From Microcyclospora pomicola (lineage: Eukaryota; Ascomycota; Dothideomycetes; Capnodiales): 64,000 nucleotides of DNA. The DNA lies in assembly GCA_002786065.1 (NCBI GenBank), contig NHNY01000008.1, forward strand, positions 62,001 through 126,000, written 5' to 3'. A program made the position numbers and the translations under genes. The stretch's first letter is position 1; the number at the start of each line of letters is the position of its first letter. The notes beneath the pieces are model-generated. The model was not told the DNA's origin. It was given only the letters and a program-made list of their open reading frames with translations, and ran no database searches. Below, in pieces: positions 1-64,000 of the stretch.

Positions 1-1
1 A

Positions 2-328
2 ACGACAAAGGATCAACGACAATTGGCCAAAGAGCAGGAGAGGCGCGACTACGAAGAGACCAATCTTGTACGTCTACCGAAGGAATCGAAGAAGGATCTG
101 CAACGACAGAAAGGGCAGGATCGAAGTGGCGGGTTTGGTGGGGAGGAGTGGAGAGGTCTCGGGGATAGTCTGGATCGCATTGGAGATCTGACGCGGAAAA
201 AGTCGAAAGACAGTGCGTTGGATAGGAGCAGGAAGCGCAGAGCTGTCGAGGACGGGCCTCGGGGTAGTGGAATTGGAGATGCATTTGATGTGAAGAAGAA
301 CAGGCTGTTGAAGAAGCAGCGTCGTTGA
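2..328 (+). CDS. LCP5: Lcp5/neuroguidin-type rRNA processing factor, C-terminal part
   Basis: The frame is already open at the left edge, so only the last 108 residues are in the window. Seen: a basic, charged tail with YEETNLVRLP, FGGEEWRGL and DAFDVKKNRLLKK, ending at TGA (326-328). These blocks fit the C-terminus of fungal Lcp5/neuroguidin (Sas10/Utp3 family), a nucleolar U3 snoRNP-associated protein needed for 18S rRNA maturation. The N-terminal Sas10/Utp3 domain would lie outside the window. No intron is seen in the visible part. The assignment rests on the C-terminal blocks only, so a related Sas10 family member is possible. Confidence 0.65.
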   Translation, partial: TTKDQRQLAKEQERRDYEETNLVRLPKESKKDLQRQKGQDRSGGFGGEEWRGLGDSLDRIGDLTRKKSKDSALDRSRKRRAVEDGPRGSGIGDAFDVKKNRLLKKQRR

Positions 329-803
329 TCAGCATGTTGGGTGAAACCTTATAGACTGTACGATAGAGTTGACAGCTTCAGGCTGAAGCTCTTTGTATCA
401 TTCCTGCTTCGGTGGCTCAAGGTCCTGTTCCATACTCACCCAACCGCTCACCTCAGCCTGACGGGAACTCGATGAATCAGACCGCAGGGACATTGCCAGC
501 GCTGCGATCAAAGAGTGACCGCTTCCTTGAGCAGCTTGTTGTTGAAGACGTAGTGTTGTGATTAGTATATGTACAGGTAGGATGTTGCGGTGACAATAAT
601 CATGGCGCTGACTAGAGCTACCTGAGCTTCCAGCTTCACCCCGGATCTGTCACGCTGACGACCAATACCCTCACTGAACAATGACGTGGGTTGTCCGACA
701 CACTACAACATACCTCCTTATACATCCCTTGCTACAAGTGCAACAGTTGCGAGTACACAGGATGCGCCGTTGACGAAAGCGCGAGACATTGATTGAATGA
801 GTG
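329..803. other. gene-free spacer
   Basis: Lies between the LCP5 stop and the OMA1 start, so it should hold the 3' end of the first and the promoter of the second. Short frames here lack family resemblance. No repeat or RNA gene seen. Confidence 0.6.
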
Positions 804-2049
804 ATGATTTCTTTCTTGCGAACAGTCTGGCGCGCATCACCTTCGAGCTTCTCAACCTCGACCACCCAACGAGCAGCGGCATCCACAGCTACGACCGCAA
901 ACCTGAGAAATGGCTTCGTGACGACCTTCCCACAAACACCTCGGGTGCAGCTATCCTCCCAACATTGCAGACCTGCCGGACAGAAACAGCGCACATACCA
1001 AACATGGACGCGGCGGAAAACACAGACAAATTGGCAGGAAAGGTTTCGCGCCTCTCGAGAGCAGTGTCGCCGGGGGTATAGGGCACCATATTCACGAGGG
1101 TCACCTATATACTACCAGAGCTATCGCGGCGCAAGTTCTTTGTTTGCCAGATGGGCGGCGCAACCAACGTTCTACTATCAAGTCGGAGGCATTGCCGTCG
1201 CATGCGGAGGGTTTTACGCTTTCAATCTTGAGCGCGTTCCCGTAAGACGCCCTCTATCAACATACCACGTGAGAGGGAGCTATACTCATAGGTGTGTCAC
1301 AGGTTTCAGGTCGCTCACGGTTCAATGTAATCTCTCCAAGTCTTGAAGTCCAGCTTGCAGAATCGCAATATGAGCAGACGATGCAGCAATTCGGCCGGCA
1401 GATCATGGGTCCCCACACCTATGAGCATCGGATGGTGCAGCGAGTGCTGGACCGGCTGATCCCTCATAGCGGACTCGAGAACGAGCAATGGGAGATCCAT
1501 GTCATCGACGCCGAAGATAAGAACGCCTTTGTCATCCCGGGCGGGAAAGTGTTCGTCTTTCGTGGCATCCTCGACATCTGCCAGGGCGAAGACGGACTGG
1601 CGGCGGTGCTCGGCCACGAGATCGCGCACAACGTCGCCCACCATGCCGCCGAGCGTATGTCGCAAGCCTTCGTCTTCCTGCCGCTTGCCTTTCTCGGCGC
1701 AATGACCTTGGAGGTCAGCCCTCGCATTCTAGATCTCGGTATCAGCCTAGCATTCACACTCCCCGGCTCACGAACGAATGAGACCGAAGCGGACTACATT
1801 GGCTTGCTGATGATGGCCGAGAGCTGCTACGACCCTTCCGCCGCCATGGGGTTGTGGGCGCGCATGGAGGAGGCGGAGAAGAACGCCCCTCCGCAATTCC
1901 TCAGCACCCATCCGAGCAATCACAACCGGCTCGAGAAGATCCGCGAGTGGCTACCGCAGGCGCAGCAGAAATGGGAACAGAGCGATTGCAGTGCCATGGG
2001 AAAGTATGCGAGAGAGTTCCGAGATCGATACGACATGGCACGGCTGTAG
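804..2049 (+). CDS. OMA1: OMA1-like mitochondrial inner-membrane metalloprotease (M48)
   Basis: Two exons, 804-1241 and 1303-2049, give 394 residues. The 61-nt intron begins GTAAGA and ends CACAG, and splicing restores the block ERVPVSGRSRFN typical of the family (phase 0). The first ATG in frame is 804; the N-terminus (MISFLRTVWRASPSSFSTS) is a basic, Ser-rich mitochondrial presequence. A membrane segment (YYQVGGIAVACGGFYAF) precedes the peptidase domain. The zinc site HEIAH lies at about residues 251-255, and the third ligand fits NETEAD downstream. OMA1 is a stress-activated quality-control protease of the mitochondrial inner membrane. All catalytic residues are present. It converges on the ETF-beta gene. 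Confidence 0.93.
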
Positions 2050-2506
2050 AACTGAGCCACCCTCCGGTTCCGGACATCACGAAGCCTCACAAGTGGGAGG
2101 CATTTCCCCCTTTCGCGGTTTGTACGATGAGACGAAACGCATGCCGCAGGGATGCGTATGACTTTATGTTGCCTTAATCTTATAGCTTGTCAAAAACGCA
2201 GCTCAACCCTCTTCAAGATGTGACGAGAGATGGAGACTCTCCTAGCTTCTAGCCATCGAGCAACGCTGGTCAATGTCGCCGTATCGTTGTGGACCGTACA
2301 GTACATCAAACCAGTAGACATAAACAATGGCATCTTGCGTTCCGATCTTCCTCAAGAAGTCGTGATCCGCTGTGAGCACAGATGATCTCCCCCAGTGCCT
2401 CGGATCATTTCGTTTGCAGGATGTCGTAAGTTTTGTGTCAATGTCTACAGGAAATATATACATGCTGCCCCTCTGCACTTTTCTCCCTCCACCACGACAA
2501 TGACGT
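2050..2506. other. gene-free convergent spacer
   Basis: Separates the 3' ends of OMA1 (+) and ETF-beta (-). It should hold both terminators. No coding signal or repeat recognised. Confidence 0.6.
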
Positions 2507-3343
2507 TCATATCGCGCCAAGCTCCTTCAGCTTACCGATCAAGCCATCCACATCCTCCACCTTGCCGCCGCCCTGCCGCGCCGGCGGCTCGATCACCTTG
2601 ACCGTCTTGAGCCGCTTCTCCGCCGCGTCAAGCCCGTAGTCTTTGAGCGACTTCTTGACGAGCGGCTTCTTCTTCGCCTTCATGATGTTGGGCAGGCTGG
2701 CGTAGCGCGGCTCGTTGAGGCGCAGGTCCGTCGTGATGATCATGGGCAGTTTGGCGCGCAGCGTCTCGACGCCGCCATCCACCTCGCGCGTCACCGTGCA
2801 CGTCTCGCCGTCGATGGCGACCTTGCTGGCGCCCGTGGCCTGCGGCCAGCCCAGCAGGCCCGCCAGCATCTGGCCCGTCTGGTTGGCGTCGTCGTCGATG
2901 CTCTGCTTGCCCAGGATCACCAGGTTGCGCTTCTCCTCCTCGACTACCTTGCGCAGCATCTTGGCCACGCTGAGCGGCTCCAGCTCGCCCTCCTCCACCA
3001 CGTGGATGCCGCGGTCGGCGCCCATGGCCATGGCGGTGCGCAGCACGTCCTGCGCTTTGGCGGGTCCGGCGGAGAAGGCGAGGATGTCCTCGACGGGGGT
3101 CTTCTTCGCCTCGCGCAGTCGTACGGCCTCCTCGATCGAGAGTTCGTCGAACGGGTTCATGCTGTGCTTGACGCCGGCGGTCTCGACGGCCGTTTGCGCC
3201 TTGTTGACGCGAGGTTTGACCTGTGGGAGAGCTCGTGGTTAGTGGGGATTCTCGTTGTTGGACTGAAGGGAGTTGGGAGGAGGGGTGCGCACAGCATAGT
3301 CAATGACCCGCTTGACGGGTACTAATATTCTCAGTCCTGACAT
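2507..3343 (-). CDS. ETFB: electron transfer flavoprotein beta subunit
   Basis: Exons 3343-3293 and 3220-2507 (minus strand) give 254 residues, close to the human protein. Exon 1 codes MSGLRILVPVKRVIDYA; the 72-nt intron starts GTGCGC, a weaker donor, and ends CACAG; exon 2 continues VKPRVNKAQTAVETAGVKHS then MNPFDE. This matches the family order (VKRVIDYAV..GVKHSMNPF). The ETF signature region (LPMIITTDLRLNEPRYASLPNIMKAKKKP) is intact. With the alpha subunit it binds FAD and passes electrons from mitochondrial acyl-CoA and other dehydrogenases to ETF-ubiquinone oxidoreductase. The start is fixed by the family; a longer upstream frame is leader. Confidence 0.94.
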
Positions 3344-3940
3344 GTCGATGTGTATGTGAACTCCGAGAAAGAGTATCGTCAAGTGTGCATAGAGCTCATC
3401 AAAGACATGTCGAAAGACTGCTAGCTTGCGAGATCGGATTGTTACGGTCCACCTCGGCAACGGCTTCCCGACATTTCACATGGCATTTCTACTTATGACG
3501 AAGACACCACTCTTGTTGTATATCTAATGTTGCTGAGACTACAACCCAGAACCCATGTTGTTTCATGTTGCTGATGCAAGCCTCTGTATGATACAATACA
3601 GTCACATAAGCTACACGTTTTCATCATTCACAGCAAGCAACAAGCAACAAGACAGCAAGATAGCAGACATGTTTGGTCTCCGCATTGTCAATATTGTCTA
3701 AAATACATCAAAATACAACTGACTTTAACAAAAAAGTCATGGGTACGACATGCGCATGTAGATGTCGGCTGGTGTATTGCTACACTTGCCCTCCCATTCG
3801 CTGTTGTCATACCTCGTTGCATGTATGTAACATCGCACAGCTAATCAATAATCCGTGGAGAGGAGTGCTCAGCATCTAGGAACTTGTTCTTCCTGTGTCG
3901 ATGAGAGTTGCTCTGTTTTGAAGGATGAGCCGTGGCTCGT
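3344..3940. other. gene-free spacer
   Basis: Holds the ETFB leader/promoter and the 3' end of the RRM gene. AT-richer with many short CA/TG words; no frame with family resemblance. Confidence 0.55.
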
Positions 3941-5155
3941 CTATGCCGTGGCGGTTGGTGGCACACTGGCAGAGCCCTCGGCGGTGGACGGGGTTCCATC
4001 GACCTCAGCACCACCCTCGAGTGGGGCCGAGGGGTCCTCATCTTCCTTTCCAGGGCTGTCGATGGCGACCTTGACAGCGATCTCGCGACCTTCGATCTCC
4101 TTGCCATTCATCTCGGAGCATGCCTTCTGCTGAAGCTCCTCGCTAGAGAGCGTGACAAAGCCGAAGCCACGACCCTTGCGGGGTTCGTTGCGAGCCTGGA
4201 GCTTGCGGACCATGAACTTGGGAATGGGACGGAGGGCGATCTTGGCAGAGGTGGGCGAGTATTCAGCGAAGATTTCGAGGAGCTGAGGAAGCAAAGTCAG
4301 TATGGGATGCGCAGTGGGAGAGTAATGAACTTGGCTGATTTATTGCTTACCTTGTCCTCGCGAAGATCGTACGGCAGGTTGGCGACCATGATCTTCGTCT
4401 TGCTGGGGACACCGTCCTCGGGTGGTCCACGCTGCTTACGAGGGCGCTGCGCGCTCTTGCCAGCGTCGTCGGTGGTGAGAGCATCCTCAGCGCCGTTCTC
4501 GGTAGTCAAAGCCTCGTTTGTGGTCGCTGTCAAGGGGAGGACTTGGCCGGGCACATTGGTAGGGCCATCAGTTCCGTCCTCGCCGGTCTTCTTTCCGCCT
4601 CGTCCCCCACGACCAGCACGTGCGCCGCGTCCACGGCCACGTCCGCGAGTCGAGTTGCGGCGACGCTCCTGGCCCTCGCCTCCCTCGACTGCCTCAGCGC
4701 CGTTCTGCTCTGGCTTGCGTGCGAGTTGTACAGAGACCTTGCGCTCCATGATGGTCTTTCCGTTCAGCTCGTTGATGGCGCGCTCAGCCTCAGATGGTGT
4801 AGACACGTCGACGAAGGCGTATCCGACCGGGCGGGTGGTGCGTGGGTTGGTTGGGATCGAGGTCGTCTCGCTGTCACACATTGTCAGTCAGAAGGCCATT
4901 GTCTGAGCTCTGCAGATTCTAGACATACACAAGGTAATCCTTGAAGAAGTCCTTCAACTCTCCCTCAGTGGTCGCATAAGCGAGGTTTCCAATGTATAGT
5001 CGCCTGCCCTCGGCAGCACTGGCGATGACTGCTTCGTTCTGGGCAGCGTTGATGGGCTTGTCGCCGCCAGCACCGACGTTGGCGCCCTCGGCGGTGGTGG
5101 AAGGCTCGTTCAGCGAGGTGCTGGCCATTGCGGTGGTTGCAGCTTCAAGAGACAT
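3941..5155 (-). CDS. SBP1: Sbp1-like RNA-binding protein, RRM-RGG-RRM
   Basis: Three exons on the minus strand, 5155-4929, 4870-4351 and 4282-3941, give 362 residues. Donors are GTATGT and GTAAGC, and the reading frame is kept (phases 2 and 0). RRM1 (RRLYIGNLAYATTEGEL ... GYAFVDV) covers about residues 50-130 and is interrupted by intron 1. A Gly/Arg box (RGRGRGRGARAGRGGRGG) follows near 150-165. RRM2 (TKIMVANLPYDLREDK ... GFGFVTL) runs from about 232 to 330. The order RRM-RGG-RRM is that of yeast Sbp1, a cytoplasmic mRNA-binding translation repressor linked to decapping. The tail is acidic. Orthology is inferred from architecture; another fungal RRM/RGG protein is the alternative. Confidence 0.85.
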
Positions 5156-5996
5156 GATAGCGGTGGTCGGTCGGTTGTCGAGAACACGAAGAGTACTTGT
5201 GTGGATGGGGAGTACTTCGGTGGGAATGAAGTACTTCGTGGGTGAACTTGAGAGACCAAGGATGCAGAACCGCTGGTGTTGCTGCTGGAAGGTGGTTGAC
5301 AAGCTATGGAAGGCGAAAATGTCACGTTAGCACGTGTGCGACCATCGGAATAAATGGGTGACGGAATGCAGTGAAGCTTGCGGCATGTGTGAAGGCCGGG
5401 CAGGTCAGCGCGTGCTCGAGGCAGACTTACGGAGAGTTGGGTTGATGGCTAGCTAGGTGGCCGGGGTGGTCGTTTGACGGGTATTGGAGGTTGTCGTGAT
5501 CGGGCTTGACTGAGGTTGATGAAGAGGAGAGGGAGGAAGGGAAGTCGAGAAAAGGAGAAGAGACGTTCTTGTAGCACGCACCAGGCAAGTTTCACCCCGA
5601 GACGTCAGGAAAGTCGCAGCTCCCAAATTTTGGGACGGGGCTTGGCAAGGGTCCCGCGATGATTGGCTGGACCGCGGGCCTAGCGCATGGGGAAGCACAC
5701 GACACCACCGCCTCATGAATCCAGACACCGAGACCTTATATCGACGTTGAATGGGATATTGTAGCTATACACCGACAGACCATTACGATACTTATCCATC
5801 TAGTTGTCTGATGTATCAACCCGTTATCGAGTATGATGTTGATTTGACCAGTATTGTTGTAGACATATGCCGATCGCGTCATTAGCTCTGTCCTGTGCAC
5901 TAGGTTGAGCCTCATCTTCAACTTCAAGGCCTCGACCGTGAATGATGCTTATACACTAAGATAAACTCACCGCTGATCGGCATCCAAGTGTGATTC
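5156..5996. other. divergent promoter region
   Basis: Between the divergently transcribed Sbp1-like gene and TAH18. Pyrimidine-rich on the minus strand around 5450-5560, as in many fungal leaders. It contains the candidate leader intron at 5304-5430. The 91-residue minus-strand frame at 5453-5728 looks like leader rather than protein. Confidence 0.55.
5304..5430 (-). other. candidate 5'-leader intron of the Sbp1-like gene
   Basis: On the minus strand a consensus donor GTAAGT (5430-5425) is followed by a branch-like GCTAAC and an acceptor TTCCATAG ending at 5304, 127 nt in all. It ends about 150 nt before the Sbp1-like ATG. It does not change the protein; it is a splice prediction from consensus alone. 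Confidence 0.5.
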
Positions 5997-8064
5997 ATGG
6001 AAAAGGCGGATGTACACTCTGAAAGCGTAACAGCAGTGAAGCAGAGGTATGTCGTATTGTGTCATTAGATTATATGTGACATGCTCGATATGTGACAAAA
6101 GTATCCTCCCACGTGGGATCCGGCGATCATGATCTGACCACATCGCTAACATCTGAATCAGGAACAAAGTCAGCAAGGATGCCGAGCGGACGGCGCTGGT
6201 CCTCTATGGATCAGAAACAGGCAACGCCCAGGATGCGGCGGAAGAAGTAGGCAATATGACCGCTCGCCTCCACTTCGACACAACTATCCTCGACATGGAC
6301 TCGATCCAGCTGAAGGAAGTCGTTCGATCAACCATTATCATGTTCGTCATCTCTACCACCGGCCAAGGAGAGATGCCGCAGAATGCTCGGCGGTTCTGGA
6401 AAACTCTGCTGAGTAGTGCTCTCAAGCCAGGCCTGTTGCGCCGTCTGCGCTTCTCATCGTTCGGTATTGGAGACAGTTCATACGCTCGCTTCAACGTTGC
6501 TCATCGGATGCTTCACGGTCGTCTGACGCAGCTCGGCGCCCAGACGTTCTGTGATCGAGGCGAAGGCAACGAGCAACATCCAGAAGGCCACAGTGCTGGA
6601 CTACGAATGTGGATGGTCGCATTGAAGCAAGAAATATTGAACTCCTATGCTTTGCCGGAATCACTCCAGCCCATTGCCGACGATGAGTTCCTGGAACCGA
6701 AGTGGAGATTAGAGCTCAACCCCATCACTGCGCCTGCCCCTGATGGAAAGACTCCTCACGAGCAGCCATTGCATCCCTCACCAGCCCTGATCCCCATCCA
6801 TGGAGCATGCTGTGCTGACATCGTAAAGAACGATCGCATCACAACACATGACCATTTTCAAGATGTACGGCTTCTCGATCTTCGCGTCAAAGGGTCAATA
6901 AAGTATGGTCCAGGTGCTGTGGCTGTCATATATCCCAAAAACTTCCCTCAAGACGTGCAAGAATTCATCGATTTGATGGCATGGAACTCCATTGCCGATC
7001 AGCCTATACATCTCACATCTAAAGTCCATTCAAAGAGCGGCTCCCCTTCGCCCTTGCGACACCTTGATCTCGACAACATCACCATTAAAATGAGGTGGCT
7101 GTTGGAAAACGTGCTAGATATCATGTCGATTCCTCGCCGTTCCTTCTTTGCGAACCTGGTCTACTTCGCGGGGACCGCGTCCGAAGACGAAGCTTACCAG
7201 AAAGAACGATTGATGGAGCTGGCCAATCCGGAACTTATCGACGAGCTTTGGGATTACACCACCCGTCCGAAGCGGACCATTCTTGAGGTGATGATGGACT
7301 TTACCACTATAAAGATACCTTGGCAGTACGCACTGACGGTCCTTCCGGTCATACGTGGCAGGCAATTCAGCATCGCCAGCGGAGGTGACCTTCTCCTGAC
7401 GGAAGACGGCCGGACCAAAGTCGAGCTGCTCGTCGCCATTGCCGACCCACCCAGTCCGATTATCAAATGGCGTCGTCGCTATGGTGTATGCACGCGCTAC
7501 ATAGCCACTCTGCAGGCCGATCAGCAGATCAACATCAGCATCCAGCCAGGATACCTAGACGTCCAGCCGGACGAGCTTGCCGCCCCTGTAGTCATGATCG
7601 GACCCGGTACAGGTGTCGCCCCGATGCGCTCCATGATCTACCAGCGTCTTGCCTGGGCACGCGCGTCAAGTACCCGCGCACCAGGGCAAGGTCTAGCAGA
7701 CGACATACTGATCTTCGGCTGCCGCGCCTCCGCCAGCGACTACTTCTTTCACAATGAATGGGAACCTCTTTGTCGTGACGAAGGCTTGACTGTGCTGACC
7801 GCCTTCTCGCGCGACAAGCACCAGCCACGGCAGTACGTGCAGGACCATATCCGCGCCAACGGACCGCGTATCCGTGACGCGCTGATCGCACAAAGGGGGA
7901 AAGTGTACGTCTGCGGGTCGTCCGGGAACATGCCCAAAGGTGTACGTGAGGCGCTGTTGGACGTCTTGGAGCGCGAAGGGGAAGATGGCATGACACGTGC
8001 TGAGGCAGAGACATATCTAGACGGCATGGAGAAACAAGGGCGTTATAAGCAGGAGACGTGGTAG
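5997..8064 (+). CDS. TAH18: NADPH-dependent diflavin reductase Tah18
   Basis: The long frame opens after an in-frame stop without a start, so a short first exon was sought. Exon 1, 5997-6046, codes MEKADVHSESVTAVKQ; the intron (6047-6161) has donor GTATGT, branch CTAAC and acceptor CAG; exon 2 is 6162-8064. The product is 650 residues. Domains: flavodoxin-like (TALVLYGSETGNAQDAAEE at the start, then ISTTGQGEMP), an FAD-binding ferredoxin-reductase core (RQFSIAS), and an NADPH-binding part (GPGTGVAPMRS, VYVCGSSGNMPKGVREAL). Tah18 passes electrons from NADPH to Dre2 in cytosolic iron-sulfur assembly. The small first exon is a prediction, but it fits phase and consensus exactly. Confidence 0.92.
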
Positions 8065-8406
8065 ATTCGTTACCTCATCCCACATGATCACATGAACTTG
8101 ATGCCACATGTCAAAGCACGTGATAACGAGACAAATTTTCCTCCTTCCTAGATAGGAAAGTGAATGTTGAGGTGGATCTATGTCTGTTAGCGTGGAGGGA
8201 CGAGGAGCCAATGGCTGGTATGAGACGGTGGGAAAGTCTGCTGTTTGGGCCCAATGTACGTCCAGGAGCATGAGCATGTGATAGTAGGCTGTTTGGCACG
8301 TGAATCGTCGTTCGCATATTCGCTATACCCTAACTTCGGGTTGCTTCATGAGTTACAGATCGCATCGCCATCATTGCTCATACAATCTCTTATTTCTCCA
8401 ATCATC
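8065..8406. other. gene-free convergent spacer
   Basis: Between the 3' ends of TAH18 and the epoxide hydrolase. Nothing recognised beyond presumed terminators. Confidence 0.55.
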
Positions 8407-9657
8407 TCAGAGCTTACTCTTTCCACCCAACACGACGCCTTCGAACCAGCGGCGAATGACCCCATTCGTTTCGTCCGGCGTGTGCCACAGCGCCCAGTGG
8501 CTGGCGTGGACCTCGCCGCGCGTGAGCTGCGGGATCTTGGCCCCCATGCCGATGCTCATGCTAGGGACCAGGACGAAGTCGAACAGCGCCTGGATGAACA
8601 GCGTCGGCTGCGTGATCTGATTCGACCCCGTGCGTGCGGATTGCGGCAGCTGTTGGTCCTCGTCGTAGTTCAGCCGGTGCGTGCGGTACCAGTTGCAGGG
8701 GCCGTGGAAACTGGTCTTCAGATAGCTGGCGACGTAGAAGTCCATTTCCTGACCGACGACGATTAGCTGCACGTAGGAAAAGACAGGGGACGTGGCTGGC
8801 TACATACCTCGTTGCTCATCAACGGCGAATCGCCGACCTTCTCGTCATCGTCTGAAATCACTTCCAGATTGATCCCTTGCTCGGCCGTCATGATGGGCTT
8901 GCCACTCTTGACTGGGCCGCCGTAGATCCCCTGGAGGAACTTCCGCACTTGCTTCTCGCCCGCCAGCGCCTTTTCGATCACTTGCTCCTCGCTGCCGAGC
9001 TGCAGTTGGTAGCCAAGGTTCGGCAGCCTCTCGCGGACCGCGACGGGGTCGATGTAAGCCTTCTGCGGCTCCATATACGGCGTCGCCACGCTGAAGACGT
9101 GCGAGACGAGCTCGGGATACCATTGCGCGGTGCGATACACGACCATGCCGCCCCAGTCATGTCCGCCGAGGATGATCTTGTGCACTCCGAGGGCCTTTGC
9201 GATACCAGCGATGCCATCGGCGTGTGCTTTGAACGTGTAGTCTGCGAGGTCCTCAGACACGCCCTACGAATGCTGGTCAGGTGATGGCCGCAATGATGCT
9301 GGGAGGGAGCATATACCGTCTCGCCATAACCTATGCAATCGATGGCGATGCACCTCATGCCAAGATCAAGCAGCATAGGGATCTGGTAACGCCAGGCAAG
9401 AGCGAGATCCGGCCAGCCATGGACCAGGAAGACGGTCCCGCGTTGAGGAACCTTAGGGACAGCATCGAGGTAGTCTGTGAAGCTAAATCAGCACTATTGT
9501 TGTATGACTTCGTCATTGAAGGACATGGTATTCACTCACGCCATCGCGTCCCATTGACCTTAGCATAGCCATGCGTATATCTCTCGTCCTTGACAGCAAG
9601 CCGATCGACGTTCAGATTGCCTTCAGCCGGGGGAACCACGAGAATATTGTTAGCCAT
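8407..9657 (-). CDS. epoxide hydrolase-like alpha/beta hydrolase
   Basis: Four exons on the minus strand: 9657-9540, 9474-9317, 9263-8808 and 8766-8407, for 363 residues. Donors are GTGAGT, GTATAT and GTATGT (twice counted the same way for the last); all junctions keep frame. The oxyanion motif HGWPD, the nucleophile elbow GGHDWGG (Asp128) and a late SHWALWHTPDE with the probable catalytic His are all present. Asp rather than Ser as nucleophile, with HGWP, points to the soluble epoxide hydrolase/haloalkane dehalogenase branch; HGxP and EMDFYV...GPCNWYR favour epoxide hydrolase. Substrate is unknown; detoxification or lipid epoxide turnover is plausible. No signal peptide seen. Confidence 0.87.
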
Positions 9658-10305
9658 TCACCCAACCTTGAAGATGTTTTCTACGCGCGTTTTGCTTGCA
9701 TCAAATCGACAAGACAAATCAATGGCAGGCGACTGCGATTCACGAGAGCTCACATTTTGCCAATAGCCCCGAGAAGAATGGCGACTTGAGCGTGGCCAGA
9801 GTCGCAAAGTCCTTGGCTCCTAGCGCCATGACCTCGGCTGGAATGCCTATGGCGGCGCCAGCCCAGGATAAAAGGCCGCTCATGGCTGTACGGTCGGACG
9901 ACGGTGTCGTGATTGGGGTGGAAGGATCGTTCTATAAAGGTCTTAGGATAGATTCTGATCGTAGTGAGATTCAGCAAAAGTACAATCTTTGATGAAGACA
10001 CACATTGTCCGGATTCGTACACGAATGGTGCATCTAAAGGAGTGATTGCTGCCTGCGGTCACAAATCCTCATGTGTGCTAGCTTAGGTCGACATCAGACA
10101 ACGCCAAAGCCGTCTTGCTGATATTGACGGCCGTATGCGCTGATGTGAAGGCTTCTACGGTGTATTCGTGGTGACTTGCTCGCAAAGGCATGATCTGCCA
10201 CTGGCCTGCTGGAAACTCTACGTGGTGGAAGAAGTGGATTAGGAGTTCGCTATTAACTGACAGCGCTATCTAATCATCATTAGGAGATCACAAGTCTACA
10301 ACGCA
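9658..10305. other. gene-free spacer
   Basis: Upstream of the epoxide hydrolase and downstream of the pinin-like gene. Short frames in several phases, none convincing. Confidence 0.55.
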
Positions 10306-11510
10306 TCAATAGATGACGGTATCCTCATCACCCTCCACGACATGGTCTCCCTCATCGTCTGCAAGTAAGTGCGGCTTCGACAGAGGCTCACCTGCAGAGA
10401 CCTCCTTGCCATCAGCAGCTGGCGACGGACTTTTTGTGTCAGCATCTTCGTTATCGGAATCAGAGTTAGAAGCCCCAGCGGGTTCGTGTTGCGCGTCTTC
10501 AGGAAACTTAGCCTGTGCACCTGCATCTGCGTTAGTTTTACCTGCATCGTGGCCACCCATGTTCGTATCTAGCGGCTCGGCTTCTGCTTCATGGTTGGTG
10601 GCAGCGTGTTCTGTGGCTGGATCTACCGGAACAGTCGAGTCAGCTAAACGTTGCACGAGGTTTCGGGTGCTATTGGGCAGAGACATACCATCATCGTTCC
10701 TGGCGGTGTCAGAAGCGTCGCGTCTGTCATCCTCGAAGCGTTGAAGCTCGCGGTCGATCTGTGCTCGAGTGTCTCTGAGCTGATCCGCAATGCGGTCTTC
10801 CTCATCCGGGCGGAGGTCCCATGGGCGATAGTACTAAGAACAGTCGTCAGCATATGACTTGAATGCTTGGCTAGATTGGCACACATACCAAACGTGGCTC
10901 GGCGAGCGTCTGGAGAGAATTCGCTGCATGCAACATATGCCGATGCCGTACTCGCATCTAGATTAGGGTCAACATGAGTATGATTGGTGTTTGCTGATCG
11001 TCTTCGACATACGTTGTCCTCATTCACCTTCCTCTGCACACTCTTGCGATGTTCTGCGAGCTTCTCCAATCTGCGTTGCTTGTCCTCTAGTCGTTCCTCA
11101 TCCTGTCGTTGCAGTTCAGCCTTCCGCCGACTCTCGATTTCCTGTCTCTTCTTTGCGACGCGGTCACTCGGCTGGTTGAGGTTGCCTAACAATGCGCCGA
11201 ACAGCCGCTTGCCGCGCTTCTTGTCATCCACCGCCAGTCCTCTCCTACGTGGTTCGCGCGTGCTCATCGGCTCGTCCTTGGTCGCTGGCAGCTCAGCATT
11301 TGCTGACGGTTCCGATGGCATTCTCGTTTCGTCTGCAGCATCGCGAGCTTCATTCCCGTCACCATGAGCATCGACACGCGGCCTCTTCCCTTCCTCGTCG
11401 CGTTCATCGGTTTCGGAGAGGCGTCGTTTCAAGCCACCTGGACTCTGTGAACCATTCAACTCCGAAGCAGACATTGTGACGGGCGAGTCCATCGTTGCCG
11501 TTACTGCCAT
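10306..11510 (-). CDS. pinin/SDK/MemA-domain protein
   Basis: Four exons on the minus strand: 11510-11013, 10957-10889, 10833-10689 and 10622-10306, giving 342 residues. All three donors are GTATGT. The pinin_SDK_memA core (RRGLAVDDKKRGKRLFGALLG then a long charged helix) lies at about residues 85-165. Exon 2 codes only 23 residues (MRVRHRHMLHAANSLQTLAE...) and exon 3 supplies YYRPWDLRPDEED, the usual pinin continuation, which supports both junctions. The C-terminal 100 residues are acidic and low-complexity. Pinin-family proteins are nuclear and act in exon-junction/splicing complexes. Start is uncertain: ATGs at 11492 and 11474 are in frame, and the last has the best fungal context (CACAATGTC). 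Confidence 0.85.
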
Positions 11511-12513
11511 CTGAATTCGGCAAGCTGCCTTCACAAATTCTCCTGATTTGGGCCGGGATCAAACTCCAGAAGTCCTGCAAGTGACGGTAGCTTGTTCAGC
11601 ACTGGTGAAACATCTCCATGACGTGGGACAGGAACAAAGTAGAGAGAGCAACAGATGAACTTGCGATTGCGGGTACTGCCGTACGCATGTGACAGCCACG
11701 CGGGTTCAAATGAAGAGATTCAGTGGACAATCATTCTGCCTACTTGTCTTATGATGCATCGTGGTACATGTCGATCACCATCGGAGATCCTTAACGCTGG
11801 CGTACTGTCACTGATTTCAATGAAAATCGGAATTCGTTGTCACGACTGTAGCTGATACATCCTTGAAATGCACAACCCTAAGGTTGATCTTCTAGTACCG
11901 CTGATATGGAGCGATGAACCGCGTCGATCTTGCGTCATTACGTAGTGCACGACATCGCATCAATAACACTGGGAGAAACGCAGAGAGGCATTACAAGTTG
12001 CATCTGCTTAGAAGCATGCAATGTTAATATGTCCCTAAGGTAATTCTATGTAGAGGTACATAACTGGGAACGAAAAAGTGACAGGCTTACGATGTGATCT
12101 CGTGGCGTTACATGGGTAGCTTCATCATACAATAATCCACATCGACTGTACCTCACTGCGATCCTGCGACATGATGTAGCCCGGTATGAGATGCTTCGGG
12201 CCGGAGAGTGCTGTAGAGGCGTTATGTCCGAGACTCTCTACTCATGACTGTCCGATGGAGCTCGTGCTATGGACTGGTCGCATAAGGGAAAAGGTACGAT
12301 CGCGCGTAGACGGAGTTAGGGTGAGCTGCAGCTCTATGTCCGTGGATCCTAAACACCGCCGTCACTACATGTACAGCACATCCACGCAGGTATATAAAGC
12401 ACGTCTGCCGCCTGAGGAAACTGAAGCATTGTATCTAAAACGAATTGCTCAATTGTCTCTTCACCAACTGAAACTTGACCCAACAGTGACAAGACCATCT
12501 CTGTGCCACGATA
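11511..12513. other. gene-free divergent promoter region
   Basis: About 1 kb between the pinin-like gene (-) and the SDR (+). A TATA-like box lies at 12391-12399. No coding frame or repeat recognised. Confidence 0.55.
12391..12399 (+). promoter_or_regulatory. TATA-like box of the SDR gene
   Basis: TATATAAAG, 115 nt upstream of the SDR ATG, a normal position for a fungal core promoter. Consensus match only. Confidence 0.5.
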
Positions 12514-13257
12514 ATGTCACGCACCATCCTCATCACGGGCGCCAACTCCGGTGTAGGATACGCCGCCGCCAAGATCCTTGCCCATGCATCCGAGACCAAC
12601 CATGTCGTCCTGGCCGGCCGCAATCTCGCCAAGGTCCGCGCTGCGATGGAGAAATTGCAGGCTACAAGCCCCAAGGGAAAGCTCTCCAGTGTCATCATCG
12701 ATGTCAACTCGCGCCAGAGCATCGACGCCGCCGCCGCTCAGATCACACGTGAGATCGGCTCGCTGGACGTGCTGATCAACAACGCCGGCATTGCGGTCAC
12801 CGATCCAGACCTCGAGGTCCAATTGACCGAGTCGTATCGCACCAACGTCATTGGTCCTTCGCTAGTCAGCCAGGCATTCAGACCGCTGCTGCTCAAATCC
12901 TCCAACCCCTACATCCTCTATGTTTCCAGTGGCCTGGGTTCGTTGACCCTGGCCTCGCCGGGGAATGCGTTGAGAGGCACCTACGACTCCGACGGCTACC
13001 GTTCCAGCAAGTCCGCACTCAACATGGTGGCATTGGAGGACGCTCGGCGATCGGAAGCGACGGGGATCAAAGTCTTCGCCGTCTGTCCGGGATTGGTCGA
13101 GTCGAACTTGCGAGGCGAGGCACCCGAGCAAGTAAGCGCAGGTGGCCAGGCAATCAGCGCAGACACGTCGGGAGAGTTCTTCAGAAGCATTGTCGATGGA
13201 GAGCGGGATGCGGATGTTGGAAAGTTCTGTCACGCAGAGGGTGTGTATCCTTGGTAG
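12514..13257 (+). CDS. short-chain dehydrogenase/reductase
   Basis: A single exon of 247 residues. The NAD(P)-binding motif TGANSGVG is at residues 8-15, NNAG follows near 90, the catalytic Ser is in the SSGLGS stretch, and the YxxxK pair is YRSSK. This is the full length of a classical SDR, with all catalytic residues. Asn-rich details of the cofactor loop (AGRNLAKV) favour NADPH, which is inference. The substrate cannot be told. It has its own TATA-like promoter and does not share a cluster with obvious biosynthetic genes. Confidence 0.9.
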   Translation: MSRTILITGANSGVGYAAAKILAHASETNHVVLAGRNLAKVRAAMEKLQATSPKGKLSSVIIDVNSRQSIDAAAAQITREIGSLDVLINNAGIAVTDPDLEVQLTESYRTNVIGPSLVSQAFRPLLLKSSNPYILYVSSGLGSLTLASPGNALRGTYDSDGYRSSKSALNMVALEDARRSEATGIKVFAVCPGLVESNLRGEAPEQVSAGGQAISADTSGEFFRSIVDGERDADVGKFCHAEGVYPW

Positions 13258-13335
13258 AGGTAGACCGAATTAGTAGATTAGACATCAGACTTCCAATATC
13301 ATGCAGAACATAGTAGTTCTTCAACAAAGATCGCC

Positions 13336-15465
13336 TCAACCGGTGCACCGCTCCCAAGGCTCTCGATAGATCAGCCCCATCCCTTCGAACACCCTCCTTT
13401 CCGCTTCCAGCATTGTCGTCGCTCGCTCACGTCCTGCGTTGACATGGTAGCGCTCCAGGTCGACCACTTCTCCATTCCCTCGATCTCGTACCCCGCTGCT
13501 GTCAAACTTCCAAGCTTTGGCATACTTTGCATACCTTCGTAAGTCTCGCTGGAAAGTTGTGCCACCGCTCCAACCCACTACAGCACACCCAACCGCCCGC
13601 CACGGAGCGATGATAATATCAACTCTCCGGTGGATGTTGGGATTTTTCGCCTTCGGGTCTGCAGCGAGGTCACTTTGCTGCGTCGGCCAGACGGGATCTT
13701 GCCAGACCACAAGTGCCTTGTCTAGCGAGTCGAAGCCATGCCCTCCGCCGCCGGACTTGAAGGGAAGAGTCTGCTGATCTCGATGGGACGAATGGAGGGA
13801 CAACAAGAGAGTATGTGTGATCCAATTCTCGTCTTCGAGGCTCGCGACGATGTCGTTGATGAAATTTGCGGTCTGCTCCTCATCTGGGTGTGATATGATG
13901 ATGTCCACATCGCCACAAGTTTCTTTACCTCTACGGTATCCACCAACGATCGTGGTTTGGATGCCGTCGTCGCGCACTCGGACGGCGTGTTTATGGATGA
14001 TGGCTCCGATCTGCGCAACTTCGGCGCGAGGAATGAGGTCCAAAAACTCATCGTAGAATTTCACGCCGATCTGCTGGACACGAGTGAGGGTGCGCCATCC
14101 ATATTCAACGATGTCATCCAGATCGTACCACCCTTTATCGTAGTAAAATTCTCGTGCGGTGGTCGCACCAACTCCCCAGATGTCATAGAAGGTATGGAGG
14201 ATCCTCAAGTCTGCATCTGCTTCGATATCTTCGACAGCCTTCAGCTTCCCGGTGTTGCTCCATTCCACGAACAAATTGGCCACCTTGCGATCGCAGCCCG
14301 GAAGAGCCACGATTTCCAGAGGACTACTTAGCTTGTAGGGGTAAGCTGCAATGGCAGCAATGCTTGTGCCATACGCCCGCACACCGATTTCGTCGTTTGT
14401 CAACAACCGTGCAGTACTGATCTTCTTCAGCAAAGCAATGAAATCTTCATTCGGGGAGTCCTTCGGGGTCATCCGCTGACAGGCGTACTTAACGCCTTCT
14501 TTCACCCACTCTGGCATTTCAGGAAGCTCCGATGCTTGTGGTTCGTCGTCACCTGTCGTTGTCTGTTGAAGAAGATGCGAGTACTGACTGTCGGTTCCAT
14601 GACCAGCTGCCCAGCTTGCGCTTGGGTTGGCCGAGAGCGTCTTGGGGCCGGGTCCCAGTTTGCGTCTTCCAAATCTATCGTTAGAAGACGGAGCTTTCGA
14701 AGCATCTTCTCGCGCGCGTTCCAGAATCTCATGCTGATCTACAGGTTTCGTGGGACTAGAATGGTAGGCCGTGTCAATAGACCTTTGCGAGTGCTTGGTG
14801 TTGGAGATGACCAAGGATTGACTCTGTTTTGGCGGCGTGGTGGATCGTCCTTTATAGATTATGTATTGGTCCAGTGGAACCACCGCATCAAGTCCCTTGC
14901 ACGCTTCGAACCAGGCAGTACTCACAACTGTAATCAGACCAGCAGTCCCAGACTGCTGTGTTGATGGGACTGCTTGCCGTAACGTCGTCTTTAATCTCTG
15001 TGGCGCATCAGACGTGGAGCGAGCAACGACTTCATCTTCCGAGGCTGTGCTACTGTCATCGATAATGATAGCCTGCTTCTCGTTCTTACCGACACTCTCC
15101 TCCAGTTCGATCCTCCTCCGCTTTTCTGGTCGAGCATCGACACCTACATCATCTGGCGTAGTCGCGATCTGCGGCTCAATCACTTCGTCCGTCCAGAGCC
15201 CCTTTTCACGCAAGTCGAACCGCGCCCTGGCTTTCTTCGTCACTTTACTGAGCACAATTTTCGCTTCGTGGATGTTGTATGTCAAGGTCGCCCCAGCTTC
15301 ACTGAGCTCGTCCTCGAGATCATGCAGCTCATCATTGTCCAGATGGGAGTTGGACAGGTAGATCGGTGGCATTGAACTCAAGTCCAGCGCAGCCACGACG
15401 TGTGTTTCCAAGGATACCGGGTCCTCTGGGAACGATGTGTTGTTTCCGCTCATCGTTGTACACAT
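13336..15465 (-). CDS. POL4: DNA polymerase family X (Pol4/Pol mu-like)
   Basis: One exon, 709 residues. An N-terminal BRCT-like part (about 30-110: PPIYLSNSHLDNDELHDL ... ATLTYNIHEAKIVLSK) is followed by a Ser/Thr-rich linker, an 8-kDa-like domain (about 345-420) and helix-hairpin-helix segments (LPGCDRKVANL, GVGATTAREFY). The palm has GGYRRGKETCGDVDIIIS with the DVD metal ligands, and RRVDIIIAPW with the third Asp. In the sugar-gate position the motif is GWSGG, of the Pol mu/TdT kind rather than the YFTGS of Pol lambda. The role would be gap filling in non-homologous end joining. A second ATG lies at 15453. Divergent from MTG1. Confidence 0.92.
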   Translation of the reverse strand: MCTTMSGNNTSFPEDPVSLETHVVAALDLSSMPPIYLSNSHLDNDELHDLEDELSEAGATLTYNIHEAKIVLSKVTKKARARFDLREKGLWTDEVIEPQIATTPDDVGVDARPEKRRRIELEESVGKNEKQAIIIDDSSTASEDEVVARSTSDAPQRLKTTLRQAVPSTQQSGTAGLITVVSTAWFEACKGLDAVVPLDQYIIYKGRSTTPPKQSQSLVISNTKHSQRSIDTAYHSSPTKPVDQHEILERAREDASKAPSSNDRFGRRKLGPGPKTLSANPSASWAAGHGTDSQYSHLLQQTTTGDDEPQASELPEMPEWVKEGVKYACQRMTPKDSPNEDFIALLKKISTARLLTNDEIGVRAYGTSIAAIAAYPYKLSSPLEIVALPGCDRKVANLFVEWSNTGKLKAVEDIEADADLRILHTFYDIWGVGATTAREFYYDKGWYDLDDIVEYGWRTLTRVQQIGVKFYDEFLDLIPRAEVAQIGAIIHKHAVRVRDDGIQTTIVGGYRRGKETCGDVDIIISHPDEEQTANFINDIVASLEDENWITHTLLLSLHSSHRDQQTLPFKSGGGGHGFDSLDKALVVWQDPVWPTQQSDLAADPKAKNPNIHRRVDIIIAPWRAVGCAVVGWSGGTTFQRDLRRYAKYAKAWKFDSSGVRDRGNGEVVDLERYHVNAGRERATTMLEAERRVFEGMGLIYREPWERCTG

Positions 15466-15840
15466 TTAAAGAGCGTAATTCAGATATGAGGTACCTCATG
15501 CAGCCATTCCCAATAGGCCGTTCATTTGTTGAAATCTGGAGGCCGAATGCGCGTGGCTGTGGTGCGCATAACAGCAAGCAAGCATGTCATTTTCTCACAC
15601 TCACCCTTGAGATCTATTCCAAAGCGTCACTGTATGTAAGTGGCAAGAGATATAGACATTGACAGATCAATGCTTCCATCATGATGTGAATATTTGGACC
15701 ATCACGTGTCGTCATTGCATTCTCGGCACCAGCCGTCCCCCGAACAGCTCAGCTACAATTATCTACGTGCATCTCATCGAGCATGCAACATCCTTAGACG
15801 TGAGTACACTTACTTGCTTCCCATCAAATGGACATTTCTG
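15466..15840. other. divergent promoter region, POL4/MTG1
   Basis: 375 bp shared by two divergent genes. No clear TATA box or other element recognised. Confidence 0.5.
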
Positions 15841-17020
15841 ATGTCCGCGTTCATCCCTCGTAATGTCTTCCCGCCACTGGACTCTCTCCCACGGTCGTAC
15901 TATCTCGGACATCATGCTGCTGGGCTGGCGCGGATGCGGTCGATGCTCTCGCAGATCGATCTGGTCATCGAATGTCGAGACTATCGCATCCCCTTGACCT
16001 CGCGGAACCCGATGTTTGAAGACAGCTTGAGAGGGCGACAGAGAGTGGTCGTGTATACCAAACGCGACTTGGGCGCGGAGAAGAATCGAGCGGGAGAAGA
16101 GGCTGTCAAGGTAGGTCTTCTTGGAAACAATCGTATTTCGTTCCCGTTTTCAAATTATTCCTCTCTTCCTTGATTCTTTATGGTAGACATTCCTTTCTGA
16201 TCATCTCAATATCTGTAAGTAGACTACCCAATCCCTCCTTTCCACCCTCCACTATCCCTCTCCTGTTTTGATCTCCGACCACAAATCCGCCAAAGACACC
16301 CGTGCCCTGCTGTCCTACATCCGCGAAACCACATCTCGACATCAGACCCTGACAGGATCTCACCTGATGATCGTCGGCATGCCGAACGTGGGCAAATCCT
16401 CGCTTCTTAACTCCCTGCGCCGCGAAGGTGTTGGCAAAGGCAAGGTCGCCTCGACCGGCGCGCAACCAGGCATCACGCGCAAGATTGGAACGAACGTCAA
16501 GATACTGGCGGACGAGGACACAGGTGGAGTATATCTGCTCGACACTCCAGGTGTCTTCATACCCTACGTGCCGGATGCCGACCACATGCTGAAGCTCGCA
16601 CTATGCGGCAGCGTCAAGGATGCGGTGATTCCGCCCTTCACTCTAGCCGATTATCTGCTCTTCCACCTGAACCTGCAACCCCAAGGCGCCGAGCTGTACT
16701 CTGCATACTGCCGTCCGACGAACGACGTCATGGCGCTGCTCGAGGGCGTGGCGCGCAAGACCGGGCGCTTGCAGAAAGGCGGCACGCCGGATCTCGAGGG
16801 GACGGCGTTGTGGCTGATACAGCGGTGGCGCAACGGCCATCTCGGTCGCTTTCTGCTCGACGATGTCTCGGAAGCGGGTATACGCGCTTGGCAGCTCGCA
16901 GACGCAGAGACGGGCAATGGCGGCGGGCAGAGGAGTTTGAACCAGGCACGTAAAGCGGAGAAAGAGGCGCTGCGGCAACGTAACAAAGCGCGGCGGAGTG
17001 CGGCGAATCAGGGCGATTGA
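15841..17020 (+). CDS. MTG1: mitochondrial ribosome-associated GTPase 1
   Basis: Two exons, 15841-16110 and 16223-17020, give 355 residues. The intron (112 nt) starts GTAGGT; an in-frame TAG just before 16223 forces the acceptor there, and it yields LHYPSPVLISDHKSAKD, as the family requires. The GTPase is circularly permuted: TKRD (G4) comes first, then GMPNVGKSS (G1), a switch region with STGAQPGITR (G2), and DTPG (G3). This order defines the YlqF/RbgA group. Mtg1 assists assembly of the mitochondrial large ribosomal subunit on the inner membrane. The C-terminus is basic. No strong presequence is visible, though the first 15 residues are weakly positive. Confidence 0.92.
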
Positions 17021-17649
17021 GCTCTGATGGGGCCTCCAGATGTTGTCTGCTAGAGACGACCTCGAACAGTGGCAGATGGTCACGCTACACATGGTATATC
17101 GCCCTGAAGTCTCTCAATGCCTCACTGCCTGTCGCGGTGTGATTGCACAATCTGGATATCTTTGACCTGGGAAGCAGCATCTCATCGCTGCACTCAACTA
17201 TGCTCACAGTCCCAGGGCATGGCAGAAGGAGATTGCTGGTCAACATCCAGCTGGCGGTGTCATGCAGGACAAGAACAAGGCGCAAGGTCGCACGCATCCA
17301 ATTCGGCAGCAAGACCGAGTACGTACAGAAGAGATGAGAAGACGACATTGTTTCAATAAGGTTTTTGGAGCAGAATAGATTTCTATCTATCCTGCCCTAA
17401 GGCGGTAGACTCATATAGAACACCGACGTCGCGCAGGAACTGCACAAGGAGTGGAGTGTAGAAAGGACATCGTCCGAGGTGGTAAAGACAGGAGAGGAGA
17501 CGATGGAAACAAGTTTCATCGCGGAGCGGAGAGAAGCTTATAGGAAGGAAAGAAGGACTTCACTACCTTGAAGCACATCGAATCATGCTAAGATAAACGA
17601 TAACCCAGCGTCGGTAAGCAAACTTTTGCACCTTTCCAGGTGTTTCTGT
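17021..17649. other. gene-free convergent spacer
   Basis: Between the 3' ends of MTG1 and eIF5. Short overlapping frames without family resemblance. Confidence 0.55.
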
Positions 17650-18915
17650 TTATTCGCTGTCCTCGTCCTCGCTTTCGGCGTTGTTGAGCCACTCGAGAAA
17701 CTGCTCGGCGCTCTTGCGGACCTTGCGGCTGGTGGCGAGGTCGACGTATTTCTTGCTGGCCTTGCCGCCCCAGGACTTCAAGACTTCCTCAGAAACGAGA
17801 TCGTTGTCATAGAGCTTGAGCAAAATGGCCGACACCTGCGGGATGAGGGCGGGTTTGTCGATACCGACGAAGCGCTCGATGCCGCCGAGGAAAGCTTTCT
17901 CGTGGCGGTCGGAGGTGATCATCTTCTTGAGCATGCTGGCACGTCCGGGGATCTGCTTGACGATGTTCTCGTCGAAGATGGTCTGGGCGAGAACGGCAGG
18001 GGTGCGGTGCTTGCTATCGATACCCAGCTCCTTGGCCTTGAGGTAGATGTCGACGTCCTTAACCTCGCCGACACCGCCGTTGGCAGTGGCTTCCTCCTCA
18101 ATCCATTTACCAAGCGCGTCGTATCCATTGGAACCAGATCCTTCCCCATCTTCGTCACCCTCAATGACAAGCGACTGCTTGAGATCTTCAGGAAGAGCCT
18201 TGGCACGGGCTTTGATGGCTTCCTCGGACATGTCGATGGCCCATTCAACCTCCTTCTCCTGCTCGGGCTCGTTAAGCTCTTTGGCCTCGGCGTTGATCTT
18301 GCGCGTCAAAGCATCGTCTTCCTCGCTGCCAGCATCGCCCGCGTCATCATCATCATCCCCGTTGTCCGAGCCACTCTCGCCCGGACTGCCACCATTGCCG
18401 TCCCCAGTACCGTTGCGCTCAGCTTCTTTACGAGCACGACGCTCGGCCTTCTTGGTCGACTTGTCCTTCTTGCCTTTCTTGGGCGCATTCTTGAGGATGA
18501 AGGAAGAGAGCTTGTGGCGCAGGTCGGCGTGCGTGCGCTGACCGCAGGCCTTGCAGTCGAAGATGATGTCGCCATCCTTGATGTTGACTACGGTCTCGGG
18601 GTTCGAGCATTGCTTGCACAGGACGAACTTGTTGATGAATCCATCGAGGTAATCCTGGAGCTTGGTGGCTTCGTGAGAACCGTTGATGATCCAGCGGTCG
18701 TCCTTGGGGTCAATGTTGGTCTGAGCGCCAAGCTCGAAGCCAAAGTACTTGATGACATAGCTGGGAGGCCGGGCGAGCTGATCGGCCACGTTGCTCAGGT
18801 TGACGATCACGGTCTTGATCCCGTTACCTTTGCCTTCGATCTTGGACTGCAGCTTCTCCATCTTGTATCGGTAGAAGGGGTCGGTGACATCGCGACGAAT
18901 GTTGACGGAAGCCAT
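17650..18915 (-). CDS. TIF5: translation initiation factor eIF5
   Basis: One exon, 421 residues, near the yeast length. The N-terminal GAP domain begins MASVNIRRDVTDPFYRYKMEKLQSK in part, with Arg in the catalytic loop, and the zinc ribbon has CKQC ... CKAC (about residues 100-125). A Lys/acidic linker follows, then a C-terminal W2/HEAT domain (about 250-410) ending in an aromatic/acidic box (FLEWLNNAESEDEDSE). eIF5 stimulates GTP hydrolysis by eIF2 at start-codon selection and bridges eIF2, eIF3 and eIF1 through the W2 domain. No features missing. Confidence 0.97.
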   Translation of the reverse strand: MASVNIRRDVTDPFYRYKMEKLQSKIEGKGNGIKTVIVNLSNVADQLARPPSYVIKYFGFELGAQTNIDPKDDRWIINGSHEATKLQDYLDGFINKFVLCKQCSNPETVVNIKDGDIIFDCKACGQRTHADLRHKLSSFILKNAPKKGKKDKSTKKAERRARKEAERNGTGDGNGGSPGESGSDNGDDDDDAGDAGSEEDDALTRKINAEAKELNEPEQEKEVEWAIDMSEEAIKARAKALPEDLKQSLVIEGDEDGEGSGSNGYDALGKWIEEEATANGGVGEVKDVDIYLKAKELGIDSKHRTPAVLAQTIFDENIVKQIPGRASMLKKMITSDRHEKAFLGGIERFVGIDKPALIPQVSAILLKLYDNDLVSEEVLKSWGGKASKKYVDLATSRKVRKSAEQFLEWLNNAESEDEDSE

Positions 18916-19809
18916 GATTGCGGTATTGTACGTTGTCGTAGTGATTTATATAACAGATGCGTAATTCTCGGACGGCTGTATAGCACAGGTTGTTGACTGT
19001 TTGCAGGCTGGCAAAGACATGCAGTACTCTGACAGCGATGTGTGCTGTGTATGCGTTTCCTGTCGGTTGGAGCAAACGGAGCTATGACAAAAGTCTCTCG
19101 AATCGTGCGGTAAGGTCAAGGCAGCGATTCAGCCGTTGTTTCTTTCGTGGCCGCTACTACGAGGTCTTCGCAATATACGAAATGGTTGCTGCACCGGCGG
19201 CGGGTCGACTGTCGAAGCGTGCGCGTGGGACGAATACATAAACTCTGTCCTCTGCTCGGAACGGCGGTTGGATGTTTTGTTCGGAGGTGGGGGGGCTTTT
19301 GTGGGTGGAGTGGTGAACGTCGGCGGGGTCGACGATGTGCACAGATGGGTGGCGATGGGAGTCGATGCGTGAATGCTGATGGACGGATTGCTCGACGGCA
19401 GTCTGTTGATGGAGGGCTGTCGTGGGCGCGGAGTGGTGGTTGTGGTTCTGGTGGCGAGGGGAAAAAGACGGCGGTGGTGATGCGGACAACAAAAGACTTT
19501 CTCTGCTTTCGCGCAGATGCCGTCCCCCGCTTAGTGCGAGTCACTGCCGGGCCTGACTGCAGCACGTGTTGTGGCCTTGCGTGTTGCCGAGGACACCGAA
19601 CAGAATCATCTTCATATCATCGGCGTGATAATGTTTCACCCGTACGTGAAACCTTGAATACAATCATCCCTGTGGGTTGGTGCGATGTTATGATGCATTT
19701 GTTCACGAGTCGATGAAGGCCGTCAATAACGTTCCAGCGTCGGAATTGAGAGTGGGCTCAAACCCGATGTTGATATTCGGAATGCTTGCCTCGCCTCATG
19801 TATGTATCC

Positions 19810-19908
19810 TATAGACCTGACCAGGTCGGTCTATGCGATGTACCTCTTTCTTGAGTGATCCTCCATGGTATCAACAGTATATGAGCGAGTTCAGCATTTT
19901 ATAGACCT
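19810..19908 (+). promoter_or_regulatory. repeated TATAGACCT word and hairpin upstream of THI6
   Basis: TATAGACCT occurs at 19810-19818 and again at 19900-19908. The first copy forms the left arm of an imperfect palindrome, 19811-19834: ATAGACC pairs with GGTCTAT, and an inner GACC pairs with GGTC. It lies about 240 bp before the THI6 ATG. It could be a factor site; no function is shown by the sequence. Confidence 0.3.
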
Positions 19909-19921
19909 AGAGAGACCGCAG

Positions 19922-19929
19922 TATAAATG
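19922..19929 (+). promoter_or_regulatory. TATA-like box of THI6
   Basis: TATAAATG about 143 nt upstream of the THI6 ATG. Consensus match only. Confidence 0.4.
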
Positions 19930-20060
19930 CTGAGGCATAGGACATGCAGCATCCTGTCTGACATCACATGAAAATGACATAGCTCAAAGACACCAAACCT
20001 CGAATATTCAACGAGTCAGATCTCGGTGCTCAGATCAATCCCGTATATGCCAGACGATAA

Positions 20061-20090
20061 ATGCCTAGACCATGGCCACGAGCAACGTAG
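20061..20090 (+). promoter_or_regulatory. short upstream ORF overlapping the THI6 start
   Basis: ATG at 20061 opens a nine-residue frame (MPRPWPRAT) ending with TAG at 20088-20090, so it overlaps the THI6 ATG at 20072 in another phase. It could lower or gate THI6 translation. Conservation is unknown. Confidence 0.4.
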
Positions 20091-21690
20091 ACTACTCCCT
20101 CTACCTCGTCACCGACTCCACGCCTGCGATCCTCGGCGCGAAAGACCTCGTGTCCGTGGTGCAGGCCGCGATCGAAGGCGGTGCGAGCACATCAAGACTG
20201 TCTTCGTTTCATCCCAGTTTGCTGACATCGATACCGCAGGCGTGACCATCGTGCAATTGCGCGACAAGACCGCCGACACAGGCGAGCTCGTCCGCATTGC
20301 GAAAGCGTTGCATAAAGTGACTAAGGCGGCGGGGGTGCCGCTGCTGATCAACGATCGGGTCGATGTGGCATTGGCAGCCGGGGTGGAAGGTGTGCATGTC
20401 GGGCAGGATGATCTGGATCTGAAGACGGCGCGGTCGATCCTAGGCGAACATGCGATCATCGGCGTGACGGCGAACAGCGAAAGGGAGGCGATCGATGCTG
20501 CGAGAGATGGCGCGGACTACCTCGGGGTGGGGACAGTGTTTGCGACGCCGACAAAGGAGAACACGAAATCAATCATCGGAACGGCGGGAGTACAGCAGAT
20601 CTTAACTGCGCTCGTGGACAAGGAATTGGGTCATGTCAAGACGGTATGTATAGGGGGGATTAACGCAACCAACACTCAACGAGTGCTCTATCAGACTACT
20701 TCGCCCCGAAAGAGACTCGACGGTGTGGCAGTAGTCAGCGCGATAATGGCCGCCCAAGATCCCAAAGCTGCCGCAGCATCGCTGTCAAAACTGATCGCCT
20801 TGCCACCACCCTTCGCATCATCTTCCACCAAGTCGAAACTGTCACGAGATGTTGTATTGGCCAGAGTACCTATCATCATCAAACGCATGGCGGAAAAGAA
20901 ACCGCTATGCCACAACATGACGAACCTAGTGGTGCAGAACTTCGCTGCCAATGTCGCCTTAGCCGTGGGCTCGTCACCGATCATGTCAAACAATGGACTC
21001 GAAGCAGGGGATCTCGCGGCGCTAGGCGGAAGTCTGGTGATCAACATGGGTACGACGACCCCTGAAATGCGATTGAACCATCTTCAAGCTTTGGCGGCAT
21101 ACAATGCCATTGGAGGCCCAGTACTTCTCGATCCTGTCGGCGCCGGTGCGACGGCACAGCGGCGAGAAGGCGTAAAAGCGCTGATGGGCGGCGGATATTT
21201 TGATGTCATCAAAGGCAACGAAGGCGAGATTCGTACTATTTCGGGAGCAGCGGGAGTCAAACAACACGGTGTCGACAGTGGGGCCTCCCAGCTCTCGCTA
21301 GACGACAAAGTTACGCTGGTCCAAACAATCGCCGCACGAGAAAGGAATGTTGTTCTTATGACAGGTGTTCAAGACGTCTTGTCCGACGGCGAGAGGACAG
21401 TCATCATCAAAAATGGCCACAGGCTATTGGGAGAGATTACCGGCAGTGGTTGTGCGCTGGGGACGACGATTGCCAGTGTCTTGGCTGTCGAAAGAGAGGA
21501 CAAGCTGCTGGCTACTCTTTCTGCTATCTTGATGTACGAGATCGCAGCCGAGAGAGCGGCGCAAGCAAGCGGCGTACGAGGTCCTGGAACTTTCATCCCA
21601 GCGTTTATCGATGAGCTGTACCTAATCAAGCAAGCGAGCTCTACTGGTGATGGCGAATGGACGCAAAGTGCAATCATCAATTTTCTCTAG
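20072..21690 (+). CDS. THI6: bifunctional thiamine-phosphate synthase / hydroxyethylthiazole kinase
   Basis: Exons 20072-20180 and 20240-21690 give 519 residues. The 59-nt intron has donor GTGCGA, branch CTGAC and acceptor GCAG, and joins IEGG to VTIVQLRDKT as in the family. The N-terminal half is TMP synthase (YSLYLVTD, QLRDKT, VHVGQDDLD, GVGTVFATPTK, CIGGI). The C-terminal half is ThiM-type kinase (CHNMTNLVVQNFAAN, ALGGSLVINMGT, DPVGAGAT, GNEGEI, GSGCALG). It joins the pyrimidine and thiazole halves of thiamine and phosphorylates thiazole. Upstream, ATG 20047 is in frame with exon 2 if the intron is kept. Confidence 0.95.
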
Positions 21691-22186
21691 ACGATCAGAT
21701 AGCATCATGAGGCGGACTATCATAACGCAAAATCGCTTCTGACGATGCGTACGTGGTAATGCCCGACTGTTAGGGTGGTTGTTGACTGACCACATCTTGA
21801 GTGATAGCAGAGGTATCGACCACCTCACCGGGTCTGCCGCGGTCAATGAGCCACAGACGGGGTGATCAGATGTAGGATATCTGCTCTTCTTGCCGTTGAA
21901 TATCACACTATACGGTTATTGAGGACTTGGAAGCTCTTGTTCACAGTCCCATCATGTTGTCCCTTCATCATGCATCCCGACTCTCGTGTCGATAGCCTAC
22001 TTTCAGTATGTGTCCACAATGCAACCAAGTTCAGGGTTGCGCGGCAGTTGTATCATGTCTCTAGCTCCGTTTGAGCAATGTTATCAAATGGTAGCTGCAC
22101 AACTTCTTCGCGGCCGCCTGAACGTACAGCAGTGAAGACGCGTTCTAAGGCCTCTGTGTTTTGATCATCTTGTCGAGGAGAAGTCT
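21691..22186. other. gene-free convergent spacer
   Basis: Between the 3' ends of THI6 and the HET-ankyrin gene. Nothing recognised. Confidence 0.55.
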
Positions 22187-31821: not shown

Positions 31822-34558
31822 ATGTCAAGCTCATCGCCGAGTTCATCAGGACCTGCGCCCGCCCTAGCTTCTTCAAGTCGAAGCCCACTGAACGCGTCTC
31901 CGGCAGAAGATCACATCTTTGAGGTTGGCCGTCAGATACAACCTGACGAGCAGCCCGCCAACGAGCAGCTCCATGCAAATGGAGTCTTAGATAGTGGGTA
32001 TGTGAGGCGGACATCATGTTGCTAGTGTTTAGTCACTGAGAGTGCGCAGTAATATATCTTTCAAACGAACCCAAAAAGCACAGCCGTCGTCCTTCGCCTC
32101 GCGCTTCTTATCCTCGCCATTCCAGCGGAGTCGCAATGGCACGCCTACTCCTCCCACGGAGCGCATTAAAAACACGATCAACCCCTCGACAGATGCGATC
32201 CTCTCTTATCTGAATGCTTCATCAGACGCCGGGGCGGGTCTACAGGACACTAAGGATGCCAACGGATTGGATTGGTATGTCGAGGGGCCGGGTCGCAGAG
32301 TCGGCTACGACAACCTGACTGCGATCGACTGGATCTATGAGTACACAAAAGAGCGCACGCGTCAGAGACAATTGGTCACGAACTCTCCAGGCCTTCTCGG
32401 GCAACTCAAGATCTTCGCAGACGCAAGTCAAATATGGTGGATACTCGTTGCGACTGGTCTAGCCGTGGGGACAATCGCCGCTAGTATTGACATTGCTAGT
32501 GACTGGATGGGCGACTTCAAACAGGGAATGTGCAGCAACGTCGAAGATGGAGGGAGATTCTATCTGAATCGAGTGTTCTGCTGTTGGGAGACCGACACGT
32601 ACGCCGAATGTCCCGACTGGCGGTCCTGGAGCACCGTTCTGCGAGTCAACAGTAAGGGTGGAAGCTATATTGTCGAGTATATCTTCTTCGTTCTGCTGTC
32701 GGTCTTCTTCGCCACATGCGCGAGCTTGCTGGTCAACAAGTATTCTCTCTACGCAAAACAGAGTGGAATTCCGGAAATCAAGACCGTTCTAGGAGGATTT
32801 GTGATCCGACGATTCCTCGGAAGCTGGACTCTTGCCGCCAAATCATTGGGCCTGTGTCTTGCAGTCGCATCAGGGATGTGGCTCGGCAAAGAAGGACCCT
32901 TGGTACACGTTGCATGCTGCTGCGCGAATCTGTTCATGAAGCTCTTCGATGGTATCAACCATAATGAGGCTCGGAAACGAGAGGTATTGTCAGCTGCCGC
33001 CGCAAGTGGCATATCTGTTGCGTTCGGTTCTCCCATTGGTGGCGTCTTATTCAGTCTGGAACAATTGAGCTACTACTTCCCGGATCGCACAATGTGGGCC
33101 TCATTCGTATGCGCGATGATCGCCGCGGTGACATTGCAAGCATTTGACCCATTCCGCACCGGCAAACTGGTGTTATACCAAGTCACCTATCACAGTGGCT
33201 GGAACGCATTCGAGCTGGTCCCGTTCGCCATCATTGGCGTCATTGGGGGGATATATGGCGCGATGTTCATCAAACTGAACATGCGGGTGGCCGCCTGGAG
33301 AGCTTCGCCGAGCAATCCGTTCCTCAAGCGGCCAGTGCTGGAAGTTGCTGTCGTGGCACTGATCACAGCTCTCATCAGCTTTCCTGTCACATTCTTACGC
33401 GCACAGTCTAGTGAGCTAGTCGAGCATCTCTTCGCCGAATGCCGCGATATTACCGACGACTACTTAGGTCTCTGCAAGTCTGGGGTGGCCAACACGGGTG
33501 TCATCTTCATCCTGCTGATCTCTGCGACGCTTGGCGGTCTCCTTGCGACAGCAACATTCGGATTGCAAATTCCAGCTGGAATCCTGCTCCCTTCCATGGC
33601 GGTCGGAGCTCTGTATGGTCGCCTCGTTGGACTGATAGTGGAAGTCTGGCAGCGCGAGCATTCAGGCTGGATCGCCTTCGCGAGCTGTATACCGGATGAG
33701 CCATGCGTCACGCCTGGCACTTACGCAGTCATTGGTGCGGCTTCAGCGTTAGCTGGCGCAACAAGAATGACCGTTTCGATCGTGGTGATCATGTTCGAGC
33801 TTACTGGTGCTTTGGATTACGTCTTACCTATCATGGTCGCCGTCATGATCTCCAAATGGGTAGCAGATGCATTTGGCAAACGAGGCATCTACGAGTCCTG
33901 GATTCACTTCAACGGCTACCCGTTCCTGGACAACCACGACGACACACCCGTGGCAGATGTCCCCGTCAGCCAGATCATGACCCGCTTGGATGATCTCGTC
34001 TGCATCACTGCCACCGAGCACACTATCGAGACCCTCCGCGACCTACTCCGCGAACACCGCTTCCGTGGCTTCCCTGTCATCACATCTGCACGGCAGGGCC
34101 TCTTGCTTGGGTACATCTCACGGACCGAGTTGCAGTTCGCACTTGACTCAGCGACCTCCACTTCGCGTGCCTTGCCCATTACTACGGAATGCTACTTCCA
34201 GCACCAACCACTCGCCGACCCCACCGTGACTCTGGATCTACGTCCATGGATGGACCAGACGCCCATCACTCTCAGCAGCAAGAGCAGCCTGCAGATCACC
34301 AACGACCTGTTCCAGAAGCTTGGCCTGCGCTACATCGTCTTCACCAACCAGGGCGTCCTTGCCGGCCTGCTGACCAAGAAAGATCTCTGGTATGTCCTCA
34401 ACGAGAATGAGGGTGGCAGAGGTGGTCACGATGGAGGCGTGCTCAGAGAAGAGCACCCGGAAAGGGAAGACGAGCATGGGCTACTGCGACCTGGAGATGG
34501 TGCCGACGATGCTGATACTGGTGTGAGCGAAGATGTTCGCCGGGAGGGCGATGGTTGA
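31822..34558 (+). CDS. CLC-family chloride channel/transporter
   Basis: Exons 31822-31997 and 32050-34558 give 894 residues; the 52-nt intron has donor GTATGT and acceptor GCGCAG, phase 2. Exon 1 codes a Ser-rich cytosolic tail. The core carries the CLC motifs: SGIPEIK, GKEGPLVHVACC (with the gating Glu) and a GLQIPAGILLPSMAVGA pore motif. Two CBS domains follow (VSQIMTRLDDLVCI ... and TPITLSSKSSLQITNDLF ...). The SGIPE motif has Gln before Ser where Gly is usual. Eukaryotic CLCs with this plan work in endosome/vacuole or plasma membrane anion transport. The C-terminal 45 residues are acidic and disordered. Confidence 0.94.
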
Positions 34559-34815
34559 TCGGCAAGCTCACGTATAGACCGAATGAATTTTATGCTTGTT
34601 CACCCCTACGTTCTCTACTGTGGTATGTGAAATGAAAGTCATCGACGACGGATAGTCTCGCTGGGAACGTATCTACAGGTCAGTATTTCAAGTGGGCGCC
34701 GGGAAGCGTTGCAAGATCTAATCACAGTCGATGTCTTGTTGTGACACCGCTTGCAGGACACAAAGGAAGGAGTGGTTACATTGTAATCTCGCAACACGTC
34801 TATTACATACCCGCC

Positions 34816-35826
34816 TCACTCCGAAGCACTAGCGTCATCATCGTCTTGCTCAGCCTCGACTTCTCCTTCCACGATGGGGATGGCGCGGAAGTCGACGAAT
34901 GCTATGCCATCTCCTCCCGCGGCTTCGACCTCGACAAGGAATTGCAGACTCAGTACTCCCTCATCATCCAGACGCATGCTGACCTTGGACGCCACAGCCA
35001 TGGCGCGTTGGGTCGACTTGATGATTTCGTATCGAAAGCTTGCAATTGTTCGGCTTGCGCACTGAAAGGTTTCGAGGACTGGAGTTTCCGAGGCAGTGTC
35101 TAGTGCGAAGTCGACGGTGGCTGAGCCGATCGTTCCCGTTGCTGAAAGTGAGAGGTTGGGACCAGTTCGCGATGTTGGCGAGGCTATGATTGTAAAAGCG
35201 GACGGATTAAGGTGCCCGAGTTCCGTGACAGCATCGAGCAGGTGAGCAGAGCGCATGATGGTCTTCAATGCTAGAGCGTCGCGAGCGAAGGGAATGTCTT
35301 CAGTCGTCTGGCTTTCGTAGGTTGTAAGATCGCAGGTTGTGGTCACTCCCGATTCGGACATATGCACTCTCAACGAGCTGCCCTCCCCATCATACTCGAA
35401 GGTGCAGACGCCACTCATTCCGATCGTGTGTGATGAAAACGCGTTATGGCGATTGAGCCGATGCGCAGCAAAGGCATCGTACCCATCACTCCCTCCAGCT
35501 CGTTTCGTGGCAGTGGCTGGGTCTGACAAGCTGAAGATGTTGAGCGTTTCAAGCAAACTCTCAAGACTGATCTCGAAGGTTGGTGGATCTGGAGGGTCGT
35601 CTTGAGAAGATGCAGGCTGTGCCTCGCGGAACGTATATGAGGAGAATAATGACTTCTCGAGAACGACGAAAGCATCCATAGAACTGTACTCGGAAGAACT
35701 GAAGCGCAACCCCTCGGCAGTGATACGTACATGAGCTCTCTTAGAGAAAGAGATGCAACGGAGGAGTAGAAGTAACTGGCGGGTAGAGGATGTCACTGCT
35801 GTGAACATTGGTATAGAAGAGGCCAT
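34816..35826 (-). CDS. RAD1: Rad1-type 9-1-1 checkpoint clamp subunit
   Basis: One exon, 336 residues. The sliding-clamp fold begins at once: PMFTAVTSSTRQLLLLLRCISF, then HVRITAEGLRFSSSEYSSMDAFVVLEKSLFSSYTF, split here by family blocks. Later blocks (SGVTTTCDLTTYE, FRYEIIKSTQRAMAVASKVSMRLDDEGVLSLQF) fit Rad1/Rec1/Rad17. With Rad9 and Hus1 it forms the DNA-damage clamp that activates the ATR-type kinase. The tail is acidic. The start is fixed by the clamp fold and leaves only 28 nt to the stop of the membrane ORF upstream, so its promoter must lie within upstream coding sequence or it shares a transcript. Confidence 0.93.
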   Translation of the reverse strand: MASSIPMFTAVTSSTRQLLLLLRCISFSKRAHVRITAEGLRFSSSEYSSMDAFVVLEKSLFSSYTFREAQPASSQDDPPDPPTFEISLESLLETLNIFSLSDPATATKRAGGSDGYDAFAAHRLNRHNAFSSHTIGMSGVCTFEYDGEGSSLRVHMSESGVTTTCDLTTYESQTTEDIPFARDALALKTIMRSAHLLDAVTELGHLNPSAFTIIASPTSRTGPNLSLSATGTIGSATVDFALDTASETPVLETFQCASRTIASFRYEIIKSTQRAMAVASKVSMRLDDEGVLSLQFLVEVEAAGGDGIAFVDFRAIPIVEGEVEAEQDDDDASASE

Positions 35827-35854
35827 GATAAGTGTAATTGCACCGCGCTAGCTT

Positions 35855-36100
35855 TTAACTCAACCGGCCTTGCATGTATCGTGCAAAATAGTACGCAAGA
35901 TTGTAGACGACGAGGAAGGCCGAGATACCGCCCCATAAAATGACGAGCGTAGAGGTGACCGGGTGGAACTTCCTAAATTCTGCGCGCTTTTGTGGAGGAT
36001 GCGGTGGTCGTTGTGCTGGCCGTGGTTCGGCTTCGTCAATTCGATCGCTGGGCACCTGCGGACGGCGGTGACGACTATACTGATGCGTTGAGGAGTTCAT
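35855..36100 (-). CDS. 81-residue single-pass membrane ORF between OST5 and RAD1
   Basis: The ATG overlaps the OST5 stop as ATGA (36100-36097), and the stop is 28 nt before the RAD1 ATG. The product has a basic, Pro/Arg-rich first half (SSTHQYSRHRRPQVPSDRID..., about residues 3-45) and one clear membrane helix (TLVILWGGISAFLVVYNLAYYF, about 52-73 in part), followed by RYMQGR. No family was recognised. The good helix in an open frame argues for a gene; the alternative is a chance frame in a 3' leader. If real, it is translated from the OST5 message or from its own transcript starting inside OST5. Confidence 0.55.
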   Translation of the reverse strand: MNSSTHQYSRHRRPQVPSDRIDEAEPRPAQRPPHPPQKRAEFRKFHPVTSTLVILWGGISAFLVVYNLAYYFARYMQGRLS

Positions 36101-36452
36101 ACGTAGACGCCGACTGCACAGATCATGTAAACAGCGCCAAAGCTGCATGAGCCATTAGCAAGGGTAGAGTGCAGAAGACTGCAGTGGGTGCTCACCCAAA
36201 CGCTAATGAAGCTGGAATGCCGTAGAGCGGGAGATTCTTCAAGGAGTTGTCTAGCAGACCTCGGTCAGCACCTATTACCAAGCAACAGCATTGCTACCGT
36301 ATAGACCTACTCAATCCGAAAAGAGCGGACAAGAAGAAAGCGATGAATAATAAGACGGCGCCGACTGTGAATTGAAGATCCTTGCCGATAGATGGAGTGA
36401 AGGGCTGGCTTGCAGCAGCCTCCCAGATATCGTGAAGAGGTGTGGCCGACAT
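36097..36452 (-). CDS. OST5: oligosaccharyltransferase subunit Ost5/TMEM258
   Basis: Three short exons on the minus strand, 36452-36311, 36250-36196 and 36142-36097, give 80 residues, the family's length. Introns are 60 and 53 nt with donors GTAGGT and GTGAGC. Two membrane helices: LQFTVGAVLLFIAFFLSALF (about 27-46) and SLAFGFGAVYMICAVGVYV (about 61-80). The LKNLPLYGIPASL loop and the VGVYV end fit Ost5 and human TMEM258. It is a subunit of the endoplasmic reticulum N-glycosylation complex. The gene is too fragmented to show as a long frame; all three junctions keep phase. The next ORF starts within its stop codon. Confidence 0.88.
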
Positions 36453-36801
36453 GAGTCCTCAACGCGTTGTGCTGCGAGTATCGAGGGATGGATGTTTGAT
36501 CGAGTGAAGTTGATTCAATGCTGGAGTGAACACCTGGAGCTGTAGCTTGAAGATGCCAAGAAGGGCAGGCGGTGAATCTGAACGGCAGTAAGCACGTGGG
36601 CGTCACGCTAGCATGTGAGATGCGCCATCATCTCCATTCCACTTGTCCAAGTTTCAACCTGAAGGCAACACACTGAACGAGCATGGCGCAAGGTATACTT
36701 AAAGACGAAGGTAGGCGCATACAATCCTTCTTTTCGCCACTGACGTGACATTTGCGCTTCCCGAAGACCCTTCTCATCACCTTTCGAGAGGAAAGGATGC
36801 G
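36453..36801. other. divergent promoter region, OST5/GCN5
   Basis: 349 bp shared by two divergent genes. If the OST5-RAD1 trio is one transcript, its promoter is here. No TATA-like box seen. Confidence 0.5.
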
Positions 36802-38109
36802 ATGCTGACCCTGGGAATGACAGCCAAGCGGAAAGCAGACTCGGAACAGGAAGATGAAACCGAAGGTCACGATGTCAAACGACCGAGGATGTCGACCTCT
36901 CCTCCCCCCGAGCACGCCAATGGTACCGCGAACGATCACCCTGAGCCACGCAGACCCATGGTGCCTTTCCCCGAGAAACCGGCTGTGCTTGAAGAAAGGA
37001 ATGGCGACATCTCTTTCCAAGTGGTGAACAATGACGGCAAGCCGCGATCCATGATCATCATGACTGGGTTGAAGTGTATATTCCAAAAGCAGTTGCCCAA
37101 AATGCCCAAGGATTACATTGCGCGTCTTGTATACGACCGGACACATATGAGCATTGCAATTGTGAAACGCCCACCCGCGGGCAGTCATGCTGAAGCTTCG
37201 GGCTTGCCGGGAGAAGTGGTTGGCGGCATCACATATCGACCGTTCAAAGGTCGACAATTCGCCGAGATTGTGTTTTGCGCCATTTCGAGTGATCAACAAG
37301 TCAAAGGTTATGGTGCCCATCTTATGAGCCATTTGAAGGATTTCGTCAAGGCGACAAGCGATGTCATGCACTTCTTGACTTATGCCGACAATTACGCCAT
37401 TGGATACTTCAAAAAGCAAGGCTTCACGAAGGAGATCACACTGGAGAAGCCGAAGTGGATGGGCTATATCAAAGATTATGAAGGCGGCACGATCATGCAG
37501 TGTTCTATGCTGCCCAAAATCAGATATCTAGAAAGTGGGCGGCTGCTCTTGAAACAGAAGGCCGCGGTTCATGCCAAGATTCGCGCAGTAAGCAAGAGCT
37601 ACGAAGTGCATCAGCCTCCGGCACAATGGCGGAAGCTCAAACCAGGTCAAGCGCTTCCCGCCATAGACCCTCTGAATATCGATGCGATCAAGGCTACAGG
37701 ATGGAGTCCGGACATGGATGCTCTCGCGCGCCAGCCACGTCGCAATCCAAGCCACTCACTTCTCATCACACTACTTTCAGCCTTACAGACCAGCTCATCG
37801 GCGTGGCCTTTCTTGGTACCAGTGAACGGAGACGAAGTTCATGATTACTATGATGTGATCAAGGAGCCTATGGATCTAGGTACCATGGAAACCAAGCTGG
37901 ACAAAGATCAGTATGAGAGTGTAGAGGATTTCGTGCGAGACGTGCTTCTGCTGGTCAGAAATTGCAAACGGTACAACGCCGAAACGACACCGTATGCCAA
38001 GGCGGCGAACAAGTTGGAGAAGGAGATGTGGCGGAAGGTGAGGGAGGTTCCTGAGTGGAGTTATATTGAGCCAGAGTCATTCGAGACTACGAATCGGCAA
38101 GCCGAGTGA
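36802..38109 (+). CDS. GCN5: histone acetyltransferase Gcn5
   Basis: One exon from the first in-frame ATG, 435 residues; ATG 36817 ([10 protein letters not shown]) is an equal candidate and gives a form nearer to other fungi. A basic/acidic N-terminal tail precedes the GNAT domain (about 75-240): [24 protein letters not shown] with the catalytic Glu, then [16 protein letters not shown] binding acetyl-CoA. The C-terminal bromodomain (about 325-420) has [28 protein letters not shown] with the acetyl-lysine pocket and the conserved NCKRYN Asn. Gcn5 is the catalytic subunit of SAGA/ADA, acetylating histone H3. No features missing. Confidence 0.97.
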
Positions 38110-38424
38110 TGTTGACGAGAAATTCATTCTATTTATGACCCAGATCTCCGTAAGGTCGTGTCCTCACGAAGTGTCTCCAATGTATAGAGCATCCCAGCTG
38201 CAACCATATGTAGTACGCCGCATAGTGTTTCTTACGTGAATTTTACTTACCCACGCGACTTGGACTTGGCTGGAATGGAATGACGATGTTAAAATGATCC
38301 GAGCGTCTTAAGCTCCGGAGCTGCAAGCACGTGGTAGCGAAACATTCAAGAGACCAGCATCATGTCGTCCAGTCTATTCGCGTAGATTGCCAGAACGACC
38401 TAACAACTCAAGACACTCATCAAC
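38110..38424. other. gene-free spacer
   Basis: 315 bp between GCN5 and the next plus-strand gene; terminator and promoter presumed. Nothing else seen. Confidence 0.5.
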
Positions 38425-40463
38425 ATGTCTGTCGCCGGTCCTCGAGGACCGAAACGTAGTCCGAGTGTTCTTGTAAATGATGCCTCTTACACCACATCAC
38501 AGATCATACCATTGACCCAAGAAACAGGTTACCGACACGCGCGAGAACAAGCCTCTGCCTCCTCGACCTACGCCCCTCAGACAAGGGACAAGGATCATAT
38601 CAGTCGACAATGTGTTACAATATGCCTCGGAGATCCCATCTGCGCAACGTCGCGAAAAGCCCGGCGCTCGACCAGCGAATCACAACCGCACCCCATCAGG
38701 ACGACATCCTCTAGATCCCAAATTGTCGGGCCGCGGAGTACCGTTGGGAGGTGGACGAGCAGGACCTGGTAGTGGAGGAGCAAATCTACCAGCTCGCAGT
38801 AGCAAGATCAGCGAGAAGTTGGTGTTGCTACCAGAGACGACGGAGGAGGATGAGGACGAGGATGACGAGTTTACGGAAGATGATAGCGCGCCACCTCGAG
38901 ACGACGAGCTCCGGAGACGAAAGCTGAGCGCAAAAAGGGGCGGTAAGAGCGAGGCCGAGCGGCAGCCAAAATCACAGCGACAAGCAGATGCACAACTCGC
39001 GCGCGTCACGGCCTATTGCACCGCACAAAGCTATAAGCTACGGAGTACGGCGGCATTTGTGAGGGATCAACACGGAGCAAGAACCAAATTGTACGACGAT
39101 TGTTTGTACTGCGTATATCAACTACCGCTACTCGGTGGGAGCGACGGCTTCCGCGTGAGAAGTTCACCAGTCGTGAAGAATCCTGGCGGACGAAGTGTGC
39201 TGGACGAGCAGATCGAAGCGAACGAACGGCGATCGTATAGAGAAGGCTGGCATGAGGACAGTGCGGAGTACTCGGTGCCGAATGAGACTGGTCGATACGA
39301 GGAAGTCCCGCCGACAGAGGAGCAGGTCGCTGAACAGGAACGGCGACGAGTCGACTATGCCGTGGAGAATGAGATTCACGAAACACGAAGTGCCGAGGAC
39401 GAGACGTGGACAGACCACAACGACGAACACAACAGACGACGAAGTAATGGTTCCTCCTCATTTTCGATCCCTTCGCCCACGCCCGGCGTTTCGCCTGATG
39501 CTCATACCGTCGCCGAGCTATTCATCTTCAGTTATGGTGTCGCGGTGCTGTGGAATTTCAGCCCCAATCAGGAAAAAGACCTTCTCGCCGACCTCACCTT
39601 CTCGAGCAATGTGTTTTCTTCGCAAAGCACCAAAACACCCCACGGACCAGTTTCTATCTTGTCCAACAAGGCCGCGGCCCTTGCCCCACCGTCCACGCTT
39701 CCTCTCATGACTCGCCCGTTGGACGAAAGTGACTTTGAGACGGAAGAGTTCCACTTCCAGTATGACAACAACGCGGAGAAACCACGAATCTACAACGATA
39801 TGATCACTCTGCGCACCAGCGATCATATGATCAAGCTGGCGATGTCGCATGCGATCGGTCAGTCTACGAAACTGTCGTTCTTCGAGGAACGTATGCAGAA
39901 GACGATGAGCGATGCACAGTATGTCCCGCGGCAGCTTGCGCTTGAAGGACGACTCGGGCTGTCCCGTGCTGAGGTCGTGTCTCTTGTCGGCCGGCTGTTT
40001 GAAGGTCGAGTAGACGTCAACCTATGTAAGCCACAACCATTTCCTACTTGACCAGCCGCCACTTTACTGACACATTCCCTCAGCTTCAAACATGCTAGAC
40101 ACGCCGACCTTCTTCTGGGAAGCCGAGCCCACGCTTCACCCACTCTACAGTGCCGTGCGAGAGTATCTCGAGATCAAACCACGCATCCAGGTGCTCAACG
40201 AACGCTGCCAGGTCTTCCTCGACCTGGCCGAGATCCTCTCCGACTCCATCGCCGACGTCAAGATGACGCGCATCACCTGGATCATCATCGTGTTGATCGT
40301 CTTGAGTATCCTCGTGACGTGCTCGGAGGTGTTCATTCGGTTCGGGATCTTGGCCGCCGGTAAAGGCAAGGAAGGGAAGGGAGCGGCGGTCGTTCTCGCG
40401 AAGCTGGGATTGGTGGGGGGAGAAGGCGTGGGGATGGTCGGGGTGGGGAGTTCAGAGTTGTGA
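38425..40463 (+). CDS. DUF155 (Rmd1/Rmd8/RMND1) family membrane protein
   Basis: Three exons, 38425-38472, 38528-40025 and 40084-40463, give 641 residues. The first intron (GTAAAT ... ACAG, 55 nt) is deduced from frame: exon 1 codes MSVAGPRGPKRSPSVL and exon 2 opens after a stop at 38513. Intron 2 has donor GTAAGC and acceptor CTCAG, joining VNL to SSNMLDTPTFFWEAEP. The DUF155 domain spans about 150-600, with AYCTAQSYKL and ELFIFSYGVAVLWNF. A membrane helix near 580-605 (ITWIIIVLIVLSILVTCSEV) ends it. Length favours Rmd8; yeast members are linked to meiotic nuclear division and vacuole. Function is otherwise unclear. Confidence 0.88.
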
Positions 40464-41672
40464 GGGCTGCATGTTGAGCGTAAGATTCATTGCACATTTC
40501 CCGTCCGAACAGGAACCGAAGTAATCCTGGCGGAGGTTTCTTCACCTTCGGATTCCTTCCGGGGCGTATTCTTGAACGACGGGAGCATCAGATCGTCCGC
40601 CCACAAATGGCAGACCAGAGCGTCATACAGTAGAAGCAGATAGGCGGAATGCGCATGAACTAATGGCAGTCGACTTCTACGATCCCTCCCAACACGTGAA
40701 CAGTACCACAAGTAACATGATGACGATGGAGGATCTCCGGCTCACACTTCCATAAACAGGCTACAACATGTTCCTCACGCTTTCAATGCCTCGATCATAA
40801 AGGCTAGAACCTACAACCATCTGCCGCTGTGCATGTCCACATGTCATCGTAAGCCCGTATGGTAGTAGTAATAGTAGTAGTAGTAGTAGTGAGTTCCTAC
40901 AAACAATTCCTGGCGGGGGAGAAAGCGGCAGCCCTCAAGTCCTTCAATCCTATGTCTCCCGTCTCGACTCGACTCGAGTCTCATGCGTCGCTGGCACCAC
41001 GTGCTGTGACTTCGTTGCTGCGATGGTGGTGAGGATGGGGTACTGGAGAATGCATTCGATTTACCTGAGGTATCAGTCATGCACACTAGGCGGACTGAGC
41101 GTGAGATGATAACGTGGGGATCGAAGTCGTGAGCAGCTTGATCAATTTCCATACTGTACGGGCCTTGAATCAAGTCATAGATGTGGCGTGTACGGCTTCT
41201 GTGCATGGAAGAGAACTGGGGGATCATCGATCACTGTACTTCACTACCCCTTCTTCCTGCACATGGCTGGGGAAGCAAAGATGCATAGTATCGCATGCAT
41301 GTACCTGGTACGGCATGTAAGGCAAGGCAAGGCATGGCGAGGTGGCGCCGGGCGACGCAGGTCCTGTTCGCTGATGACATGGTTCACGACATTCTATAAG
41401 ATCCGACTCTGCTGCGAAACCCTGAGATGTGAGGACGAGGATCATGGAGGGATACACTAGATGGGTAGGAATATACAATCAGAGACAGGAGATATGAAGC
41501 TGATGCTGTAGTCTCTGACAGCGGACGAACAGTCTGACAAGCAGGTAAGTAATTCCTATTGTACCTTGCTTGGCCGTACGGGTCAGCCGATGCAGTGCCA
41601 TGGTGGCATGTCCGCATTCCTGCAGGGTTGGAGAACTTGACTCCTTGCAGTCCTTCCAGAGGGAGACAGGGA
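40464..41672. other. gene-free flank left of the AT-rich insertion
   Basis: 1.2 kb of balanced composition. It contains a short TAG microsatellite (listed) and no convincing gene. It ends at the 10-bp target duplication. Confidence 0.55.
40862..40890. repeat. GTA/TAG trinucleotide microsatellite
   Basis: About nine GTA units with one interruption (GTAGTAGTAATAGTAGTAGT...). Intergenic; likely length-variable. Confidence 0.85.
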
Positions 41673-41682
41673 CCGACTGTTA
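41673..41682 (+). repeat. left target-site duplication
   Basis: CCGACTGTTA, repeated exactly at 47524-47533 in the same orientation, directly outside both terminal inverted repeats. Confidence 0.85.
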
Positions 41683-41683
41683 G

Positions 41684-41706
41684 TGTATACAGCTCGGTGC
41701 ACCACA
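41684..41706 (+). repeat. left terminal inverted repeat
   Basis: Begins TGTATACAGC and ends GGTGCACCACA. Matches the reverse complement of 47501-47523 at 20 of 23 positions; the last 15 are identical. One extra G (41683) separates it from the duplication. Confidence 0.85.
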
Positions 41707-41778
41707 TGTGAAGGTCAGTGCCCCACATCACCAACGGTCACTAGCGTCGCACTAGCGCGAAAGCTTAATGCACCACAT
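41698..41778 (+). repeat. subterminal direct repeat TGCACCACAT
   Basis: TGCACCACAT occurs at 41698-41707 and 41769-41778; each is followed within 6-8 bp by AAGGTCAG. A 71-bp spaced direct repeat at the left end of the element. Similar words (GGTGCATGTGAT, GGAGGTCAGTG) occur near the right end. Confidence 0.6.
41750..41759 (+). repeat. left subterminal inverted repeat CACTAGCGCG
   Basis: CACTAGCGCG here and its exact reverse complement at 47436-47445 lie 67 and 78 bp inside the two ends of the element. This extends the terminal symmetry. Confidence 0.7.
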
Positions 41779-41856
41779 TAAAAGGTCAGCTGCACCTTCC
41801 GAAGGTTCTCTACATCACACCCCACAATTTTCGAGATTTTCAGCAATACCAGTTTT

Positions 41857-41922
41857 CTACTAGTTTACTACTAGTTTACTACCAATTCACTACTAGTTGA
41901 CTACTAGTTAACTACTAGTAAG
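41857..41922 (+). repeat. 11-bp tandem repeat, six units
   Basis: Six contiguous units of the form CTACTAGTTNA. Unit 3 reads CTACCAATTCA, keeping CpA steps that the others lack. It marks the start of the AT-rich core. Confidence 0.85.
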
Positions 41923-42106
41923 ATTTTCAAAGGTAAAGTTTGTTCCTATATACTAGTAAACATACTAGTACTAATACTAGTATAGATACTAGTACCTTAA
42001 GCAAAACTTAGGTAAAATAGACACACCTTACTTAGACTAGTACTAGAAAAAAGTTAGCTAGAAAGAAATACCTTTAGGCTTAAAAACTTAGGTAGCAGAT
42101 AGCAAA

Positions 42107-43188
42107 GTAAGTAAATTTATACTAGTACATATACTAGTTACAGTACTAGTATACTAACTAGTAATTTAGGGATTCTTTAAAATTAGAGCTAGGGAAAAGA
42201 TCTGTTATTGTCCTAGGACTATAGAAATAGATTCTAATAATTCTAAGAATAAGTAAGTTAGAAGATTATACTAGTAAAAATACTAGTTAGCTAACTAGTA
42301 TTTTTACTAATAGGCTTACTAGTTCCTCTACTATTTATAGTTTTATCTATACTAAGACTAATAACCTTCGTAAGCATATTAAAGGTAAGCATATTAACAA
42401 GCACCTTAAGCTTAAGGAGAGAAATAGAGGAAAACCCTTAAAGACTTAGTAGGTAGATAACGAAGGTAAGCTAGAAGTACTAGTATGTTAACTAGTATTT
42501 ATACTAGTACTAATACTATTTATAGCCTACTTTTAAGAGATTTTCTAACGCTATAAAGTAGTAAAGATAGAGCAGAAAAAGGAAGAAGAAGAAAAGGCAA
42601 GGAAAAAGTATGTAGTACTTAGAATGGTAATTTTACTAGTATTTCTACTAGTTTGCTAACTAGTTTCTAGGGCTAAAAACTCAATACCAAAGTCTAGGAA
42701 AAAGACCTAAGGTTCTCCTTAGTTAGACTACTACAACTCTAGTAGTAGTAAAAGGTAAGTATATTAGTTTCAATACTAATACCCCTACTAGTATAAGTAC
42801 TAGTATACTAACTAATAATAGAAGTTACAGATTAGCATTTAAGGACGTAGATAAGGAAGATAATAATAATGCTAAGACTAATTATTTTTCTAGTAAGGAA
42901 GAATTAGAGCAAGAGCTAGGACCTACTAAGAAAGATAAGTATGTATACTAGTTATACTACTAGTACTTTTACTAGTATTAATACTACTTTACTAACTAAT
43001 ATATAGTAATAACCTTTGCTACTTCCTACTTACAGCAAAAAACAAAGTTAATATAGTAGTAGCTAGAAAGATCGTTAAGGCCTAGGGATACTAGTTTCCT
43101 TGCAATACTTATAAGGGAAAAGGAAAAGGCAAAGGTAAGTTACTAGTATTTATACTAATATTAATACTAGTATACTAACTAGTATTAG
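42107..43188 (+). repeat. seven intron-like ACTAGT modules
   Basis: Seven blocks of 54-68 nt each begin GTAAGT, GTAAGC or GTATGT, contain two or three ACTAGT boxes, carry TACTAAC or a near match, and end TAG: 42107-42169, 42253-42313, 42466-42525, 42608-42670, 42755-42821, 42939-43006 and 43135-43188. The boxes pair to form hairpins. The stretches between them are purine-rich and coding-like. Similar paired boxes, without full splice signals, continue to 47.3 kb. They look like copies of one intron-borne sequence; splicing is not shown. Confidence 0.6.
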
Positions 43189-43320
43189 ACTGTCGTTTTA
43201 ACTCTTACTGTAACAACTTTAGTTAGGTCTTTAAGCATAATGCTAATAGCAATGTTCTTACTAAGCCTTACACCTAGGCATTTTATAAGAAGGTAGCTAG
43301 CAGAGTCAAGCCTTACTAGT
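42170..43320 (+). pseudogene. broken transposase-like gene relic with a BED-finger-like segment
   Basis: Between the intron-like modules are Lys-rich coding-like stretches on the plus strand. One, near 42314-42446, contains TKTNNLRKHIKGKH, which resembles the helix end of a BED zinc finger as found in DNA-transposon transposases; a Cys-rich stretch occurs near 43190. The relic is broken, with perhaps ten or more breaks of the kind that CpA-to-TpA mutation would give. No catalytic domain was recognised, so the superfamily is open. Confidence 0.45.
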
Positions 43321-43440
43321 ATAGTTACTAGTAAAAGAACTGGTTTGAATACTAGTTTAAGTACTAGTAACTAAAGGTTACTTTAGGTGTTTCTAAGAGC
43401 TAGTATATAGATCAAATACTAGTCTTTAAAATGCTTTTTT

Positions 43441-43790
43441 TACTAGTTTCAATACTAGTATTCAAATTAGTATTTACTTTATAACATAGATATCTGTTAT
43501 AGCTTAGCAAAACTAGTATTAATACTAGTATTTATCCTATACTAGCTATAGCTAGCTACAATTTCTTTGTATTCTAGTATTTATACTAGTATTTACTATA
43601 TAGCATGTACATCTATAACTTCTTTATACTTTAGTACATATACCGGTATTTACTCTATTAGCTATAACTTCTTTATATTCTAGTATTTATACTAGTATCG
43701 ACCTTTATACTAGCTATAGCTATCTAACCCTAAATCCTAGTATCTATACTAGTACTAACCTTTAGAGCTCCTATAGCTATAGCCTTTATA
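43441..43790 (+). repeat. degenerate ~60-bp tandem array
   Basis: About six units beginning CTAGTATTNATACTAGTAT, at 43447, 43512, 43574, 43632, 43680 and 43737, each followed by a stretch like CTATAGCTA...ATCTATAACTTCTTT. Spacing is 47-65 bp. Each unit carries one ACTAGT pair. Confidence 0.6.
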
Positions 43791-45199
43791 TACACTAGTA
43801 TATAATAGTATTAGGTTTAGAAACTACTTACTACTAATTAGACTATTAGTTATCTTTATAAAGCTAAATTTTCAACTAATATCACTTTGTTTACTAATAT
43901 TATACTAGTATAACTATTAGTATCGTTCTTACTCTATATATTATACTATTCTTGCTCTTCTCTAAGCTGTGCTCTAATCCTGATCTACTCTATCTTAAAT
44001 GTATGCTCTTAACAAGAAATTTCAAGAAGCCTCTTACGTTGCCTAATTATATAATTATCTCTCTTACGTTAGATTTGCAATCTACGTTCCTTAAGTTATA
44101 ATTGCCGCTCTTTAGTCGTAAGTGCATTTTCATTTACTCGAGATTGCTCTAACGCATTTATGCGTAGCCTAGAAGAGAGTTAGATACTACTACAAATACT
44201 AGTATAAATACTACTTATGTTGAATTAGATAGGGCATAGCGGAGACTTAGTGTCTAGGATCCTGTCTAAGAGCGTGATAGAGTAGACCGGAGGCTAGATA
44301 AGCCTCGTCGCCTTGTTAGGGTCGTTATACGCTACCTACTTACATATATATAGTCAAACTCATCGTTAGTAAGCTTACCTAAGGGTATAGATAAGGGCTC
44401 CCTATTACGCTTACGCCTTCTTTCTAAACAAGAGATAGTTAGTATGTATAATAGTATAAGTACTAGTATGCTAATTAGTAACTAGCTTGAAAATGTTAAT
44501 ATATACTTAGCCTCCCTAGATCTCTACTTATTCTGTTAACGATGTTTATAGAGCGGTCTTCGTCCTTTTAACTATACACTTTGAAGGAGTAATACTTATC
44601 AACATCGCGGCGGTTAAGAAGGGTAATACTATTAGCTTAGTTAGATTTAGACTACTAATACTAGTATCAGTATTAGTACCTACCTTAGTATTGTAGGAAG
44701 AAGGTTCTGTCTTTTACCTATTAAGTAACTCTTTTATGCAGATTGCTCTACTGCATTTGTTTGATTTCTGATATGTTTAAAGATGATTTCTAGTATCTTT
44801 AAACACACTTTATTCAACCTAGCTACAATAGCTAGGTAAGCCTTATGCCGAGCCTAATCCTAACACCTTTAGTTATATACTATTAACTAGTAAGTAAGTA
44901 GTATAAATACTAGTATAGAGAATAGTATCTTCGCTTACATACAATCTGTTATAGAATCTAGTAGTATAAGTCCGCACTTCGAGCTGTAAGAATAGAGAAC
45001 ATCTCCCTCTAGAGGGTAGATAATTCTCTAGCTAAAGCTACCTGATTAATTAATCTTACTAGGTAGATACAGCAAAAAACAATAGTATTTTAGACCTGTT
45101 CTATCTAGCTCCGATGTAAGGGATCCTATGTTGCGAGGTATAAACTAAAACCTAGCTTATTAGTTAGCAAGCCTTAATCAATACTAGTATCAATACTAG

Positions 45200-45900
45200 T
45201 ACCTTTTAATTGACCTACGCCTATATCTATCGTTACTGCTTAAAACCCGTCCCCTTCTAGGCGATGAAATCGCTACTATACTACTCTGCTAGTCTGTGTT
45301 GCAATTAACGAAAACACTCTTTCAAACATTACTTAATAAACTTCTGTACTCTCTCTAACTATATATGCTCGTATAAGAGTGCAAACTGTTTAGATAGTTA
45401 ATATACTAGTATTAGGACTAGTATTAGAAGCTTACTTTTACCTTGCTCTTGCTCTAATACTACGAAGATAATCTTATTTATATCTTTTTGCCGAATTCGC
45501 TTAAAGGACATATCGACTTTAAATGTCCCTTAATTAAGGAACATATTAGCCTATCGTCGGTAGAAGCAGATTATTATAGGGCTATGTTCGTCGTCCTAGA
45601 GGCCCTAGATGTATTGCTAGATACTAGTTAGTATACCGGTATAAGAACTAGTAATCAGACGAACCTTATCTAGGTTAAGTAGTTATTAAGAGTACTCGAA
45701 TTAAACACCCGCAAAGTGTTCTCTAAAAGAGTAAAAGAGTAATCTCTAATAATGTATCATTGCCTGTATACGTGATTTGTTTGCAAATAAAGGGTGAAGC
45801 TCTGTTAAAGATGTTACTTCTTTACTCTAAAGGAACTCCTATAAGAAGCTAGAGCGAAGGAAGGTTGCTAGATAGATATTAATATAAGTATACTAGTATT
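45200..45900 (+). mobile_element. Copia-like LTR-retrotransposon fossil (RNase H part)
   Basis: Near 45541-45617 the plus strand has a pattern typical of the Copia RNase H region (the SLSS-x-EA-(D/E)-Y-Y type motif). The borders given are approximate; long terminal repeats were not identified. It is broken, with many breaks (ten or more), has the same TpA-rich decay as its surroundings, and contains inserted ACTAGT boxes. It is probably old and nested in the larger insertion. Confidence 0.5.
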
Positions 45901-47435
45901 CGTACTAGTAGAGGTATTATTTATACTATTTGTAAGAGTGCTGTCTTGTGCTCTTTGCACTACCTAAGTAACCTTATTTAAAAGGTCTTAAGGAGTCCGA
46001 GATAGTAATAGTAGTAGATGTAAGTGTATACTAGTTGATGTAAATAGTGTATACTAGTTCTGCACAATAGTAAGGTTAAGTAGAATGACTAGATCAAACT
46101 CGACTGTACATTTAACTTTAACGAGCTTGCCCTTCTTACTATAGCTATAGAGGACACCTACTAAATAGTAGTATTAGTAGTAGTATTAATACTAGTATTC
46201 TTAATAAGATACATACTGCAGTTAGGTATCCTTAATTGCTAATTCTCGTAGATAGGGCAATAGGAAGTATAATCTAGCATATTGTTTTTAAGGTACTGTT
46301 ATAAGTATATTAGTAAGAGATCAATATTAATCTGATGCTCTCTTTAATATGTTATACATTAATAATTCTCGTGTATACTTAAATGTCCCTAAATAAAGTT
46401 AGTACAATAGATATAGGCTCTACGTCGGCTATCGAGGTCCTATATTAGGTTAGCAGTTATACTAGTATCGATACTAGTATAAAAACTAGTAAGGAATCAT
46501 TTATTACCTCCCTAAGCCAATTAAAGACTAGATAATAAGTCTCGTTTTATAGGGTGCACGTAATCTGTTTCTTATATCTTTTATAGATTGCTACGATAGT
46601 TGTATATGCGTTTATAACCAATATATTTAGCTTACTTCTATTAAGAAGATGTCGGGTTTTCGTAAGAGCTTCCTATGTTTCTGTATTAACATTAGTATAT
46701 AGTTTTGTCGCTACTTCTAAGGGCATATATTCGCATCTTTTAATTCTAGTACATTTCTATCTCTAGCGTTTACACTTTACTATACGAAGGAAGGGTAAAG
46801 AAGAGCTTTTTAGGTACCCTTTAACCTAAGAATAAGAGTATTAATGCTATACTAGTATTAGTACTAGTAGACATACTAGTAGAATATTACTATTAAGAAA
46901 GACCCTATAGTAGGCTAGAATAGAGGTACTCCGTCTTCGCCTTAGATAGGGACCCTATCGAGATTAATATAGTATGTAAAGCCTTTAGGATCTAAAGTTA
47001 GGTATTAAGGGAGGTGAAAAGTATACTTTAACTATCTTGTAGTAAGGGCTGTTCTAGGCTTTTTTCTAGCTATAAGCTAAGTTAAATTTAGAGGTCGGCT
47101 ATTACTATCAAGCCCTTCTTTAATTAACGTAGGATAAATAGGATGATATTGATAAAAGATCTCCTTATCTAGGACTTGTGTTCAAATCCTAAGATCTACA
47201 TTCTATAGTGTCGCTATACTAGTAACTAAACTAGTATTCGTACTAGGAATCGAACTAGTATTTATTTTAGTCCTAAGGTTGTTAATGTCTTAGCTTGCTT
47301 TGCAACGACTGTATATACTGGTCTGAATACTAGTACAATTGTTGTAGATGTTGATGTAAAGACAAAGTGTATGTCTGAAGGTGCATGTGATATTTAAACT
47401 TTGGAGGTCAGTGGAAAAGTTCCCTATCGCCAAGG

Positions 47436-47445
47436 CGCGCTAGTG
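47436..47445 (-). repeat. right subterminal inverted repeat
   Basis: CGCGCTAGTG, the exact reverse complement of 41750-41759. Confidence 0.7.
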
Positions 47446-47500
47446 GCAAAAATTTTGAGTTCGATAGGTGGTAGTAGCTTGTGTCTCCCTGAGCTTTCAT

Positions 47501-47523
47501 TGTGGTGCACCGAGCCGTAACCA
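47501..47523 (-). repeat. right terminal inverted repeat
   Basis: Starts TGTGGTGCACCGAGC and ends GTAACCA. Matches the left repeat at 20 of 23 positions and abuts the right duplication directly. Confidence 0.85.
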
Positions 47524-47533
47524 CCGACTGTTA
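47524..47533 (+). repeat. right target-site duplication
   Basis: CCGACTGTTA, the exact partner of 41673-41682. Confidence 0.85.
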
Positions 47534-49046
47534 TCCAACGAATCCCTGCAATATACATGCCAGGACGGTGAAGCGGCAGCAAATGGTCTTGGCGTCAGTC
47601 GTCCGTCGAGGGTAGACGTCAAAGGCAGGTCGAAAGGCGTGACAAGTTGATATTCAGACGAATGGGGCTGGCTGACGAGTTCCTTCAGTAGCAGCAGGTG
47701 CTAGCGCAGGGCTATTGCTGCGTACCTTAGTGGCGCTATGGTCATGGGTTGGGCATATCACAGTCGGTGCAATTCCTGCATTGAGGTCCTACGACCGAGT
47801 CCGGAGACCCAAGATAGTGATTGCTACACGGCATGGCGGTGTTTCGTCTTGATGGTCTGCCTTGTGTGTGTGGCAGGCTCAGGCCATTTCCCAGCACGGT
47901 CATCAGCACTAAGGGATTGTCAAGCAGACCGAGTCCAAGTAAAAGGCAGCGCGTACAGGATCGAGGTATAGCGCTTGCATTATCGTCCCGCGGGCGCATC
48001 GGCTCGTGTCGTCGGCTGGCGCTGGCTCGTGACGGGACGATGACCTGGACCGAACTGCATGAGAACCTCAGCTACCTTATTATGTGTGATTGAATGCGGA
48101 TGGGACGGTGAGGCAGCCCGGATACTGCATGTAGACGTGTGGTCAGCGGCGTATAGGGCGTTGTCAGACCCTCGCGGCTGATGATTGCCGTGTTCTCGGT
48201 CAGCTGCAGCGCGTTCTTTGTTCTCGGTTACGCGAACGTTCAGCCTAAGAGCCCCGCCACGTCAGTCGGCCGACGAGCACAAGATGCGCAATGCACTGTA
48301 TGTACAGCTGTCGGCGCGGATGACCTGTCGTATGTCTGTCACCACGGCACCGGCTGATGATGATCAGGGACGAGGACAAGCTGACATGTGCAGACTTGGC
48401 GACTCGGAAGGATCATGACTTCACTCCAGTCCAGCATAAAGCAGAACAGACACAGGCCAGGCGAGGTGAAGTGAACGGGGAATAATCATAACGGGGAATG
48501 ATGTAGTACTGTAGTGGCCGGCGCCATCCTCCGCTAGCGTGTCATGCGTGATACATCGAGGTTGAGGTGAATGCACCACCACTCTCCTCCGCTGCAACCT
48601 TGCACTCACTCACTCGCCCTCATCTCATTGTCTGCACATCCACCAACCACACTCTTTCTTCCGCCCACCTAATCAATCTCCATTCCTCCCTCCTGCTCAC
48701 GATATAGCACCCTGCCATCAACTACCGAGCATATCCTCGCCCGTTCCCGCGCCGCCCTCTTCCCTTGGTCCCCGCAGCTCCCGGCGCCCGTGCCTGTCTT
48801 GGATACGGTCACTACCGCCCACTAATGTAGCATGTGGTGATCCGCCCAGAGCAAACATTCCGCCCTGCTGTTCCGGCAAGGTCCATGTCCTGTTGGTTTG
48901 CTTCATCATTCCAACCGCCATTCCTGGCTGGCCTCCAACGTTAGTTCGGCGGTCGAGTCCAGCTCCCAGCATATGGCGTCGCTGCTCCGACGTCCACCGC
49001 CAGCATCGTCTGCCCACGTCTTCCAGCTCTCGACCTGCCGACTGCA
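47534..49046. other. gene-free flank right of the AT-rich insertion
   Basis: 1.5 kb of balanced composition up to the ELL gene. Short overlapping frames only; pyrimidine-rich from about 48590, as in a leader. No repeat seen. Confidence 0.55.
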
Positions 49047-51379
49047 ATGCTCTCCACTTCCAACCTCTCACTGAATGGCTGCTTCGGCCCCATCGACACC
49101 CTCCGACCAGGTCTGGTCTCCGCCGTCACCTTCCGCCTCGCCGACTCGGTCCTGCAGGACGTCAAGAAAGCCTCGAAGACCAAGAATGGCGTTCAGTTCG
49201 TAGCAGGTACCATACCGGTAAGAAGTGTTGCCTTGTAGATGTCTCGTTCCAGTCGCTGAACTCCAGCCAGAAACTACGCATCGGCGGAAAGTCCATCGAC
49301 TTCACTCTTTCGCCGGAAGCATTTCGGAACGAGCTGTACTCGGCAGGATCCCCAACCGAGCTCAACCTGATCGGTCTGATCAGCCATCGCGGTGCCGTCA
49401 AAGATGTCGAGGTCACGCACGATGTGGCTGGGTCGGATGCAGCACTTGCAGCGCTGGAGAACAGCCTGGCTAATCATGAAAAAGAGAAGCAAGCCAACTC
49501 CACACACCTCACCAAATCGGTCCTGCCGGCATATCGGAACCGATTCGATGCTGCCCGCAAGCAGAAACAAGATCGTCGCCTGATCAACTCTTCACAACCT
49601 CTGAATGCCTCGGTCACCGGCACACCTCGATCAGATGCAGCCCCAACGTCGACACCCACCGCTGATGCCGCAGTGAAGCAATTCATGCGAACACCCTTGA
49701 TTCACTTGCTAGCGCTCGGACCTGCATCCACCGAAGACATCCGTGCGAAAACCCACATTCCAAAAGCCGATCTCGACTATCTCCTTCTCAGAAACGGCAC
49801 TCGAGAAAGTGACGGGAAGTGGAAGCTGACCGACAGAGCGTACAGAGATTTGGATGTTTGGGAGTTCAAATACTCGTCACAAGACGATAGGCAAGCTGCG
49901 ATCGACAACGCGATACGAGCATATGATCGGCAGCGGATAGGGAAGGAAGAAAAGATCTGGCAGTCGTTGTTACCGAAAGCGGAGAGGAACAAGGGCAAGA
50001 TCCTTTCACGGCTTCACTTGGGTGTGAGCAAAGGCCTCACTCCGAGTCACGTTGGCAGTCCTGCCGACTTGGATCCTGGAAGTAAGCCGGTGAGTGCCGC
50101 AAACACGCCACGGCTAGGTGCATTGCCGCGTCCGAACAGTTCGAAAGGAAACGACGTGATGAAACGACTTCTATCCAAGGATGGCGGGAAGAAGTTACGG
50201 GCAGCGGAGGCGGACAAGGAGAGAAAGCGGAAAGAGAAGGAGGATCGGCAAGCTGCCGCGGCATCAGATCGGGAGGGTAAATCTACAAAACGTGCTGGCA
50301 CGAACAAAAAACCTGCGGGAGGATTCAAGTCTGCGGAGATTGTGCAAAGCTCTGATGAAGCAAGTGCGGATGAGGAGGAAGGAAAGGAGTCGCTGACTCG
50401 GGTCGACTCGAAGACTGGCACTACGAGCATCAAGGGTACGGCGACTTCGAAAGGCAACACCAGGAGCACCGCTGGCAACAAGACGAAGACGCTTGCGGAA
50501 CGATCAGCCGCAAAGCAGAAGGCTGATTTGGCTGCGAAGGCGGCAGCTGCATCCGCACCAAAGCCTGCCAGGACCACCGGAAAAGTAACGCCTCACATCA
50601 CCGCCAGCAATGGTCTGAGCGCGCCAAACTCACAACAGAAACCTCCATATAGCCCTCAGAAGCCTGGGAGCAGCAGGCCTCCGATTCCATCTCCACTCGG
50701 TGCAGCACGACCACGGGTGGCATCGGACGTCTCCGACCGAGCTGCAATAGGAGTGCAACGCACAAGACAAGGCGCCGACACGCCGACGGGGTTGGGAATC
50801 AGCAATGGCGGCAGGAAGCGGCAGAGCACCATCACCAGCTCTGCTTCGAACCGCTCGTCAGAGTCGGACAAGAAGAATGGGATTGATGTGACGAAGACTC
50901 GCAAACCTGCTACGAATGGCGGTGCTGGCCAGTCACCAGCTTTGCCTAGTGCGACTCGCAAACCAGAGCCCAGCAACAAGCGCAAGGATCCGCCGTCCGA
51001 CATGACTCCGCCGATCAAGCACCGCAAGACCGAGTCCGACTCATCCCAGTCGCAGACCTCCCGTCTCAGCCAGCTCCCCAACAGCACCGCCGGCACCTCG
51101 CCCGACTTTGTCTTTGAGCGTGGTAATGGCAGCAGCAGTAGCGATAGCGCCGCTTCAGTGCTCGACACCATCAGCTACACGCAGGGCATTCACCTGGCCG
51201 AGAAGTTCCGCGAGTACTACCCACGCTACGAGCAGATGTACGAGGCGTTACAGATCAAACAGGACCGCGGGAGCATGGTCGGCGAGGACGAGAAGGAAAA
51301 GCTATGGAGCATGCACCGCCGGCTCGAGGAGATGAAGCGACAGATTGAGCGGGCGGCGCAGCGGGAGCATGAGGATTGA
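49047..51379 (+). CDS. RNA polymerase II elongation factor ELL
   Basis: Exons 49047-49217 and 49271-51379 give 759 residues. The 53-nt intron has donor GTAAGA, branch CTGAAC and acceptor CCAG, and joins GVQFVAGTIP to KLRIGGKSIDFTL, as in fungal ELL N-terminal domains. The N-terminal domain covers about 1-290 and includes a winged-helix part (IHLLALGPASTEDIRAKT). A long basic, Ser/Thr/Ala-rich linker follows (about 300-680). The last 70 residues (LAEKFREYYPRYEQMYEALQ ... MHRRLEEMKRQIERA) are the occludin-ELL coiled domain. ELL suppresses polymerase pausing in super-elongation complexes. The start is the ATG just before the conserved SLNGCFGPIDTL block. Confidence 0.9.
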
Positions 51380-51935
51380 ACCTGGAGAACTGCCATATGT
51401 TGCGGTGGATTTGCCGGTGATAATGTTGCAGCCGATCCCGGGTATGCTCCCCACATTTCTGCTTAATGATCTAGTTACTGGTACCTCGACCTAGGTAGCT
51501 TGCTTGATATGTCGTGCTGTATACAGTAGCCAAATACTTCTCCTTGCATGGTGGTGACTGGTCGAAATGACCCCGTCCCTGCGGCAATTCCATCGGCAGA
51601 AAGTTTTACCCTAACCTCGCCTCCATGCCATCGAGCTGTTGCTAATGCGTACGGTACTCAGCGACGGAGCACATCAGCTTCTATGATCGGAAGTGCCTGA
51701 ATCATCGTACATGGTATGCTAGCAAGGGGAACGCTTCGGGTAGAACCCCACTGCAGGTAACTAGTTACCCTGCCTTCATCCGACTTCACTCCATGTCCAC
51801 CTCAACGGTCATCTCCCTCCACCCGTCAACTTGTTGTCACGAACAGCTGCTTGGACGCATAGTTGGCAAATACGCTGTCGCGACTGAACGACAGCATCCT
51901 GAGAAAAAGAATAGAACACCAGCACAACCCTCACC
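51380..51935. other. gene-free spacer
   Basis: 556 bp between ELL and the dehydrogenase; terminator and promoter presumed. No element recognised. Confidence 0.5.
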
Positions 51936-53084
51936 ATGACCCAAGCAACTCCCACCCCTCCGCCCTCCATGGCCATTCTGGACGACTACGCCGCCCTGGC
52001 CCCGCCCTTCTTCCAGTCCCTCCTGGCCTCCTCCGCCCTCGACGCCGTCACATCCCTCCCTCCCCACCCCCCATCCACAGACCCTCTCACCCCCTCCCCC
52101 GCCCTCATCGCCGCCCTCCAGCCCTACCCCATCCTCGCCACCATGCGCGAACGCACTCCCTTCCCCGCCACCCTGCTCGCCGCCCTGCCCAACCTGCGCC
52201 TCCTGCTGACCACCGGGCTCCGCAACAACGCCATCGACTTGTCCGCCGCCACGCGCCTCGGGATCGTCGTCGCCGGCACCCGCGGCGAGATCCCGGAGTC
52301 GGCCGCCGCGCGCGACGAACTGCTCGCGCTCGTTGGAGAGCTGCCCCCGCCGGACCGCGAGGGCGCCGGCAACCTCGTCGCGCAGCATAGCAGCGCGCTG
52401 CTGCTGGGGCTGTGCTCGCGGGTCGCGCGGTGCGATGCGCGGCTGCGGACGCCGGGCAGCGAGGCGTGGCAGAGCGCCGGCACGGGGACGCTGGTCAGTC
52501 TGGCGGGCAAGACGCTCGGGGTCGTGGGGCTGGGGAAGCTGGGTGCGCTGTTCGCGGCGGTCGCGCAGAAGGTGTGGGGGATGCAGGTGGTGGCGTGGTC
52601 GGCGAATCTCACGGCTGACGGCGTCGAACAGCAGGCGGGCAAAGTGGGGTGTGGCGGGATGGGGTGGCGGCTGGCGGGCAGTCTGGAGGAACTGTGTCGT
52701 GAGGCCGACGTGCTGAGTCTGCATTATGTGCTGTCGGAGCGGAGTCGGGGGATGCTAGGGGCGCGGGAATTGGGGTGGTTGAAGCCGACGGCGATGCTGG
52801 TCAACACGGCGCGGGCAGGGCTGATCGACGAGCAAGCGCTGATTGAGGTGTTGAAGGCAGGGCGTATCGCAGGTGTGGCGATGGACGTGTTCTGGGAGGA
52901 GCCACTGGGTGCACAGAGCGCGTGGAGGAAAGTGGACGAATGGGTCTCGCCGCGCTCGCAGGTGTTGCTCAGTCCGCATATGGGATATGTACATGCTGGG
53001 ACGCTGGGGAGGTGGTATCAGGAGCAGGCGGAGAATGTGCAGAAGTGGGTTGCGGGAGAAGAGCTGGTGAACAGATTGAATTGA
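51936..53084 (+). CDS. D-isomer specific 2-hydroxyacid dehydrogenase
   Basis: One exon, 382 residues. The nucleotide-binding motif LGVVGLGKLG is at about 190-200; catalytic Arg is in NTARAGLIDE, Glu in WEEPLG, and His in LSPHMGY, so all three catalytic residues are present. A Pro-rich N-terminus (TPTPPPSMAIL) and the loop around 125-165 are longer than usual. Proteins of this group reduce 2-keto acids with NAD(P)H; the substrate here cannot be told. The gene is much richer in G+C than its neighbours, most of all in third positions. That could reflect local bias or acquisition; the first is simpler. Confidence 0.92.
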   Translation: MTQATPTPPPSMAILDDYAALAPPFFQSLLASSALDAVTSLPPHPPSTDPLTPSPALIAALQPYPILATMRERTPFPATLLAALPNLRLLLTTGLRNNAIDLSAATRLGIVVAGTRGEIPESAAARDELLALVGELPPPDREGAGNLVAQHSSALLLGLCSRVARCDARLRTPGSEAWQSAGTGTLVSLAGKTLGVVGLGKLGALFAAVAQKVWGMQVVAWSANLTADGVEQQAGKVGCGGMGWRLAGSLEELCREADVLSLHYVLSERSRGMLGARELGWLKPTAMLVNTARAGLIDEQALIEVLKAGRIAGVAMDVFWEEPLGAQSAWRKVDEWVSPRSQVLLSPHMGYVHAGTLGRWYQEQAENVQKWVAGEELVNRLN

Positions 53085-54278
53085 CTCGACGTGGGTTGAG
53101 ACAGTAATGCATGCAGAGATGCCTACATGGCTCAGCTGGAAGTTTGCGTTTCACGTCGATTCGTGAAAGAAACGATGCAAGCTCCCGCACCTGGACTTGC
53201 TGCAGCGGGACCAGCTGATATGACCGGACCAGATCGAGGCTCTGTCGTCTCCAACCCTTCACGCGGCGGTATGCCGTGGTCGATGTCATGTCGGTCGTCC
53301 ACAAGCCTCTCTTGCATCCCAGCCTGTGGCCAGCAGTCTTCTGGGGGAAGTGGTGGTTGGGACGCGCTATGACATAGAGACAGAGGCTAAGTGTTGTTTC
53401 GTATATGGTGCGGTTCGAACAACGATAATGTTGAATGTGACTCGAACCTAGAGAGACTCGATTCCACAGGCACAGCAGACCAAGAACGGGGAAAAAGCAC
53501 AAAGACAGTTCTCTGGAGGGTCTCCCAGCTGCCAATACGAAGATAAGATCTTCCAAGGGTCGAACAAGGCCCAAGATCGGCTCGGATATCGCGAATACGA
53601 CAATAAGAGCTGGTGACCCCCCCGATGGTTTGCAAGTCATTCAGTACGGTCACTCGCTCCCATGTCGAGATGCTACCATTGGGTAACGCGGTGAAGAATT
53701 TGCTGGACAGATCCTGGTATTGTCTTTCTTTGACCGTTTGAAAGCCATGGGGACGTCTGACGATACTACATCGTTGACTTTATCCTGCACGTAGGAAGGC
53801 GTCTGTCTGGACAGGCCATAACTTCACCATTACTACAGGAACATCGGAGTGTGGGAAATCAAGCACCATGACACACTTGACCGAGCATACTGTGACTTGG
53901 TCGTCGTGGGCAGGTGATGACCGAGTTTCATAGATGTACGTTCTTTGTTCTAGGGCGACAGAGCAGAGGAAAGGGGGAGTGACTGGAAGGTCCGTGGTAC
54001 AGCATTTTAGACTGTAGAGCTAACTTGCGTATTGCGACTCGAAGAAGAGTCGCCTGTTCGGATCACTATAGACATTGCACAAGTCTGGCTTCCAAAAATA
54101 TCAATTGTCTAACCAATGTTAGTACATCTCGCCTCGCATGGTCTCCATACATGTTTAATTTGGGGACAAAGGTGCACGGATTCCGTCCAACCGGCGAATG
54201 CGCCCTCTAGAGCTCCGTGCAACGCGTCCCCTACCACACGCGTTACTATTTAAATTTTACGAACAGAACCACCCAACA
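53085..54278. other. gene-free spacer
   Basis: 1.2 kb. The 223-residue minus-strand frame 52969-53640 overlaps the dehydrogenase and lacks resemblance to any family. No other signal seen. Confidence 0.55.
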
Positions 54279-55296
54279 ATGTCTTCTCCTTCACAACCCA
54301 AGCGACGTCGCTTAAACAATGCCAACGCATTGTCTCGACCCTTCGTCTCGCCTGTCCGTCGCGATGCGAAGACTGCTGATGGGGACACCGAGCAGTCCCG
54401 TCCGAGTCTGATCTCAGCAGCTGCGGGCAGTACCTCTGCATACACGCCTAGCACGCTTGCTCATTCCGTCACTCCATCACATCTAGCATTGAGTGCAGAT
54501 GCAAGGCCCACAAGTGGCACATCAGCAGCTGTAGGAAAAACACCTCACTCTTCCAGGCCCAGCTTCGCCACTACGCGATCGTCGTTCACCTCCTCCAAGA
54601 GAATCAAGGTAACTCCCGAGGAACAAGCCGTGCAAAAAGCCATCACGGCACTAGAGTATGAGATCAAAGGCGTGCGGAACGACCTTGACGCGTTGACCCA
54701 AGCTCAGCGTCTGGCCGCCTCATCCAAGGATGTCGAGCTCGAAGCGCTGCGGATGAAATGGGTCACGGCATCCCAAGAAGCGGCGGAAGAGCTCTTCGGC
54801 GAGCTCAAGGAGCGTGTGATGCGTATGGGCGGGGTGTCGGCGTGGAAGGAGAGCGAGAAGCAGAAGTTTGACCGCAGTCATGGCCGTGGGGAGTTCGCGC
54901 AGAGCAGCGGATTCGCAGAGCCGGAAGACGACGATGCGGATTGCGAGTTCGACTCGGACGGAGAGGAACTGCCTGAAGCAGAAAAAGCCTGGCGCAAAGC
55001 CGAGAAGGTCAAGGCGAGACGGGAGCGCGAAGACGCGGCAGACCTTCCGGACGAGCCAGAGCAGGGCTATGATGTCTCGGATGGAGGAGGGAAGGAATTC
55101 TGGCGCGAGAGCGGCGAGGACGACGATGTGAGTTTTGTGCCGCCCGTCCCTTACAATACACTTGCCGGATTTATGCTGACTTTATACTTGCTAGGCCTTC
55201 ACGATCGATATGATGCTCCGCTCACTCAACATTGATCTGTCCATCATCGGCTGGAATCGCGAAATGCAGCAATGGTCTGTACCGCCAGAGACCTGA
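54279..55296 (+). CDS. SFR1: Sfr1/Mei5-like recombination mediator
   Basis: Exons 54279-55127 and 55195-55296 give 316 residues. The 67-nt intron has donor GTGAGT, branch CTGAC and acceptor CTAG. Exon 2 codes AFTIDMMLRSLNIDLSIIGW then NREMQQW, the conserved end of the Sfr1/Dds20/Mei5 group. A Ser-rich, basic N-terminal half precedes a coiled coil (about 125-205: EEQAVQKAITALEYEIKGVR...). With Swi5 it stimulates Rad51/Dmc1 strand exchange. Losing exon 2 would remove the most conserved block, so the splice is well supported. Confidence 0.85.
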
Positions 55297-55962
55297 AAGC
55301 CATACTTCGACAGCGTACTCACATAGCAACGAAACGGGCGACGATCTTGCCTCCTGGCTACCGGACAACGCCTTCATACACAGCGGCCGTAACAAGTAAG
55401 CACACATCCCTATCTCCCCTCCCGTCCACCACCCGTCTTGCCCTGCCAAACGCAACCTCGGACAACACACCATATGATGAGAAAACACTATCAAATACAG
55501 TTATCCCTGTCTGAAGACGACTGTTGAGAACATATTCACACTCTGACCGTACCATCCTCCACCTGCTCCTCTACAATGTGACCACTTATGCAAGTACGTG
55601 GAACTTTCACTGATTTGGCTTTGCTTAGAATTCCTGGCCGTGCGGAGGAACCACTCGGAAGAAACTGTCGATATGAGGATTTTCGAGTAGCGGGGGCAGG
55701 CTGGACTGGATGAGCAGCGAATGATATGAGACCAAGAGTACGAGGACATGGCATGACAGCCTATAGCAGACATGATTAGAGACGACTTTGCTCAATGCTT
55801 CCTCATGTTGCTCTCCAATGATATTTGCTTATACATAATCGAGGGGTATCATTATAATCATCGCTCATCACATCATCTACTAGTCCCATCCAACTCAATC
55901 ATGATATCCTGCCGTGACACAGTGCTCTGCCGTTCCAATCATCGCAAATGCCCAAAGCGCCC
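55297..55962. other. gene-free convergent spacer
   Basis: 666 bp between the 3' ends of the Sfr1-like and glycosyltransferase genes. Nothing recognised. Confidence 0.55.
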
Positions 55963-58900
55963 TCATGACCCAGAAGCGCCCTGCGTCTCATCCGCTCCAG
56001 CACCAGTACCCTTCAGACTCTCCGTCAGCGCGCGCTGCAGTTCTTCGTCATCCTCATCCGTCTCTGCAGCCGCGCGCGTCTTGCCTTTGCCATGCGACGC
56101 CCGCATCTCCTCCTCCCTCAGACTTTGTTTCTTGATGTAGTCCAGCACGATCTGCTCCTCGCTCGCGCCTTGGGCGGATTTCTCGTCGCTACCGGCAGCA
56201 GCCTTCGTAGACGTGTCGTTTCGTGTATGGGTGCGTTCGTACTCGTCCCTGGTGGTCCCGGTCAGGTGCAGATTCGAGTCTTCGGCGGTATATTCGGGCG
56301 GCGGCGCAGCGTCGATCTGATCATGGAACCCTGCGTCGTTTTCCCACATGTGGTCGCCCCCTCGCCGGCTTCGTTGCTCCCGCAAGCTTTGCGCGAGGAC
56401 ACGTTCCAGCTCTTCGTCGTGGGTGGCAACGCGGCCATGCTCTTGCTGGCTGGCTCGAAGAGCCGCTTGCACCTGCGCGTCTTCGGAGTCATCGTGTTGC
56501 GCAGCTCTGCTCTCCTGGAAAGACGCCAGACTGGCTTGAATGGCCCGCTCGACTTCGTCATCTTCCTCGGCATTGCCGCTCGACGTCTCCTCTACGGACC
56601 GCTTTATGGCCTCGTGTAGCTCGTGGTCGTCTAGCTCCATGGTAGGTGCAGCGTTTGAGGTAGACCCAGCATGACTGGAGACAGATGCAGTGCCAGAGTA
56701 TGGTCTGTTTGCACTCGACTCGGCAGAAACAACTGCGGCGTGTTCTTGCGTTGCACTCGAGCGACCACCACGGAAAGAGGCCGCCGAGTTTGAGCGACTT
56801 CGACTCTCGATGTTGGTCTTCCACTTCGTGAGGGCTTCTTGCTTCTTCTTCACCTGCTCCTCCAGGATATCTCGAACCATCTCATCCGGATTCTTCTTTT
56901 TCTTGATGTCCTTCTGGATGACTTGCCACCTCCCGATGACATCTGCTTTCTCTTCATCAGAGGCACGAATCCATTCATCATAGCCTTGGGCTGTGCGTGC
57001 AGCTATGATGTAGTTCTGCACACTGCTGCCGTTCATCTTCTGCAACTCCTTGTACACACCTTTCATCGTGTAGCCGGGAATGCCGAAGATGGCAGCGCCA
57101 GGCTTGAGTGCAATCCCAGCTATGCCTTTTCCAACACCCTTGAAGAACCCAGCTGCACCCTCTTTCTGTGCTCCCCTCATGGGTTGTGTCACCAGACCAG
57201 TGATACCATCATACATTCCAAAGCCAAACTCTCTCGTCGCAGCTTTGATTCCAGACTTGAAGTCCGTGACGTTCTCAGACTTCCGAACAGTGTCATCGCC
57301 AAACAACTTCGGGGCATTGTGAAATCCTTTGGTGAGTCCCATGGTGAAGTCCATGGGGCTTGCCAAGCCTGCACCCACGATCTTTTGCACTCCCTTCACC
57401 GTGCCCATCGCCTGCTCCATCTTGTTGTTGACATCACCGCCACCTGAAGTGCTCGGAGCTCTAGACCCGCTGCCAGAGCGTGATCTTGTGTTCTGCACCA
57501 CTCCAAGTTGACCTCGTAGTGCGTCCGCCATAGATGATGACATACTCTGGCTGCTCCGAGGCGTGTGCATTGATGGCGTGGGCGGTGTCTTGATGCGAGA
57601 CAGAGATTCCTGCACGTTGAAAGCAGGGGTAGGAGCTGTGGCAGTAGTGGCTATCGTAGACGCTGATCCTCTCCGGCTTGTGATGGGAGTCGAAAAGTTG
57701 CTAGTGACTGTCATCTCACCTGAGGTTCGGCTAGCATCAATGGAGCTGCCTTCCCGAGGACTGTTACGACCACTAGTGAGCGTCTGGAAAGATGCGCTTG
57801 AGCTTGCCATTGAACCCTGATGAGATAAGCTTGGCCGGTCACTGCCTTTTTTGGTGTCCTTCTTGGTAGCATCAGGATGGATCTTCAGGGCCTTGAGAGT
57901 CTCAATGGGGAAGTCTGCGACACCCAACATCATAGTACTCATGGTTCCAACAAGAGCTGTTGCGCCGCCGCTAATTGGATCCCACGGCCCCTCATCCGTC
58001 TCGTACTCTTTCGGTCGGAACAATTTGATGTCGTTAAAATCAAGAAGCCCTGCGTTGGCGAGGGTGCACGCGACAAAGGCAGATAGCCTCACCTGCGTGC
58101 GTCGAAGGCGCCAGACCGCTGTGCGAGATGGCGCAATAGTGCATCGAAGTGAGTCCACATCAAGTGTTTGATGGAAGCATTGCGCACCTTTGTCGGAACC
58201 TCGTTCGTGTTGGATTTTATCAGCAAGCTCCTGCGCTCGATGTTGGGATTCTGGTTTGAGACAGGTGTTGATTGCTTCAGCCAGGTTGTCCGCTGTCAAT
58301 TGTTTGTGGTGAATGGGCTCAGGACCAGCTCCAGCCTTTGCCACCATAGCACCCCAGAAAGGTTGATCACCGAAGAAGGGAACGACGACGGTAGGTCTTC
58401 CGGCTGTGATTCCTGCAGCAGTGGTACCAGCACCACCATGGTGGACGACACACGAAACATGCTTGAACAGCCAGTCATGGGGGACATTACCCAGCATGAA
58501 GACTCCGTCGGGAACGCCCATTTCGTCTGCGCCCATGCCACCCCAACCCTTTGAAAGCAACACTCGCTGGCCCGTCTTTTTCGCTGCCTCGAAGATGAGC
58601 TTAGTCATGGCATCGGGATCATCCAAGACGATCGAGCCAAACCCGATATACACAGGTGGTGGACCAGCATCCAGGAAGGCCTGCAGTTCTGGAGCAGGAA
58701 CGTAGTTTGAGGCCAGGTTGAGGAAATAGAAGCCAGAGATGTTGATGTGCTGTCCCCAATCCTTGGGTTTGGGTATAAGCGCTGGACTCCAACAGTATGT
58801 ATGTGGGATGCGTAACCGTGCTAGCATGCCTGGCGCCCATACGAGAGAGACCGGATCGAGGCCAAGACTCTTTTCGCGGAAGCGGTTGATGACATCCCCC

Positions 58901-59940
58901 AGACCTTGCCAGGTAAGCATGTCAATAAGTGCATAAGACATGTAATTGGTCAGGCTCGTGTCTGCGTTCGAGGACTGGATGTTTGCCAAGGGATGTGGGA
59001 ATGCTTGTGTCGGGGAGTACGGCATGGTGAACATGACGTGAAGAGGTATGCCCAACTTCTCAGCGCAATGAACATGCGCAAAGCTCGGCGGATTCGCGAT
59101 GATGACATCTGCGACGAATGGGCGATCGACAGAATCGTCTGCGGTCCAGTCCTGAATCGAACCATCGTTTGCCGGAGCACCAAGACCATTGCCGGCTTCA
59201 TAACAGCTTCTCCAGCAACCCTTGATGTATTCGCCTACTTCCCTCCTGCGGTTTCCCACATCTCCGCTCCGTAGCGTATCGAACCCGGGCATCAGGCCAG
59301 GATTCTTCACCATAAACGCCATCAGTGCGGATGGATCACCACCAATGTTGAAGAATTCCAGTCCGTTCTCTGTGACGAAGTCTTTGAAGTTCGGATGTGT
59401 CGCCAGTCGGACCCTATGCCCATACGTCTCTTTGAGGACCTTGCCAAGGGCAATGAACGGTTGCACATCACCTCTTGAGCCAACCACCTGTACTACCACA
59501 TTCATAGGAGGAGGAGGGGCCACATCCTCCGACCCTCCCAAGCCAGGTGGGATGTATGGCGGCGGCAAGGCGTCCTCCTTCTCCGCTGATGTCTGCAGCT
59601 GCTTCAGGGTGGGCACCAAGAACTCTGACACCCTTCGATCGCGCTGTCTGATGCGAATGTTGACTCGTCCATCGTCAGCAACCTGAGCTTGTGTCCCTAG
59701 TCCGTCCTTCTCGTTGTTGACCTCTCCGTAATGTTCGCCATATGCAGGCGGCGGTACGCCTTCTGCATCCAAGTCGGTAGCAACGCTCCGTATCCTCGGG
59801 GCTGGCGCAACATCGTGGCCCATATGTCGTCGTTCGGTAGCATTGCTGTTGTTCGCCGTTGCTGCTGCCTCTGCCTGCTGAACCATTACATGTGGTACCT
59901 CTGGTAGCTCTCCATCCTGCTGATCTTGTGAGGACGCCAT
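55963..59940 (-). CDS. UGT80-type sterol glucosyltransferase-like protein with VPS13-like segment and UIMs
   Basis: One exon, 1,325 residues. After a disordered start comes the GT28-type N-terminal lobe (about 145-300: VVVQVVGSRGDVQPFIALG ...) and the UDP-sugar lobe (about 420-590: YIGFGSIVLDDP, VVHHGGAGTTAAG, PFFGDQPFWG). This is the sterol 3-beta-glucosyltransferase group, but without the GRAM/PH parts of Atg26. A second part (about 880-1000: GFGMYDGITGLVTQPMRGA, GFFKGVGKGIAGI) resembles the C-terminal helical region of VPS13/ATG2. The last 250 residues hold about five ubiquitin-interacting-motif-like helices (EDDEVERAIQASL, DEELERVLAQSL, DEELQRALTESL and two weaker). Likely a lipid-membrane enzyme under ubiquitin control, which is inference. 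Confidence 0.88.
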   Translation of the reverse strand: MASSQDQQDGELPEVPHVMVQQAEAAATANNSNATERRHMGHDVAPAPRIRSVATDLDAEGVPPPAYGEHYGEVNNEKDGLGTQAQVADDGRVNIRIRQRDRRVSEFLVPTLKQLQTSAEKEDALPPPYIPPGLGGSEDVAPPPPMNVVVQVVGSRGDVQPFIALGKVLKETYGHRVRLATHPNFKDFVTENGLEFFNIGGDPSALMAFMVKNPGLMPGFDTLRSGDVGNRRREVGEYIKGCWRSCYEAGNGLGAPANDGSIQDWTADDSVDRPFVADVIIANPPSFAHVHCAEKLGIPLHVMFTMPYSPTQAFPHPLANIQSSNADTSLTNYMSYALIDMLTWQGLGDVINRFREKSLGLDPVSLVWAPGMLARLRIPHTYCWSPALIPKPKDWGQHINISGFYFLNLASNYVPAPELQAFLDAGPPPVYIGFGSIVLDDPDAMTKLIFEAAKKTGQRVLLSKGWGGMGADEMGVPDGVFMLGNVPHDWLFKHVSCVVHHGGAGTTAAGITAGRPTVVVPFFGDQPFWGAMVAKAGAGPEPIHHKQLTADNLAEAINTCLKPESQHRAQELADKIQHERGSDKGAQCFHQTLDVDSLRCTIAPSRTAVWRLRRTQVRLSAFVACTLANAGLLDFNDIKLFRPKEYETDEGPWDPISGGATALVGTMSTMMLGVADFPIETLKALKIHPDATKKDTKKGSDRPSLSHQGSMASSSASFQTLTSGRNSPREGSSIDASRTSGEMTVTSNFSTPITSRRGSASTIATTATAPTPAFNVQESLSRIKTPPTPSMHTPRSSQSMSSSMADALRGQLGVVQNTRSRSGSGSRAPSTSGGGDVNNKMEQAMGTVKGVQKIVGAGLASPMDFTMGLTKGFHNAPKLFGDDTVRKSENVTDFKSGIKAATREFGFGMYDGITGLVTQPMRGAQKEGAAGFFKGVGKGIAGIALKPGAAIFGIPGYTMKGVYKELQKMNGSSVQNYIIAARTAQGYDEWIRASDEEKADVIGRWQVIQKDIKKKKNPDEMVRDILEEQVKKKQEALTKWKTNIESRSRSNSAASFRGGRSSATQEHAAVVSAESSANRPYSGTASVSSHAGSTSNAAPTMELDDHELHEAIKRSVEETSSGNAEEDDEVERAIQASLASFQESRAAQHDDSEDAQVQAALRASQQEHGRVATHDEELERVLAQSLREQRSRRGGDHMWENDAGFHDQIDAAPPPEYTAEDSNLHLTGTTRDEYERTHTRNDTSTKAAAGSDEKSAQGASEEQIVLDYIKKQSLREEEMRASHGKGKTRAAAETDEDDEELQRALTESLKGTGAGADETQGASGS

Positions 59941-60702
59941 ATTCAGGCTTTGTAGGTGCTAAGCTTGGTGTGCGGAACCGCTCATAGCTATAAGGGTAGG
60001 AAGAGGGGGAGAGCGGGGATGAACAGTGGTGGCCTCGAGCTCGGTGCTGATATGCGTCGTGGTAGCTTGATTCGGCTCTTTATATAAGGAATGATTGAAG
60101 TGGACAATAATCACGAATTGACCTTGAGAGACCTACACAAGCAGGATAAAGCATAAGCTGTAGGCAGCTCCAGAACCAAGTTCGCCGCCAAAGCGCGTCA
60201 CTGCTAGTTGCTTCGCCCACCTCTGCCCCGCGCCTTGATTTATTTTATGTTTCTTAAGACCACTGCGAGATTATCACGTAAATTGCCTCACACGATTGCA
60301 CAATCAGCTATGGAACGAACAGCTTTTGCTTGAGCAAGCCATTGCTGCACTGCGGCCGAGCCATGATGAATGTCCTTGGCAATATTGGCTGGCATGCTTC
60401 TACGAGTGGGACCTAAACCTGTGATGGACTTTGAACACCGCTTGAGACCAAGCGGAACCTCACATCCGAACATGCCGTGACCACTTTCAACAGCAACAGC
60501 TCTTCCCAATCCATGGTGGCACTTATCTCACCTGATCACATATAAGATACATGTGGCGTACGGGGTCCAACTTCGTCATGCACGGTAAAATACGACAAAG
60601 CTTCACAATCATGTGAAAGTCTTGGCTACGTTGCGGAGGGTCCCCGCAAAGCTCTCTGTCCCCCAACCATTGCGTATCGATTCGCGACTGTCTTCATCCG
60701 AT
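59941..60702. other. divergent promoter region
   Basis: 762 bp between the glycosyltransferase (-) and DNA glycosylase (+) genes. It contains a TATA-like box (listed). The glycosylase frame is open from 60613 but has no ATG before 60703. Confidence 0.55.
60078..60086 (-). promoter_or_regulatory. TATA-like box of the glycosyltransferase gene
   Basis: TATATAAAG on the minus strand, about 138 nt before the ATG at 59940. Consensus match only. Confidence 0.45.
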
Positions 60703-61677
60703 ATGCCTTGCAGCACACGCAGTGGCTCCGCGCCTGATGGTTCTGATCATGAAAACATAAGCGCGGATAACGAAGAAGCCGCAGTGACGCCAGCCAGCGA
60801 AGCGCGATTCAAATCACATCTACAACGCTTCCATTATACATCTGACGGCCCACCTTCACCTTCTCCATCCGCAGCAAGTCATGCTTCCGGTCCACGCACT
60901 CGTCACAAGCGGCACTTAGACGAAGAAGCCTCCACCGAAGCGTCATCGGCAGACTTCTCCCCGCCTGCTGCGAAGAAGAAGAGAAAGCCATCATCTCGCT
61001 ATGCGCCGCCCTCGAAATACGCCCACTTGCCGCCGCTGCAGGACATCCTGGCGCCAGACCTGATTTGTATCTTCGTCGGAACGAACCCCGGGATCCGCAC
61101 CGCCACCGCCGGCCACGCGTACGCGCACCCGAGTAATCTGTTCTGGAAGCTGCTGCATGCGTCGGGCTGCACAGAGACGCGGCTGCGGCCGGAAGAGGAC
61201 GCGACGCTGCCGCGGCGGTATGCCATGGGCAACACGAACATCGTGGAGCGCGCGAGCCGGGACGCGGGGGAGCTGAGCAAGAAAGAAATGGCGGCGGGGA
61301 CGCCGGGGTTGGAGGCCAAGGTGCGTGCGTATCGGCCGGAGGCGGTCTGTATCGTGGGCAAGGGCATCTGGGAGGCGGTGTGGCGATGGCGGTATGGACG
61401 GGAGATGAAGAAGGAGGAGTTCAGATGGGGGTGGCAGGATGAGGGGGAGCGGATGGGGAAGAGTGTAGCTGGGCAGGGGAATGAGGAGGAGGAGGAGGAG
61501 GATGCATGGCCAGGCGCAAAGGTGTTCGTCACGAGCAGCACGAGCGGGTTGAGCGCGAGTCTGAAGCCGGCGGAAAAATTGGCGATCTGGCAACCGTTTG
61601 GGGAATGGGTTAAGACGAGGCGGAAGGAGAGGTTTGGGACGGAAGGGAAATTGAAGGATGGTGATGAAGCAGCATGA
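60703..61677 (+). CDS. Mug/TDG-type mismatch-specific uracil/thymine DNA glycosylase
   Basis: One exon, 324 residues from the first in-frame ATG. A disordered, basic N-terminal third (KKKRKPSSR as nuclear signal) precedes the glycosylase domain (about 105-310). Motif I is GTNPGIRTA with the catalytic Asn at about residue 128 (GINPG in Mug); motif II is VTSSTSGLSASL, in place of NPSGL. An insertion with six Glu (GNEEEEEEDAW) sits just before motif II. The enzyme would remove uracil or thymine mispaired with guanine and related lesions. An upstream exon cannot be ruled out, since the frame stays open for 90 nt before the ATG. Confidence 0.87.
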   Translation: MPCSTRSGSAPDGSDHENISADNEEAAVTPASEARFKSHLQRFHYTSDGPPSPSPSAASHASGPRTRHKRHLDEEASTEASSADFSPPAAKKKRKPSSRYAPPSKYAHLPPLQDILAPDLICIFVGTNPGIRTATAGHAYAHPSNLFWKLLHASGCTETRLRPEEDATLPRRYAMGNTNIVERASRDAGELSKKEMAAGTPGLEAKVRAYRPEAVCIVGKGIWEAVWRWRYGREMKKEEFRWGWQDEGERMGKSVAGQGNEEEEEEDAWPGAKVFVTSSTSGLSASLKPAEKLAIWQPFGEWVKTRRKERFGTEGKLKDGDEAA

Positions 61678-62607
61678 ATAGCAGTGACGCTGTCTAATGA
61701 TTGGACGAGTCATGCTGTGCATAGCTGTAGGAAAACACGAGTTCACGAATTCATGCCCAAATGATGATTCGTGCAAATAGCTGTATACATAGTGTATACG
61801 GTATCAGCAAAGTATCCCCGCTGCCTATAAGCCATGAATGCATCATGCATCTATTGCGCTGGACGCGACCACGGTAGGTTTGTCTTTGAAGTGGCAGCCT
61901 TCAGTGTACTTTCTTCACAACTTCCAGCTTCGAAAATATTTCAGCTTCGGGCCAAAAAGGGGCCGGCCTTACCCTCAATCTAAATCTCAATCTCTAGCAT
62001 GTGTATTTGCTAGTGGCGGCACCTGAGCCGGATCCTGGGGCTCGGCAGCAGGTGAAGTAGGTCTGGGGTGGCTCGCAGACCAATAGCAGAACTGGTGTTG
62101 CAGCGATGTCTAGCGGGTTCCGCATAGACCTCTCTCCACCTACGTGACCGTCGACAGCTGTATCACGTCCGGAAAAGCGCTGGCGTCGACCTCGTCATTG
62201 CGATGTGACCCTCCACTGTTACAGCGACATTAGGTGGTGCCGAAACATGCTGCTCGGAAGGTGGGCGGACAAGGGGAGTGGCCAGGCGGGATCCAGGTTT
62301 ATATTCTGGCGTGTCATTGCAGGTCATCCCGTCATAAACAACATTCGTCTAACAGATGTCAAAGGATAAATTGACTCAGCATGGATGAGGCTGTCGTGTC
62401 AACCCGGTTGTTGATGACTCTCGCGGTCTACTCGCGTGAGGTAGAACCAATCGCAAGCCACAGTATGACCAGAATTCATGGCACTTTGCACACCAGATCG
62501 AGCTCGTTCGTGCAGTGCAAGTACGAGATGGAGCTTAGGGCGAAGCGCTTCCGGTATCGTCATTGCGCTTGAAAAGGAGTTGATGAACGCAACTTCTCGA
62601 AGTACAA
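61678..62607. other. gene-free convergent spacer
   Basis: 930 bp. Short frames only; no repeat or RNA gene recognised. Confidence 0.55.
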
Positions 62608-63045
62608 TCATGGTCCAGCTACACCGGCAGTCTGGACAAGATGTCCAGCCTTGCTTGACGTAGAAAGGTTGGAATGTTGCGGCGCATACGCTTGTTCATC
62701 ATATGGCGAGGGATCGTTAGGACTTGGGTTATATTGTATCGAAGCCGGGGTTACCAATCCACTGGAAGAGTTGTAGCCGTAGCTGTGATGAGCTTCATGC
62801 AATCGACGATCGCCGGTCTGACCACGGACGCCGTTGTAGCGGATCATGTCTTGCTGGTTCTTGCGACGCACTCCAAGCATGTACGAATCCTGCATGGTCG
62901 AATTGGTCCGGACATCCTCGACATCACGTTCGGGCTGGCGCTGGCGAATGCGCGCGAGCTGCGACGGATTGAATGCCGCATATACGAGCAAGACGCCGAC
63001 GCCGGCGACCAAAATGACGAGGAAGATGATGAGAGAGTCATTCAT
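62608..63045 (-). CDS. small single-pass membrane protein, unknown
   Basis: One exon from ATG 63045, 145 residues. The N-terminus is a membrane helix (SLIIFLVILVAGVGVLLVY, about 4-22) after only three residues, followed by a basic stretch (RIRQRQPER) and a polar, Tyr/Ser-rich tail. This layout gives a signal-anchor protein with the tail in the cytosol. A longer frame upstream (to 63153) adds a second hydrophobic stretch, but the CAAAATGAATGAC start region with the helix right after it is the simpler reading. No family with known role recognised; an intron near the 3' end is possible. Confidence 0.7.
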   Translation of the reverse strand: MNDSLIIFLVILVAGVGVLLVYAAFNPSQLARIRQRQPERDVEDVRTNSTMQDSYMLGVRRKNQQDMIRYNGVRGQTGDRRLHEAHHSYGYNSSSGLVTPASIQYNPSPNDPSPYDEQAYAPQHSNLSTSSKAGHLVQTAGVAGP

Positions 63046-64000
63046 TTTGCATGAGAGAGAAAGCTGCGACTCGCAACTGAAGAATAGAAAGACAAGAGCG
63101 CCAAGTGCATATATTGGTCTCCCGGACGGGACCTTGCAGAATCGCAATAGCAACGAAAGGTTGGAGAGCAGAGGGAAGGATGATGCTCAGGGTGAATTCG
63201 AGCAAGGGGATATGTACAGTAAAGTTCATGTGATCCCTTACTTAACTTAAGAGTGTAAGCATATAGACACTGGCCTACAGCGGTAGCAATCGCGTGCAGG
63301 TGCGCGCTTTCACGTGCGGTACCTTAAACACTCCAACCTGCTCCGCCACACCAGCGCGCAAGGGTGTCGGCGCTTGTTTCGAGGCACGTTGCCGGAGAGA
63401 GCGCTTGTGCACCAGTTCGTGACGTCCACACTGACCGACCGCCCGTATTCCGAAACGGAATGTGGACAGAGAGGTCGCAGGAAGGATTCGAATGCTGGAT
63501 GAGCTGACGTGGACGCTGCGGCTTGGCCGAGGTGGTCAGCGTGCGCGAGCTCTTGGGTGGGAGCTGTTTGACAGTGGTAGGGGTTTCACGTGCGTGCATA
63601 GAATATACAAATAGGTGAAACCTTGACAGGATCGGTCACTTCTGATATTTCATCTAAACCACAAGTGCTTGAGGAGAGTTCACTTGGATCGTGTATATAA
63701 TGATTGCGGATCCTGTTGTAAAGTCAAGAAACGGAGATGGTCTGTCAGCCCCGTCCGCGTCTATTTTTGGTAGCCGCAGACACTCTTAATGTGAACCTCA
63801 TGTGGTGCCGACAATCAAGATCACTGCTCGTATTGGTTGTGATGTTCTGCTTTTACACACGTATACAGGGGGGAATACTCGAATCAATGCCAGCTACGAG
63901 AAGTGTCTAGAGGTGCACCGATTGCCATGCAGGTCCGCGGATCTCGTCTTGTTCAATGCGGAGAGACCTTCAAAGTCTTAAGATGCAGAGAAATATAGTC
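63046..64000. other. gene-free right edge
   Basis: 955 bp with no convincing coding frame. It probably holds the promoter of the membrane protein gene and intergenic DNA towards the next gene outside the window. Confidence 0.5.

Follow-up and report, generated by a model that had tools for sequence, protein, structure and literature searches.

The question raised by this locus is what the many ACTAGT boxes represent that crowd one block of DNA in the fungus Microcyclospora pomicola. The block occupies 42-47 kb of the window, which is the 64,000-nucleotide stretch analysed here, and a sequence-only reading had proposed that the boxes belong to copies of one intron spreading in the manner of introners.

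The block is part of a TIR DNA transposon spanning positions 41683-47524, three copies of which were found in the genome. A perfect 9-bp TSD is present in 3 of 3 insertions found. For the copy in the window this is CGACTGTTA, with the same letters at 41674-41682 and 47525-47533, and for the other two it is CTCGCAAAG and TTGCCGCAT, each present on both sides. The left TIR (24 bp, 41683-41706, plus strand), at which the element copies begin exactly, pairs with the right TIR (24 bp, 47501-47524, minus strand) at 21 of 24 positions. Members of the Mutator-like (MULE) superfamily have an 8-11 bp TSD, as well as TIRs that are missing from some families. With its 9-bp TSD and 24-bp TIR, the transposon is Mutator-like by its ends, and the proposal that the boxes reside in mobile DNA is thus borne out.

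The copies are approximately 95% identical. Among their 310 two-state columns there are 308 transitions and only two transversions, in CpA context, and the element is therefore decayed by RIP, with C-to-T transitions between copies that prefer CpA. No transposase is recognisable, as Pfam yielded no match over the cut-off whether the element was searched in its six read-through frames or as two spliced gene models, although RIP and the many introns may conceal a MULE DDE transposase. With no domain over the cut-off, the Copia identity that had been assigned to a fossil in the core was dropped. Searches of the window with Rfam (gathering scores) and ARAGORN likewise gave no match.

Gene A (42092-43314, plus strand) has eight exons, and its 262 codons are read with 10 stops. 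Its seven introns are the blocks of 54-68 nt at 42107-43188 that had been singled out from the sequence, and each indeed has a GTAAGT, GTAAGC or GTATGT donor and a [CGT]TAAC branch site, ends in TAG and contains two to four exact ACTAGT boxes. Their intron nature is supported by the fact that splicing them out keeps one frame with 10 stops, a number not exceeded in only 100 of 6561 exon-frame combinations. In a gene-model control, the left part of the element gave 49.7 with 16 stops on the plus strand versus 23.2 with 22 stops on the minus strand. Three boxes each are present in intron 2 (42253-42313, branch A at 42294), intron 4 (42608-42670, branch A at 42659) and intron 6 (42939-43006, branch A at 42995), and four in intron 1 (42107-42169, branch A at 42157). 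Intron 3 (42466-42525) has three boxes and an in-phase GTTAAC at 42491, with an alternative CTAAT farther on. The remaining two include an in-phase ACTAAT, which accompanies two exact boxes in intron 5 (42755-42821, branch A at 42811) and three in intron 7 (43135-43188, branch A at 43178). In 7 of 7 gene A introns the branch A falls in the 12-nt register of the boxes, such that box position and branch site overlap and the AC of the branch site forms the first letters of the box.

Half of a C2H2-like pattern is found near 42336-42392 of gene A when the copies are read side by side, but its first cysteine is not seen. Gene A has no Pfam match over the cut-off and no database homologue at E 1 (1084 candidates), and the best PDB match (E 0.33) is not meaningful.

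The window contains 76 ACTAGT boxes, 73 of which are within the element, where 500 dinucleotide shuffles give a mean of 11 and a maximum of 21. Their recurrence through the core is thus confirmed. The spacing is more sharply defined than the 8-14 bp described earlier, with 28 box pairs exactly 12 bp apart (on average 0.02 in shuffles, and at most 1), three at 11 bp, and none at any other distance below 22 bp. A palindromic octamer, TACTAGTA, encloses 43 of the 73 boxes. In total, 52 boxes are arranged in exact 12-bp phase in 18 runs that measure 18-54 bp between their outermost exact boxes.

The 73 boxes of the element are distributed over the region upstream of gene A (10), gene A itself (23), the middle (15, between 43189 and 44200) and the right half (25). 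The upstream region includes an ACTAGT-bearing 11-bp unit repeated in tandem (41847-41919; 6.6 copies by TRF) and a 12-bp phased array of TACTAGTA (41950-41994). A box-rich middle segment (43315-43909) contains a 57-bp minisatellite at 43522-43666, and further boxes adjoin the right end (47218-47334). The introns hold 21 of the 23 boxes of gene A while occupying 36% of the gene length (p 4e-8). Shuffling predicts 4.9 boxes for these introns, and the exons contain two versus 1.0 expected.

Genome-wide, 38 of 39 triple arrays are located within copies of this element, and a reversed control gave one match. The lone array elsewhere, at C6:3177, is in an AT-rich stretch that we read, by eye, as a RIPed Gypsy-like element. 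The single PF10551 match in the genome is at C58, the site of another MULE whose top repeated octamers (4-6 copies) form no comparable arrays, and this element was therefore dropped as a second example. Among viral contigs, 13 stretches with four-box arrays carry 4-12 ACTAGT each, and at least six of these show uniform tandem repeats. In the titles and abstract openings of the literature surveyed, no such arrays are described in a fungal transposon.

The right half of the element is tentatively better read as a gene on the minus strand, whose introns resemble those of gene A in kind, than as Copia. This tentative gene B (44228-46756, with one model extending to 43903) has many stops, and its boxes are in intron-like gaps. 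The control gave 53.6 with 37 stops on the minus strand versus 21.8 with 33 stops on the plus strand, and a heavier stop penalty reduced the gene to 146 codons at 22.0. Two of its introns, both with the branch in phase 0, are at 45386-45435 (GTAAGC...ATTAAC...CAG, two boxes) and 44629-44683 (GTAGGT...TCTAAC...TAG, one box). Three further blocks are intron-like. The first, at 46440-46507, has three boxes, a weak GTAATA donor and a GCTAAC branch in phase 4, and was chosen only in the gene model of the C17 copy. The second, at 45617-45660, has the series ACTAGT/ACCGGT/ACTAGT, a weak GTCTGA donor and an ACTAAC branch in phase 0, and the third, at 45152-45218, has two boxes and a GCTAAC branch in phase 0. 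Gene B has no Pfam match over the cut-off and no database homologue at E 1 (7995 scored).

Are the seven introns copies of one another? They share their donor, branch and box layout, and their global similarity (60.6) is far above that obtained with shuffled interiors (28.8). With the bare boxes fixed, none of 300 shuffles reach the observed value. However, when the splice signals and the boxes with 1, 2 or 3 flanking nucleotides are fixed, the null means rise to 57.5, 58.9 and 58.6, and 1, 15 and 4 of 300 shuffles, respectively, reach 60.6, which leaves only a small excess over boxes and signals. The leaders also show a small excess (reached by 13 of 500 shuffles), but both leaders and box offsets differ between introns. 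Moreover, boxes are present outside introns as well, and nearly all triple arrays of the genome are confined to this one element. Introners occur as numerous near-identical copies in genes that are unrelated, and no such set was found in a screen of host introns that relied on the box pattern only. The introns, recurrent boxes and mobile setting of the original proposal stand, but the seven introns probably did not arise by copying of one intron, and an introner-like family in which one intron was copied into many places is very unlikely. Introner-like elements of Dothideomycetes are also short, similar spliceosomal introns, but the introns examined here are not near-identical, none were found in host genes, and their boxes extend beyond introns.

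A role at the RNA level, in which the boxes would serve splicing either as branch-like decoys (UACUA) or by folding the introns through hairpins, would account for the branch phase seen throughout gene A. On the minus strand between 43.3 and 47.3 kb, 4 of 15 [CGT]TAAC sites near boxes are in phase, but 11 of 15 are not. When 10 stretches of intron or intron-like sequence were folded, three gave z below -2.5, whereas the other seven gave z between -1.9 and -0.3, and intron hairpins were dropped as the main idea because so few stretches are strong. Similarity among the introns (60.6) exceeds that found with box-bearing stretches outside the seven introns (37.9), although this intron-to-outside comparison contains splice signals common to introns only. 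Given that boxes are also dense upstream of and between the genes, we consider an RNA-level role rather improbable.

The boxes might instead have arisen by RIP decay of ACCAGT, ACTGGT or ACCGGT words. Indeed, five boxes exhibit one of these words in one copy, and a RIPed locus at C58 (L034) carries six ACTAGT versus 2.3 expected. However, two further RIPed stretches have no excess (10 versus 9.3, and 0 versus 1.4), and the 12-bp pitch is not set by RIP. We also compared polymorphism over 1688 and 3067 columns, in the two stretches for which three copies were aligned (excluding 43371-44455). Box centres vary between copies in 5 of 65 cases, and the share of variable TA steps is 6 of 165 in boxes versus 223 of 780 (28.6%) elsewhere (p 2e-14). 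RIP is thus unlikely as the maker of the boxes, and decay of such words has scarcely any probability as their source. Because the octamer TACTAGTA contains neither CpA nor TpG, RIP cannot erase it, and the low variation of boxes between copies is accordingly no proof of selection.

A more serious contender is an old mutational repeat, in which short units spread by slippage through non-coding DNA without function now or before, and in which the immunity of TACTAGTA to RIP is part of the reason that boxes appear conserved. The element does carry a true 11-bp tandem array and the 57-bp minisatellite. Neighbouring units of the 11-bp array are 0.91-1.0 identical in purine/pyrimidine (R/Y) code, and the C22 copy is one unit short. 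The R/Y code is not blurred by RIP. In this code, adjacent spacers of the 12-bp runs match at 0.545 versus 0.534 expected (p 0.46), and all spacer pairs within runs match at 0.583 versus 0.534 expected, which is slightly above chance (p 0.14). The central four nucleotides of spacers match at 0.338 versus 0.31 expected. Adjacent units are therefore copies of each other in the 11-bp array but not in the 12-bp runs. These unrelated neighbouring spacers, together with the far lower polymorphism of box TA steps, argue against the minisatellite made uniform by CpA-to-TpA decay that had been offered as the alternative to intron copies. Furthermore, the hexamer at interior in-phase positions is exactly ACTAGT in 16 of 22 cases. 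The absence of a RIP target within the box does not account for exact boxes beside adjacent spacers at chance level, and diverged spacers with intact boxes and an intact 12-bp pitch call for selection. The spacer similarity of a very old tandem array could be wholly lost, and we regard a functionless repeat as unlikely but deserving of some weight.

Another possibility is that boxes at 11 or 12 bp are read as interspersed homology by the RIP machinery, in which double helices are compared at intervals of 11-12 bp, such that the arrays pair with one another and draw or titrate RIP. The element is heavily RIPed, and the array pitches are exactly 11 and 12 bp. In the parts of PMC4858203 drawn on here, RIP is described as able to sense interspersed triplets with a spacing of 11 or 12 bp, with homology sensed over several hundred bp, far beyond the 18-54 bp of our runs. 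The same parts report that with 6-bp units, in one setting, the effect at 11-15 bp was small or absent, which also speaks against this idea, although the paper announces a later explanation of that result. The periodicity is the same as in Neurospora, but recognition there concerns matches between two molecules, whereas the motif here is repeated within one. Such a signal is also unneeded, since copies that are approximately 95% identical already offer enough ordinary homology. We therefore consider it quite improbable.

Overall, the arrays look more like a protein landing strip than like copied introns or mutation debris. We estimate at roughly one in two the probability that a sequence-specific DNA-binding protein recognises the boxes as phased sites, in the way that VANDAL/VANC motif arrays work. 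On this reading of the sequence, the boxes would predate the RIP decay, and each TACTAGTA octamer would be the site of a dimeric or multi-finger protein. The 12-bp pitch would put neighbouring sites on roughly the same helix face, and thus permit co-operative loading along the element. Gene A is a candidate for the gene of this protein, which is probably element-encoded and might mark the element's own copies, most likely against silencing or to switch on element genes, as VANC does. The presence of sites in introns would reflect that these are non-coding stretches distributed over the element. In gene A, the branch AC doubles as the first box letters, so that branch and pitch can coexist. A function at the DNA level alone would not predict the phase lock of the branch site, except if the two constraints operate together.

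Several observations weigh against phased binding sites. Neither gene A nor gene B has a Pfam match over the cut-off or a database homologue, and in their own genome there are no intact relatives, only the three decayed copies. In addition, 21 of 73 boxes are outside any 12-bp run, and ACTAGT is also enriched in the RIPed L034. Because the arrays are common to all three copies, independent re-evolution of the motif is not seen. A fuller version has a lower but appreciable probability. It holds that a fungal transposon evolved its own address system of RIP-proof palindromic octamers, set one helical step apart throughout introns and spacers, with its own zinc-finger reader that would shield or activate copies, and with the branch site and protein site of the introns sharing letters in a fixed 12-nt register. 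Such a system would be the fungal equivalent of VANC anti-silencing, arising under exposure to RIP. If the fungal case is true, transposons facing RIP mutation, and not methylation alone, can carry self-recognition sites, which may be RIP-immune by their letters. The branch-site register would then be a DNA-level code overlapping the splicing code in introns of approximately 60 nt.

Element proteins that bind many short repeated motifs in their own DNA are exemplified by TnpA of En/Spm. Its 12-bp motifs are subterminal, near the element ends, whereas the boxes are found throughout the present element. Among fungal Mutator-like elements, the Mutyl type has a 9-10 bp TSD, a 22-bp TIR and two ORFs, with C2H2 and with the second ORF in antisense (PMC6446971, table row). 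The transposase is unrecognisable in our element, and box arrays are not mentioned for Mutyl in that part of the source. According to the portion of PMC3469426 used here, the SELEX motif of three C2H2 fingers of the plant protein SUVR5 is exactly TACTAGTA, and the octamer is therefore readable by tandem C2H2 fingers. SUVR5 is an Arabidopsis host protein that mediates H3K9me2, and no relation by descent is claimed. The closest parallel is with VANDAL21 and VANDAL6 of Arabidopsis, plant elements for which anti-silencing motif arrays are described in the sections of PMC5735166 drawn on here. There, VANC21 binds a short motif arrayed in the non-coding DNA of its element, including introns and upstream regions, that is rare elsewhere in the genome. 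Genes A and B, which are both decayed, gave no database homologue. The present element has a dense motif in its non-coding DNA, introns included, and this motif is confined to its own family to the extent that 38 of 39 triple arrays reside there. It differs in its fungal host, palindromic octamer and fixed 12-bp pitch. Tandem duplication is evident in the growth of VANC arrays, whereas here it is apparent for the 11-bp array alone and not for the 12-bp units.

The AT-rich block is a discrete insertion with a G+C content of 28-35% across 1-kb steps from 42001 to 47000, compared with 48-70% in steps clear of it. A genome search with the 42.1-43.3 kb stretch recovered at least two more copies with 95-96% identity, and the inner end sequence has six exact matches in the genome, corresponding to the six ends of three copies. 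Copy 1 occupies window positions 41683-47524. The left and right ends of copy 2 are carried by contigs C6 and C16, and those of copy 3 by C22 and C17; these ends are paired across contigs because their target-site duplications (TSDs) match. The three TSDs (CGACTGTTA, CTCGCAAAG, and TTGCCGCAT) are 9 bp each and are present on both sides of the three insertions, and the terminal inverted repeats (TIRs) are 24 bp long with 21 of 24 positions matching. Two further sites, C12:1114523-1114537 and C55:2083-2097, match the 15-bp inner end sequence at all but one position.

Mutator-like elements typically have TSDs of 8-11 bp. No transposase was recognised in the element, and its Mutator-like membership is therefore read from the ends alone. 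The fungal element Mutyl is listed in a published table row with 9-10 bp TSDs, 22-bp TIRs, two ORFs, and C2H2 (PMC6446971). Elsewhere in the genome, C58:423590-423859 (L034, L056) gives a Mutator-like transposase match to PF10551 (E 3.8e-13, four TAG); this RIPed locus has no box arrays comparable to those described below.

Three contig ends (C6:480347, C16:1, and C22:1) fall inside one 90-bp cluster of ACTAGT boxes (window 43281-43370), and therefore the assembly breaks at that point. On C16 (L028), copy 2 contains a nested element of ~7.2 kb (763-7950) with 5-bp flanks ATTAA and terminal direct repeats of ~220 bp that are 97.7% identical. It sits within an extra AT-rich stretch of ~870 bp that is absent from the window copy and carries no boxes. 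At the end of C17 (L032, L031), 2776 bases with 43-57% G+C replace the element left of window position 44456, representing either a nested insertion in copy 3 or an assembly joint.

The three-way alignment of the copies (1688 + 3067 columns) has 310 two-state columns that differ, of which 308 are transitions, mostly at CpA/TpG. The sole gap is one 11-bp unit absent from C22. The TpA/ApT ratio is 1.97 in the core and 0.53-0.58 in the flanks. Together, the transitions and the raised ratio are the mark of RIP.

The element contains 73 ACTAGT boxes, and its commonest octamers are TACTAGTA (43), ATACTAGT (37), and ACTAGTAT (34). Boxes are separated by 12 bp in 28 pairs, 24 bp in 16, 36 bp in eight, and 11 bp in three. 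A total of 52 boxes lie in 18 runs with a 12-bp phase, and five of the 21 boxes outside runs lie in an 11-bp array, a true tandem array located upstream of gene A and the only place in the element with this pitch. A 57-bp minisatellite whose unit consensus contains a box is also present (window 43522-43666). Genome-wide, 38 of 39 triple arrays are within copies of the element, where three might be double-counted because C6 and C16 overlap by ~90 bp. Box pairs at 12 bp number 97 in the genome, with places known for part of them, versus 11 for a reversed control. The 58 kb of the window outside the element has three boxes versus 3.9 expected. One ACTAGT triple at 12-bp pitch occurs at position 3177 in a RIPed stretch (C6:700-9000, L030) that appears Gypsy-like when read by eye.

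The sequence-only reading had offered, as an alternative, a minisatellite made uniform by CpA-to-TpA decay. Among RIPed controls, L034 does show a mild ACTAGT excess (6 versus 2.3 expected), and the other two show none (10 versus 9.3 and 0 versus 1.4). However, decay is an unlikely source of the boxes here, given that only 6 of 165 TA steps in boxes vary between copies versus 223 of 780 elsewhere (p 2e-14); when the count is restricted to box centres, 5 of 65 vary (p 1e-4). This difference argues that the boxes were already TACTAGTA before the copies decayed apart. Concerning tandem origin, the in-phase hexamers between the outer boxes of runs are exact in 16 of 22 cases, and the spacers match at chance. 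In R/Y code, which is blind to C-to-T and G-to-A changes, neighbouring spacers match at 0.545, with 0.534 expected when assignments are shuffled (22 pairs, p 0.46), and all within-run pairs at 0.583 (33 pairs, p 0.14; three identical). The 11-bp array, as a positive control, matches at 0.91-1.0.

Gene A (plus strand, 42092-43314) carries seven blocks with a donor, branch site, and TAG end (42107-43188). The earlier observation of ACTAGT-box modules holds, in sharper form than first stated. With the introns removed, 262 codons remain in one frame over eight exons, with 10, 11, and 12 stops in the window copy, C6, and C22, respectively. Support for this frame is good but not overwhelming, because 100 of 6561 exon-frame combinations have no more than 10 stops. 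Introns hold 21 of the 23 boxes in gene A and exons hold two versus 1.0 expected, and therefore introns are enriched without exons being depleted. Elsewhere in the element, the upstream part has 10 boxes, the middle 15, and the right half 25, so that box placement does not depend on the seven introns.

The right half (44201-47300) tentatively suits a minus-strand gene B. CTAAC occurs 10 times on the minus strand and twice on the plus strand, donor-like words are about even (13 and 12), and several box clusters fall within minus-strand donor-branch-acceptor blocks. The gene model scores 53.6 on the minus strand versus 21.8 on the plus strand, but modelling the left part on its wrong strand still gives 23.2. 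Across the three copies, the models contain 36, 39, and 40 stops, and a heavier stop penalty reduces gene B to 146 codons.

The seven blocks had been proposed to be introner-like copies of one intron. Intron similarity is 60.6, compared with 37.9 between introns and box-bearing stretches outside them, although splice signals are common to the introns only. None of 300 shuffles reached the intron similarity when boxes and splice signals were kept constant; fixing 1, 2, or 3 flanking nucleotides as well allowed 1, 15, and 4 of 300 to do so, leaving a gap of ~2-3 of the 32 score units separating introns from full shuffles. A weak excess in R/Y code is also seen when only the intron leaders are compared (13/500). 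These shuffles therefore indicate that what the blocks have in common is the boxes with their context and the splice signals, and perhaps slightly more. Introner-like copying is unlikely here.

Measured from the boxes, the A of [CGT]TAAC falls at 0 mod 12 in each of the seven introns, and in five of them it coincides with the first A of an exact box. Gene A has 11 such sites, of which seven share the box phase, two sit at phase 11, and two lack a nearby box. On the minus strand (43.3-47.3 kb), the phase is kept by 4 of the 15 sites that have boxes nearby. Donor phases (1, 2, 3, 5, 7, 8, 8) are not locked. Acceptor phases are clustered (0, 7, 10, 10, 10, 11, 11), which may simply reflect how close the acceptor lies to the branch site. 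The simplest account of the register is overlap, in that the AC closing the branch motif opens the box.

Because palindrome and pitch are constant while spacers are free, the arrays have the look of phased protein-binding sites. The best reading, to which we assign a probability of about one half, is a transposon-specific array of phased putative protein sites. Such sites might serve in anti-silencing. Counting against this step, no binding protein was identified, and RIP immunity might instead have helped old words last. When copies of gene A are set side by side, they give C-x3-Y-x5-L-x2-H-x4-H, with the cysteine from C22 and the histidines from the window copy. The first cysteine of a finger was not seen in the gene A copies compared, and a Pfam search of gene A reported no finger. 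In plants, tandem C2H2 fingers of SUVR5 bind the octamer TACTAGTA (PMC3469426), which establishes only that fingers can recognise this octamer. The closest precedent for the role that such arrays might have is provided by VANDAL elements (PMC5735166, PMC10398659).
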